A DNA stretch of 64,000 nucleotides from Fragilariopsis cylindrus CCMP1102. Lineage: Eukaryota; Bacillariophyta; Bacillariophyceae; Bacillariales; Bacillariaceae. Of the stretch, positions 1 to 64,000 are shown piece after piece (position 1 is the stretch's first letter; each line of letters opens with the position of its first letter). Where the stretch lies: positions 186,001 to 250,000 of the forward strand of contig FMBT01000299.1 of the NCBI GenBank assembly GCA_900095095.1. The letters are read 5' to 3'. The notes beneath the pieces are model-generated. The model saw nothing but the letters and a program-made list of their open reading frames with translations, searched no databases and was not told the origin of the DNA. A program made the translations under genes and the position numbers.

Positions 1-50
1 GTTTCAATTTTCTCTTTGTGCGTTAAATAATACTTAGATTTGTTGCTCAG

Positions 51-3000
51 GTTGCAGGTAAAATTCAAGGTTTACTCGATGGAGACCTTGGAGATCTTGG
101 AGCAGCATCACTCACAGAACGGCAAGTATTGGACATACTCAATTTAGGTATACACGATACAGTAAAGGTCTTTGAAAAAGAAAATATGAACACTGCCATA
201 GAAAGTCGAACAAAACGACAGAAACTTTCCAGTCAGGCACTTTGGCGCCCATTGGAGACTCGTCAACAGCTTCATTTAGAATTGATAGCGAGACTACTAG
301 CATGTGCACAACGTCTTTACATGGCACGCGAGGGATGGGTTGCTCTAGACAGACCAGATGATACATTGGAAGAATTTTGGAAGATACGTGGTCCGAACAA
401 CGATGGAGATTGGGTAGATCCTAAACCACCTGAAGTCGAAAAGGTATCTATTCAGGTTCTTGCAGAATGTCCATGGATGAGCTTGATACTACGGAACATA
501 ATTCCGTCAAATGATTGTGCTATACCTAGTAAACCAGATATTTCTGGTGCGATTACTCCTATCCAAAATCCGTTATACTCAGTATTGAAATTGCTGGAAA
601 AGGAGGAATATTCGCGCGCTTCTCCAATACCTTATCTAGCTATTATTGGAGCTTGTGCTGAACTGTTTCCAGCAGGGGAATGTTGGACATCAAGTACCAC
701 GGAAAATTGGCATTGCTTTACACCAAAGGATAAGCTCAGAGATGAAGTCATATATAGCCACGGATCGAGCCCATTCGACTTGACAGTTCTACTATCGATT
801 CTTTTGAAACTTCTTGCACAACACGGGTCACCTGAAGGTGACCCCCGGGCTCAGTATTGGATCCTGCTGACTTTGACAAAGCTTACAGAGACTACAGCTG
901 TGATGTTTCAGAATTCAGAGAGTAATCCTCGTGATCTTCTCTATCTAAGCACAGAGTGGAGAATGATTTGGAAAACTCTATTGCGACCCGATCTTCGATA
1001 CGTTTCCTACGCCAATTTCTTGGGGGAGAATTCGCTGGGTGAAATTCTTGTCACCCTCTTGACAGAGATAGTTTCACGGGGATGCACACAGTTATTACAA
1101 ACGAATCCTAATGCGATTGGATGTAGACAGTCTTCTTTTGTTTACGATAATCAGAATCAAATTTGGAGTTTCCTGGTACTCAAACCTACGATATTTGGAG
1201 CAGATAGATCAAGAGCTCATTTTGAATTAATTTCATCGATATCACAGCTTGCAGGGCTATCAGACGAAAAATCTATCCGTCGTGATCTCTTTCGTCTATC
1301 CCTTACTTGTATGGAGGAAGCATTCAAGAAACGGACACATTCGACTCTAGAATATTCTTGCAAACAGGAACTTATCAGGGCTATTGCATCTTGCATCCTT
1401 GGCCTGGTTACTGGGAAGGCACTTTCCTTATCGAGATTGTCATCGACTGACTCTCGGTTTCTTATAACAAGGGGGACCGACGAGTGCTTGTCTATGCAAC
1501 AGACTGATGATGGTACACACAGGATGGAATCAGAAAATATAAGTGAGATCTGCTTGAAGCTTCTTTGGGGCTGTAACGAAAATATTAGGCGAGATCCGAT
1601 TTTATCACTCGTCGCTTTGTATAGATCCAAGTTGGATCCACCCTCTTTAGTAGCCAAGAGACTTCGTGAACGCCTGAAGGAGAAAGAAACCATAAACGAA
1701 AATCACGCCTCTGACTTCATTTCTGAGGCCGAATCAGAAGAGTTACGGAAAATTGCTTTTGTCTTCCTGGACTCGGTAGCTCCCGTCGATTCAAACAAAA
1801 ACATCGAACTGCAAAAAAGCTCCCACCGTTTAAATTCATCAAAATCTGGAGGGATTAAACTAATGTTGAGCCTTTTGATGACCCGCACAAGCACTGACAC
1901 GGGTGCTCTCGATGATATTCATGATATTTTAACTTTCTTCGTCAATTCCATTTCTGAACTCGCTCGAGTCCGTTTCGAACCCGATGAATACCTCGAAATA
2001 TCTTGTGACTTGCACCAGATTATGCAGGCTTTGGTAGAGATACGCTCTCGCCATCCATCTGCCGTAGATTTGTTTCGGATGACAGCATCAGTTGCTGAAT
2101 GCCAATCTATGATGAAGCGATATGCGGATGATTTGAATAGCGGTAATTCGGAACTGGCATCATCAAGTGAGCAGGACGTTAACAAAAACGCAAATTCATC
2201 ACACAATATTGGTTTTGATGACGATGATTCTAATTCTGATCCTGATTCTTCGGCTGCTCGTGATAACTCTGGAGATAATTTGCATGGCCAAAAGAAGCGT
2301 AGTGCATCAGGAATTCGTGACCACAATAGGCACAGTAATAAACGTCGAAGGACACAGTCTCTTCTTTTTACTCCACCCAATCATCAATGTGCAAAAGCTG
2401 TCGGGTCCTTGCTATTAGCAATGGATCCCTCAGCCTCAAATTGTAGGCTTGTGTGCGAGTCATTACTTGGGACCGGGCTCGATGTTAAGCCAGAAAACAT
2501 CCAAGGGGACATGGATCTTCGATTAGGTGTTACCTGTATCGATTTCTTGGGCATGAAAGAAGTGTTGTTAAATAATTTGGCAAAGCAAAAGTTACTTGGT
2601 ATCAACGAGACCGACGAACTCTCTCCTGTTGAGATGATATGTAGAGCGATCGAGCTTCTCAGGACATGCGCAGAGCCCTCCTCTCAGTTATATATGTACG
2701 GAATTCAAGATTGTGCAAAAGTTGCAGTAGAGAAAATTAAGTTAGGATTGAGTCTAACTGATGAAGAAGCAGCATTCATAATTAAATTGATGAGTGACAA
2801 TGAGGGGATGCGTAGTCGACCTTCTTTGCGAGCACAAAGAATCGAAGCTGCCACGTTCGCATTTGAAAATGGAAGCGATGATTTCCATCGTCTTTTCGAT
2901 AAATTCTTTGCTAATTCAATCGTAAAAGTTGCGTTTGACGATGACAGTCTTGTGGTGAGACGACTCGCATGCATTGCAGCTGGGGTAGCTTCGTCCAAGC

Positions 3001-6000
3001 TCGATGAACAGCGTATAATCAACTTCGTTGACAATCTTACTGCTCCCATAACCGGCGTCTCAAATGTGCAAGGTGTCATTGACACCTTCACCAATTGGTA
3101 CGTAAAAAGCGGATTATCAAGTACTGAAGAACAAGACAGATTGGATGTTGAAGCTAGAGATAGCTTAGAAGTAATGGAGTCGGATTCGATTTTCGCGAAG
3201 ACTCTTCTTGCTGGGTCAACGTTAGATATGACGACATTCCAGAAGATATTGCATGAACTTTTGGAGATTCCTGTGAATAGACCGGGCCTGGAATTTATGT
3301 GTTATCGTGCATTAGAGAGGGTAGCTTGTATGAGAGGCTATCCTAATGTGCAAGAGTTAGTGGATATTGAAACTGAAGGAATCTTGGTAATTTGGCTCAA
3401 GAGAATCGAAGAAAAGAAAATCGGTCCTCACAACGCAGTTTTCGCGCTATGTTTAACATCACCTACGTCTGTTTGGTATTTTATGTTGTATGGACAATAT
3501 AATTACATCTATCAGAATCAATTTTCTCCGGAGCCAAATGATGAGAGTACCGATTTTCGAAAGAAATCTGCAGATCATTTTGTATGTCGATATCTAGGTT
3601 TCATCACCCCCTTTGCTTTACTAAGGTCCCATAATGTTATTAGCAAATATCAAAGCTCTGACTCAATTATTGAGTACCTTTCTGAGGACCCAGGATTCAA
3701 GATGATTCTATTGTTTTTGAATGGAGGGAACGACGACGAGATCGACGGTAATTCCATCGTTAAATTACTACGGCATCATGTAGTTGACATTCAAGCGACC
3801 ATTCTCCCATTACTTCACTCAGATGATATTTCCGAAAAAACGACTGGGCAAAATGTTCTTCAGATTCTGGTCGAAGTTCTCTCTTCGGATACGGTTGAAT
3901 CGAAAACAAATAGAAGATTAGCCGCACTTATTCACCGGGTCATTCATCTTCTTGGCAAGGCGGAAACTTTTTGTGAAACCATCCCAACTTCGGAAATTCC
4001 ATACTACAAAGCTATCACGCATCGTATGGATACAGCAAATACGACACAAAAAAGAGCAGGAGACAATTTCATTCGCGTTGGTACCAGCCTAACTGAGCAA
4101 ACCATTTATGCTTGTAGTGAACTTGATAAGTCTAAACTTAAAAAACATCAAAACAATGCTTGGTCCCGTTTGACGCTATTGGGACAGTTTCTTATCGGTC
4201 AGTTAAGATGCGGGGGTGGTAAACAAATTCAATTAGCTTTCTTCCTACACAAACTGAAAGAGATTGCTTTGAAGCCTTCATTCAATGGTCTTCGACCCAA
4301 AGTTCTCGTACTGATACACGAAGTACTGAGAGAATCTCTTCAACTGAACAAAACCGAATTGAAAACTGAAGTATCCTCAATAACAAAGATCCTCCTAGAA
4401 ATTTGTTTCCATATTCACGAAGAAAGTCAACAACATCTTCTCCAGAGATGTCGCCGAAATTTGAAGAACCGTGGATTTGATCTACGAAGAAGCTGCGGAG
4501 TTCATTTGGGTACCGATGGGGGATCACATGAATTGCACATACAAACAACTGATAACCTATTTAATGACCTTAACTTAAAACAAGAGATTGAAACTTGTTT
4601 AGCGAGGCAATTGGAACACGAGTGTCTCCTCCATACATATGATATAATTCATTGGATCAAAGAGAATAGAGAATCAATGGGATTAAACTTGCATATATTT
4701 GCGAGCCTTTCAAGTACCTTCGAGGTTAACAGTTCCGATCTGAAGATCTTGAGTGGATTGAATGAGAGATACGCTGCTCAAGATCTTACACAAGGTCTTG
4801 ACGTGTACGAAAGCGACGGACTGCTGCACCAGTGTGTCATCGGATTGAAGTCTCTAACGTCGAGAGCACATTTTCTGACCAGAGAAAACAATTTTGGCAG
4901 CAGTAATTCAAAGGTTCCTTCCAATACAAATACTAGCTTTGAAGAACGTTTGTTGTGCGCAGAATTATCGCAGCTAGAAAACGTGTTGGGTGAAACTCGG
5001 ATGGAAGAGGTATCTTGTGCAGATTTCAAATCTCTGTACAACGATCTTTGTCGTATTTGCTCAACATCGTGTTCCCTAAAAGTAAAATTTGCCTCCAGTC
5101 GATGTATGGCTTTGCTTCAGCCGAGTGCAATAGTTGATGCTTCTGGTATGAGCAGCAGAGACACGTCATCGCTGAATTTCAATGACGATGGGTTGCTGTT
5201 GGATTTACAGGCCAAATGCATTGATTGTTTAGCAGAGTGTTTGAAGTCATCGGAAACCGATATTTCAATGGCGGCGGTAAACACTCTTGAGGCTTTGCTC
5301 TCTAATCAAGCTGGTAGAAATGTAAGCGATAAGGTTGCTACTACGAGTAGCTCTCTTATAAACCCGTTTATATCCAAGGGACGGAGTGGTCGAGTCAATA
5401 CAACTAAACTTTCTGACAATGAAATAAAATTACTAATAGACAGGGTTGGAGTAAAATGCGACAACAACTCAAACGAAATGAGTATGTGGTGCTGGAATAG
5501 AAAGCTTTGGGCCTTCGACGATAGTGGATCACCTCAATTTGAACTTTGGATACGACATGTGACAGCAGCAATTATTGTTTGCTGTTTTGATTCTCGAGGA
5601 AAGAAAGTCTCAAACGGTAAAACTGCTGAAGACTGCGAACGTTCTTTCTTTTGGCACTGTCAAAGAATGGCCTACTTAGATCATGGGTTTGCATCTACTG
5701 TCTTTCCTGCACTTATTATGGCTCTCTTGAACCGCGAAGATAGAAATGACTCTTCAGAAGAAGGGATCAATGATATAAATAGCTTGATCACGAATTCTTT
5801 TGAGTCTGTACTATGTCTTGATATTTCCTTCGAAAAATCGCCTAATAGTGCAGTGAAGGCAATTTCAATAATTGTCGATACTCTAAATGTGCTACGAAGA
5901 TTTTCACAGGACAAATTTATGTCCTCGAAGCATACACAAAACAACAGAAAGATTAAGAAAGGAGACAAAGGCGAAAACAATGTCGAGCTACAACCTCCGG

Positions 6001-9000
6001 TTCCATGGGAGGGACTTTCTTTTGGCGTCATTCTACATCTGGATGGTATCATTGTTGCGGAGGCATGCATGAAAGTGCAACGTTTTGCCTCCGCGCTCTT
6101 CTTTCTTGATATGTATTTCAACTCCCAATTCGGTAAATCAGGAGGTTTATTTGAGGAACTGAATAACACAGCATCTTGCTCGGACGTTATTGGAAATTTC
6201 AATGGTAGCCGAGATATAAGTGGACTTCATGTTCCTTCAAAAATGCAAGATTCGGATGAAGGTGACCTAAAATCGGCAGCACTGAGAGCGATATCTATGA
6301 CTAGCAGATGCTATAAAAAGCTTAACGAAGCTGAATTAAAGTATGCTGAAATATGCAGTTGTCGTCTCTCAATTTTATGGACAGATCTAATAATTTGACT
6401 TTTGAACTTGATAAATTGAGATGCATTTCGTCGCTAGATACACTGCAGGTGCTGAGTTTCCAATCAAGTCAGACGAATGTACCCGATCATCAATTATCTC
6501 TCAATACGGTCGAATCTATGGAGAATCTTGGTTTGGGAGGCCTGGTAACTACTTACATAGAGGGTATTCTCATAAAGAATAACAAATTGAAGGAAATGAC
6601 CAATGTGGAGAATTTGAGAGAGAAGTGGTTCGAAAATAATCTAGAGACTCAAAATTGGGATGTGGCAATCGGAGGAATTGCAAGTGACATGAACCGCGTG
6701 CCTGTTTTGACGGCTCAGGTATTAGGAGAACCATCGAATGTTGTCTCTTCTGATTCAAAACCAGGTTTTTTCGAGTCTTTGTCGATGGCTTTAAATTCGT
6801 TCTCGAGTTCTGATACAAATAGTCTTGTGTTTTTTTCGAACCAAGCGCGCTCCTGCGTAGTTGATTCTCTTTCAAATATAGTAGGAGAACAGCTGTCGGC
6901 TTCAAGATTCATTCGGATTGTTGATAAGCTACGAGCTTTGAAAGAGGTGGATAGATTAGTTGACGGGGATATTGATTTGTCCAAATTCGACTTCGATGAA
7001 GTGGGGATGTTGGAAGTTTCATCGAAAATGCGACAGATAACTTTGACGTCACTTGCTTTTAAAAATCCGGAAAACCCGATAGTTCTAGATGCTCTCAAAT
7101 TTCACCTTTGGGAAACTTGTGACAGTGCCGTAAATAGAGGTCGTCCTCATGTTGCCGAAAGCGCATTATCAAAGCTAAGATACTTGTCGAACTTATGGAA
7201 CGCAGGAGATTCGCACATCGATGCTTCTGATGACATTTTGCGCATACGGCTTGAGGAAGCAAAACTAATGGAATGTCGTGGGGATTTTAACGGTGCTATT
7301 CAAAGGACGAAGCAATTGATCCGTCATCTCAATCACGAAGAGGACTCAGAGGATCACAAGAAGTGTCTTCTTACTGATGCACAAATGCTTTGTGGTTCTT
7401 GGATGACAAAATACAAGACCCAACAGGCTCGAGTAATTCTTGAAAGCTACCTACATCCTGCTGCTGATCGCGCTAAATGTATCTTCGAAGCCGATGACGC
7501 AAAAGTAAATACCGAGAGAGCAACCAAAGCTTCTTTAGAGCTCGGTCATGTAGTTGCTAATTTATATGATGATTTGTCATCGCGAATGCTAAGCATGGAG
7601 TGGAAAGAAACAGAAGTAAGGCTTCAACAGCAGGATCAACAATTCTTGGATTCAAAAGAACATTGCCGCGAGCTTAAAGCGAAGCACGATAGACTAAAGA
7701 AAGGTACCACGCAAAAGATGGAAACGCTGCAAGAATTAACAGAAATGGAAAACCACCAAAGATCGTTGGAAAGAGAGAACGAAAAATTGAGGAAAGAACG
7801 TGACGGAATTCAAAGTTCAGTTCCATTGTATCTCAATCATGCATTGAAAGCATTTTTATCAGCCCTTACCATGGCGGGCACAGATACAAAGGATTTATCA
7901 AGTGATATGTTTCGCATGATATCACTTTGGTTCTCGTCTCAAAACGATGCCAGAAATGATGCTAACGCGAACGACGTGATGAGAAAGGGATTATGCCAAA
8001 TTCCATCATACCGATTTGTTCCCTTAACAAATCAACTGTTTTCTCGGATCGAAAGCGGCGACGTTAGAAACGACCAAAAGTTTCAGATAGCGCTGCATAG
8101 ATTGATATTCAGGATGTGCAATGACCATCCATATCATTGTTTGGTTCCGCTTATCGCACTAACAAATGGTAAAAGCCTTAAAAGTGCTGTTGGAGGGCGG
8201 ATCTCGACTTACCTTGAAAACACTGGGAATTCAAAAATCATAGGTGCAAAAAAAATTATGACAAACTTGGTGAAAGTGAAAAGCAGTATGTCAGGGACCT
8301 ACTAGAAAGTTATGTGATTCTTACCTCTACCTATAATGACCTTGCCCATGCTTCAACGAAGAAATTCCAAGGATCTGCCAAGAAAAAGAAGATCAAATTT
8401 TCGGAAATATTCAAAGCCTCCTCTAAGAAATCCCTCGATCGTTGTTTGAATAGACTTGCGGGTATCCCTTGTATCATCACCTCCCCACCAATGATCCAAC
8501 CTGATAAAGATTATGGAGACGGGAAGGAAGATCCTACCGGAGGGGAGAGGATAGCAAGCTTCGAATCTGACTTTGCTATTACGGAGTCTGGAGTACACAG
8601 ACCTAAAATTGTAGTGTGTATTGGTTCAAAGGGGGGCTCGTATCGTCAGCTTGTCAAGGGCGAGGACGACATAAGACAAGACGCGATTATGAGTCAAGTG
8701 TTTACTTACGTAAACAACTTAATGAAAACGAGAAAGACCGATAATGTCACTTCGGAAGATTCAGGTAGCTCCAAAGCTGTAAAAAGACGCACTCGTCACA
8801 ATTTAAAAATGGTTACATACAATATTCTTCCTTTGAGTCCGTCCAGCGGGGTAAGTCAGAACGCGTAATATGACTTTTGGCTCCCTCCACTTACGTATCT
8901 TGCATATGCATTACTCACTGGGTACGTTTTTTTGTCGCTTTTCCTCTCTTCAATAGGTCTTGGAGTGGGTTGAAGGAACCCTACCCATTAACGATTTCGT

Positions 9001-9927
9001 GAATGACTCCGGCTCTAAACGGACTGGGGCGCACTCTAGGTATTATCCCGACGAATGGTCCTATCGAATCTGTCGTTCTACCTTAGAGGGCAGTCCTCCA
9101 GATAAGAAAAGGCAATCTTTTGACGAGATATGCGCTCGATTCTCGCCATCATTCCGTTTCTTCTTTCTAGAACGATTCGGTTGTATGGAATCGTGGCATA
9201 TCGCAAAAATGAACTTTACTCGTTCAGTTGCTGTTAGTAGTATCGTGGGGCATATCCTTGGAATTGGTGATCGCCATCTGGGCAATATTCTCATTCATCA
9301 AGGAACAGGTGAAGTTGTTCATATTGATTTTGGGATCGTTTTCGAACAAGGAAAGGTACGCATAACACCTACTTTTCTTGCTTCTGATTTCTTACTCATA
9401 TTTCGTTGTGAATCTAACAGTTTGTTCGGTTCTTTTTCCTTCTTTTCCTTATTCAGCTACTCCCAATTCCAGAGCAGGTCCCTTTTCGTTTGACGAGAAA
9501 TATTATCGATGGAATGGGTCCATGCGGAACCGAAGGATTATTTGTGAAGGTTGCCGAAGAAACGATGTCAATGCTGCGCGACAACAGTCGAGAGCTGCTC
9601 ACAATTTTATCCGCAGTAGTAGCTGATCCTCTGTACAAATGGAATATGAATCCGCTTGAGGCTCGACGACGTCAAGCTGAAAAAGGCGAAGATAAGGGAT
9701 ACAAGTTGAAGGACAGAGGGGATGGTTCAACAAGTACAAGTGACGAAAAATCTCAGTCGGAAGCTATTAAGACCATCAGCAAAATCAAGGAAAAGCTACA
9801 GGGGTACGAAGATTCTACATCTGGTGAGCAGCAAGGTGTTGAAGGTCAGGTTCAACTTTTGATCAACTCTGCTCGTGACCCTGATAACTTATGCACTATG
9901 TTTACTGGCTGGGGTTCATGGGTATAA
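51..9927 (+). CDS. ATM: ATM/Tel1-type PI3K-related protein kinase, 5' end missing
   Basis: Phosphatidylinositol-3-kinase-related Ser/Thr kinase, the nuclear sensor of DNA double-strand breaks. Bases 1-50 look like the tail of an intron (stops, then ...ctcag), so the first visible exon opens at 51 and the true start lies upstream. A HEAT-like region of about 2,000 residues is followed by a FAT domain (from about 6300), the kinase and a short FATC ending in GWGSWV. Kinase motifs seen: QLVKGEDDIRQD at about 8650, catalytic loop GDRHLGN at about 9265, and HIDFG at about 9318. Order and spacing match ATM, not ATR, DNA-PK or TOR. Clear introns: 8851-8956 and 9356-9456. The frame changes twice more. 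One change lies at 6350-6398, where a 44-nt GT-AG intron 6341-6384 would fix it. The other is in an A8 run at 8248-8255, where one added A restores the reading. The visible part is about 3,150 residues, already about the length of human ATM. Confidence 0.93.
8248..8255 (+). other. Single-base frameshift in ATM (A8 homopolymer)
   Basis: Upstream the FAT region reads to ...IIGAKK. Downstream, one frame back, it resumes as YDKLGESEKQYVRDLLESY, a good FAT/kinase-linker sequence. Nine A instead of eight joins both. No GT-AG intron of the right length fits here. Confidence 0.75.
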
Positions 9928-10186
9928 TAGTTAGGTTGAAAGTTATGTTTGATGTTGAGGAATAATTTTAAACACGCCTTAAATTGGCGCTATCGTAATC
10001 GTAATATTGCACCGACAGACAGTTCGTCATTTTTATGTACTACACGAAAACTTGTTGCCATCATAATAGGTCCTATATTAATGTGATTAGCGTTTGGCAA
10101 CTTGGGGTTCTCATCACGCCCCCAAGCAAAGCAAAATTGAATGTTGTGGCAAAGAAATTGGAAGATACCAAGAAGTAGATTGCAGT

Positions 10187-12760
10187 TCATATCCACATTA
10201 GGTCCTTCTCAGCAGTGCTTTCACCACTGTATTTGACCTCGATTTCACCACTGTCAATATTCTCAATCGTCTCGTAGTTGCTTATTGGGTTGACGTGACT
10301 ATACCGTTCATTCAAAATCATAGCTTCCTTTGTAGTAGGTGCATAACCATCAGATCGATTTCGACGGTGCTTCATTTTCCTTTTCGTGACGACCTCATCT
10401 GTACACAGATTAAGCAAGGCCAGAACTGATACTCGATTTTCATGCTTTAGTCTCTTCGTAATATCCTCTGGTAGACTTCCCTGGTGGTTACGCGCCAATA
10501 CTGCTTTTGGGTAAGCTTTGAGTATGGCTTCAACAACAGCTGATGATGTCCCAGAGAAACAGGCGGAATGGATGGGTAGATTGCCGAGCTCATCTTGAGT
10601 TTTGCAAGCATTACGATCTGTCAGTAATATATCTACTACATCCTTTTTTGCATACCATGTGCAAGCTATATGCAGTGGCAAACCTCCTCCCGGCATCGTC
10701 CTTTTCGCGACGGCTTCAGGGCATAGTCTGATCAATGTTTCTATAAACGGCTTTGGAGGACGTCGTTCGCATGCATAGTGCAGTGGAGTGAAATTAATAG
10801 TGGATGTAAATCCACCACGCGTGATTACCTTCAGATTTAAATTTGATTCAGTTGGATTTGTTTTAAGGCGTTGCGCTGCCGCCTCCCAACTCTTATTTCG
10901 AATCAAAGTAGGTAAATCGTTAACAACAGGAGATAAAACTTCCTTTCCTTTGGCTTGCGGTCCATTATTTGTTCGGGGTCTACCATATTGTCCATTTCGA
11001 CTGTCATCATAGTAAGGTGAATTGTCCAAAAAAAGATCGTCGTCGCTATCATCATCGTCGTGCATCGTGTCTTCCATACTGGCAAGAGTTTCGTCGATAT
11101 CAACAATATTATGCTTCGCATCGTGTGATGACGGCGGATTTTGACGTGCCTGATGAAATAGAACTCCTTCGGGTCGTTCCCAATAAGTAGGATGCTTTCG
11201 TAATGCTCTTACTAAGGCTGGCTGATGTGGTCTTCCATTTTCACCAGCCATGCATAACGCTTCTTCGAGTGGCGTTCGCTCCCAACGATTTCTTCCGAAA
11301 GTAGCATCGGGATATTGTTTAAGCATAGTAATAACGACGTTAGGGTGAGAAATCCCCCAATGAGCACAAAGATGTAAAGGTAAGAAACCATCTGTGTTTC
11401 GATGCCTTGTCGCCGCTGGATATGCAGTGACTAGCGTTGTTATCACCCGAGGTGTAGCGCGTCCTGCCGCAGCTGTATGGAGTGCTAGACGTTTTCCCTC
11501 CGATTCCATACGAATTCCTCTAGGATATGCATCGAGTAGAGAGTTTAGCACCTTCAATGCATAATCTTCTCGTTTTTCGCTGATAAAGACGTGACTTCCT
11601 ATCGATACGGATTGAACTCTTTTTTGTTGCTGCTGCTGTTGTTGTGGCGATCCCGCTGCTGAGATCTGCGAAGCAATGGATGATTCTGTCTGAATCGAAA
11701 GATGAGAACGTTGTCGTCCTGAAAGTTGCTGCTGCTGATTGTATTCATTGTGATATAAAGATTGGATTCCTGCACAGTTTTCCTCGGCGATGGCTGCCGA
11801 CATTGTTGTACGCATAGTATCTACAGTCGATTCAGAAGCACATCGGTGATAATTTGTAACAGCTGCTGGTTTCGATATTGTAGCTGATGTTCTATCGGTA
11901 AATGCTTTGTCGTCAAAATTTTGTGTGGTGATAGTGGCAGTGGCACTCGCGGGAGAAGGAAGCGCTGACGACAATGAATAAGTTGAAAAAGTCGAGTTGG
12001 CTGGCGACAATGCAGCAGCAGCAGCGGCGGCATCATTATTTTGGGAAGCGGAATTATGATTTGTATTGGAGGTTCGTATACAAGATGCAAATGCAGCCAG
12101 ATGTAACGGTAAACAACCGTGTCGTGTTTCTCTCATTCCACAGGCGTCGGGATAAATTTCAACTAATAGGAGAATAAAACGACAAACTTCAATGAATGGA
12201 TCGACTTCGACGATCCCATTTATTATACCACATCCTCCATTACTCGCACTTGTCCGAAGCTTTCCATAAGTAAATTCAAACGAGCAAATACAAAGGACAG
12301 CATCATTTTTGAGATATCATGTCGTGTTACATATAACATAAGATATATGTGAAATATTGAGAAGTGAGAAACGAATAGAATAAAGATATGATATGATATA
12401 ATCATTTCGACCAGACAGAAGACCTCTCGTTGCAGCAGTAAGTGTCATCGTATATATTATACATACCTTGAAACAGGCATGATGTAGCGCTAGTCTTTTC
12501 GTAGTTGTCAATTTTTGTTGATTCCCTATAGATGATTTAATTTTGATTGACGCCCACGTTCTAACTTCACGAGGATATTTTTTTGCTCTCTCCGCGGCAC
12601 GTTGGAAGTTTCCAGCTTCTATATAGAGAAAGAGAGGAGGGAGGCCATTCTTGCTGCTGCGACGACGAGAACTGCTATCCTTTGTTGAATTCTCAATCCG
12701 ATTTCGATGAAGACTACACTCATCATCCTGATGTTTTTGTTTTCCTGCTCCTTCTTCCAT
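10187..12760 (-). CDS. Ankyrin-repeat protein
   Basis: Two exons on the minus strand. Exon 1 runs from the ATG at 12760 to the donor at about 12466. Exon 2 begins near 12259 and ends at 10187. The protein is about 770 residues. At least six ankyrin-type helices carry the typical LPLHLA / LALHTA / TPLHYA / LPIHSA cores: one near the start of exon 2 (about 12110), two at about 11500-11350, and three or more at about 10790-10450. Between them is a long Ser/Thr/Gln/Asp-rich linker including short poly-Q (about 11620-11645) and an acidic patch (about 11040). Repeats with ...YP.A at the helix turn are typical of the large ankyrin families of diatoms. No catalytic domain or membrane segment is visible. 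The role is probably protein-protein interaction; the partner is unknown. It converges on the ATM gene with a 260-bp gap. Confidence 0.85.
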
Positions 12761-13931
12761 TATTATATTACTGTATTGAAAAATCCGTACTATTCATCCG
12801 TGTTCGGTTCCGCGGCGCTGTTTGTTCTATGGTTATGAAAAAATCAATGTACAATAAAATATACTAGCTACTTTTGGTTACAGTAAATTAACTTGTTGGC
12901 AGGGGTGATGCTTGTATAGCATTTGCAATAACATTTATTTGAGGCCGAAGAGTAGAGCAGTGACAATGTTGTCAAGTTCGTTGATTACACTGTTCCTGTG
13001 CTGAATGTTGTACAATTGTTGTACTACAGTAGTAGTAGCAGTTGTGTGTTGTGAAAACAAAACACAAAACTCAAAAACGACAAAGCATTTTTTTCCTACC
13101 ACGTATGAACTACTGTAGTACTAGTCGCGGTTGTTTTAGCAAAATAAAAAATTACTAGAATACCGTATACCCCCTCATACATCATTATAAAGACTGTATG
13201 TAGCTTACGTACTCTCTGTATGTACTACTTGTACCTCTTGTTACGACTGAGTTTGTTTCGCTTTAGATAGGTATTAATAATGTTTATAAATCATATGATA
13301 AAGATGATATGTTACATACCTTCATTATTTAGTAAGGCGGTAAATTATTTTCATTTTATTCCATCGCACGTACGGCGTTCAGTAACAGCTACTACTCCAA
13401 TAAAGCAAGTAGTAAAACTCTACAGTACTTACCTCCTTTACCTCTACTATTACATTGTTATTATCCAATTGAAGGTACGAATTCTTAATGAATGATTGTC
13501 ACCATGGTGACTATATGAAATGAAATTAGATCAACGTAGCAACGTAGTTGTTGTAACACTCTCGTTGACTATCGTAGACAGAGCAATGCTTAATTTCTGG
13601 CATGAGTAGAACTTCTGTAGATAATCATGAAGCGAATGAGCGATGATCGATAATCGATTTATTGTCAAGTTCCTCGAGACAATGTATACAATAGATCCCT
13701 TGATTACGTTAATCTATGATCTCCCGAACATAGACAGAACGATTGAATATCGATTACTACGTACTTGATGTTTCCTTACTCTGTCTATTATATGAATTAT
13801 TCTACCACAATATTTTGATTATTCAATTTTTTCTTACATTTTAAATTTGTTGCTGTTTTTAAATTTATCTATCTTATCTTTTTTTTTAATCCAAAGGAAA
13901 TAATAAATATATACACATAAAATTATCTAAG
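12761..13931. other. Intergenic region upstream of RPS11
   Basis: About 1.17 kb, very AT-rich, between the divergent ankyrin and RPS11 genes. No convincing coding sequence. It probably holds both promoters. The last 120 bases before the RPS11 ATG are T-rich then A-rich, as expected for a highly expressed gene's promoter and 5' UTR. Confidence 0.5.
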
Positions 13932-14429
13932 ATGGTTCGCATAGCAAAGGAATACTCAGAATGCGATCAAACTGAAAAGGCATACCAAAAGCAGGCTGCT
14001 GTTTTTATTGCCCGCAAGCGAGCTGTTGGTTCAGCCCGTCAAAAGCCTATGCGTTTCGTTAAGAATGTTGGACTTGGAATCAAGACACCTGATGCCGCCA
14101 TTGAGGGTAACTTTGTGGATAAGAAATGTCCATTCACTGGTAATGTTTCTATCCGTGGACGTATTCTTAACGGACAAGTTATTTCGACCAAGATGAAGCG
14201 AACAGTCATTGTACGAAGAGATTATTTACATTACATCAGTAAGTACCGTCGGTTCGAAAAGAGACACAAGAACATTGCAGCCCATTGCAGTCCTGCCTTC
14301 GCTGTTAAGGATGGAGATATTGTCACTATCGGTCAATGCCGTCCTCTTTCCAAAACTGTACGATTCAACGTTGTCGCACACGAACCACAACGTGCCAAGA
14401 CCGGTAAGAAGACATTCCGTGTCTTTTAA
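13932..14429 (+). CDS. RPS11: 40S ribosomal protein uS17 (RPS11)
   Basis: A single-exon gene for a 165-residue small-subunit ribosomal protein. The eukaryotic uS17 signature is continuous: [10 protein letters not shown] near the N-terminus, GLGIKTP, the hallmark [25 protein letters not shown] and [12 protein letters not shown] at the end of the OB-fold. Length matches the family (about 155-165). The ATG at 13932 gives the conserved N-terminus and follows a tight AT-rich leader. A polyadenylation-like AATAAA lies at about 14562. Frame is intact, so the local consensus is good. It converges on the channel gene downstream. Confidence 0.98.
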
Positions 14430-14880
14430 TTATTAAAAAAAATCCAAGACTATATAAATATACTATACTACCACCAGCATGTTTCCTATTGTAGTAGGTT
14501 CTGCTTAGCTTAGGAATATTGTTGTGATTTTTCAAACATATAAGAGAAACACAAAATTGAAATAAAACCTTTACACAATTAAGTTTCCTGATTTCGTGTA
14601 GTGATTATCATTTAACTCCTTGATGCAAGCATTTTACCTTTGCTTCTGTTCAACTGTCTGTTGGCTACTGTAATAGAAGATTTGACTATAATATTGTTTT
14701 GATTGGAATTAGAATTGTCCCGGGGTAATGAAAACTTCAACAGGTGTAGATTATATGACTAAATTGAAATATTTTAGAGAGGAAGTAAGTAAACCTTTAC
14801 TTTATAGTAGACAATCTTGTCTTAATTATATATGTATGTTAGTAGATACTACAGTATTTCTTCGTTCTGTTTCTGCCTGT
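14430..14880. other. Convergent 3' flank of RPS11 and the channel gene
   Basis: 450 bases of AT-rich sequence holding the two 3' UTRs, with AATAAA-like signals. No coding sequence seen. Confidence 0.5.
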
Positions 14881-17800
14881 CTACATTTCCGACCTATCCC
14901 CCGAAGCAAACATTTTCATCTCGTTCAATGCATTCAATATATTGGCGTTCATCTTTTTCGTCTCATCCCGTTCTTCCTGTACTGAAGTTTCCAGTATTTT
15001 AAACCTACTTTCAATTAGATTGATCTCCGTCCTTACTCGTGCCTCTGACATATTCATCATATTTTGGAGGTTTTCGGACTGTGAAATCACCAGATCTGTT
15101 TGTCTATCTGCAATCTGATCCATTTCTCGCTGCAAAAATTCAACGCGGCCGTGCCATATATCTTGTCTCATAGATTTACTAGAGTCTTTCGTGGCCCTTC
15201 GCGATACACCTAGTACCCAGTGCACCATTTTTTGCAGAATATTCGACCATTCATTGTTTCTATTTAGGTCGTTCTTGGTCGCTGAGTTGCGGTCGAGAAA
15301 GACCATGATTATAATGTATAACCCGATATTAATGAACACGCTTGAGAAACTAAGTAGTACGGATCCCACTCGTTCACCTTTGAGAAAAACTACTACTAAT
15401 TCTGAAAATGTCCAGCAAACCTTTAATTTATCGTACGTAGAAAGATAAGAATACGGGTGGTGAGTTTGCATCGAAAACTAGATGTGAATATTCCTTGTTA
15501 ATTTCTTATCAGACAGATCTTATCAGACAAACGATCCTTTATAACTTACCATGACGAACATACTCAACCCAAAAAAGAGCACTGATCCTCGACTCCAGTT
15601 TTCGTTTAATCTACTGCTAGTCCACCACTTGCTAGATAGAGACGATGGTGTATCATCTTGATCTTTTCTCCTGAGAAGGGTCTGGAAAGAAGCGAGCTCC
15701 GCTATTAGCATCACTCTTGCTCTTCCAAACAGCTTTTCAGATTTTATCAAGCATTTCTCATAGCTGTCGGATGCGATAGCAATAAGCACGTTTAAGAGAA
15801 CCACTGTTACAAAAAATGAGTAAAAGACAACAAGAAATACAGAGAAACTGGTTGCAAAATCGTCTCTTTTGAAATCCCCAAAATCCCCAAGAAGGATCGT
15901 ATAGACCTTAAGGAGGTATTCACTTTGTTGGCATTGCTTAGTAGTATCCGTGGAGTTTTCTGTGGCACATGTGGACGGTGCTAATGTGAACAACATTTAA
16001 ATATCACAAAAGTAGAGTAGAAAAGAAAGAAGACGTTGCATCAGTCGATGAAATAAATGACATGAAGAAGAAGACGCTTCATAAAGCAAGTATTGCGTGT
16101 ACGGTACGTGTACCACCACCCATAAGATAACACAGTGCATATGTGGTGTACAATATGTATTATAAATGACTTGACTTACCTAACAATGTGAAAAACATCT
16201 GAGAAAAGGATACCACTAACGTCAACAGAATCACACAAAACCAAAAAATGTCCTTTGTAATCTGGAGAATCGCGAGAACGAAGGTTGCTAACTGCATGTT
16301 GATAGCCTTGAGAAAATTCAATACCCTGAGCCATAAAAACCCGGTTGTTATCGCTAGTAGCCCCCGCAAAAATTTTGCGTTTTCAACGCCATTCTCGCCG
16401 TGGAAGTGCCACCGCATTGCAACTGAAGAGATCGCTGTAAGTAATACAGCAAGTATATCGATCAAGTTCCAGAAAGACAGAAGATAATTTCTTGAATGTG
16501 TTTTTGAGAGGAGAAAAAGGCTGACAAATTTTCCGATCTCACTGATAATGAAGTAGAAGATACCCGTATTAGCCTAAACAGAGAAGATTTAGGTTAGTCA
16601 TACACTACGATTTTAAGGAAAATTATGATGACAATACAACATTAGTAGTCGACTTACCACATAAATCCACTTGAGGACAGTATCCAAATCGTCTCCCATG
16701 ATCATACCATTTACAGCTGCCCTAAATCCCAAATCATTAAAATTAACATGGTCGCGTCCATAAGTACAACAGTTGCAACGAAAGGTCGGGCAATCATTTT
16801 ATCGAGTACTTTCTTAACAATTAAAGTGGTTGATACCTCTTCTATAACCCTATCACCAAGCGCTAGTAAAGAAGGAATGAAATCATTTAAACGACTGACC
16901 TCATCGATAAGATCATTGTGGTTAGGAGCCTCAGAATTATTTGCCTCTTCTTTTTGTTTAAATCCCTTTTGTCCCCTCTTCTGTTTTCCTGCACACAACT
17001 TTGACACAATTTGAAGATAGTCAATGGCACGCTGAGAAATCTGCCGTTGTGGGCTTTGTAACATTGAAGTCAACCACGGTCCAACAGAATGCTTATCGAC
17101 CAGAACACGTCGGACTATTTTAGTTGACAATGCAAATTCAAGATCGGTATCATCATTGATGGAAAATATCACTTCTAACAAATGCGGAATCGAAGCGACT
17201 TTCTCGACTATGCTAGTGCAGAGATCTGAAGGACTAGTTACATCTTGGATCATCTGCCGACCCATTCCAACATTTCTTTTTTCGAGTTCATCGAGAATCA
17301 ACGAAAGCATCCTCAAGCAGAAACGAGCGTGAGGAGTCATTTTTGATCTTCCCAATGACTGAGATGATGATGCCACACTCCCCGTGCTCATTGTATCTCT
17401 ATTTTCAATATCATCATCGTGTGGAATACCTTGACGTTGGTTTCCTGGAACCTTCAATGCCGATTTACCCCTCAACGCTATTGCACTCATCAACGTCGTT
17501 GACGTAGACTCCCAGGCATGGGTAACTGCACCACTGACTTTATGTGTATAGGCTGAAAAGTAACCCGTATCATCGTGAGGATCATGGATTTCCTTTTGGG
17601 ATGTCTCGATCCAGTCAATCAAACCAGCTTCAAATGGTATTTTACCATCATTGTTTTCTACCATAGGTGCGCCCAAAAAGCAAGGTAATAGGTCATCCAC
17701 AAGAAATTTCTCGACTAGTTTGTTTAGCTGATCCGAAGAATCTTTGTCGATACTTGGTTGGCTGAAAAGCGTGAGGAAGTCTTTGGTCTCATAATCTTCA

Positions 17801-18450
17801 TTGTTTGGGTTTCCAATGACAGCGGCTAAGGCTTTGTTGTTAGAAAAAGCATGAAGTACGGTCTCTCCTTTGAAGTTACGTCTCGATGCATCGTCGGGAG
17901 AAGTCCCAAAAAGGTACGACTTTGCCCGCATCAATTCACCTACAGTAGTCATACAACCACAGAGACCATGTATTTCATTTTTTCCAGATCTATGTCGTGA
18001 CATTATCTGCACAAAATCATCTTTCACACTTCCAGGGTCATCATTATCTTCTTTATCATCACCGATATGACGAAAACTTTGACCCGAAGGGCTGGAAAAG
18101 GCAGCTGTAGTATCCGAAGAGCTAGAATTTCTTCTATTGGTTTTCTTTTTCCTCGTCTTTAATAAAGAAACATCAGGACTGCTGCCTCCGAACTTTATTG
18201 GGGATTTGAATGATACTGGATGATTTTCTTTGCATTCATTATCCTCTAGTGAGGGAACTATTCTATTTGTTGCAGGACTATTACGCGAGGCAGTAGCATC
18301 CGAGGATTCATGTTGACTACGTGGTCGCCGAATGCTATTATCCATATTACGATTGCTATTAGATCTCGGAGGAATGGAATTTGCCGTCCGCCGGTACGGT
18401 GAGGCTTCTAGTTCTGTTCGCTGCAACGGCGATTTCGATTTCGATTCCAT
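14881..18450 (-). CDS. TRP/polycystin-like six-transmembrane cation channel (ion transport domain)
   Basis: Minus-strand gene of about 1,050 residues in five exons: about 18450-16658, 16573-16180, 15980-15550 and 15420-14881, with a frame change at about 16735. The N-terminal 530 residues are Ser/Arg-rich and disordered, then helical. S1 (FVATVVLMDATMLILM) lies at about 16780-16735, and LGFRAAVNGMIMG follows after a one-base shift. S2-S5 occupy the exons at about 16570-16180 (W..LIDILAVLLTAI, LWLRVLNFLKAI, IFWFCVILLTLVVSF). The pore region has LLGDFGDF at about 15890. S6 is FVTVVLLNVLIAIASDSYEK, as in TRP channels. A coiled-coil tail (about 15190-14890) follows another hydrophobic segment. 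By family it should pass cations through a membrane; ion selectivity and gating are unknown. The tail resembles the coiled coils used for assembly in TRP channels. Confidence 0.8.
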
Positions 18451-18960
18451 ATCAATTCGTTGACTGGGAGATACTGATATTTTGCTTGGACTTCTTTCCG
18501 AGGATTTTTCCCCATTCTTCAGAAGCTACGATATTTTAACTTACTCTGTGAGATCGAGCTCTGTTCATCTAATTATTTGTTGATTGGTTTTTTTTGTAAT
18601 CGACCCCAAATTTGAAATTTTGTATTTCGAGTTGGACCGTCAGGGGCATATAGTTTTCTAAAGATAATTTACTTAATTCGGCAGTAAAAAACAGTTACGA
18701 CTAGTACGACTACTAATCTAGACCGTAATCAACTTTTTTATTTTTGTACATCATCGAACAAGATTTCTTGTTAGCAACTAGCAAGTAGCAACACTACGGT
18801 AATAGAATGCATTATGCAACGCATACCTCCACAGCTTTAAGCTTGTAGCTTGTTTTACTTCTTCTCATAAGTGCCGAAGAATAAACAGAGTTGTTTCCTG
18901 GACAGTAACTTAGCAACTAAGGAAGAAAGCTCATCTCGCGAGGCACAACCGTAATCGATA
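18451..18960. other. Divergent promoter region (channel / PH protein)
   Basis: 510 bases between two divergent starts. AT-rich; no ORF or recognisable motif beyond poly-T tracts. Confidence 0.45.
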
Positions 18961-21020
18961 ATGGAGGGACAAGACGGTAATGAATCATCCTCTTCCGAAG
19001 ATGATCTGAATGGAAGCATTCAACAGACTGGATCGTCCGATGCAGATGATGTCACAGTGTCTTCCGATGATCAACTAAGCCTATCTGATTCAGAATACTT
19101 TGAACGAGGAGCGAGAGCTGACAGGATGGAACTCCGTCGGGTACCGTACGAGGATTTAACCGATACACAGTCAACATGCCTGAATTTTGCTATGGAACAT
19201 AGAATCTTTCTTAGGGCTATGCTTGGTCTACTTAACGAGAGAGACAAGACAGCAACGGAAATCGGTATGAATGATCCAAATGTATTTAAATGCGGGCCAC
19301 TTAAAAAAGCTTCCCATCTTTTGTCGGGTGTATGGAAGATGAAATATGTTGAAATTAGAAGAGGGATGTTTTCCTATTTTGAAGACGTTGCTTCAGGCGA
19401 CAAAAATGCACCATGTTCATTACTTCAAAAGAATATACCATTGAGTTCGAACGAAACAACTTGCCGAGCTGTAAAAATTCATCGAAATGGACTCAATATG
19501 GTCCAGGGTGCTATATTTGAACTAAAAGTTGGTAAATTTGGACGTTTGTGGTTGGCAAGAACGAAAGCTGAACGAAAAAAATGGTTGGAAGCGATCAACG
19601 ATGCTATGATTGGACGATCAATAAATCAAGATTCAGATAATGTACACGGTAGGTCAGGAAATGTTAACTCACGATCACCCTATAAGGACGATTTAAAGCT
19701 ATATCTTAAAATAAAAGCTAATTTGAAAAACTCGAAGTCAAAAAAGGAATACATCGACGGATTAATCAATCTTTCTGGTCGCGACCCTTTGAATATCCCC
19801 GTAAGATGGATAATGGAACAACTAGAAAATAAAAACAATGGACGGACTGAAGATAATACAGTGGGGGCATTTGTTGAAACAAGCATCAATAGTAGCGTAG
19901 AGCAATTATGGCGTGATTTACGCCGCGATACAATCAGGATCAATAAAGAATTATTTTTGGGTGATAGTGGACATGGACCCGAAAAAATAATCGGTGCTTT
20001 AACAAGAGATATTGTTGCGGTCAGTAGATCTGATTCAAAATATTACCGATATGCAATTCCGGAATCAAAGGCAGTTGCCTACGCAAGAGACATTCTTCTC
20101 TCCATCAATCGTACAAGGAGTGGAGGCGATTCCTACTTTTGTATAGACACGTTGACTAGTAACTCTGATTTAGTTGTTATTGTTCCGAGTTCGCAACAAG
20201 CTGAGCCCCTATCGATTACAGTTGAACTTGACGAGTCAGATGGTTTTGCTGACTATAGTTCGAACGACAAGACAGGGTGGATACGGACTCGTAATAGAAT
20301 TCAAAAATCGTGGAGAAAACGATTTTTTGTTTTATCTGAGGGCACATTAAGCTTTTATCGACATGCCACTCCTAGACCACACGGTTTTCGAAAACAGGAT
20401 GTTATCACAGATGCAACCATATCAGTCGATGAAGCTAAGGACCAGCCTGGTTATTACGTCATATCTATCGATCCTAAGGATGGCATCCAGGAGCGACTTC
20501 TCTACTTCAACAGTGTCGATAAAGTAATTAGCTGGGCACATGCCCTAGAGTGTGTTGCTAAGTCATCGTCGAATCGATTTGGCAAACGGGTACGCGGACT
20601 TTCTTCGTCTCAAGAACCCCGTCAAACGATCGAACAAGCCATGACAACCCACCTCGCAACTCTAGGTTTAGATTCGACCGATATAGAAGAACGATTAGCA
20701 CGTCTTTCGGCAAGAACTTTCTCTCGAGTTAGGATTTCCGCCCATGCATCTACAGAGTATAATGTTTGTACCAACGACCCACAGGGATTCGACGGAGACA
20801 AGTGGGCTACATTAACGGCCACTTCTTGCAGAGATTTCGCATCACATGCGGCAGGATTGTTGGTGGAGAAGAGATCGTCCAAGTTGGCGTCTCTAAGTGT
20901 TCTCTTGTCACCGAGGATGGAGATAATCTTCACGATGATAATCAAGGAAATCAGTTAGATGACGCTCCAATATCGCCTCGTCGCAAGCTTTCCTTACACA
21001 GAAGGAGACAGTCGCGTTAG
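18961..21020 (+). CDS. Protein with two pleckstrin-homology domains
   Basis: Single-exon protein of about 685 residues if read through a frameshift, or 665 if stopped at 20958. The N-terminus is acidic and Ser-rich. PH domain 1 (about residues 105-220) has GPLKKASHLLSGVWKMKYVEI at its start and a C-terminal helix with W (KKWLEAINDAM). A helical, Lys-rich middle (about 240-420) follows. PH domain 2 (about 438-545) begins KTGWIRTRNRIQKSWRKRFF and also ends with an aromatic helix (VISWAHALECV). The frame of the last 70 residues is doubtful. One base back from about 20830, the sequence reads as a beta-rich segment (RFRITCGRIVGGEEIVQV) and an acidic-to-basic tail ending at 21020, which fits the expected run-on better. 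PH domains bind phosphoinositides or proteins, so membrane-linked signalling is likely. No catalytic domain is visible. Confidence 0.75.
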
Positions 21021-21096
21021 ATGTATGGAACAAATATTCGACGCGCGACCTAACGATGATAAACCATTTGACTCTAGAAATTAATCTCCAGGCCGA

Positions 21097-22824
21097 TCAA
21101 TCAAACTCTTTTCGAGAATCATACAACGTAGCAAAAGCAATACCACCTAGCGCGTAAATAAAGGCATTGAGACCCCAGACGTAACTCCAATTTTGATTTG
21201 TCGCATCAAGAATTTCCCCGGTTAGATAAACTCCAAATGTTCCTACCATAACACTTGGCAGAGATGTTACCGAATACAATAATCCAGTCCACTTAGGTCC
21301 AGCTTTTTCTTGATTGGCTGCACCATAACCAGCGGCATTAAACGACTGAAAACCCACCGCTATAGCAAATAGCGTCTGTGCTACCCAAGGCTCCTCGGGT
21401 ATTCTCGAGGCTAGTATTGCTAGACAAATTGCAGGCCCCAACAAACCCACCGCTTGAAAAGATCGTCTTATACGTGTGATTTCATCATCAGTTACAATTT
21501 CCAGGTTTTGGATAGCTGAATCTGCGACTGATCCTGCAGCAAGCCCTCCAATAGCTCCGACGATGGAAGGTACTATGAGTAACACGGCTGACTCCTTCAC
21601 GTTCAATCCATATTGCTCTGAATAAAATGTTGGTGTCCAAGAGAGATTATTATATAAACCCCAATTATTTGCTGCATGGGCTAAAAACATCGCTACAACA
21701 CCTCGCGACTGTATAAATTTTTTCCAAGGTGCAGCTTGCAAGATCTGTTTGGCTTGGTCGATATTGTCATACAAAAAGTTAAGTTCTTTGTTCGAATCAC
21801 CGATTATCATTTCTTTGTTGTCTTTTGTAGTTTCAATACTTGTAGACGGAATAGCTGCAGGAGAATCCTTTGCAAGCATTAGCCACGGTACTAAAAATAA
21901 TAAACCGGCTCCTCCATATAGTATAAACACACTTCTCCAGTCAGAAAAGTAATCAATCACCATCGGACTTAATGAATATGCCATGATAGTTCCAAATTGA
22001 AATCCACAAAAGACTATAGCTATCGCAAAACTTTTTTTCTCTGGCTTGACAAATTCTGAGAGTAGACGTTGAACGGTCGGAACAACTACAGACTCTGATG
22101 CTCCGACAAGAGCTCTCGCACCTAATAGTAGACCCACGTCGCCTTGAGCTATAGTGAAAGGAGTAGCAATGGTCCCAACACTCCATAGACAAATACCAGC
22201 AGCCATAATCAAACGTGGCGAAAGCCTAGAAAGTAATAATCCAGCAGGTAAGATAGCCAATCCATAACCGACCGAGAAAAAGGACGATATTGAGCCTTTT
22301 ACTGTATCTGAGATACCCATCTCTTGAGACATAGGTACTAGTGCAACGCTCATTGCAACTCGATCGAGAGAGCAAAGAGATCCGACCGCAAATATCAAGA
22401 CCATCATTGTCCTTGCAAGAGCTTCGTTGTCCTCGTCCTCATCGTTGTGATTTGTTGTGATTGTTTCAAGTTCTGGTGGTTCGTTAGAGATGATCTCAGT
22501 ATTATTATTATTATTAATAATATTATTATCATCATCATCATCAAGAACACCCAACGTCGTTTCATCAGGTACTAATATACATGTTGTCTCATCATTTCCA
22601 TTTTTTAGTGCTGTAAAAAGATGTGTAGTGTGAGCGCTCGATTTTCGTTTGTTCCAGAAGTTTGATTGTGTGGCTGATAAGAAAATGCCGACAGACTCAA
22701 GGTGATGGTGATCATATATAGTAGGAGGTATCAAGAAGGACGAAGATATGGAAAATAATGTACTACAGCAAATGATGCTTAAGATGTTGAAAAATAAGAG
22801 AGTCGCATTTTTCAGGATGATCAT
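21097..22824 (-). CDS. Major facilitator superfamily transporter, SLC17/PHT4 (anion transporter)-like, probable plastid location
   Basis: Single-exon 12-helix MFS carrier of about 575 residues. The family signature DRVAMSVALVPMSQEMG in the first helix and loop is close to that of plant PHT4/ANTR and animal SLC17 phosphate/organic-anion carriers. Further helices read GYGLAILPAGLLLSRLSPR and GARALVGASESVVVP. I place the start at the ATG at 22824 because the upstream in-frame codon is not ATG. This start gives a clean signal-peptide-like N-terminus (hydrophobic to SISSSF), followed by a Ser/Asn/Asp-rich stretch of about 100 residues before the first carrier helix. A signal peptide with Phe just after the likely cleavage point is the diatom plastid pattern. 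Likely cargo is phosphate or a small organic anion; the substrate cannot be read from sequence. Confidence 0.85.
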   Translation of the reverse strand: MIILKNATLLFFNILSIICCSTLFSISSSFLIPPTIYDHHHLESVGIFLSATQSNFWNKRKSSAHTTHLFTALKNGNDETTCILVPDETTLGVLDDDDDNNIINNNNNTEIISNEPPELETITTNHNDEDEDNEALARTMMVLIFAVGSLCSLDRVAMSVALVPMSQEMGISDTVKGSISSFFSVGYGLAILPAGLLLSRLSPRLIMAAGICLWSVGTIATPFTIAQGDVGLLLGARALVGASESVVVPTVQRLLSEFVKPEKKSFAIAIVFCGFQFGTIMAYSLSPMVIDYFSDWRSVFILYGGAGLLFLVPWLMLAKDSPAAIPSTSIETTKDNKEMIIGDSNKELNFLYDNIDQAKQILQAAPWKKFIQSRGVVAMFLAHAANNWGLYNNLSWTPTFYSEQYGLNVKESAVLLIVPSIVGAIGGLAAGSVADSAIQNLEIVTDDEITRIRRSFQAVGLLGPAICLAILASRIPEEPWVAQTLFAIAVGFQSFNAAGYGAANQEKAGPKWTGLLYSVTSLPSVMVGTFGVYLTGEILDATNQNWSYVWGLNAFIYALGGIAFATLYDSRKEFD

Positions 22825-23512
22825 AGCACTTTGTTTTCGTTTCCGTTTCACCTTGGTTGTTGTTATGCTCTCTTGTCGGGTCTAAAGAAATAAAGCCTGT
22901 CACTACGTCACTACCGTGGAATTATTTACTAGATAAAGAGAATGAAATAAAAATGGGTTGTGCCGATAGAACTAACTTAGATGATCAAATCCCCTCAAAC
23001 TGATTGATTCGAACGCGCGTAAAACTACTGTGATACAATTATTGCATGATTCTGCTGAAGACAAACAAAGAAAACTCAGATTCATCAGAGGATGTCCATA
23101 AGTGTTAGTGCTCTTCTATTCTTCCATCCTTTTAAAATTGACTGTTAATAATGTGTTAATACAAGGACTATGTAGATTGCCACATTGGTTAGAATTTGGC
23201 TCCTAGCTTTGGTATACCCTTACCCTTGGTGGAGAATTACTATTAGCAGTTGAATTCTCTGGTACCCCCAATATAACAAGACCAATATTCAATATAAGTT
23301 CTTTCATTTTTGAAAATGAAAAGTCGACTATATTTATTTTAGTACTAGACTACGTGTATAATACACCATAACGAACGCGTAAGAGCTTCACACCCCTGCG
23401 GTAAAATTTGGGCGTTTATTTTAAGTTTATAATATTTTTCTTTCCCACAAAGTATTCAATCTGCATCTAAAACTTTGGCATCAGACTTTAATTTATGATG
23501 ATGGTTGACTAG
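22825..23512. other. Intergenic region between MFS carrier and ISWI
   Basis: 690 bases, AT-rich, holding the MFS promoter and the ISWI 3' flank. No coding sequence seen. Confidence 0.45.
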
Positions 23513-27858
<4,346 letters not shown>

Positions 27859-28325
27859 CCTTTTGCTCTGTGGAAATAATAAAGGCACTATACTTGATCA
27901 CAACAATGCTTCTATTTACAATATATATGTTTGTATGTTGCATGGTGTTAATACTAATATTTGAAATTTGCTCCGTATAATAGCACAGTGAACACCGGTA
28001 TGGTAGTTCCACGAAAAATGACAGCGAAGACGATCATTACGTAAATTTTTGCGCGCGCTTTTCGTTAGTAGTATTATCAATTAGGCGGATGGCGCGGAGA
28101 CGGTTGTTTTTCGACTCACTCGACTCACGCTTCAAAACTTGACTTCAAGAAAAAGCTTTGATATGAAATTTAAAATAAAATCGAAAAAGGAACACATATC
28201 AGAGTAACACCATCAAGCGATGTGCTTGTACTTGTACAACTACTATTAGTACCAGCAAAGCTAGAGTAGTAGTATTGCGTCCTTGGCATAGCAGTAGAAA
28301 ATGCAAGATATCTATCGAAAATAGT
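27859..28325. other. Divergent promoter region (ISWI / sulfotransferase)
   Basis: About 470 bases, AT-rich with scattered CG-rich words. No additional gene seen. Confidence 0.4.
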
Positions 28326-30013
28326 ATGTTTCCCTTCAAGCAAGTAGCAAGGAAATATCGCTTCTACCAAGCGCTTGTCATCTGTTTATCCTTTTGGACC
28401 ATAAATCGTATCTTGTCCTATCATGACTCGATTCTCAATCGGTATGAGTTGCAGAGCTTCAAAGAGGATAAGTTATTACTTCCCTCTACCAATCGGGCTT
28501 CCTCTAATCTGAATTATCACAATATTGTGGTTGTTGCAAACACAACCGCAAACACAACAACCAGCACTATTAAAGAATTTTCATACTCGAATGAATATTA
28601 CCGTCACCCGAATTTCACTTTCGATTTTCCACTTTGTCTTGTACACGTTGGAAAGGTAAACAAATAAATACAACATTGGTCTGTTACCTACGTAATTAAT
28701 AATTCGCTCACATTTTTTACGTATTCACTGTGTTGTGTTCTTTAATAAACAACAGACTGCCGGGTCGAGTATTTCGTGTGGACTGGGACTAATGTACGCC
28801 GACTGTGAAGGAATGCCACGTGACCCACCACTTCCATACGTTCATTATTTTCATATGAAAAAGAGCACTTGTCATCAGGAGACAGCAACCTATCTGATGA
28901 CAATAAGAAATCCATTAACGAGAATTCAAAGTTGGTTTAATTTCGAAAAAGATATTGTTCCATCAAGACGGAACAAACATGCCGAAAACAGACTAAGATG
29001 GAAAAGAGGAATGATATTTACAGAATGCTACGATAACTTTGTAGATCTTGTAGCGAAAGGGATAGGAACTATATATAATCTGAGTTCTACTACTATTAAT
29101 GGAAACAGTAATGATACATACGAAATTTCATCGGAACGTCCTATTAACATGACTTGTCCAGGTAAGTGAACGTATATTGAATAATCGATTTACATTCTTG
29201 TCAAACAAATAATTCAGAACGGTATTTTTTACCTTGTGTGCTCTTCTATGGTCAGTGCTGTGTATAGTACTAATATACATGTAATTATTTGTTTATCTAT
29301 TTGTTTGTTTATTTATCTCCACCACCAAGAACGAGCATTGGCTGCTTTGTGTAAGTCAATGAATATGTTATGACATCAAACGATTTACAACGGTCTTCTT
29401 TATGAACTTGTGTGTGTATATGATACTACTATATTTGATACTCACTTATGGATGATAATAATAATATTCTTCAGTAGGTGCACGAGAATTTTCTTATCAC
29501 GAATGGTATAACTACGAACACTACTGGACAGCGCTGCGGAATCGTCATCAGAAATTTTCTGATGGAAATAATCATTCACAATTATCTGCACTGTCGCCGT
29601 CTCTATTTGTTCTTCGCACAGAACATTTATATGAAGATTGGATCGGATTTGCAAAAGAAGATCTTTTCCGACATGTTAATAAAGGGAGTCGCAATAATAA
29701 CATTACCCATGTCTCTAATTTAACAAAAGATGGCGACAATATTGTTTCTGACAATGATTATTCGAGCCCGTTTTGGGTTAATCTATGTTATGCTATGTGT
29801 CCAGAGATTCAAATCTACAAACAAATATTGCAACATTCTAATAATTTGAACGTATCACAGGTACAAGAATCGATTAGTGAAGTTCAGATGATGTGTCCAA
29901 AGGAAAGTTCAAATATACGTAGCTGTCCTGGCATTCCACAATTTCCGTTACTCAAGGTACCACGGAAAGAATACATAAAAGAAACTAAAAAACGCCTGTT
30001 TGCCATTGTATGA
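28326..30013 (+). CDS. Sulfotransferase-family type II membrane protein
   Basis: Four exons: 28326-28655, 28756-29161, a 21-nt exon 29330-29350, and 29478-30013; about 430 residues. Start chosen at the ATG at 28326. It gives a short basic cytoplasmic tail and one hydrophobic segment (FYQALVICLSFWTI), the type II Golgi topology. PAPS-binding features: 5'-phosphosulfate loop HVGKTAGSS, split by the first intron, and 3'-phosphate motif TIRNPLTRIQSWF. After the micro-exon the reading continues with SYHEWYNYEHYW and SLFVLRTEHLYEDW. The latter resembles the late R..E.L..DW segment of carbohydrate sulfotransferases. It should transfer sulfate from PAPS to a glycan or protein in the Golgi lumen; the acceptor is unknown. 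No frameshift is needed. Confidence 0.8.
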
Positions 30014-30043
30014 AAACTCAGAGAAATAAATGATAGTACAACA

Positions 30044-30063
30044 TATATATATATATATATATA
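30044..30063. repeat. (AT)n microsatellite
   Basis: About nine to ten AT units just after the sulfotransferase stop codon. Confidence 0.9.
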
Positions 30064-30162
30064 TTTTATTTATATTAAAAAATGATTCTTGGAAAGTATT
30101 AGTCTAAAAGTTTTTATATATTACTGTAATAGTTGGGAACTCTATTTATAGGTTATTTACAC

Positions 30163-30690
30163 GAGGTAAAACTTCGCGCCATCGATCGCTAAGTTGAAAG
30201 TTGCGCACTTTCAACTTTACCTCATTTTGGTGCCATCTTCCGCTCGGGGAATTAAAAAAATTATTAAAAATTGTTAATATTCCCCTAGCAACCAAAGTCG
30301 CGCGCGATGGCTTAATGAAAAATCATTAAGACAAATTTTTCAATCATCTCTCTTAATGATTTTTCATTAGGTTTCATGATTTTTCATTAAGCTTAATGAT
30401 TGCTTAATGAGCTTAATGATTGCTTAGTGAAAAATCATTAACCTTAATTATCGCGAAAAATGCCGCGCTTTTCTTTTTTTGCTTAATGATTTTTCATTAG
30501 GCTTATGATTTTTCATTAAGCTTAATGATTGCTTAATGAGCTTAATGATTTTTTTTTGGCTTAATGATTGCTTAATGATTGCTTAATGATTACTTATATG
30601 ATTTTTCTAGCCTCGCGCGACTTAGGGTACCAGGGGAATATTCGTTATGTTGATAATTTTTTTAATACGCGAGTGGAAGATGGTCCTGAT
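30163..30690. mobile_element. Foldback / MITE-like element with imperfect terminal inverted repeats
   Basis: Two arms, 30233-30310 and 30611-30683, are imperfect inverted copies. Both hold CCATCTTCC, a TTAAAAAAATTAT core, AATATTCCCCT and GTCGCGCG in the same order. The 300 bases between are built from many copies of GCTTAATGATT and its partial reverse complement (TTTTTCATTAAG). A stretch of about 70 bases starting at 30352 is repeated at 30482. Immediately left is a nested palindrome: GAGGTAAA 30163-30170 with TTTACCTC 30216-30223, and GTTGAAAGT/ACTTTCAAC around 30204. No transposase is present, so it would be non-autonomous. The exact ends and any target-site duplication could not be fixed by eye. 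Confidence 0.6.
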
Positions 30691-30897
30691 AAAAAAAAAA
30701 AACATCAATACATCAATGACGCTCCAATGAAGGAGTTCAGTCGACAAGATACAAAGTAAGTCTATAAGTCTAATAAAGTAAGGACAAAATAATTCCAACA
30801 AAGCTTACACCTCCCGCCTTTTGCCTTACAGGTGTCTTTCTACCTGACAATGGGAATTTCTTGGAGTGTGAACTATTGAAATACGTCTACTAGAATC

Positions 30898-31977
30898 ATG
30901 ATCAAACCTTCGGCGCTTTTGGGGGTACGTCGTTTTATACGACGACGTAATAATGCGAACCGATATTATTCTTACTATTCAGTTGCTGGGATAACAACAA
31001 CATGTATGATATTAGCAGGGAAAGTCACTGGGTTTTCTATCATTTTACCGCATGTATTAGGCGGACGACACCGCTTTCACTGCTGTGCAACTAGGAGGAT
31101 GACCGTAATAAATCCACCACAGTCAACTACTGTTAACAATGAAGATTTTTCTACTGGTACTTCTAGCAATGATGCATTATCATATTTACCAGACAATCTG
31201 AACTTGTGGTTCGACACGTTATTGCCAGAAGGACGATGTATCGGAGTCATAAAAACGGATGCGATAGAGTTATTTCCTCGTGATGATTATACTAGAGAAT
31301 CGCAAACCGATTACAGCGACCACTGGATTTATTCTGTCTTCCATCCATCTGAGGTTGATTTTGCTATGACCTTGAAAAAAAATTCAAAAAATTCATTCTG
31401 GTTGGGACGATTGGCTATACGGATAGCACTTAACTTTCCCGACTATCCGATTCTAAAAGATCAGTATGGACGACCACTCATGATCCAAGGTGTGTACGGT
31501 TCCATTAGTCACAAAGAAGAGCGAGGTGTAGCTCTCATTTCACTACCAGAACCAGTGATAGACGCAAGCGATTCCAATGTTAGACTAGCGGGGGTTGGAA
31601 TTGACTTGGAGATGACCTCCCGACCGGGGAGATCGAATGTCTCAAAACGAGTCTTAACGATAAATGAACGTCAATCTTTAGGAAATATTCCTGGTATTAC
31701 AATAGATGAGGAAGTTCTACTGCGATTCAGTCTGAAGGAGGCTATATATAAGGCTGCACATCCATTACTCTGTCAGTACGTAGGTTTTCAAGAGGCTGAG
31801 GTAACACCATTCGCAGACGGGACTGCTTCATGTATCTGGCTTCTTGACACGAAGGCAGATAAACGAATAGTAAAGTTGACAGCACACTGGAAAAAAGTTG
31901 TCGACGGACAGTTCTTCTTGACAAGTGCCAGTGTCTACTCAAACAAGTCAGACGAAGAAGTAAAACTAGAGCCATAG
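30898..31977 (+). CDS. 4'-phosphopantetheinyl transferase (Sfp/EntD-like)
   Basis: Single exon, 359 residues. This enzyme moves the phosphopantetheine arm of CoA onto a Ser of acyl- or peptidyl-carrier proteins, activating fatty acid or polyketide synthesis. Family motifs: GSISHKE (about residue 201), the Mg-binding VGIDLE (about 233) and FSLKEAIYKA (about 280). Order and spacing are those of the Sfp-type superfamily. The first 70 residues are basic with a hydrophobic stretch (ITTTCMILAGKVTGFSIILP) and look like an organelle-targeting or membrane pre-sequence; if so, the mature enzyme probably serves plastid or mitochondrial ACP. The start is the first ATG, 3' of the repeat element. The reading frame is intact. 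It converges on the aminopeptidase gene. Confidence 0.88.
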   Translation: MIKPSALLGVRRFIRRRNNANRYYSYYSVAGITTTCMILAGKVTGFSIILPHVLGGRHRFHCCATRRMTVINPPQSTTVNNEDFSTGTSSNDALSYLPDNLNLWFDTLLPEGRCIGVIKTDAIELFPRDDYTRESQTDYSDHWIYSVFHPSEVDFAMTLKKNSKNSFWLGRLAIRIALNFPDYPILKDQYGRPLMIQGVYGSISHKEERGVALISLPEPVIDASDSNVRLAGVGIDLEMTSRPGRSNVSKRVLTINERQSLGNIPGITIDEEVLLRFSLKEAIYKAAHPLLCQYVGFQEAEVTPFADGTASCIWLLDTKADKRIVKLTAHWKKVVDGQFFLTSASVYSNKSDEEVKLEP

Positions 31978-32096
31978 TATTAATAATATGTACAAACTTT
32001 ATCTTTTTCAACATGTTAATTTTTAATAACACTCATTATATAACTGTATAAAACAATTAAAATTCTGATTCGTCGTCAACGGCCAATGAACAATCC

Positions 32097-34420
32097 TTAC
32101 TTGCGACCGCTACGAATAAATGCAATTGCGATGCTTGTAACTGCGACTGCCATACCTGTTATTAGCAAAGGATGTACATACGATGAAAAATCCGACGAAG
32201 ATTCTTGGATTGCAACTTTCAGATCGATTGCTATCATTTTGGTGGCAATTGGATGATAAATATCTTTGTACTTTAGGAACGTTTCGACAGCGATATCTTT
32301 ACCTATTTTGCTTTTATAAAGACTGCGATAAAGAGGTCTCACGTACTTCATACGACCCTGTGAGGTGATGAACCGTACCGTAATTGGAACGACACGCTCA
32401 TCTTCAGAAGCAATGGCAAATTGACAATACCTAAATATAATTTCTGAATTACGGGATTCAGACAGATGATAAAGACGATTCATTGCCTCGAGGGTGGAGA
32501 TCTGAAGCGGTTTGTCTACTGTTTTATCTTGCAAGGCGTCCAAGAAGCATGTAGTTTGCCCGGAAGACCATGCGCTTAATTCGTTAGTGGATGGCGGATC
32601 TTGCTTATTTCCTCTATCTACATCAATCCATTTATCCGCCAAATCAGTCGAGGCTTTCGCCATACTTTGGTCCAATGGAGGAAGCACAGGAGGCATGCCT
32701 TGCTTATAAAACCATGTTTCCCAATCAATCTCATTGATTTTTTGATTTCCCGCGAAGTGCTGAAGGAAAAAGTCTTTGAAGTCGTCCGAAGTTAAAGTTT
32801 TGGATGCAAATTTTACAATATAAGCCTGGAAAAACTTTTCAAACTCTGGAGTTCCAACCAACCGTTCCATATAAAGTATGAATGTAAAGCCCTTTTCATA
32901 AGAAACTTTGGAATAGGAATCATCAGGATCTTTATCACCAATATCAAGAACCATACACGTGTTCTCAGGTGCTATCTCCTTGACGGTATCTGCAAGTGCC
33001 TTTTACCGGTAAATAATAGAAAATTGACTTTTAGTAAAACAAAACATGGTATAGAATATCATAAACGGGTGAAAATCTATCAAGGAAAAAAAGAAGGGAA
33101 AACTCACTTTTCGTCCTTGAATAGCATCAAAATCCAAAAACTTTGGATTATTTTTCATTCGAGCCATGATCTTGCGCTGGAGCCATGTTGTCCAGCCTTC
33201 GTTGAGCCAAAAATGATCCCTAATAAGAGAGAGAGAGAGAGAGGAGGAGAAAAATGAAATGCGACCGTTAATGTGTTAAAACTCATCAGATAATATTGTA
33301 GTAAATGATAAAAGATGTGACGAAGATGATGAAAAAAAATGCAATCAAATGATTCTTACCAGGTTGCATTGGTAACTAAATTACCGGTCCAACTGATTAA
33401 AAAGCATCAAGTAGAAGAATGAAGAAAAGTTAGATATATAGGTTGATAGGTTGCATTACACATCATGTACATTATATATTATAACCACATAGAAAATCAT
33501 CATAACTTACCTGTGGGCAATTTCATGTGCAACGACATCTGCAAGTGATCGATCACCTGCTAATAGAGTTGGTGTGACAAATGTCAAGCATGGATTTTCC
33601 ATCCCACCATATGGGAAACTTGGTGGTAAACATAGTAGGTCGTACCGTCCCCAGACATATCCATTCCGGTGATTGCTTCCGCAGCACATAAAAATTCTTC
33701 TGTTTCACTAAATTCGAATGCAGCAGCCTCAACGACGCTAGGTTCACTCCAAATAGCGCATCGCTTTGATATGTCCCTCTTACTTAGTTGACCAACAGCC
33801 ATCGCCAAGAGATAGGAAGAAATAGGAACAGGTTGATCCCAAGAATAACGAACTTTCTTTTCTTCTATAAGTATATCAGTATTTTTCAATACAGCTGACA
33901 TAACACAAGTAGCCCATTGAGGAACTGTAACAGTAGCCGTATATGACATTTTAACTCCAGGACGATCCTGACAGGGGACCAATGCACGAGCATGGATAGC
34001 CTGGCATTGTGTAAATAGATATGGATACTGTTTCCCAGCTGTTTGTGATGGTGATTGCCACTGGATTGCACTACAAAACTTCGTGGTAGAATATGAAATG
34101 GTAATTTTTAATGTATTATCATCATTACATCCTTGTGGTAAATCAATTTCCAATCGACGACCTAAATATGATTTTGCTTCTACAATAGGATGTAGTGTGA
34201 ATTTTAAGGGCGAACCTCCTTCATCCTTGTAGGTCTTGACCGTCACAATATTCAAATGGGACGTGTCTAAGTTTAGTTTACAAACTTTTGATTTCAAAAC
34301 ATGAACGGTATACGTCGCTTCCGCCAACAAACACTCCGTATCAAAGTCCACGGAGACCGTCCAATCTAGGTGGGTAATTACTGCCTCATCCGGTTTTGAA
34401 TACGACGAAAGATCTTCCAT
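32097..34420 (-). CDS. LTA4H: Leukotriene-A4-hydrolase-type M1 metallo-aminopeptidase with C-terminal transmembrane anchor
   Basis: Zinc aminopeptidase/epoxide hydrolase family, about 630 residues, in four exons: 34420-about 33515; a 33-nt exon 33360-33392; about 33230-33108; about 33001-32097. Seen: substrate motif YGGMENP (about 33600), zinc-binding HEIAH (about 33520), then SWTGNLVTN in the short exon, and [11 protein letters not shown] in the next exon supplying the third zinc-ligand Glu. A helical C-terminal domain follows. One base is missing at about 33661-33665; with one more [14 protein letters not shown] reads as in the family. Unusual: after the normal C-terminal domain there is a hydrophobic helix ([19 protein letters not shown]) and a basic end RSGRK, so the protein appears tail-anchored, whereas the animal enzyme is soluble. 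The substrate is unknown; peptide trimming is the conserved activity. Confidence 0.92.
33660..33666 (-). other. Single-base frameshift in the M1 aminopeptidase
   Basis: AEAITG is followed one frame back by [10 protein letters not shown], a near-identical segment in LTA4H proteins. One extra A in the GGAAT run joins them. Confidence 0.85.
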
Positions 34421-34967
34421 GGTTACTGTAAATCAACTACTTTGTCTTTATGTCTAGATCTGTGCTTCAAAAAGAATACCAGTTTATATTCTTACTTCTG
34501 GCTACTAGTACCTTTTTTTTAATGATGAACTCTTTCTTATTTAGTATTCGTTTATTCTTGTCTCATCGTTCTTCGCTCTCTCATTTTAATTTATATCCTT
34601 TTTCCTTTTTCTTGACTTTCCAATTACGAACAAAAAAACAGGGGAATCGAATCATACACGAACAAAAAGGGGAATGATGACGGTTTGGGGGGTTGAGGCC
34701 TGTCCTTCCTTCGTACGACTTTATGAATGAATTCTCTCTGACGCAAAGGCGAACGTTCGATTTGATCGTATGAATATGCATTTTTTATAACTTTTCTTCA
34801 TACATCATCATCGTGTACCACGATAGCAAAAGCAAACCAATAAAGACATTTGTTCTGACAGTATAACCATAAAGCAAGTATTACCAAAACAAACGCAAAT
34901 CATAGACATAGGCATGTTAACTGCAGCATAGGTTCGAAGGTAGCACATAGTAACGCAACGCACGAAG
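34421..34967. other. Divergent promoter region (aminopeptidase / COX10)
   Basis: 550 bases, AT-rich, with pyrimidine tracts. No gene seen. Confidence 0.45.
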
Positions 34968-36407
34968 ATGTTCTCTACTACTAGCAAAAACGTTAGTCGA
35001 ATTTTACTGCGAACGAATGACAATAATAATAAGCATATACAAGTAATGTTTCGGTTGATAACGAATGACAGCAGAAGAAGGAAATGCTGTGAATTGTTTC
35101 ATAAAAGTCGAAACGTACGATATATATCCCATACAACAGCAGCAACATCGTCAGCAACAACAGTAAATAATACAACCAATGCAAACGCAGCAGATTTTAA
35201 ACTTCCATTACACGTACCAACGACACTACAGGAATCTTCTTCCTCACCACCTGATGACAGCACTGATAATGATGATAATAATAAAAAGATCACACAATCC
35301 AAAACAGCTGCGTACCTTGAACTTGCTAAGGCTAGATTATCAGCACTGGTAGTAACAACGACAATGGCTGGATTTGTAGCAGCCGGTGGTCCACTTTATG
35401 ATCAAGCATCATTATTTGGATGTTGTGTAGTTGGTACAGCTTTGTGTTCTTCATCGGCAGCTGCATTGAATCAAATCTATGAACGTGATAAAGATGCAAT
35501 GATGAAACGAACAATGAAACGTCCATTAGTTACAGGAACTTTATCGGTTACTGAGGCGAAATTGGCTGCAGCAGTTTGGGGTGTAACGGGAACGACGTTA
35601 TTAGCAGTCGGTACAGACCCAATAACGACAATGTTAGGTTTAGGTAATATCGGACTTTATGCTGGCTTGTACACATATATGAAACCACGTTCTGTATACA
35701 ATACCTGGGTGGGTGCAGTTGTTGGAGCGATTCCACCGGTGATTGGTTGGTCGGCTGCAACGTCAGGTTCATTATTAGACTTTGATGCGATCATATTAGG
35801 ATCAACATTATATTTATGGCAACTTCCACATTTCTTTGCATTAAGTTATATGTACAAAGTAGATTATCAACGAGGAGGGTTCCAAATGCTAAGTAATCCT
35901 GAGTCGGATGCTGATGGTGAACGGACGTCGTCAGCAATTATGCGAAATGCTACCTACCTGTCCATCGTACCGTTCATATCAACTTTTGCAGGTGTTACAA
36001 GCAGTATGTTTGCATTGGAAGGGATTGTATTGAATTCATACGCATTATTTGTCGCTTATAAATTTCGTCGAGAACGAACCAATACCAATGCAAAAAAGGT
36101 ATTCTTTACTTCTCTTTGGTATCTACCAAGTTGGTTGATCCTATTTTTACTACACAGTAAGGTTTGGGATAAAGATCAAGAACAAGATCGAGATATACTA
36201 CGTGATGCAGTTTCTGACTTGATTCATTCTGTTCGAAATGAAGGAAGAAAAATATGTATTCACGAACAAGTTGTTGTCAAGACAGATGATAGTACTGTTA
36301 GCGAGAATGCTTGCCCCGTGGCGTTAACAAAGAAAGGTTCCACAGTGATACAATCTACTGTTACTTCAGCAATCATTGAGTGCGAAAGAAACGAAGATAA
36401 AGTATAG
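34968..36407 (+). CDS. COX10: Protoheme IX farnesyltransferase (heme O synthase)
   Basis: Single exon, 479 residues. UbiA-family prenyltransferase that adds farnesyl to heme b to make heme O, the first step towards heme A of cytochrome c oxidase, in the mitochondrial inner membrane. The basic, Asp/Glu-poor N-terminus (about 60 residues) fits a mitochondrial pre-sequence. The catalytic domain starts YLELAKARLSALV. Prenyl-diphosphate/Mg motifs are NQIYERDKDAMMKRT (about residue 166) and LWQLPHFFALSY with the following DYQRGGFQML. RSVYNTWVGAVVGAIPPVIGW is typical of heme O synthases. Eight or nine hydrophobic helices are visible. The C-terminal 80 residues are hydrophilic and not conserved in the family as I know it. 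Frame is intact. Confidence 0.95.
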   Translation: MFSTTSKNVSRILLRTNDNNNKHIQVMFRLITNDSRRRKCCELFHKSRNVRYISHTTAATSSATTVNNTTNANAADFKLPLHVPTTLQESSSSPPDDSTDNDDNNKKITQSKTAAYLELAKARLSALVVTTTMAGFVAAGGPLYDQASLFGCCVVGTALCSSSAAALNQIYERDKDAMMKRTMKRPLVTGTLSVTEAKLAAAVWGVTGTTLLAVGTDPITTMLGLGNIGLYAGLYTYMKPRSVYNTWVGAVVGAIPPVIGWSAATSGSLLDFDAIILGSTLYLWQLPHFFALSYMYKVDYQRGGFQMLSNPESDADGERTSSAIMRNATYLSIVPFISTFAGVTSSMFALEGIVLNSYALFVAYKFRRERTNTNAKKVFFTSLWYLPSWLILFLLHSKVWDKDQEQDRDILRDAVSDLIHSVRNEGRKICIHEQVVVKTDDSTVSENACPVALTKKGSTVIQSTVTSAIIECERNEDKV

Positions 36408-36678
36408 ATATAATAATGAGTGGAAGGCCTCCGATTCGATTTTTCTGATTGACAACTGATGAAAAGGAAGAAAGGAACTACACATATTCATACGCAGAAT
36501 TGATCGTGCTAATAATTAAGTCAATGCTGTTCTAGATACACTAAGCGTTCATTGATTTTCTAGCTACTGCGTCATATACTACTACTATTATTACGTCCTT
36601 GATATGAAAAATTTCTGCATTATTATTTCTGTTTCTAAATCATAGAAGAATATATACGTGTTATATATTACATACACA

Positions 36679-37629
36679 TTATTCCTCCTCCTCCTCCTCC
36701 TGTTCGAATATAGTTTCATAAAGATATCCTACCAGATCCCATTCTTGCTCGTAAAAAGGAAATGTCATCAGGAAAAAGAAGGATGCGCACTCATCAACAT
36801 TTTTCAGTCCAGCTAGATTGAGAAACTTATTCAATACATCAGGATCTATATGTGCTAAATAAGCATCTGGTTCGTCACTTGTAGAACCATCCTTTATTGG
36901 GAGATTCGTTTCATCATTGTTTTTGTTATTGTTATTGTCATTTAATTTTTGCCTTTTTGCATCACCATTTTTTTGTTTTTGGGAGATATCAGACGATTCT
37001 AAATTAAGGTCGAGCCCTTTTTCTGATGATGATGTAGTGTCTTTTTCTATTGTCAATTCCTCGATATTCTGTCTAACAGCATCGTCATCTCCGTCTTCGA
37101 TATCTTCCCAACCATCATCGCCTTCATCCTCGTCCTCATCCTCAAATGCTTGGTTCATACATACAGCTTTTTCACTTGAGGGAGAGTTATTTTTTGTATG
37201 AATCTCCAAGGTTATTATGCTATCTCTCTGCTGATAGTTGACAGACATTTCAATAGTATATCGAATATGAAATCCTGATATTATATTGCCATCATCATCT
37301 TGTTGTCGGTTTCGTTCGTATAGAAATGTTAATTGCGTGTTGCTACATTTTTCGAATAAGACTGTGGCTTCGATTCGACAATAATCACGATCGGCTCTTA
37401 CTCTTGAACATGATGTTACTCGCATAAGTTTCTTGAGACGTTGAATTTGAGGTTTCACACCACTTCCCATTGGATCTAATTCGAGTATCGATAAAGTGGC
37501 ATCAGTTTCCTTCATGAGCATCGCTTCTTCTTCAATCGCACGAAGAACATCTTCCGTCGTATTATATTCATCCTGCAAATCAATAAAATTTTGAAGTACA
37601 GTTCGTATTTCAGGACGAATATTTGACAT
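36679..37629 (-). CDS. Hypothetical acidic protein
   Basis: Single exon, 316 residues; family not recognised. The first half is ordered: a helical start, then MRVTSCSRVRADRDYCRIEATVLFEKC and a beta-rich FHIRYTIEMSVNYQQRDSIITLEI. The centre (about residues 165-240) is strongly acidic and Asn/Lys-rich, low complexity. The end is again ordered (DPDVLNKFLNLAGL, FFFLMTFPFYEQEWDLVGYLYETIF) and closes with eight Glu. No signal peptide or membrane helix. Frame is intact over the whole length, and the conserved-looking ends suggest a real gene. It converges on COX10 and is divergent from the PDI-like gene. Confidence 0.7.
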   Translation of the reverse strand: MSNIRPEIRTVLQNFIDLQDEYNTTEDVLRAIEEEAMLMKETDATLSILELDPMGSGVKPQIQRLKKLMRVTSCSRVRADRDYCRIEATVLFEKCSNTQLTFLYERNRQQDDDGNIISGFHIRYTIEMSVNYQQRDSIITLEIHTKNNSPSSEKAVCMNQAFEDEDEDEGDDGWEDIEDGDDDAVRQNIEELTIEKDTTSSSEKGLDLNLESSDISQKQKNGDAKRQKLNDNNNNKNNDETNLPIKDGSTSDEPDAYLAHIDPDVLNKFLNLAGLKNVDECASFFFLMTFPFYEQEWDLVGYLYETIFEQEEEEEE

Positions 37630-37963
37630 GGTTCAGTTATGACAAAGATCGTGCTTTCACAAATTATTATATATTTCGCTTACGTATTGTGTATTTGTAA
37701 TACCGGTAATATTTATGAGATGTGAGTCCTTCGAAAATCTGAAATAATATTGATTGCGGAAAATCGTGGCTGAAATGGAAGGAAAATTCTGTTGCCGGCC
37801 AGACTGCCGAACTTGGCGACTGGTTTCGTTTTGTTGTTAAGATTCAAAGATGGAAAATCAAAAAGGCGAATACACAATCTCAAAATGGTCAAAAAAGCAA
37901 AAAAGACATAAAACATAAAACACATAATTAACATAAACAATTAAATACAATAAAGACAACAAC
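37630..37963. promoter_or_regulatory. Short divergent promoter (acidic protein / PDI-like selenoprotein candidate)
   Basis: 334 bases separate the two ATGs, so both promoters must lie here. The half next to the PDI-like gene is A-rich. No defined motif recognised. Confidence 0.4.
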
Positions 37964-38986
37964 ATGGCGTCAAACAAGGGACTAATACTATATGTGTTGG
38001 CTGCATTTCTTGTAGTCGGCACAGCCAATGCCTCTGGGGCCGCTGAGATCACTCAAGAAAACCATGCTTCTCTCACAAAAGGGAAGAATTCTTTTATTAA
38101 GTTTGTAAGAATAATGAATTTGAAATCGTAAATGAAAATGCATGTCGCAGGATTTTTATGTGAAAAACAGGCACGAATGTGCAGTACCTGTATCCAACAG
38201 AAAGTATGCGTATCAAGTTTAACATTGTATTAGTATCTCACGATATCTTTTTCCCTTGCTCTCAATTTTTGTAATAGTTGGCTCCTTGGTAAGTTTAAGA
38301 TCATATTATAAATTTCCAACTCAAAAACGCAAATAATATACTTGCTAACATTTTTTTCTTCTTTCTTCACGCTGCTATCGATCAAAAGGTGAGGTCACTG
38401 TAAATCCATGAAACCAGCATGGGACCAATTAGGAGATGAATTTGCAGGTTCATCATCCGTCGTTATCGGTGATGCCGACTGTACCGCTTCTGGTGAAGAA
38501 ATATGTCAAACGTTCGGTATCAAAGGGTGTAAGTATTGTTATCAACAAAAGCCTTCCACTTTCCACTATTCACACAGACAAAATTGTGATTCCCTCCTAT
38601 TCTCTGTTATTTTTACTGCTACAATGAGCATAAATTAAAAAATTGAAACTAATGTTTGCTATCTATGACTTGTATATTATTTAGACCCAACAATTAAATA
38701 CTTTCTTGACGGCGACTCTGAAGGCACGGATTATCAAGGTGGTAGAGATTATGACAGTTTGAAAGCATTTGTCGAGGATACATTGGAGGTCAAATGTTCG
38801 GTCACTGACCAAGAACTATGTACAGACAAAGAGAAGGCGTACATTGAAAAGATGAAGACAAAACCCTCCGAAGATCGAGTTAAACAAATTACACGTCTTG
38901 AGAAGATGGCAGGAGATAGTATGAAGGCTGAACTCAAAATTTGGCTTCGTCAAAGACTACAAATTCTTCGTATGCTAGAGTTGTAG
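37964..38986 (+). CDS. PDI-like thioredoxin-fold protein; TGA at first active-site Cys (candidate selenoprotein)
   Basis: ER-type thioredoxin protein of about 197 residues in four exons: 37964-38104, an 11-nt exon 38278-38288, 38389-38528 and 38685-38986. The N-terminus is a signal peptide (LYVLAAFLVVGTANAS). The joined reading is ...NSFIKF-LAPW-TGA-GHCKSMKPAWDQLGDEF, then FGIKG-YPTIKYFLDG with the cis-Pro. The catalytic motif should be CGHC. The first Cys codon is TGA at 38390-38392, and the frame is otherwise open on both sides. This position is where selenocysteine replaces Cys in algal PDI-family selenoproteins. After the Trx domain (about residue 130) comes a charged helical tail with no second Trx domain and no KDEL-type end. 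A SECIS element would be required in the 3' UTR; I found no convincing one by eye. Alternative: a one-base error (TGT or TGC to TGA). Confidence 0.8.
38390..38392 (+). other. In-frame TGA at catalytic Cys-1 (possible selenocysteine codon)
   Basis: Codon order W (split by an intron, 38287-38288 plus 38389), TGA, GGT, CAC, TGT gives W-U-G-H-C. The frame upstream (LAPW) and downstream (KSMKPAW) is the conserved PDI active-site context. Confidence 0.7.
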
Positions 38987-39616
38987 AAACATTGGGTGAT
39001 AATGATAGTATACGAATGTTTATTCCTAGAAATATATGTGTGTGGTCGTGAAAGAAAGTATGGGACCGTTGATTGCCGTAAACCTATTATGGGCTGCAAC
39101 CAAATAGTAGAGGGGATATGAGAGAATGACGACAACGTAAACATGCGTGAGGCAATAGTTTTTCCGTTGACCGAAATATCATATCCTAACGCAAACAGGC
39201 AGTGACATGCTGGAAATCCTGACTACCACATATTTGATAGTAAAAAATGATTGTATATAAAAGTTATTTCAAACAAACAAACAAAAAAGGAAAGCAGTAC
39301 AGTCTTTCATGTAGTAGCGTTTTTTCTTCCTATTCCATTTTTCGATCATTTTGTATCCAGCGTTATTGCTGATGGGATCCAACGGATAAGTTAGTCCTAT
39401 TTGATACCCATAAAAATAGTGTAAATTGCCCCCTTTTTAAAAACCAAGCATTATCTCCCCCGAAAGACAATCCATCACAAATCACAACCGCATAAACTTG
39501 ACTTTCTTTAGATTCTTTTTGAAAACAGCCCATCACAACTTGTACAGGTGTATCATAGAACATAGAACAGAGCCATAAACATACCGATCGGCATGAGATA
39601 GATGGGATAAAGTGTG
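38987..39616. other. 3' UTR of PDI-like gene and upstream region of helicase
   Basis: 630 bases without a gene. This is where a SECIS hairpin should lie. Two weak candidates start with purine-TGA and have AA in a loop: about 39002-39052, whose helix is mostly G-U pairs, and about 39202-39238, with a 6-bp helix carrying one bulge and AAA in the loop. Neither meets the usual 10-13 bp helix, so I do not call them. Confidence 0.4.
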
Positions 39617-42600
39617 ATGACCGAATCAAAGAATTATATACCGAATCATGCAGATAGGCGGCGTTTCCAATTCTCCTTGACCAGGACTACCGTCATCGCT
39701 ATTATCTGTTCAAGTATATTCGTACTGACACATCGGGTCTACTCTTTTCCGGTATTTCTTGCATCGGATCATCAGCGCTCTAGGACAAGGGAAGATAATA
39801 CTATCAATTCCAAGGTCGACGCCAAAGGAAGGAATGCAGAATATTCAGATGAAATTGAAGAGGCCATGAGTTAGGCCGGTCTGAGCTTGGGAAGTACTAT
39901 GATTTCCCCCTCGATGATTGGCAATTGCAAGCAGGAGGTGATATTTTAAATGGACACAATGTGATCGTATGCGCACCCACGGGTTCAGGTAAAACCGTAG
40001 TAGGTGAAATGGCACTTCATACTGCCTTTGATCGTGATCTTGATGGGATATATACGACTCCACTAAAAGCTCTTTCGAACCAAAAATATACGGACTTTCG
40101 CCAATTATTTGGAAGGGACAATGTTGGTTTATCTACCGGGGATGTTTCTATCAACAGAGAAAAGGCTAGACTCACTGTAATGACAACTGAAGTCTATAGA
40201 AATATCGCTTGGCGATCAAGCGCACAATCCAGTGAAATCGACTCTTAAACAGCCAAGATGAAGAGAATATGGTATCTAAGAATAACAGTGGCAATAATCT
40301 TCGAAAGAATGCCATGGTGGTCTTGGACGAATTCCATTACATGGGGCAACCTGGAAGGGGCGGAGTTTGGGAAGAGTGCGTAATCACTTCACCTGCTCAT
40401 ACCCAAATCATAGGTCTCTCAGCCACCCTACCAACGCTTTGGAATTAGCAAAATGGATGGAAAGCGTCACAGGAAGGTCCACCATATTAATAGAAGCACC
40501 AGGTGCACGCCCAGTTCCTCTCAAATATCTATTTGCCACACGGGAAGGTTTATTTCCTTTATTTCGAAATGAAGATGCAGGTCCTGGCTCGCCATTGGGA
40601 CTTCTTGGATATAGAGGTGATGGCGTTCCTGAAACGATAGGAAAACCAAAAGTAAAAAAGAATAATGATTTTCTGGATGAAGAGGAAAACGACTATTTGA
40701 AAGTCAAGAATCTTCCTAAAGGACTTCTAGTCAACCCAATTTTAAATAGTCTTGCACAACGAAGGGTGCAGAAAGTCAATAAAATGCTCGAGAGACAAAA
40801 ATCTAGAAACGACAACTTTGATAGATCGGATTGGTCCCAAGGTAACGGGAGAGGTCGTGGCCGTCGATCTACTTCTAGTAGTTTCCAAACGACGTCTAGA
40901 GTAGCCAGGAAAGAACGAGAACGCCTAACGAGGAGGGAAATGAGAAAAGCAGTCCCGTCGTTAATGATTCTTTTGACGCGATTGAAAGAAAAGAATCTTT
41001 TGCCGGCAATTTTCTTCATTTTTTCTAGGAAAGGTTGCGATGAAACAGCTGAAAATTTATGCAATGGCTTCAAGGGACCGCTAAACCCAAACATTGATCT
41101 TGAAAACGACGAAAATCTCCAGAAGTCGTATATAAAAAATGATAATACGAGAAAACGAAAAAAGCGAGATATAAAGAAAAGCGGAAGATCGTCCAGCAAC
41201 AAAAAAGGCAACAGTAACAATTTACTAGAAGATGAACAAGGAAGGTCGTTCAGGTTGAGTAGTAACAATGTAGACGAGAGCGTCTTCAACTCGGTTTAGA
41301 TACAAATGGAATATTTACAGAAAGTGACTTTGTTATTTCTGGGTCTCCGGTCTCCTCTGATAATTGGAAGTTCTTTAGCTCGGCTGGTCTTTTAAACTAC
41401 GACGAAGTCCAACAAGTGGCGGGAAGAGTAGCTCAATTCAATGACGAAAATCCCGAGATCGCATTCACTGATGATGTCGTTGAGCAGCTTATGTTTGGAC
41501 TTGGCCGTCATCATGCAGGAATGCTTCCTGCACACAAAATGCTCATCGAGAATCTTTTTCGCAATAACCTAATGAAAGCTGTCTTTGCGACCGAGGTAAG
41601 TTTCTGATTTATTTTGATCCATTTTCATTTGCAATATATTAATTATGTCCAGCTAATTGATCTGTGATACATTTCGTTATCCTGTTATGTTAAAGACATT
41701 AAGTGCTGGAATCAATATGCCTGCAAGAACAACCGTTATTTGCTCCTTAGCCAAGAGAGGCGATAGCGGTATGGTTCTACTTGAAACGTCGAATTTACTT
41801 CAAATGGCAGGTCGAGCGGGTCGAAGAGGATTTGATGAAAAAGGTAGTGCGAAAAATTGCAACCGAACGGATTGCCATCGCATACTGTTCCGAAGAACAC
41901 TGATTGGTCAAGGTCACACATGTACTGACAACAACACTGTTTTTTTTCTTTAATTCGCCACTACACTACAATATAGGCACGTGCGTTTTAGTAGCCACTC
42001 CGTTTGAAGGTGAGGACATTGCTGCAACGTTATGACGAACCCTGTCAAACCAATAACATCACAATTTCGTCCGTCTTACGCCCTAACTGTAAACCTCATT
42101 GCAAGAGGAAACGGGAGCTTGTCCATAGCGAAACAACTCGTAAGCAAGAGTTTTGCTAATTGGGGAAGGCAACAAATGGAGGAATCACGGAGTGGTTCAT
42201 CTAACAACAACGACGTCACAGATGTCTTAATTAATATCTCAGAAGAAAATTTTATACATCCTTAATCCGTGTGTTTGACCAGACGATCGAAAACAGAAGC
42301 GCTGAATTTGATATTGCGTTCTTAAGCTTCTTGTCGGTGATGTTAAAGGATCGGGAGCTTCTCAAGAAATCTTCGAAAAGCTTCGAAGCTGCAAAGCTGG
42401 CTTTTGAACTGGAATCGACAACTTTAGGTTGCCTCGAACTAGAATTGAAAGATCCCAATGAATATGAAGTGGACGAAATTCTTGACATAGAAAACTTTAA
42501 AGAAGAAGCTAAAGACGACGATGACGAGATCCTTGAACAAGTGAATGAACAACGAGATCGGGTCAAGGCAGCAGAGAAAAAATTGAATATGCACCCTTTT

Positions 42601-43896
42601 GTATCAATAGTAGATCTTTCAAACAAGATTCTTACCAGCGAATGTTCCAACGGTAAAGAATTACTAAACGCCCTTCATTGTATACAGAGTATGGATGATA
42701 AATCAAGTGTTGATGCTGAAGATGTAGCTCAATTTGTCAAGTCGAGCATTGTGGTGAAAAATAAGTTGAAAAAACTTGCCAAATCCAATCCCAATATGGA
42801 CAAGGAGACGATGCTTTCTGATACACAAAAAGCAATCATAGAAGTTGAAGATTCTGCTTGGAAAGATATGCTGGCAATAACTAGAGTATTGATTGCGTAT
42901 GGTTGCATCGTTCCTCAGTCAGGGGGAAAGGAAGAATACTCCGATGAAGAACTCGAGAAAGAAATATTTGATGTTACTCCAGCAGGTAATGATGTTGGTA
43001 TGTTAAGTTTTGAGAATTCTTTATGGTGTTTTACTGCTGTGGGTGGCACATTCGATATTACCAATGCATCAGCCAGATTTGATGAACTAAAACAAGCTAT
43101 GGACATCTTCGATGATGACGACGATATGGATGTCTTCGCCGACAACAACGATGATCTTGCTAAAGACAACGAAGTCGATACTGTCGACGACATTCCGTCT
43201 AAGGCACGACAAGAGGCAGAAACTCTTATATATCACCTTCAGGAATTATCACCAGGTGAAATGGCTGGTTATGTCAGTTGTCTCGTAACAGGTGATTCGG
43301 GAAGAAGCAACGGAGTCTCTTCTATTGAAGTTTTCAAACGACTTGGACCTCGATTGCAACGATCCATTCAAATGCTCCTCGATGGGACAGAACGATTCCA
43401 AGATGTTCAAAGGCAGTTCTTTGTGGACGAAAGAACATGTAATTGCCAATTTGATTTATCGCATTCTGAGGTAATAACAGCATGGGCGAATGGTTGTACT
43501 TGGAGCGAAGCTCTGGAAATATCTGGAGCTGCGCCTGGTGACTTGACCCGAATCATTGGACGTGCAACAGATGCAGTTCGGCAACTCGGGGCGCTTAAAT
43601 TTGCTCCAGTCCGAAAGAACGATATGTTGGAACAAAGTTCAGCCTTAGGCATAATTGACCCATTATCCCGTGGGATTCATCCGGAAGTTCGTCGTCTTTG
43701 CCGTGAAGCAGCTAGGGAGATGAATCGATACCCAGTCAAAGATCCGCTTCCATTCGAGGTTAGTGCAGATGATGCAGATGAAATATTCGATTTGGAAGAA
43801 GATGACGACAGCGATGACGACAGCAACATCGAGACTGAAACTGACGTCGACATCGAGACTGAGAATGAGGAGCTAGAAACTTCTTCTTTAATGTAA
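39617..43896 (+). CDS. Plastid-type SKI2-family DEVH RNA helicase (ISE2-like) with DSHCT domain, interrupted by single-base shifts
   Basis: About 1,330 residues once frames are joined. The N-terminus is basic then hydrophobic (TVIAIICSSIFVLTHRVYSFP), like a diatom plastid pre-sequence with Phe after cleavage. Helicase motifs: Q-like F.LDDWQLQA, motif I APTGSGKT (about 39977), TTPLKALSNQK, motif II LDEFHYM (about 40325), SATLPNALELA, RHHAGMLPAHK (about 41510), ATETLSAGINMPARTTV across the intron about 41596-41694, and QMAGRAGRRG (about 41805). A second intron starts at about 41843. An arginine-rich insertion lies at about 40840-40940. The C-terminal DSHCT domain is intact (about 43240-43620), followed by an Asp/Glu-rich tail. 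Frame steps occur at about 39873, 40246, 40434, 41280, 42030 and 42262. Each is cured by one added base. A pseudogene is possible but less likely, since no other lesions are seen. Confidence 0.85.
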
Positions 43897-44105
43897 CCAG
43901 TCATCGGCAACGATTCCTTCAAAATATAGAGAAAGACCTATATATTGTGCGTAATCACTAGAGTAATAGTAGAAAATGTCACAATTATAGGTGTCAAATC
44001 AGACTGTACAATATAAGGAAAGGAGTAGACTGAATGCTACTACGTGCCTGTATATGCGGCACTACTTTTGTTATCGTTATCGTTATTGATACTAAATGTT
44101 TATCC

Positions 44106-44465
44106 TCATGTCACGTCATCTTCTATGTCTTTCCGCGTATAGAAGTACACAAATATGGCTAACAATAATGTAAATACGATGAAAATATAGTGTTGATTTT
44201 GCGACGACGACACTCCTCTTCCTCCTTTTTTCAATTCTTCAAGCTGCTTCAGATCTTCATCACCAAGAACTAAAGTGGATGTTGTAACTTCAAAATTTTC
44301 TTCTTCCTGTTTCACTGGAACAGCCTTCGGTGTCCTTTGAAAATTCAATGGTGGTAATGATATTGGAACTTTGGACGCTACATCACCTCCTCGCTTAAGA
44401 ATTCGATTAAAAAATCCTTCAATAATTTTTGGTTGTTGATGCTGAGTAGTTGTCGTTGTTTCTTG

Positions 44466-44501
<36 letters not shown>

Positions 44502-45206
44502 AATAGCATAGTTTTCATTTTCAGTAGGAGTTTGTAACCGTAAATCGTCCATAAATCGATTAGACGATTTTTTCGTTGTAACGGATGTTGTTGCGGGCTG
44601 TTTTCTATTATTGCTGCTGTTGTCATTGGTGTTGTTATTTCTGATCATTGATAGTATCGGATCTTCCTCATCATCCATCAAGTCTTCTGAGCTGTGATCG
44701 CTGTTACTATAACTGTTATCATCGTCACTATTATCGTTCTCGTCTTGAGATATCGAGGAGAAAATTGATTTCCTTGCTGGTGACGTTTGCTGTAATGCAT
44801 CTGATACAATTGACAGCAAAGGTATCGATGTACTCTTCGCTATTTCTTGTCGACTATCAGCAATCGACAGAATCTCGTTTGTACTGTTATTCTCATTATC
44901 TGTTAAGCTATTATTGTCACTATCATTGTTTCGTTTTGCCTGTGTCCCCATCGCCACCGCTACAGACGGTCGATCAAGTAACGACCAGGAAGACTCAGTC
45001 GAATAGGAGGCTTCATCAACATTATTATTACTATTATTTGTGGTACTTATACTACTGTCTGTGTTGTTGTTACTGGGAACATTAAATTCTTCTGTATGAA
45101 TGTATTCATCTTTTGCAGCCATGTCATCGAAAGATGGCAATTTCTTTACCTGCTCTCTGAGCTTCGAAGCAAAATCTCGAAAGCCACCAATATTATTGCT
45201 ATTCAT
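44106..45206 (-). CDS. Hypothetical poly-Gln tail-anchored protein
   Basis: Single intact exon, 366 residues; family not recognised. The N-terminal 40 residues are amphipathic (GGFRDFASKLREQVKKLPSFDDM). The middle is low complexity, rich in Asn, Ser and Asp, with a poly-Gln run of about 12 (CAG/CAA codons at about 44463-44505). Near the end is a helical segment (DEDLKQLEELKKGGRGVS), then a hydrophobic helix (YIFIVFTLLLAIFVYFY) and a short charged end. This is the layout of a tail-anchored membrane protein facing the cytosol, possibly a vesicle- or ER-contact adaptor. That role is inference only. Confidence 0.65.
44463..44505 (-). repeat. CAG/CAA trinucleotide repeat (poly-Gln)
   Basis: An uninterrupted CTG/TTG run on the plus strand encodes poly-Gln in the tail-anchored protein. 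Length is likely to vary between individuals. Confidence 0.85.
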
Positions 45207-46005
45207 TGTATATATTGTTTCTGAACCTTTAAAGACCTGTATAGATATACATTTCTTCTATTGTATATTCCCTATTACCCCTAAGACTGATGTGATGATG
45301 GTGATGGTTGAAGCAGAAAATTTTAGTTCGAAAAGTTTAAAGTCGGGTATAACACTCAACACTAACGAACCACGATACAAAAAAGTCCATAATGAATGAA
45401 TCATCCAGGATCTATTCGACTATATACAAAATACACACAATTTATTTAAGCCGATATTTTCCGGATGACTTTCAACTTGCTACATAATTGAAACTATTAA
45501 AAACTAAAATACAGTACTGTACATAAAATTCACAACTCAAATTAAATAGTAAATCAGTCAAGTTGATAATCAATTGCATCCACTACACACCTTGCTTAAA
45601 ATTTACCAGCAGCAAGAAGAACTATACTATAGTAGACTAGGTCACATGCAACAACATTAAATAAAATGCCATAATGATGTTATATAGAAACAGTAGTAGG
45701 CTAACTTTTACAGTTGTTATATTGAACTATTACTGTTATTTGAATAGTATTCTTGTCATATGTATAGTATTTGTTTACTTCTTCTCTACAGGGTAGTTAG
45801 TAACATATACACACATGCACTGTGTAGCAATGCAACTATAGTAGTCAGAGCAATAATAGTACCGTAATGCCATTTTCCTAATCTATTTTGATCATATAAC
45901 ATATTCTGTAGCTTTATCATTCAATTTACCTATTTATACTTAATGCTATGATATCTATGGCATCCTGATTTTCAAAATCGGATAGTTTCTATATTGAGGT
46001 GAGAA
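45207..46005. other. Intergenic region
   Basis: 800 bases, AT-rich, between two minus-strand genes. No coding sequence or RNA gene seen. Confidence 0.45.
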
Positions 46006-47002
46006 TTAAGACGATGCCGATGATGACAGATGAAGAATCTCAGACGAAATCTCATCTCGAAGTTTAGTACAAAAGTCAAAAGAGTTATTCCCAACTCCTT
46101 GTTGCAAAGATTCTTCCAAAGAATTAAGACGAACACTATTCATACTATCGGAATTATCATTATCATTATTACTATAATCGTCAGTGATGTTGTTGTTGTT
46201 GAAGATGACAATATCTTTGCCGCACCTAAAACATGTACACCACAATCATACCCGTTGAGTTGTTGAGGTGTTTTGACTTGAATTACTTTTGGTTTGTCGT
46301 TGTTACTGTCACTGATGTCACTGTCTCTTTTTCTTTTATTATTATCGTCTGAATATACATGTAACATAATCTTTTTTGCTATATCGTTTGCCGCTCGGAT
46401 ATTTTTACTGTTTCGGATAGAATCAAAATGCAAAAAACAGAAACTACGAATATGACTCACTTCGGAATCGTCTTCGTCGTCGCCGTCGTCGTTATTGTTA
46501 TTATTGTTATTGTTCTTGTTGTCATCACCACATCCCACAATTATAAGTAACAATGACCAATGACTACCACTATTCGGTATTTGCCAACCATTCGAAGATA
46601 ATGCCATGTCGTCATTGACAGCAATAAATATTACCCCTCCTCCTCCTCCTCCTCCATTACCATTACGGCCGTTGGATTTAGGAAAATTTGTATTGTTCAC
46701 AAAGTCTTCTATGTCATCTTGATCTGTACATTGATGCATCCAATATGAAACAACAGATGGATCCATAAATAAAAATGATGACGATGATGATGTTTCTTTT
46801 TGCTCACGTTCCTGTTCCTGTTCCTGTTCACGATGACGTTGCTGTAAGAGAACGAAAAAGAAATATATACATGAATCGTTCAACCATTCAGTTCGATTTT
46901 CAGTAGCTTCAAGTCAGATCCGTATATGACAGCATCGTGGTAATTAATAATCAAATCACTATCTTTGAAAGTAGTGCATATTGGTTGGCATTGTGATTGC
47001 AT
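46006..47002 (-). CDS. Ulp1/C48 cysteine protease, SENP8 (NEDD8-specific)-like
   Basis: About 330 residues from the ATG at 47002 (MQSQCQPIC). The early segment DLKLL then ENRTEWLNDSCIYFFF is the substrate-binding start of the family (SWLND in SENP8). The catalytic triad is visible in order: His in GSHWSLLL (about 46570), Asp in HFDSI (about 46428), Cys in NGYDCGVHVL (about 46245). The oxyanion-side Gln is probably in TPQQLNGYDCG. Family length is about 210-220; the excess is low-complexity inserts between the motifs (Gln/Glu, Gly, Asn/Asp, Lys/Arg-Asp). One-base shifts occur at about 46905 and about 46218. After the second, the tail continues as KDIVIFNNNN... to ELRDE-like helices, ending at 46006. 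It should remove NEDD8 (or SUMO) from conjugates; the compact core favours SENP8. Confidence 0.75.
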
Positions 47003-47395
47003 TTTTTGTCTCGCTTTTGTCGTTTCTACAGGAGACTCTATTTTATAAATCTAATATTAAAATGAATACTAAAACGACCATCGTCGACCATCTTCCAACT
47101 TTCACAACTTGAAATACTCAGCATCGTCGTCTCATCAACTCTCATTTGTTATTTTTTTTGGCACGACTGAGCAAGTGCTGAACGGACTGCTCTTTCAAGA
47201 CTAAAATTGACGAAAATAACATCATCAAAATAAATCAATAAACACATACTAGTACATAAAAGATCAACCACAGGCAAACACAACACACAACTTTCAACTA
47301 TTACCGTGAACTAATTATATGGAGCTAGATGCTAGAGCTTTGACTCGATAGGCTCATCACTACTGTATTCACGTAACCTTTAAATCAGCAACATC

Positions 47396-47688
47396 TTATG
47401 TTTTATTGTAGAAGAGTTCAGAAATGAAACGAAGGCGTGTAGAAGTGAATAGAGCCACCACAGTAGAAGCATCGTATATCGATATTCCTGGTGTTCCTAC
47501 TGGAGTTATCCCTCCATTCTTAATGCGCTTAAAGTTACATCGAAATTCTTTCAAATAAAAAGAAGGAACCGTTTTCAATTGTGGATTGGGATATTCTATG
47601 TAATAATGACAACAATAATACTCTGGGAGGACGACGACGACGACGTGGAGGATAACAAATATCGTGAATAATTGTAACATTAGTCATA
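47396..47688 (-). CDS. Possible small hypothetical protein
   Basis: Open frame of about 95 residues, divergent from the UVSSA-like gene. The second half (KRIKNGGITPVGTPGISIYDAST and TRLRFISELF) looks like real protein. The first half is hydrophobic in one frame and basic (PPRRRRRPPR) in another, so a one-base error may hide the true N-terminus. A further exon-like stretch (LERAVRSALAQS) lies downstream on the same strand at about 47165-47210. Family not recognised. Confidence 0.3.
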
Positions 47689-47722
47689 ATAGTAAAGATG
47701 AGATCGATGTGTGAATGCAGAT

Positions 47723-49262
47723 ATGAATGTGCATGATACCATCATGAATCGAATGGAATCAAGTTCCGCCGCCGCATCCGCTATTTCATCGTCATCGTCA
47801 ACGAATGATGAACTTCAAAATAAATTTGTACAGGCCGTACAATCTTGGATTGATCATGTCAAGTATCTTGCTCAACGAGATCATCGGAAACTAGACCAGA
47901 ATCAAACACTAGAAAAAACAAAAGAAGAAACGACAACAACCACATCGAATAATAATGGACTACTGCAGGCGGAGGAGCAAACAAAGAAAGAAAAGAAACC
48001 TATCCCATATTGTATGTTCTTATATCTATGGGAAATGCAACAAAAACATAACCGAGTTGCTGTTCGTCGATCTGCTTTACTTTTATCGGCTTTGTTACTA
48101 CAGAAATCAAAAGATTGTCGTTTTCATTTAGATCAAGACACATGTTTAGCGGATTGGGTATCCAACATTGTTGCTTCCAGCGATTTGAAAATGGCGGTGG
48201 TATGGAAGAATGCTGATCGTGCTATTAGGGAACTCCCATTATTACATCGAGAGGCTCTTTCTTTACTTGATCATCTCATCCACAATGGTTATGGTAGGAT
48301 GTATGCAAAACTTGGAGTTGCTGCAAAAAATTAAAACGTCAATGTACCAATTTAAATATATCAGAAGAATCGGATTCTACTACTACCCCTAACAGTATGG
48401 CCATATGGAGAAAACTGAGAGATATTGCTTTACTACATGGCGAGAAAGAAATTCTGAAGGTAGACAAACTATTAAATCGAGCCGATAAATGTCTGAATTT
48501 CTGTTCCCAGGATTGGAGGGATTGTTGATCAACTTCCTGATGAAAGTCGACGTAGAACTCACGAAGATCAACAGAAGAAAACAAAAGCGATGATCATAAT
48601 AATATAATCGATGATGTGATGATGACAGTGATGATGATAGTGGAATTGATTGGGAGGACGGTGATGAGGTTGAGAGTAATCACGAGCAATACTCGCATTT
48701 ATCAGCTGTTGAAATGACAATATCAGCCATGGAAGCTTCGGGGACTCACGAAGAGCTTGAGATTAATTTTGACCGGCGAGTAAATGAAGAAGATGAAGAT
48801 AATACCGATAATAATAATAACATAATAAATGACAACATTCGCAACAAGCTTGAAAAGACCATCCAAAAGCTGTCTAGTCGGCATTTGATCCGCCTATCAG
48901 CTTGGTTGGATGGTCTACGGAATTCGGATAGTCTAGTTTTGATGGATTCTGCTTCACTCGTCGCACTATCATCCAAAAATACCGAGTTGCGACTCAAATT
49001 GATCAAACGTCTTTCTGTTTTGAAGGAAGAAGTTACTAGGGTCCTATCTTCGGCATCACGGTTGAATATTCAAGTCGACAAGAGGAAAGATCAAGCTCAT
49101 ACTGGCGCTGTTATCACCCAAAAACCGAGTGTTAGTGGATTGCTCCCGCCCCAAGGAATTGGAAATACTGGTGGGAGGATTAACTTCGAAACATCCCGTA
49201 AAAGGAAACAGAAAAGTAGGCAGTATCGCCCTAGAATAATTCAAATTGATCGCAAAAAGTAA
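47723..49262 (+). CDS. UVSSA-like protein (tentative), with frameshifts
   Basis: About 510 residues if joined. The ATG at 47723 is the first in frame. The N-terminal half is all-helical with an ARM/VHS look (YCMFLYLWEMQQKHNRVAVR, REALSLLDHLIHNGYGRMYAKLG). It breaks in an A6 run at about 48327; with one more A it goes on as AAKKLKRQCTNL. Another shift falls near 48520. An acidic linker contains DDSGIDWEDGDE (about 48630-48665). The C-terminal helical domain has LIRLSAWLDGLRN and LRLKLIKRLSVLKEEV, and the end is very basic. A VHS-like start plus an SW-type helical domain resembles UVSSA, the transcription-coupled repair factor. The C-terminal zinc motif of UVSSA is absent, so this is only a suggestion. 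Otherwise hypothetical. Confidence 0.5.
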
Positions 49263-49994
49263 AAGTGGCACACCACGCACGCACACACACACACACATGG
49301 TAAAAATTTGATGTAAAACCATTATTAGATGCTGGATAGTCCGATTTTCCTCTAGACTCTGTTATCCGCTCTTGCAACATGATCATCGAAACAAGAAGTC
49401 CTGTGGTATATCGAACACCATTTGTCAACGTGGATGTCAGTCGCAAAGGAAAACAGACCAGCAGGCCCTATCAAAAACTATTCAAATTGTTACTGTTGTG
49501 GTCGTTTCTTTCGTGAAGAAGTAATAATATTAAAAGTAAATTTACTGAAAACTAAACTACGTTTAAGTTTCGTTCGTGAGAAGTAAATAGTAGACAGTAT
49601 ACTTACAAATATTATAATATTGCATCATAATCAACATTTGTACTCGAACGGCTTTACTAGTATACCATATATTATGTTTCTATAGTACAGTACTGTACAG
49701 TAAGTTACTACAAATTACTATTTTTTTACACTAGTATTCTGTAACCCTAACCTATACGAACCATATGATATAGCAGCTGAACAAAGTTCGATTTTTTCTC
49801 ACACTTTATTTTTTACAATTTGAAAAAAGGCTTATAATTGTATGTAATAGTCGCTGCTATATAATACGAGAAAGTAATAGAGACAAGGAAGGTGAATATA
49901 ATCTGGTAGGGGCACAGGCAACGGGACCGATTAGGGGAAACGCATGCATTACAGGACGTAATTTTGAAATTGGATCAGATGAAAATAATTTGAA
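49263..49994. other. Intergenic region with (CA)n tract
   Basis: 730 bases. A short CA repeat sits at about 49277-49298; the rest is AT-rich with GTACAGTACTGTACAG-like palindromes at about 49685. No gene seen. Confidence 0.45.
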
Positions 49995-51664
49995 ATGGTC
50001 CACAATTCACAACGCTCACCAACAGTGCGAAATAATAGTTCTTCGAAAAGTAGTGGTCTGTCGTGTCCTTTTGGGGCTCCACCTATTGCGATTTTCGCAG
50101 TTGGTTTGTTAGTATCACAACTTATTATCTTCAATATTGGGGCTATCTATTTTCAGGGTGACAATTATTATGACTCGGCAAATACAAATCACATTTCTCG
50201 GCAGGACGGCAGACAACGAGAACTTCCGCAACGTATAGAAGACATAAAACCCGCAGATGGAACCTTCAATGGTTATCCTATTTGGTTTAGAAAGGATCAG
50301 AAGGATAATATTGAAACTTTTTCACACTGCGTGGGTGAAAATTATCAAGAAGAAACCTCCTGGCAGAAAAAATCATGTGAATTTAGTAATTTGTTTTGCT
50401 TTGATACTGCGACGAAAGATTACGTCGTTTTTGACCTTGACAAAAACGAGGGTATGTACGATCATGCAGAAAACCAACCCTTCATAGATATTTCCCAATC
50501 ATTTTTAAAGAAATCTCAATCGAAGGTGAACAGTGTATCACTTGGAGGTATTAATTTAAAATGGTCCGATGGAATCAATCGTCTTAAGTGGTTTCCAGAG
50601 ATCCGTATAGTAAAACCTAACGAGTCACTATCATATTACGAACTCTCATCAGATGTGGTAATGGTCCCTTTTCATTCCATGAATGGTGGCAATCCTGGTC
50701 ATTTGGTATGGGATGATTTCCTTCCAATATATACTCTTTAAGCATGTATCAGTTAAAGAATAAATCTATGGATCTGTTGATGATGCGGTACGTTCTTAAA
50801 GATGAAGATCGTGGATTATGGGCTTCATGCGATTGGACTGATGAGAAGAAGGAAGCCTGTGAACAAATGTTTAAAAAGTTTCTACCTTTGATGCTTGGAT
50901 CGGACCGAGCTCATGACAAGCTAGTTACAACCGAAGAATTTGACCTTCAACTTGTTGGCGACAATGATACTAATAATAGTAATAGAATAAGCAGTCCCAA
51001 TCAGTCAACATTAGTTTGCGCAAAACATGGTCTAGCAGGAATAGGAGCCCTTACCGACACGGAACTAGCAAACTACATGGTTGGGAAGAAAAGATTACCA
51101 AACAACTCAAAATCATGGTCGAGGTGGTATGTTATATGAGTTTCGTAACTTCATGTTGAAGAATATGGGAATTCCTATCGAATATAGTCACGAACCACCC
51201 TTTCGGATTATTTTTCGGAAAATAGCTCCAATATTCACCGTCGCAATTTTGATTTTACGAAACAAAAGGAATTGGTGCAACAAAGTTTCGATCCATCATA
51301 TGTTTCTGTGGAGTCGTACGTATTTAGCGAGATGTCTGTTGCGAAACAGTTAGAGGTAGCTAGTCAAGCATCTATCTTTATTACCTCTTGTGGGGGTGGA
51401 GCAGTCTCTTCTATGTTCATGCCAAAGGGTTCCAGCGTAATCTTTTACTATCTTGAAGATGGTGGTGTTATTGATGGCAGATCATCAGGGAAACCAGCGA
51501 GACTGGATTGGGATCTCTTTAACAATATGGCCTATCTCAAAGTTCACTGGCTTCCTGCTGGAACAATGCAAACAGATGCTGATACCAAAGCTCTCTTGTT
51601 TCTAATTCAACACGAACTGGATAGTATTATAAGAGAAAGAAGCTACGACCACTTCTTTAATTGA
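49995..51664 (+). CDS. GT61-like (DUF563) glycosyltransferase, type II membrane protein, with frameshifts
   Basis: About 560 residues when joined. A short N-terminal tail is followed by one hydrophobic anchor (PPIAIFAVGLLVSQLIIFNIGAI), the Golgi type II pattern. A Cys-containing stem follows. The catalytic domain has NPGHLVWDDFLPIYTL (about 50690-50740), matching the GH..WDD..P segment of DUF563/GT61. The late block is SIFITSCGGGAVSSMFMPKGSSVIFYY (about 51370-51455), the family's donor-side signature. One-base shifts: about 50739 (TTT run), about 51123 and about 51204 (T5 run). After each, the reading resumes sensibly (e.g. SSNIHRRNFDFTKQKELV). Predicted to add a sugar to a glycan or protein in the secretory pathway; the donor and acceptor are unknown. 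Confidence 0.7.
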
Positions 51665-52283
51665 ATTCTTTCTATTTTTATATATTTTCCTGTTTTAACA
51701 TAAAATTAGTCTTTATTTAGCTGTTCTTTGATGTTTGTGTCACTACTCATGGTAATAACACAGTAAGTAGCTGACATGACTTTATTTTTTAAAAGATAGC
51801 TTCATTATATATATTTCAGTTAAAATTGTAATATTGAAGACTTGAAAGATAATGATGCTACAGTAATAGAGAATGCGATATAAATTTAACGCAAGAAAGC
51901 ACGACAAATTTAAAAATGAAATACGTCAAAAACATAATTTTTTATCTTATTTTATATTCCCTCGTCAACGAATTTGACCATGGTGGCTCAAATTTGAACC
52001 ACTTGCACTGAACCAACACCAACGAAATCATATTCATTCGAACAAACATATAAAACACTAGTATTGCTCAACTTTTCTGGTTCCAAGTACTCGTCTTGAA
52101 ACCGAATTATCAGGTTTTTACTAAACTGGGTCTGTTGGCGGCAAATCCCACCAATTTTAATCTTCAAATCAACATACCAGGGCTTTTACTTGAGTCAGAT
52201 ATGACACCAAGCCGGGAGCTCTAGATCAACTTGCTTATTTTTTCCTATTCCCTTCTCACGCTCAAAACCCTGCTGAGGAGGCG
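51665..52283. other. Intergenic region
   Basis: 620 bases between two plus-strand genes; AT-rich; no gene or repeat of note. Confidence 0.45.
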
Positions 52284-53880
52284 ATGTCGTCTACATCACC
52301 CTACAATCTTATCGATGCTTTCGAAGTTTTGAACCAGGGACGACAAAATTCCGTCGATATATTAGGTATTGTCAGTAATATCTCCTGTTCTGACGGTGTG
52401 CAACGATGTCAAATTGGTTGTTGGATGAATCGCTTCATGATGATCATTCCACATTATCATCACCTCAATCTAATGCTAGTGCTCATATTGTTCTTTATGG
52501 ATCATCCGAAATGGCACGAGTAGAGCAAGAAAAAATTCGACCGGGAGATATACTCAGATTGAATCGAGTTGTGTTGAAAAGGAGTACAAATATTACAGAA
52601 AAAATAATGATAATCGCGATAGCAGGATTCGTTACAGCGACTCTTCCGGTATCGGTGAACGAGTAAAACCTGGGAAGGATCTTTACAATTTCAATTTTCT
52701 TCGCATGATCCAGAACCTGGATTAAGCTGGTATTGTTTGGGTTGTATTGATAGTCACGGGAAATTCATTGGAAAGAATTGTGATGTTGGTGCTACACTAC
52801 AAGTAGAACTAGTAGAATACCGGAAAATATGATAACCTCCAGGGAGAGAATCAAACGGCTTGTGGATTGGTATAATAATCATCCTAATCATCGCGCCCAT
52901 CCTGGTTATTCTTCAACAATCAATTCGAATATCAAAACCTCCACAAGTACCATCTCTAGGGAGATAAACTCGCAACTTATTACATTACCATGTCGGAAAC
53001 GAACCTTGGATGAAATTTATAATAGTGTCGGGTCTACAAGCAATATCCAGATCCGCGTCAAGCAATACTATTCTCAGCCAGCCACAGTAGTAGTGAACAC
53101 TGGTCGTATTACGGCAAAAACAAGAAGAGACAACATAAAATATTTCCTCCTGTGGTATTTGCGGTTGTTACAGATGATTCTGGAACCATGATGACTTTTA
53201 TTGATACAACTGGTCGATTCTTATCTAAACTCCAATCGGCTAGTAAGAATGACATCAGTAATAAAAAGCTTCTATTGCTGACCAATGTATCGACTGTGTA
53301 TCAGAACAGTCTTCGAGGACTGAAATCTTCCTCCAAAGAAATCGTTTTGATACCAACCAAGACGACTAGTGGACTTTTAATATCTCAACATGATAGAAAT
53401 AATAGAGAAGGCAACATCAGTAGCATTTCTCTTCCCAACAACTCGGAACAAGAAACACAAGAAGAAATAATTTCTGATATGGAGATGAATGTTATCTCGA
53501 GCTGGTCGATATACATATTGACGGAATTTCTTTGAAAGATAGCTGCATCAATAATTCTGATCAATCTGTATTTTCTACAACGACGCAATATTTGAAAACA
53601 ATCTTAAAAATGATAGACATGCTTATAAGAGTGCCATAATTTATCTTGACAATGATGATGATATTGGGCAAGCTATTGCTAGTCCTGATGTTATGGAAAG
53701 CCTATGTGGGAGTTTGGATGTCACCGAGTTGTTGGAAATAATGATACACTGTGTACTCATTCCATGCGATTTCTTCGAGCTCTTATCCTTGAACATGTGA
53801 TCTTAAAATGGACAATATATATCGACGATGATAATGAATTGAAAATTGCGAAAGCTGTTTTGCATCAATTGTCTAAATAA
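52284..53880 (+). CDS. POT1-like OB-fold telomere end-binding protein (tentative), heavily frameshifted
   Basis: About 530 residues after joining roughly eight segments, each one base back from the last. Segment order: SPYNLIDAFEVLNQGRQNSVDILGIVSN and SNWLLDESL; AHIVLYGSSEMARVEQEKIRPGDILRLNRVVLKRS, a typical OB-fold with the GDI.RL.R strand of POT1; a loop with RRYSDSSG-like polar residues; WEGSLQFQFSS and LSWYCLGCIDSHGKFIGKN; then RERIKRLVDWYNNH, like the W-helix closing POT1's first OB. A second beta-rich region (TLDEIYNSVGSTSNIQIRVK and following) may be OB2. The last helical piece ends at 53880. POT1 coats single-stranded telomeric DNA. The match rests on pattern, not on an invariant motif. 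RPA-like or other OB proteins are the main alternatives. Confidence 0.5.
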
Positions 53881-54269
53881 TAAATGCTATCCCATACTGA
53901 TACAATACAACATAAAGACGTGACACTGATCATAGTATCATAATAACAACAACAACAACAATTTTTTCTTCTGTTCTTCTTCTTTAAGGGTAATTTTATA
54001 TTGTTATGACGAGAAGAAAAGAGAGAGACAGAGAGAGGAAAAGAAACAAAAATACTTTGTATCTTCATAATTTTCAGAGTACGACTACAATTGTATTGGA
54101 TATTAAATTACAATGATTGTTTAGATATAATTTAAACAAAAATTTATTAATTAAGAAAGATAAATTTTGTCCCATCCTAATTTAGTCATGTTAAAGCAAT
54201 ATAATTACGACGTGTACATACAACGCTTCTTTAACCCTCTGCCACAAGTGAATTGTCTTGCCGTCTTAA
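53881..54269. other. Convergent intergenic region
   Basis: 390 bases of 3' flank between the POT1-like gene and PAF1. AT-rich, with an (ACA)n tract at about 53943-53962 and a GA-rich tract at about 54011-54040. Confidence 0.45.
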
Positions 54270-55818
54270 TTATTGTTCGCTATCATCGCTGCCATCAGTA
54301 ATAACCTTCCTAGCTGATTGACCAATTCCACTGCCGTTCATTTTCTCTTCGATATCAAGATCAACTTCAGCTACTTTGTCGTCGACCTCTATCCTATCTT
54401 CATCGTTCATTGGTCTCCTTGCTACGTTCATTTTATAATTCTTCTTCCTTTGAGGCCTTCCGTTGGATAGTTGAACTCGAGAAGAATAGGTGTGTATGTC
54501 GCATTCTTAGTTCCGCGTTGATCCATATGCAGAAGTTAACATGCGGTGCATCCCTTCCTTCAGAGGAACTACATCCAACTCGTACTGTTGAATTGCTTGG
54601 TATGGTTCTGAATCATTCTCGGACGGTACAAATAGTTGACATGTCATACGTGCCTGGGCATCCTTCTTTTGAACATTTGCTACAATGCCCTATCTAAGAA
54701 TTTAGTTTCGTCGTCACCAGGAGATTTGTCCACGACCACGTGCGTATATGAATTTCCCCATTGTTTGACATTGGGCAAGAATGCCATTTCTGCAACTGGT
54801 TTGAGTCCTTTCTTACTGGGGTGTTTATGAACTCGTACTTTACAATCCTCAAAGGTCTTCGTTACAGCAGATCCGGTCCGACGTTGATTAATCTTTTGCT
54901 GTCGTACCTCCAAATCTTGTGCAAGGTCTTGTTTTGTCTTCGCCAGTGACTTGAAGTCGTGCACTCTTCGACTATGGTCATTTGTAATGTAGGTTGTCTT
55001 CTTCATCCAGCTCTGCATGGCCTCATCCAATACACGAGAGAAAGGTTTCTTTGTAGATGCAGCATTCGCTGATGGAGAGTTTGCCTTTTCCAAAAGATGT
55101 CTCGCAGGTGATTTCCCCATCAATGCCAATCTTGCAACAGCACGGGCATTGTCGCGACTCTTTTTCAATTCTTCGGCAGCCGTATCTGCCATCGACCCAT
55201 TCCAGTCAAGTAGTTTTAAATCATCAGGATGCAATTGAACTTCTTCAGGTGAGGTATGAATGTACGATGCTGGATCCATTGCAGAAGGAGCCAAAGGAAC
55301 ACCCAAGTCTGGTTCACTGTGTAACTTCCAACGATAATTGACCTCAACAGCATTCAGTGGTTTGTACTGACTTATCTCACGCAACTTTTCGTCAAGATCT
55401 GTGCCAATAAAACTAGGTCCAACTGGTGGACGGGGGGGAGCATTTCTAAATTTAAATGCAATCTCAAACCCCTGTGCTCTTTGTTTGAAAAGCGCCTGGA
55501 ATGCAGATGATGTTGCCTCCGGTCCCGTCTTTTGTTTTTTTCGTTCCCCACCTCCGCCATGTTTCTGGAGAATCTTTTGAGCATGCTCTTTCCTCTTTCT
55601 TTCTTTTTCTAATTGAGAATCCGATTTATGAGATTTTGCTTTCTGTTGTGCGAAAATATCAAGATAGAGAACATTGTGAGGGGAAATACATTGTATGCCA
55701 TTATTATGTCACAAGAAATCACTGAGTTAATATCCTCGATTTTTTATGAACTCACCTTTCGTCTCTCTCGACGAGCTTCTTCTTCTTTCTTGTGGCGTTC
55801 ATCATCGTAATCTGGCAT
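54270..55818 (-). CDS. PAF1: PAF1 subunit of the RNA polymerase II-associated Paf1 complex
   Basis: Two exons on the minus strand. The first, 55818-about 55756, starts MPDYDDERHKK. The second starts at about 55640 after an intron of about 115 nt. The N-terminus is highly charged (KEEEARRERRK, LEKERKRKEHAQK). The family core follows: EIAFKFRNAPPRPPVGPSFI (about 55460-55400), then WKLHSEPDLGVPLAPSAMDPASY (about 55330-55270) and LHPDDLKLLDW, then the KHPSKKGLKPVAE block (about 54810). One-base shifts at about 54682, 54565, 54515 and 54490 hide the rest. Joined, it gives ANVQKKDAQARMTCQLFVP, VNFCIWINAE, NATYTPI and SSRVQLSNGR, matching the late part of PAF1. An acidic Ser/Asp-rich tail ends at 54270. 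Acts in transcription elongation and histone modification. Confidence 0.82.
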
Positions 55819-56536
55819 CGTTCTTTCTTTTTGGGATCCCTGAGATATAATGTTTGAACGCGGTCGACAGTATGTGAATGAAGCCTCTATTCTGCTTTAC
55901 CTTTACTTGATACCGATTGATAATGACAATAGCAACATCAAACAGCATATGAAACATGAAAGCACACCACACGACACACGACAGCGACAGTAACACAACA
56001 ATCAATTGACAATACATAAGCACATGCAACACTCAACAAAATCGACACAACAAATAAATTGTCTGTTTGCGCGCACTAGTGAATGAAAAAGCTTGTGCGA
56101 CATTCACGTAAAAATCGCAACAACAACAAAAATATGGAAATAATTTGCTAGTTAGACTATATTATAGAATACAATTACTACCGTATGTACTCAAACCAAT
56201 GGCAGCACATTGTACTTAAATTGTTTCCATATTGAATTCCTTGGTTGGTTCCAGGATCTGGTTCCAATAAAAATCTATCACTATAGGTTTGCATGGTTGA
56301 GAAAGGAGTTAGAGAAAAAAAACAGTGTGATTTTCTCCTTGAATAGTAATACCAATTGTCTAGATGATTTATGGGATGATGTTGAATGTCAGAATTCAGC
56401 TAGAGAAAGTTTATTGCACTTATTTTCATTGGTTTCAATGACCAAGTATTGTGTCATTGTATATGATGTAGTATGCTTTTTAGTCATAGTCCTATATATA
56501 TATAAACTATTAGACAGTTCAATTGATCATTTAACC
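55819..56536. other. Intergenic region between PAF1 and LOG-like gene
   Basis: 720 bases, AT-rich. A plus-strand open frame of 136 codons (56210-56620) overlaps it and the end of the LOG-like gene, but shows no domain and a biased composition. I do not call it a gene. Confidence 0.4.
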
Positions 56537-57906
56537 TTACCGTCGGATAAGAGATACAGCAATCACAACTCCAAATGCTGCCCCAGTAACGAATGCTGGT
56601 ACAAGATTGGACCATGGTGAGTTGCATTTTCTTATATATTGTTTATTTGTATACTGTATTTCATCAGCATCATTGACTTCTTTCCCATCATGTTCTTCAA
56701 CAAATCTTATCGCTTCTTCTGCTGATGAAGCGAAATGTACAATTTCATGTGGTGGGAGTCTGATTAGCTCGTCATAATATGCTCGATCCAACATGTCTCG
56801 GAATGGTTCGTAATAGTCATCAAATTTACACAACAATTGGTAATTGATTTAGGTTCAAGTGCCGAGCGCATGCCATTTCCCACAACTTTGGGTGATATAA
56901 ATAATATAAAATGTCACATCATGTAGCATACATAGCAAAATAGGAAGTATCAGCTCGTTTGGTATCCAAAATCATAAAAGAATAGTATGGCAAAACATAC
57001 TACAGTTGCAACGAAACTTACCTCGTCCCAGGTTCCAGGACCTCCAGGTAGTACAATTACAGCATCTGTATTGTTAACCAAGAACTTTTTCCTTTCCTGA
57101 AGATCATCACCCCCTTCACATCATTAAAATGAAGAAGCAGAAGATGATAGGATACGAATTCAAAAACATTAGAGTTTATTTCTTCAAGAGAGGAAAATCG
57201 TATTTTTGTTTTTGGTTTACTACAGCGACAAGCCGCTACAGTAGCTCACAAGATAACGTACCTGCTACATGGATTTCTCTAATTAGTCCTTTCTCAGCAT
57301 AATCAGTTGTTGTGTTACTATCTACACATTCATCGTCATTAGCTACATGGTCCTTATTCTGGAAAATTATTGCATTTTCGAATACTTGATGTGAACTTCC
57401 ACGACGCAAAATTTTTTCCATTTATCCCAACGTAACCGTTGTCTACCAAGAACATCTCATGGATGACACCACGTACATGTCCATCTCCAGCTAAAACACC
57501 ATCATTCATAGCAGCCATACATCCGTACGAGCCCGCGCCTACGAAAACAAAAAGAGAAATCAAAAAGAACCAGTTATTCTGTCGTTAGACACAACCATCG
57601 TTGTCGTCGTCGTCGGAGAAGAAGAAGAAGAGATAAAGTCAACGAGAAAAAAGGCATGACATAAAATGTATATTAAATGTACCATTTATACAAATATGAC
57701 CACGTCGTGCTAACATATATCCCAATGATCTCGCTTCTTCAAGGTACCGTATCGGTGTCTTCGCTGATGAAGATCCATAACAAGTAACATTTAACGACGT
57801 TGTTGCCTTTTGTAAACAAAACTTGTTATTGACGGTCCCCGGATCGATTTTATACTACTTGTAGTATCCTGGGCTTCAAACTATTGCTACTCTTCGAGGA
57901 TGTCAT
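56537..57906 (-). CDS. LOG-family (lysine-decarboxylase-like) phosphoribohydrolase with C-terminal transmembrane anchor
   Basis: Four or more exons on the minus strand: about 57830-57684, 57541-about 57258, 57113-57024 and about 56875-56537. Rossmann start LNVTCYGSSSAKTP, then GAGSYGCMAAMNDGVLAGDG and GVIHEMF. The catalytic PGGPGTWDE (about 57045-57024) is the defining PGGxGTxxE motif. Next come LWEMACARHLNLNQLPIVV and a helical end. LOG proteins release cytokinin bases from nucleoside monophosphates in plants and bacteria; related members act on other nucleotides. Frame steps: about 57420 and about 56833. The 5' end is uncertain: an ATG at 57906 fits only with another small shift. Unusual: the C-terminus adds a membrane helix (LVPAFVTGAAFGVVIAVSLI) and RR, absent from typical LOG enzymes. 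Confidence 0.78.
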
Positions 57907-58264
57907 CGTCGTTGTTGTCGTCGTCAAGTTGGTTTCGAAGGAGGAACGATCGAAGATGTACTCACTATGTGTTCAATGTACCTGTCTATTCTGTAATGAT
58001 AATGTTGGTGTGTGTTTGTGTCGTCAAGGTATGTTGTTCATTGTTTCTGTATTAGACAAGTTAATTAAGAATTTAAAAAATTGGATTTTTTCACCAATCT
58101 ACCCACGTTTGAAATTTTTGATTGTTGAATCGTATGAGTCGAATAAATCGGCGTAGTCGCACAGGTGACAAATCTTTCGAAAGATCATCCATGACTGAAC
58201 AACTCTCTATTACTGAACAACCCTCTGTTAATCCCCATTTGCATTATCATATAAGAGTCATGAC

Positions 58265-58515
58265 ACAAAGAGGTTGGTTCTGAACTAGACATAGTACTTG
58301 AATTGAAAAGAAGCTGGTTCCAAACTTGGAATATTGCTTGGAAGAGAACTGGAAGGAGCAGAAACCGTCTCAGAACTAGGATCAACACCTTGAAGGGAAC
58401 ATTGCTTAGCTCCCCTCTCAGAATAGAAATGGTTTCAAACTCGGAAAGAAGTTGGTCCAAAACTGGGAACATGCCTGCGGTAGCAGCACTTGGTTCAGAT
58501 CTTGGATAAAAAATC
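58265..58515. repeat. Degenerate tandem repeat
   Basis: About six loose copies of a unit of about 40-45 bases with a core like TTGGTTCnAAACTTGGAA, at about 58273, 58313, 58370, 58430, 58455 and 58490. Copies are diverged and unevenly spaced. An antisense frame of 117 codons runs across but has no domain. Confidence 0.4.
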
Positions 58516-59058
58516 ACGAGTGGAACTAGGAATGCCACCTAGTCCAAAGTAAGGCAGGTTAATTTGGTAACAAAATTGGTTTTGAGCTGGGTGTCCATTC
58601 ACATGTAAATGAAACTTTGAGGGTCCTAGTATCTCATATGTTGTTAGTATAGTAGTAGTGTGGAGTGTACTGCTATGATGGCACTTCTTTCTGTATATTT
58701 GTTGCTCTCCAATTTCACTTGATCATCATAATCATTCTCTGACAAGATTCCTCTTCGAAATACCTTTCCAATACTCAGATATGTTTGGTCCCAATGATTG
58801 CTTTTGCAGCTGCTTCTTCGTATCATTATTGTCAAATCAAAAAATTAGAAAATAAAATCTTAAAATCTCGAGACTTTTGGCACAACAGTCCCACGTAATC
58901 AATCCCGAGTGCCCGAGTCATAATTATGAATTACATCGCCTTCTAGATTTTGAGATATCTTTGTTACAAAAACTTAAGATATAGTATACAGAGGCAATTT
59001 AAGAAGCTTCTCGCTTCACAGTGTTCCATTTCCTTCTGGCGATGTCAAGTTTAGGACA

Positions 59059-59062
<4 letters not shown>

Positions 59063-59108
<46 letters not shown>
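59063..59108. repeat. (GA)n microsatellite
   Basis: About 23 AG units, then interrupted GA-rich sequence up to the protease ATG at 59154, within its promoter or 5' UTR. Confidence 0.95.
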
Positions 59109-59111
<3 letters not shown>

Positions 59112-59153
59112 TGTGAGAGAGAGAGAGAGTGGTGAGGTGTGGTGAGAGAGAGA

Positions 59154-60718
59154 ATGAATATGAAGAAAGCTGCTATCTTCGTCGGCATCATAGCCGCTGG
59201 TTTAATTTCTCTTGTCGTATGTACAGAGATTAATTTGAAGGCGACTTAAACCGATCCCATATTGTGAGTCCTCTTCCTTACACGTATCTGGAAGAAAGTC
59301 CTTACCAAGATCTTTCAATTGGGGTTCCGTCGATGGTGGTGGTAAATCTATGCTAACTCGTATGCTCAACCAACACATACCTCAGTATTGTGGTTCGTGC
59401 TGGGCGCATAGTAGTATGTCGGCTCTTGCTGATCGTATCAAAATTGCAAGGAATGGTATCGGTACTGATATTAATCTGTCTATTCAATTCTTATTGAACT
59501 GTGGTTCTTTTGCGGGGAGTTGTCATGGTGGATCTGGTAAGTAGAGAACAAAAAAGTACAAATAATGAATTTATTTATTCATTTTATTTCGGATAACACC
59601 ATGATTTTCCCACTTTAAAAACTAACTGTTTTCCTCTATATCTATTGTTTGTTTCCATGAATATTAAATCCATTGGAGAATAGCTATTCGAGCCTACGAA
59701 TTCATTAAGAATAATTCATTCATTCCATTTGATACCTGTCTCACCTACGTGGCTTGTTCTTCAGATAGTACCAATGGGTTCTGTGAGCATGTTGATACCA
59801 CTTGCACCGCTGAAAATACCTGTAGGACATGTACAATATCGACCCTAAAAATGGAGGACAAGATTTTGTAGTCCTATTGAATACTTTCCGAATGCAACGG
59901 TAAGAATATACTGATTTATTAGACGTCTCCTGCTAGTAATTATTATTGATGTGTGCGAGCGTTAGCATTAGATTTTGGTACAGTTGTGTACCGTATGAGC
60001 TAACTATTCTAATGTGCACTTTCTTTCACACCATTATTTCGTTTATCCACCCAAAAGGTGGCTGAATTCGGCAATTATAATCTAGATGATGGATTATTTG
60101 CTATTCAAGCTGAATTATTTCTACGTGGACCAGTGAAGGCAAGCGTCAATGCTGGACCATTATTGGATTATAATGGTGGAATATTGGTCGATTCTCCGTC
60201 AACCGCAATGCAACTCATAACCACGGAGTGAGCATAGTTGGATGGGGATATGATGACTTCGCAGATATTCAATATTGGATAGTTCGCAACAGTGTACGTG
60301 ATAATCAATCAGGTTGGGCTTGCAATTTTTGTTTTTGTTCTATTTCTTTCTTCCTTTCTTCTTCCTTCCTTCCTTCCCAGATTTCTTTGTTTCTCACATT
60401 TCTTTTCTGAAATTGATATACATTTTGTTCACTATGTATTTCTCGTTTTTACTTGACTTCGTCTAGTGGGGAGAATACTGGGGAGAAATGGGATTCTTTC
60501 GTGTTGAACTTGGAAAAAATCTATTGGGTATCGAGGCACATATACAGTGGGCTACACCGGGTAGTTTTACCGTTCTCAACTTTCCTTGCTTTGAGGATGG
60601 TAGCAACTGCATTCGGGAACAATTATTCGAGGACCCATCCAATAATCCAGTTACTTCGATCAAAAGAAGACTGCAACAAGCATCACGATCTAGTAGTTAT
60701 GAAATTTCTATAGAGTAG
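59154..60718 (+). CDS. Cathepsin Z/X-like papain-family cysteine protease, with frameshifts
   Basis: About 390 residues when joined. The ATG at 59154 is followed by a signal peptide (KKAAIFVGIIAAGLISLVVC). A short propeptide precedes LPRSFNWGSVDG. The catalytic block QHIPQYCGSCWAHSS (about 59370-59410) matches cathepsin Z closely. The HIP tripeptide just before it stands where cathepsin Z has its family-specific insertion. NCGSFAGSCHGG follows. The catalytic His is in NHGVSIVGWGY (about 60220-60250). The Asn is in YWIVRNS, split from WGEYWGEMGFF by the intron at about 60295-60466. Another intron is about 59537-59681, and a third starts at 59899. One-base shifts occur at about 59250, 59306, 59840 and 60200. 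A secreted or lysosomal/vacuolar carboxypeptidase is expected. The C-terminal 60 residues after the core are Ser/Gln/Arg-rich. Confidence 0.88.
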
Positions 60719-60852
60719 CTTCTGTTTTAGAACTCTTCAGGAGAATTAGAAAAGAAAAGCAAGAAAAAAATCAATGGCTTCCGTACCGTAATAACCTTAC
60801 ACGTAGTATACTCAATAAATTGGATATTAGATTTAAAAGAATAAATATATTA

Positions 60853-62757
60853 TCAAAAGAAGTCCGAATCTTCTAATTTATAGCCAAAGTAGGAAAATAT
60901 GTGTTGGAGAGCTTCTCTAGAAAGACTTGGATTCCTTTGAGTGAGTTCCACAACCCTACAAAATTCTTCCGTGTGATAATTGTTTCGTTCCCATTTCATT
61001 AACTGCTGTATAAATGATACATGGCGTTTTGCTTCGAATACCAATCCCCTGCCAAGCGTGATCTCTAAGATTTTAAGATGAGTAGTGTATGGGGGCAGTG
61101 CAGAGTATTGATTAAAGTAATCCTGGCAAATGGTTATCGCTGCTCCAACATCACCTAAGTTCAAGAGACTATCAATTATAGCCTCAATGGTTTGTTTGTT
61201 GGGATCAATACCGTTTGATAACAGTTGACGAGTGTATTCCTTCATTGTTGGTACATCGCCAACCTTTGAAAGACCTATTAACAACGTATTGTACGCAATG
61301 ATATCAGGCTTGATTCCATTAGCTGGCATAACTTCGTCGATAATATGCATTGCTCTCCAAAGACTACCTCTGTTGACACAAACCTTCATCAGTATGGAAT
61401 AACTTATCAGATCAAGCTCAATTGGATCATGACCACATGCTCCTTGCTTCAAAGAATCAGCAAATGATATCGCAGAAGTAAGTACTGGACTCCAATCTGG
61501 GTCGGATTCTCGTTCAATCTTTAGTTGTTTGATATCCGATCCTGGTTTATGTACTAACTTTCCTCGAACTTGTGAAGGAATCTTATGATAAGGTGGGGGT
61601 GGTCGCATATCTATCGTGACTCTTATAGGACGATTCTGGTACGTAGCTATTTTGTGATTTTCATCGTCGTGGTTATCTTCGCCAGCAGCATTATCTTCTT
61701 CTACGACGACGACATCGTCGTCGTGTATAGGCTTTCTACGAACTCGATAAAAGTAATGTGTCATCTTAGCACTCCTCCCTGTCTTTGCAAATATATTCAG
61801 CATACGGTTGGCCATTGGAGTCGTCAATGCAACGTTTCTTTGATTCATATTGAGTAAAATGGCATCTAACCATCTAGTTGGATCGTCAATTCTTGGTTGG
61901 TCCTTTTCTGCTAGAAATGTATTACGATTTTTTCTCAAATATAAACTAGCAGCATCAATAGCAGTAATAGTATAGATAAACTCGGAAGTTATCGGTGGAT
62001 AATCTCGTGATTTACGAAGTGATAAAAGTTGAATAGCTCTTCCAACATTTCCTGCCTTACCATTCGCCTCTAGCATACTCAGGGACAAATCATCTGTCAT
62101 TTGGGTCATACCCACACTTCCGATGTATCGTTCCCATTCTCTGATTTTTCGAGATAACTCATGAGTGGGAAGTCTACATCGTAGGACAGCAATGAAAGCG
62201 TGTCGCGTTGTTTCTGGAGAAAAGAAGAGACTTTTCATTTCCTCGGACAAGTCTAGATCCTCGTCCGATTTCGATTGTGATTGCTGATGATGATAAAAGT
62301 ACTTCAGGTAGTATTCATATCGGTCCACCGTTTCTTTTACAAAGTCGGTATTCCATTTTCTCTTGGACCAACTATACAGGCCATTAGGAATGCCTCCTTT
62401 TCCTTGATTAAATTGCGATGTTTTATCAAGGTCTTTGATCACTGAAGTCAAAGCCGCCACGGTATGGGTGCCTGTTGTCGTTTGGAAAATATCATTCTTG
62501 TCGTCGATTATTGTTTCTGTAATCTGAGAAGCGTTTGAGCTAAATAGCGCTGCCTGGGTTATTATTGGTTGTGCAGTAAGCCTCTGGGAAAATTTATTTG
62601 TTGTGTGCATGCGAGATACTAAAGTACGTCCAGCAGTAGCATATTGTTGAATTGATTCGTTCCGTGGTGATATACCACAAAGCTGGGTCGAAATGGTACC
62701 GGTATGTGTCGTCAGTTGAAAGCAACGCCGACGACCTAGAACGGAAGAAGACATCAT
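60853..62757 (-). CDS. Pentatricopeptide-repeat (PPR) protein, organellar
   Basis: Single intact exon, 634 residues. The Arg/Thr/Ser-rich N-terminus (LGRRRCFQLTTHTG..., with few acidic residues for about 75 positions) fits a mitochondrial pre-sequence. PPR helical pairs are clearest at about 61430-61080: DLISYSILMKVCVNRG, KPDIIAYNTLLIGLSKVGD and DPNKQTIEAIIDSLLNLGD. Looser repeats occur earlier (about 62110-61780). No DYW, E or SMR domain is visible, so it is a plain P-type. P-type PPR proteins bind specific RNA in mitochondria or plastids and affect processing or translation; the target cannot be predicted here. The lack of any frameshift contrasts with its neighbours. Confidence 0.85.
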   Translation of the reverse strand: MMSSSVLGRRRCFQLTTHTGTISTQLCGISPRNESIQQYATAGRTLVSRMHTTNKFSQRLTAQPIITQAALFSSNASQITETIIDDKNDIFQTTTGTHTVAALTSVIKDLDKTSQFNQGKGGIPNGLYSWSKRKWNTDFVKETVDRYEYYLKYFYHHQQSQSKSDEDLDLSEEMKSLFFSPETTRHAFIAVLRCRLPTHELSRKIREWERYIGSVGMTQMTDDLSLSMLEANGKAGNVGRAIQLLSLRKSRDYPPITSEFIYTITAIDAASLYLRKNRNTFLAEKDQPRIDDPTRWLDAILLNMNQRNVALTTPMANRMLNIFAKTGRSAKMTHYFYRVRRKPIHDDDVVVVEEDNAAGEDNHDDENHKIATYQNRPIRVTIDMRPPPPYHKIPSQVRGKLVHKPGSDIKQLKIERESDPDWSPVLTSAISFADSLKQGACGHDPIELDLISYSILMKVCVNRGSLWRAMHIIDEVMPANGIKPDIIAYNTLLIGLSKVGDVPTMKEYTRQLLSNGIDPNKQTIEAIIDSLLNLGDVGAAITICQDYFNQYSALPPYTTHLKILEITLGRGLVFEAKRHVSFIQQLMKWERNNYHTEEFCRVVELTQRNPSLSREALQHIFSYFGYKLEDSDFF

Positions 62758-63323
62758 CCTATACAGTGGCTGAATACCAATCCAAAGAAGTTCGGTGGTG
62801 TAATTTTAGTTCCGTAGCTTTCAATTTGTATTAAATGTACATTATTTTAGAATACCGCCATCACCATTGTGCGTACTTGTATTTTCGAATTAGTGTTAAA
62901 AGAAATTTTGAATTTGTGGTGTTGGAATAAAAAAATGTTTTTTCAAGCAGAATCACCATCACCACATAATTTTATCGTACGCCGAAAGCGTGTCAAAGCG
63001 GGGTCATATATTTTCAATTTAGAAGGGTGATCGAATTTGCACCCCCCCCATTCGACCAAGATTACCGGTAGGAACCGTATTCTATTATTATTATTATTGC
63101 AGAAGCTAAAAACTCATTAAATCTCACAAAATCTAAAACTTCCGAATGAAACAAAACATAAGCAAGACGACAACGTTCGCCGAGATGGAGAAGCGTTATT
63201 GTTGACTATGTTCTACAGAGTTTATCCCAATTAATCACTTGTTGGATTGATAGGATTTGATAGGGCAGGATAGGTTGGACCTTAAGGACGGGATTAGCCT
63301 TAAAAATAAAATAAAACCAAGAA
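62758..63323. other. Divergent promoter region (PPR / LRR-like)
   Basis: 570 bases, AT-rich, with a short C7 run at about 63042 and a (TTA)n tract at about 63086. No gene seen. Confidence 0.4.
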
Positions 63324-64000
63324 ATGAATGGGATGTCTATCTTCGTTGACGACTACGACCCGTGTCGTTTTCGTACGTTGATAGAACAATTGGAGACTGA
63401 TGCCAAATTGATTTCCTTTAGTAGCAGCTGCAACAACAGCCACACCCATAGTCAACGACATTTTAATCTCTTTTTGAGGAAAATCAAAGTATATCGTCAC
63501 AATTATCAACAGCAACAACAACCACCATTGTTTTCTACGTCAAAAACTCAGGAGGAAATGAAATCTTTGTGGTATGGTATAACCCAAGGGCTACCACAAT
63601 TAGAAAATCTCGAATTATTCAATTTTGATGAAAATGATCTTCGGAATGCTCTGGTCTTATCATTCGTCAACGAAAATAATGATACTACAAGTATTCACAA
63701 CAACATCAATTTTAATCATCCTTCTTGTTGCTCCCCTTCTTATGATAATCTACGAATCATTTCTATTACCATGGCAAACAACAACAATCATAATCAAGAG
63801 GCTATCGTTGATAATACCGTTCTTGAAGTATTGGCTGGTTCACGACTCATCTTCCCACGGCTAAAATCCTTAACGATTGAAGCAGCGATTGTCAAAGAGG
63901 CTGATAAATTGGACGATGATGATGTGACGGATGAGGATATTGTCAATCAAAACATCAATAATGAGAGTAGTAAAAATGATATTAATGATAATAATGATGA
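63324..64000 (+). CDS. Leucine-rich-repeat-like protein, 3' end beyond the window
   Basis: Frame open from the ATG at 63324 to the window end (at least 225 codons), with an in-frame stop at 63312 just upstream. The N-terminus is MNGMSIFVDDYDP. Asn/Gln/Ser-rich stretches alternate with segments resembling LRR strands: LPQLENLELFNFDENDL (about 63588), YDNLRIISI (about 63745) and FPRLKSLTIEAAIV (about 63850). Spacing between the LRR-like strands is irregular because of low-complexity inserts, as often seen in diatom LRR proteins. Towards the window end it becomes Asp/Asn-rich. The role is unknown; a protein-interaction scaffold is the safest guess. The absence of a stop codon across 677 bases of this AT-rich sequence supports coding. 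Confidence 0.6.
   Translation, partial: MNGMSIFVDDYDPCRFRTLIEQLETDAKLISFSSSCNNSHTHSQRHFNLFLRKIKVYRHNYQQQQQPPLFSTSKTQEEMKSLWYGITQGLPQLENLELFNFDENDLRNALVLSFVNENNDTTSIHNNINFNHPSCCSPSYDNLRIISITMANNNNHNQEAIVDNTVLEVLAGSRLIFPRLKSLTIEAAIVKEADKLDDDDVTDEDIVNQNINNESSKNDINDNND

Follow-up and report, generated by a model that had tools for sequence, protein, structure and literature searches.

An in-frame TGA at the first catalytic position of a PDI-like gene in Fragilariopsis cylindrus as a predicted selenocysteine codon

A gene for a PDI-like protein in Fragilariopsis cylindrus CCMP1102 carries a TGA triplet exactly where the first catalytic cysteine of the active site would be expected, which raises the question of whether this codon is read as selenocysteine (Sec), acts as a true stop or is an error of the assembly. 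The gene lies in a stretch of 64,000 nucleotides of contig FMBT01000299.1 (G000:C306:186001-250000), hereafter called the window, and was analysed in the context of the whole genome (67.9 Mb, 818 contigs). The most likely answer, to which we assign a probability of roughly 0.9, is that the gene encodes a PDI-like selenoprotein of the secretory pathway with a single thioredoxin domain, whose UGA codon 52 would be decoded as Sec. The TGA very probably encodes selenocysteine because the genome makes Sec and possesses further enzymes of this kind with the same change.

The gene extends from position 37964 to 38986 on the forward strand of the window and consists of four exons, which together code for a product of 197 residues. 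Exon 1 (37964..38104) contains the start codon, a hydrophobic N-terminal segment, which by eye alone resembles a signal peptide, and the start of the thioredoxin domain up to FIKF. It is followed by a microexon of 11 nt (exon 2, 38278..38288), which is odd for its size and contributes LAP and the bases TG of the Trp51 codon. Exon 3 (38389..38528) supplies the remaining G of Trp51, the TGA, GHCK and the remainder of the domain half that bears the active site, and exon 4 (38685..38986) encodes the cis-Pro half (GYPTIKYF) and the C-terminal tail and ends with a TAG terminator at 38984-38986. The introns have lengths of 173, 100 and 156 nt, start with the donors GTAAGA, GTAAGT and GTAAGT, respectively, and all end in AG. 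The initial annotation had proposed that GT-AG splicing leads to LAPW-TGA-GHCK and that a PDI-like site thus reads W-TGA-G-H-C; both claims are borne out, as the three GTAAG donors and their AG acceptors yield one open frame of 197 codons, in which the TGA at 38390-38392 stands where the first catalytic Cys would be expected (W-TGA-G-H-C-K). It had further been stated correctly that the only stop in an otherwise open thioredoxin domain falls on this codon, which is codon 52, that the second Cys is intact (38399-38401) and that an in-frame ATG is located downstream at 38408. In a Cys-containing paralogue at C164:182404, the active site reads APW (TG|G)-TGC-GGA-CAC-TGT-AAA, with TGC in place of the TGA and an intron at the identical base of the Trp codon; the boundary of exon 3 is therefore a family feature, and the splice reading is sound at this point. 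The only other acceptor listed just past the TGA, at 38394, was rejected, since it yields W-S-L-stop when a subset of the splice combinations is followed by hand.

The encoded protein matches the Pfam thioredoxin profile PF00085 in one stretch at residues 30-128 (E=7.1e-21) and hence contains a single thioredoxin domain. Among solved structures, TXNDC5 and PDI are its best relatives, and the alignment to both identifies a CGHC-type a-domain with a cis-Pro loop, in which the predicted Sec stands for the first Cys. A KDEL-like ER retention signal is absent from the C-terminus, which reads RMLEL (38970-38986), and the paralogues end in GSDEL (the C164 gene with TGA described below and C150) or SNDEL (the C164 Cys gene). 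Since the window protein has no DEL-type end such as its relatives possess, it may escape retention in the ER. In the alignment, the two C164 proteins exceed it in tail length by about 33 to 48 residues.

A TGA can only be read as Sec in a host that possesses the required machinery. The initial annotation had called for a genome search for tRNA-Sec and EFsec and had named a genome without Sec machinery as an argument against its reading; tRNA-Sec, SepSecS, EFsec and SelD are all present. The covariance model for tRNA-Sec produced 15 matches on five contigs, 13 of which exceed the Rfam cut-off, and ARAGORN predicted 11 genes in four of these loci, all with the anticodon TCA, where the covariance model finds 12. 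Four contigs carry tRNA-Sec genes in clusters of three (L010, L011, L012 and L015), and a single one lies at C678:161886; some of these contigs look like paired haplotypes, and 13 matches over the cut-off seem many for one genome. SepSecS is encoded on C651 (E=7.4e-64). EFsec is found on C108, where two pieces of one open frame exceed the cut-off of PF21208, an accession confirmed by the profile search as that of EFsec. The bacterial EFsec model TIGR00475 gave 44 genome matches, none of which passes its cut-off and the fourth of which is the true EFsec on C108; the other matches that were opened were judged by eye to be IF2, LepA, mitochondrial EF-Tu, eIF2-gamma and other GTPases.

SelD is present on C53 and C220 (L056/L057; E=7.0e-54), and in both copies the frame just upstream of the long open frame reads DLKG-TGA-ACK, with the TGA at the position where animal SPS2 has Sec. 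A SECIS-like hairpin was also observed downstream of these SelD (SPS2) genes. Five of nine genome matches to glutathione peroxidase (GPx) contain an in-frame TGA, which in three of them (L021, L022 and L023) is located at the Sec site (ASQ-TGA-G). The remaining two, L027 (C90:233906) and L028 (C597:12388), share a divergent GPx-like exon with the sequence VACL-TGA-GKTRVSYTELG; judged by this sequence, their TGA probably occupies the GPx Sec site and would belong to a further selenoprotein. Among three Rdx matches, one contains an in-frame TGA, and this gene, SelT (L029), carries it at the Sec site (CVS-TGA-G). TGA also serves as a terminator in this genome, as it ends seven of the 19 stop-to-stop frames of at least 250 residues in the window, which are frames unverified as genes.

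Further PDI-like genes with a TGA at the aligned position were found when the genome was scanned with GTGNGGNCAYTGYAAR, an active-site pattern that allows any third base in the catalytic codon. The pattern matches ten sites, all of which fall within thioredoxin or PDI profile matches; eight encode Cys, none Trp, and two carry TGA, namely the window gene and a gene at C164:180841 on the minus strand. A backwards control pattern matched once in the genome. As near-copies occur on the paired contigs C63/C86, C150/C282 and C376/C424/C792, the number of genes behind the eight Cys sites is about four. The second TGA gene, on C164, reads FIKFQAPW-TGA-GHCK, continues through a full domain and ends in GSDEL. 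It shares 43% identity with the window protein (168 columns) and 63% with the C150 Cys paralogue (195 columns), and thus the two TGA codons are not copies of the same error. This gene (180266-180939, minus strand) and the Cys PDI on the same contig (182402-182746, plus strand) lie on opposite strands with their active sites 1.5 kb apart, and an apparent frameshift is seen in the signal-peptide region of the former. In a gene tree of eight PDI rows, no branch was resolved; the window protein is nearest to the C164 TGA protein (50%, 106 columns), with C150 almost tied by path length, and we therefore make no claim of a separate origin for the two one-Sec genes. Thioredoxin matches with TGA on C226 and C293 were discarded, as the codon is at the edge of the match and not at a Cys, and in another on C574 stops precede an intact CKTC site. 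No relative was confirmed on viral contigs.

A third gene with TGA at this position differs in its motif. The PDI-like gene at C333:42149 (L078, minus strand) lies in a weak match (C333:41769-42170), in which a splice acceptor is followed by GGA-TGA-GGG-TGA-TGA-CGA-AAA, corresponding to G-U-G-U-U-R-K; its GUGUU motif thus comprises three TGA codons, all in frame. When positions are counted back manually from the PAW common to both genes, the first of these TGA codons corresponds to codon 52 of the window gene; the latter lacks GUGUU and has a single TGA, in W-U-G-H-C. The C333 protein has a C-terminal tail that, following an apparent break, continues in a different frame and ends in EDEL; this tail shares 54% identity with the window protein over 28 residues (168-195 of the latter). 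It is absent from the four other paralogue loci compared, where C-terminal matches are mainly to the preceding stretch; of the paralogues examined here, only the GUGUU gene has this tail in common with the window protein. In the thioredoxin domain, the window protein is 47% identical to C150 (123 residues), but only 28% to C333 (136 residues).

Decoding of UGA as Sec would further depend on a SECIS element, which the initial annotation had suggested searching for at 38987-39620, downstream of the gene. A candidate hairpin is located there at about 39113..39187 on the forward strand, with a long lower helix including nine uninterrupted base pairs, ATGAC, an apical AAA and CGAA. The published SECISearch pattern is NTGA-(10-13)-AA-(15-39)-GA with energy thresholds of -12.6 and -3.7 (PMC2375036). 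The candidate fits this pattern with spacings of 10 and 31 and, in our own folding, energies of -16.2 and -4.8. Its score was reached by 17 of 400 dinucleotide shuffles of the 634-nt region and by 13 of 154 matches over both strands of the window, its lower-helix score by none of the 400 shuffles, and its fold (z-score -1.95) was equalled in stability by 6 of 200 shuffles. The 3' core of a SECIS usually ends in U; that of the candidate ends in A, as do those of the SPS2 and C164 candidates.

The Rfam model SECIS_1 found no element in the window at its gathering score, none in the 3' region of the window gene at E values up to 10 and none genome-wide at E values up to 1. It also detected nothing in the control loci L021, L022, L023, L024, L029 and L009 or in the SPS2 candidate, and its silence therefore says little. 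Several home-made scanners were applied as well. The first reported weak matches in several loci, the candidate not being among them, and the second flagged it together with further matches in L021, L022 and L029. A strict scanner built on the published pattern returned one match downstream of the PDI gene, found nothing in six control stretches and gave six matches on both strands of the 64 kb, among which the candidate has the longest lower helix. With a loosened scanner, the SelT element ranked first in L029 and the candidate first for the window gene, with one to three matches in each other locus. The last scanner at default limits gave one match each in GPx L021, SelT L029, SPS2 L056/L057 and the C164 Sec-PDI and none in GPx L022, GPx L023 or the 3' region of the window gene, where the candidate was recovered once two limits were loosened; as its background is about 0.9 matches per kb (117 in 128 kb), scanner matches in control genes prove little. 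Since limits were altered while results were in view, all SECIS calls are rated moderate. Of the expectation of a SECIS in this region, the part that stands is a hairpin that fits the published pattern; it was weakened by the number of shuffles that score as well and by the silence of SECIS_1. On balance, the hairpin is somewhat more likely than not to be the real SECIS element.

How do other explanations of the TGA compare with decoding as Sec? If the true codon were TGT or TGC, misread in sequencing or assembly, the gene would encode an ordinary Cys PDI. The assembly does have errors, as illustrated by the apparent frameshift in the C164 paralogue and by frame switches in an adjacent gene, and the locus is present once, with no allelic copy found in a DNA search. 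The adjacent gene, at 39859-43894, is helicase-like (DSHCT domain, with homology tested in its last part only) and has five frame switches, four of which are of the one-base-missing type, introns not being excluded; they are probably assembly indels. This fits the earlier claim that most other errors in this DNA are deletions, whereas a change of TGT or TGC to TGA would be a substitution; no frame break of the helicase type occurs in the PDI gene. TGG, the other possible third-base error, is found at none of the ten GTGNGGNCAYTGYAAR sites, and GPx, SelT and SelD of the same host carry TGA at the Sec site. TGA also occupies the aligned codon in two further genes, located on different contigs (C164 and C333), which makes a base-calling error in the window unlikely, and we consider this explanation quite improbable. 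It is less probable still that the TGA is a true stop that inactivated a former Cys PDI, now a decaying pseudogene: the moderate SECIS support and a C-terminus without the DEL-type end of other family members would agree with decay, but the 197 codons contain no further stop or frameshift, the splice signals are intact, the domain score is strong and a random stop would strike codon 52 only about once in 197. Translation from the in-frame ATG at 38408 into a truncated protein without the active site is the least credible of the three, as it would sacrifice half the fold along with the N-terminal segment, both of which are kept in frame by exon 1.

With decoding as Sec as the preferred reading, a mechanism can be proposed. 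A SECIS located in the 3' UTR would act with a SECIS-binding protein as well as with EFsec and tRNA-Sec to decode the UGA at codon 52. In the resulting U-G-H-C redox site, the more nucleophilic selenium would attack substrate disulfides, and the second Cys would resolve the mixed selenide-sulfide. This Sec-Cys pair would likely act on disulfides in the secretory pathway.

The window protein shares its fold, the APW-x-GHCK site and the cis-Pro region GYPTIKYF with ordinary PDI a-domains such as those of TXNDC5 and PDIA1; however, these have Cys where the window gene has TGA, and their solved full-length chains are multi-domain. The initial annotation had pointed to Sec-containing PDI-family proteins in marine algae, and such proteins are indeed known (PMC6254913, PMC2375036, PMC7539508). 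Two PDI selenoproteins have been described in Thalassiosira pseudonana (PMC2375036), and PDI_a is named as one of the Sec proteins that occur most widely in algae (PMC7539508); the T. pseudonana pair and algal PDI_a to PDI_d are, like the window protein, PDI homologues with one Sec. EhSEP2 of Emiliania huxleyi, described as the most abundant of the 75Se-labelled selenoproteins of this alga, has one thioredoxin domain with Sec in the first position of its PDI site, -UGHC- (PMC6254913). The window protein, also algal, resembles it in its single thioredoxin domain and predicted UGHC site; EhSEP2 was found by 75Se labelling, whereas the window selenoprotein is predicted. Single-domain UGHC PDI selenoproteins have thus already been described, and the window gene is very probably a further real selenoprotein gene among them. 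Gene finders tend to cut such genes at the Sec codon, with loss of the N-terminal segment and the active site, and algal oxidative-folding enzymes can therefore be missed.

GUGUU is the published three-Sec motif of PDI_e, and in the literature searched it came up in PMC7539508 only. The C333 gene has exactly this motif, with its first TGA at the position of codon 52 in the window gene, and its protein has a tail in common with the window protein, whereas the window gene has one TGA in a UGHC site and a domain closer to the UGHC and CGHC paralogues. It is a tentative and rather doubtful suggestion that the window gene is a single-Sec relative of PDI_e, which would combine the UGHC site of EhSEP2-like proteins with the tail of the GUGUU protein. 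If so, one genome would hold a series of small PDIs with CGHC, UGHC (two genes) and GUGUU sites, and this series would reveal the type of gene from which the Sec-Sec motif arose, with its steps comparable in one host. Small PDIs with Cys, one Sec and three Sec in a single genome would offer a natural comparison of what selenium contributes to disulfide exchange.
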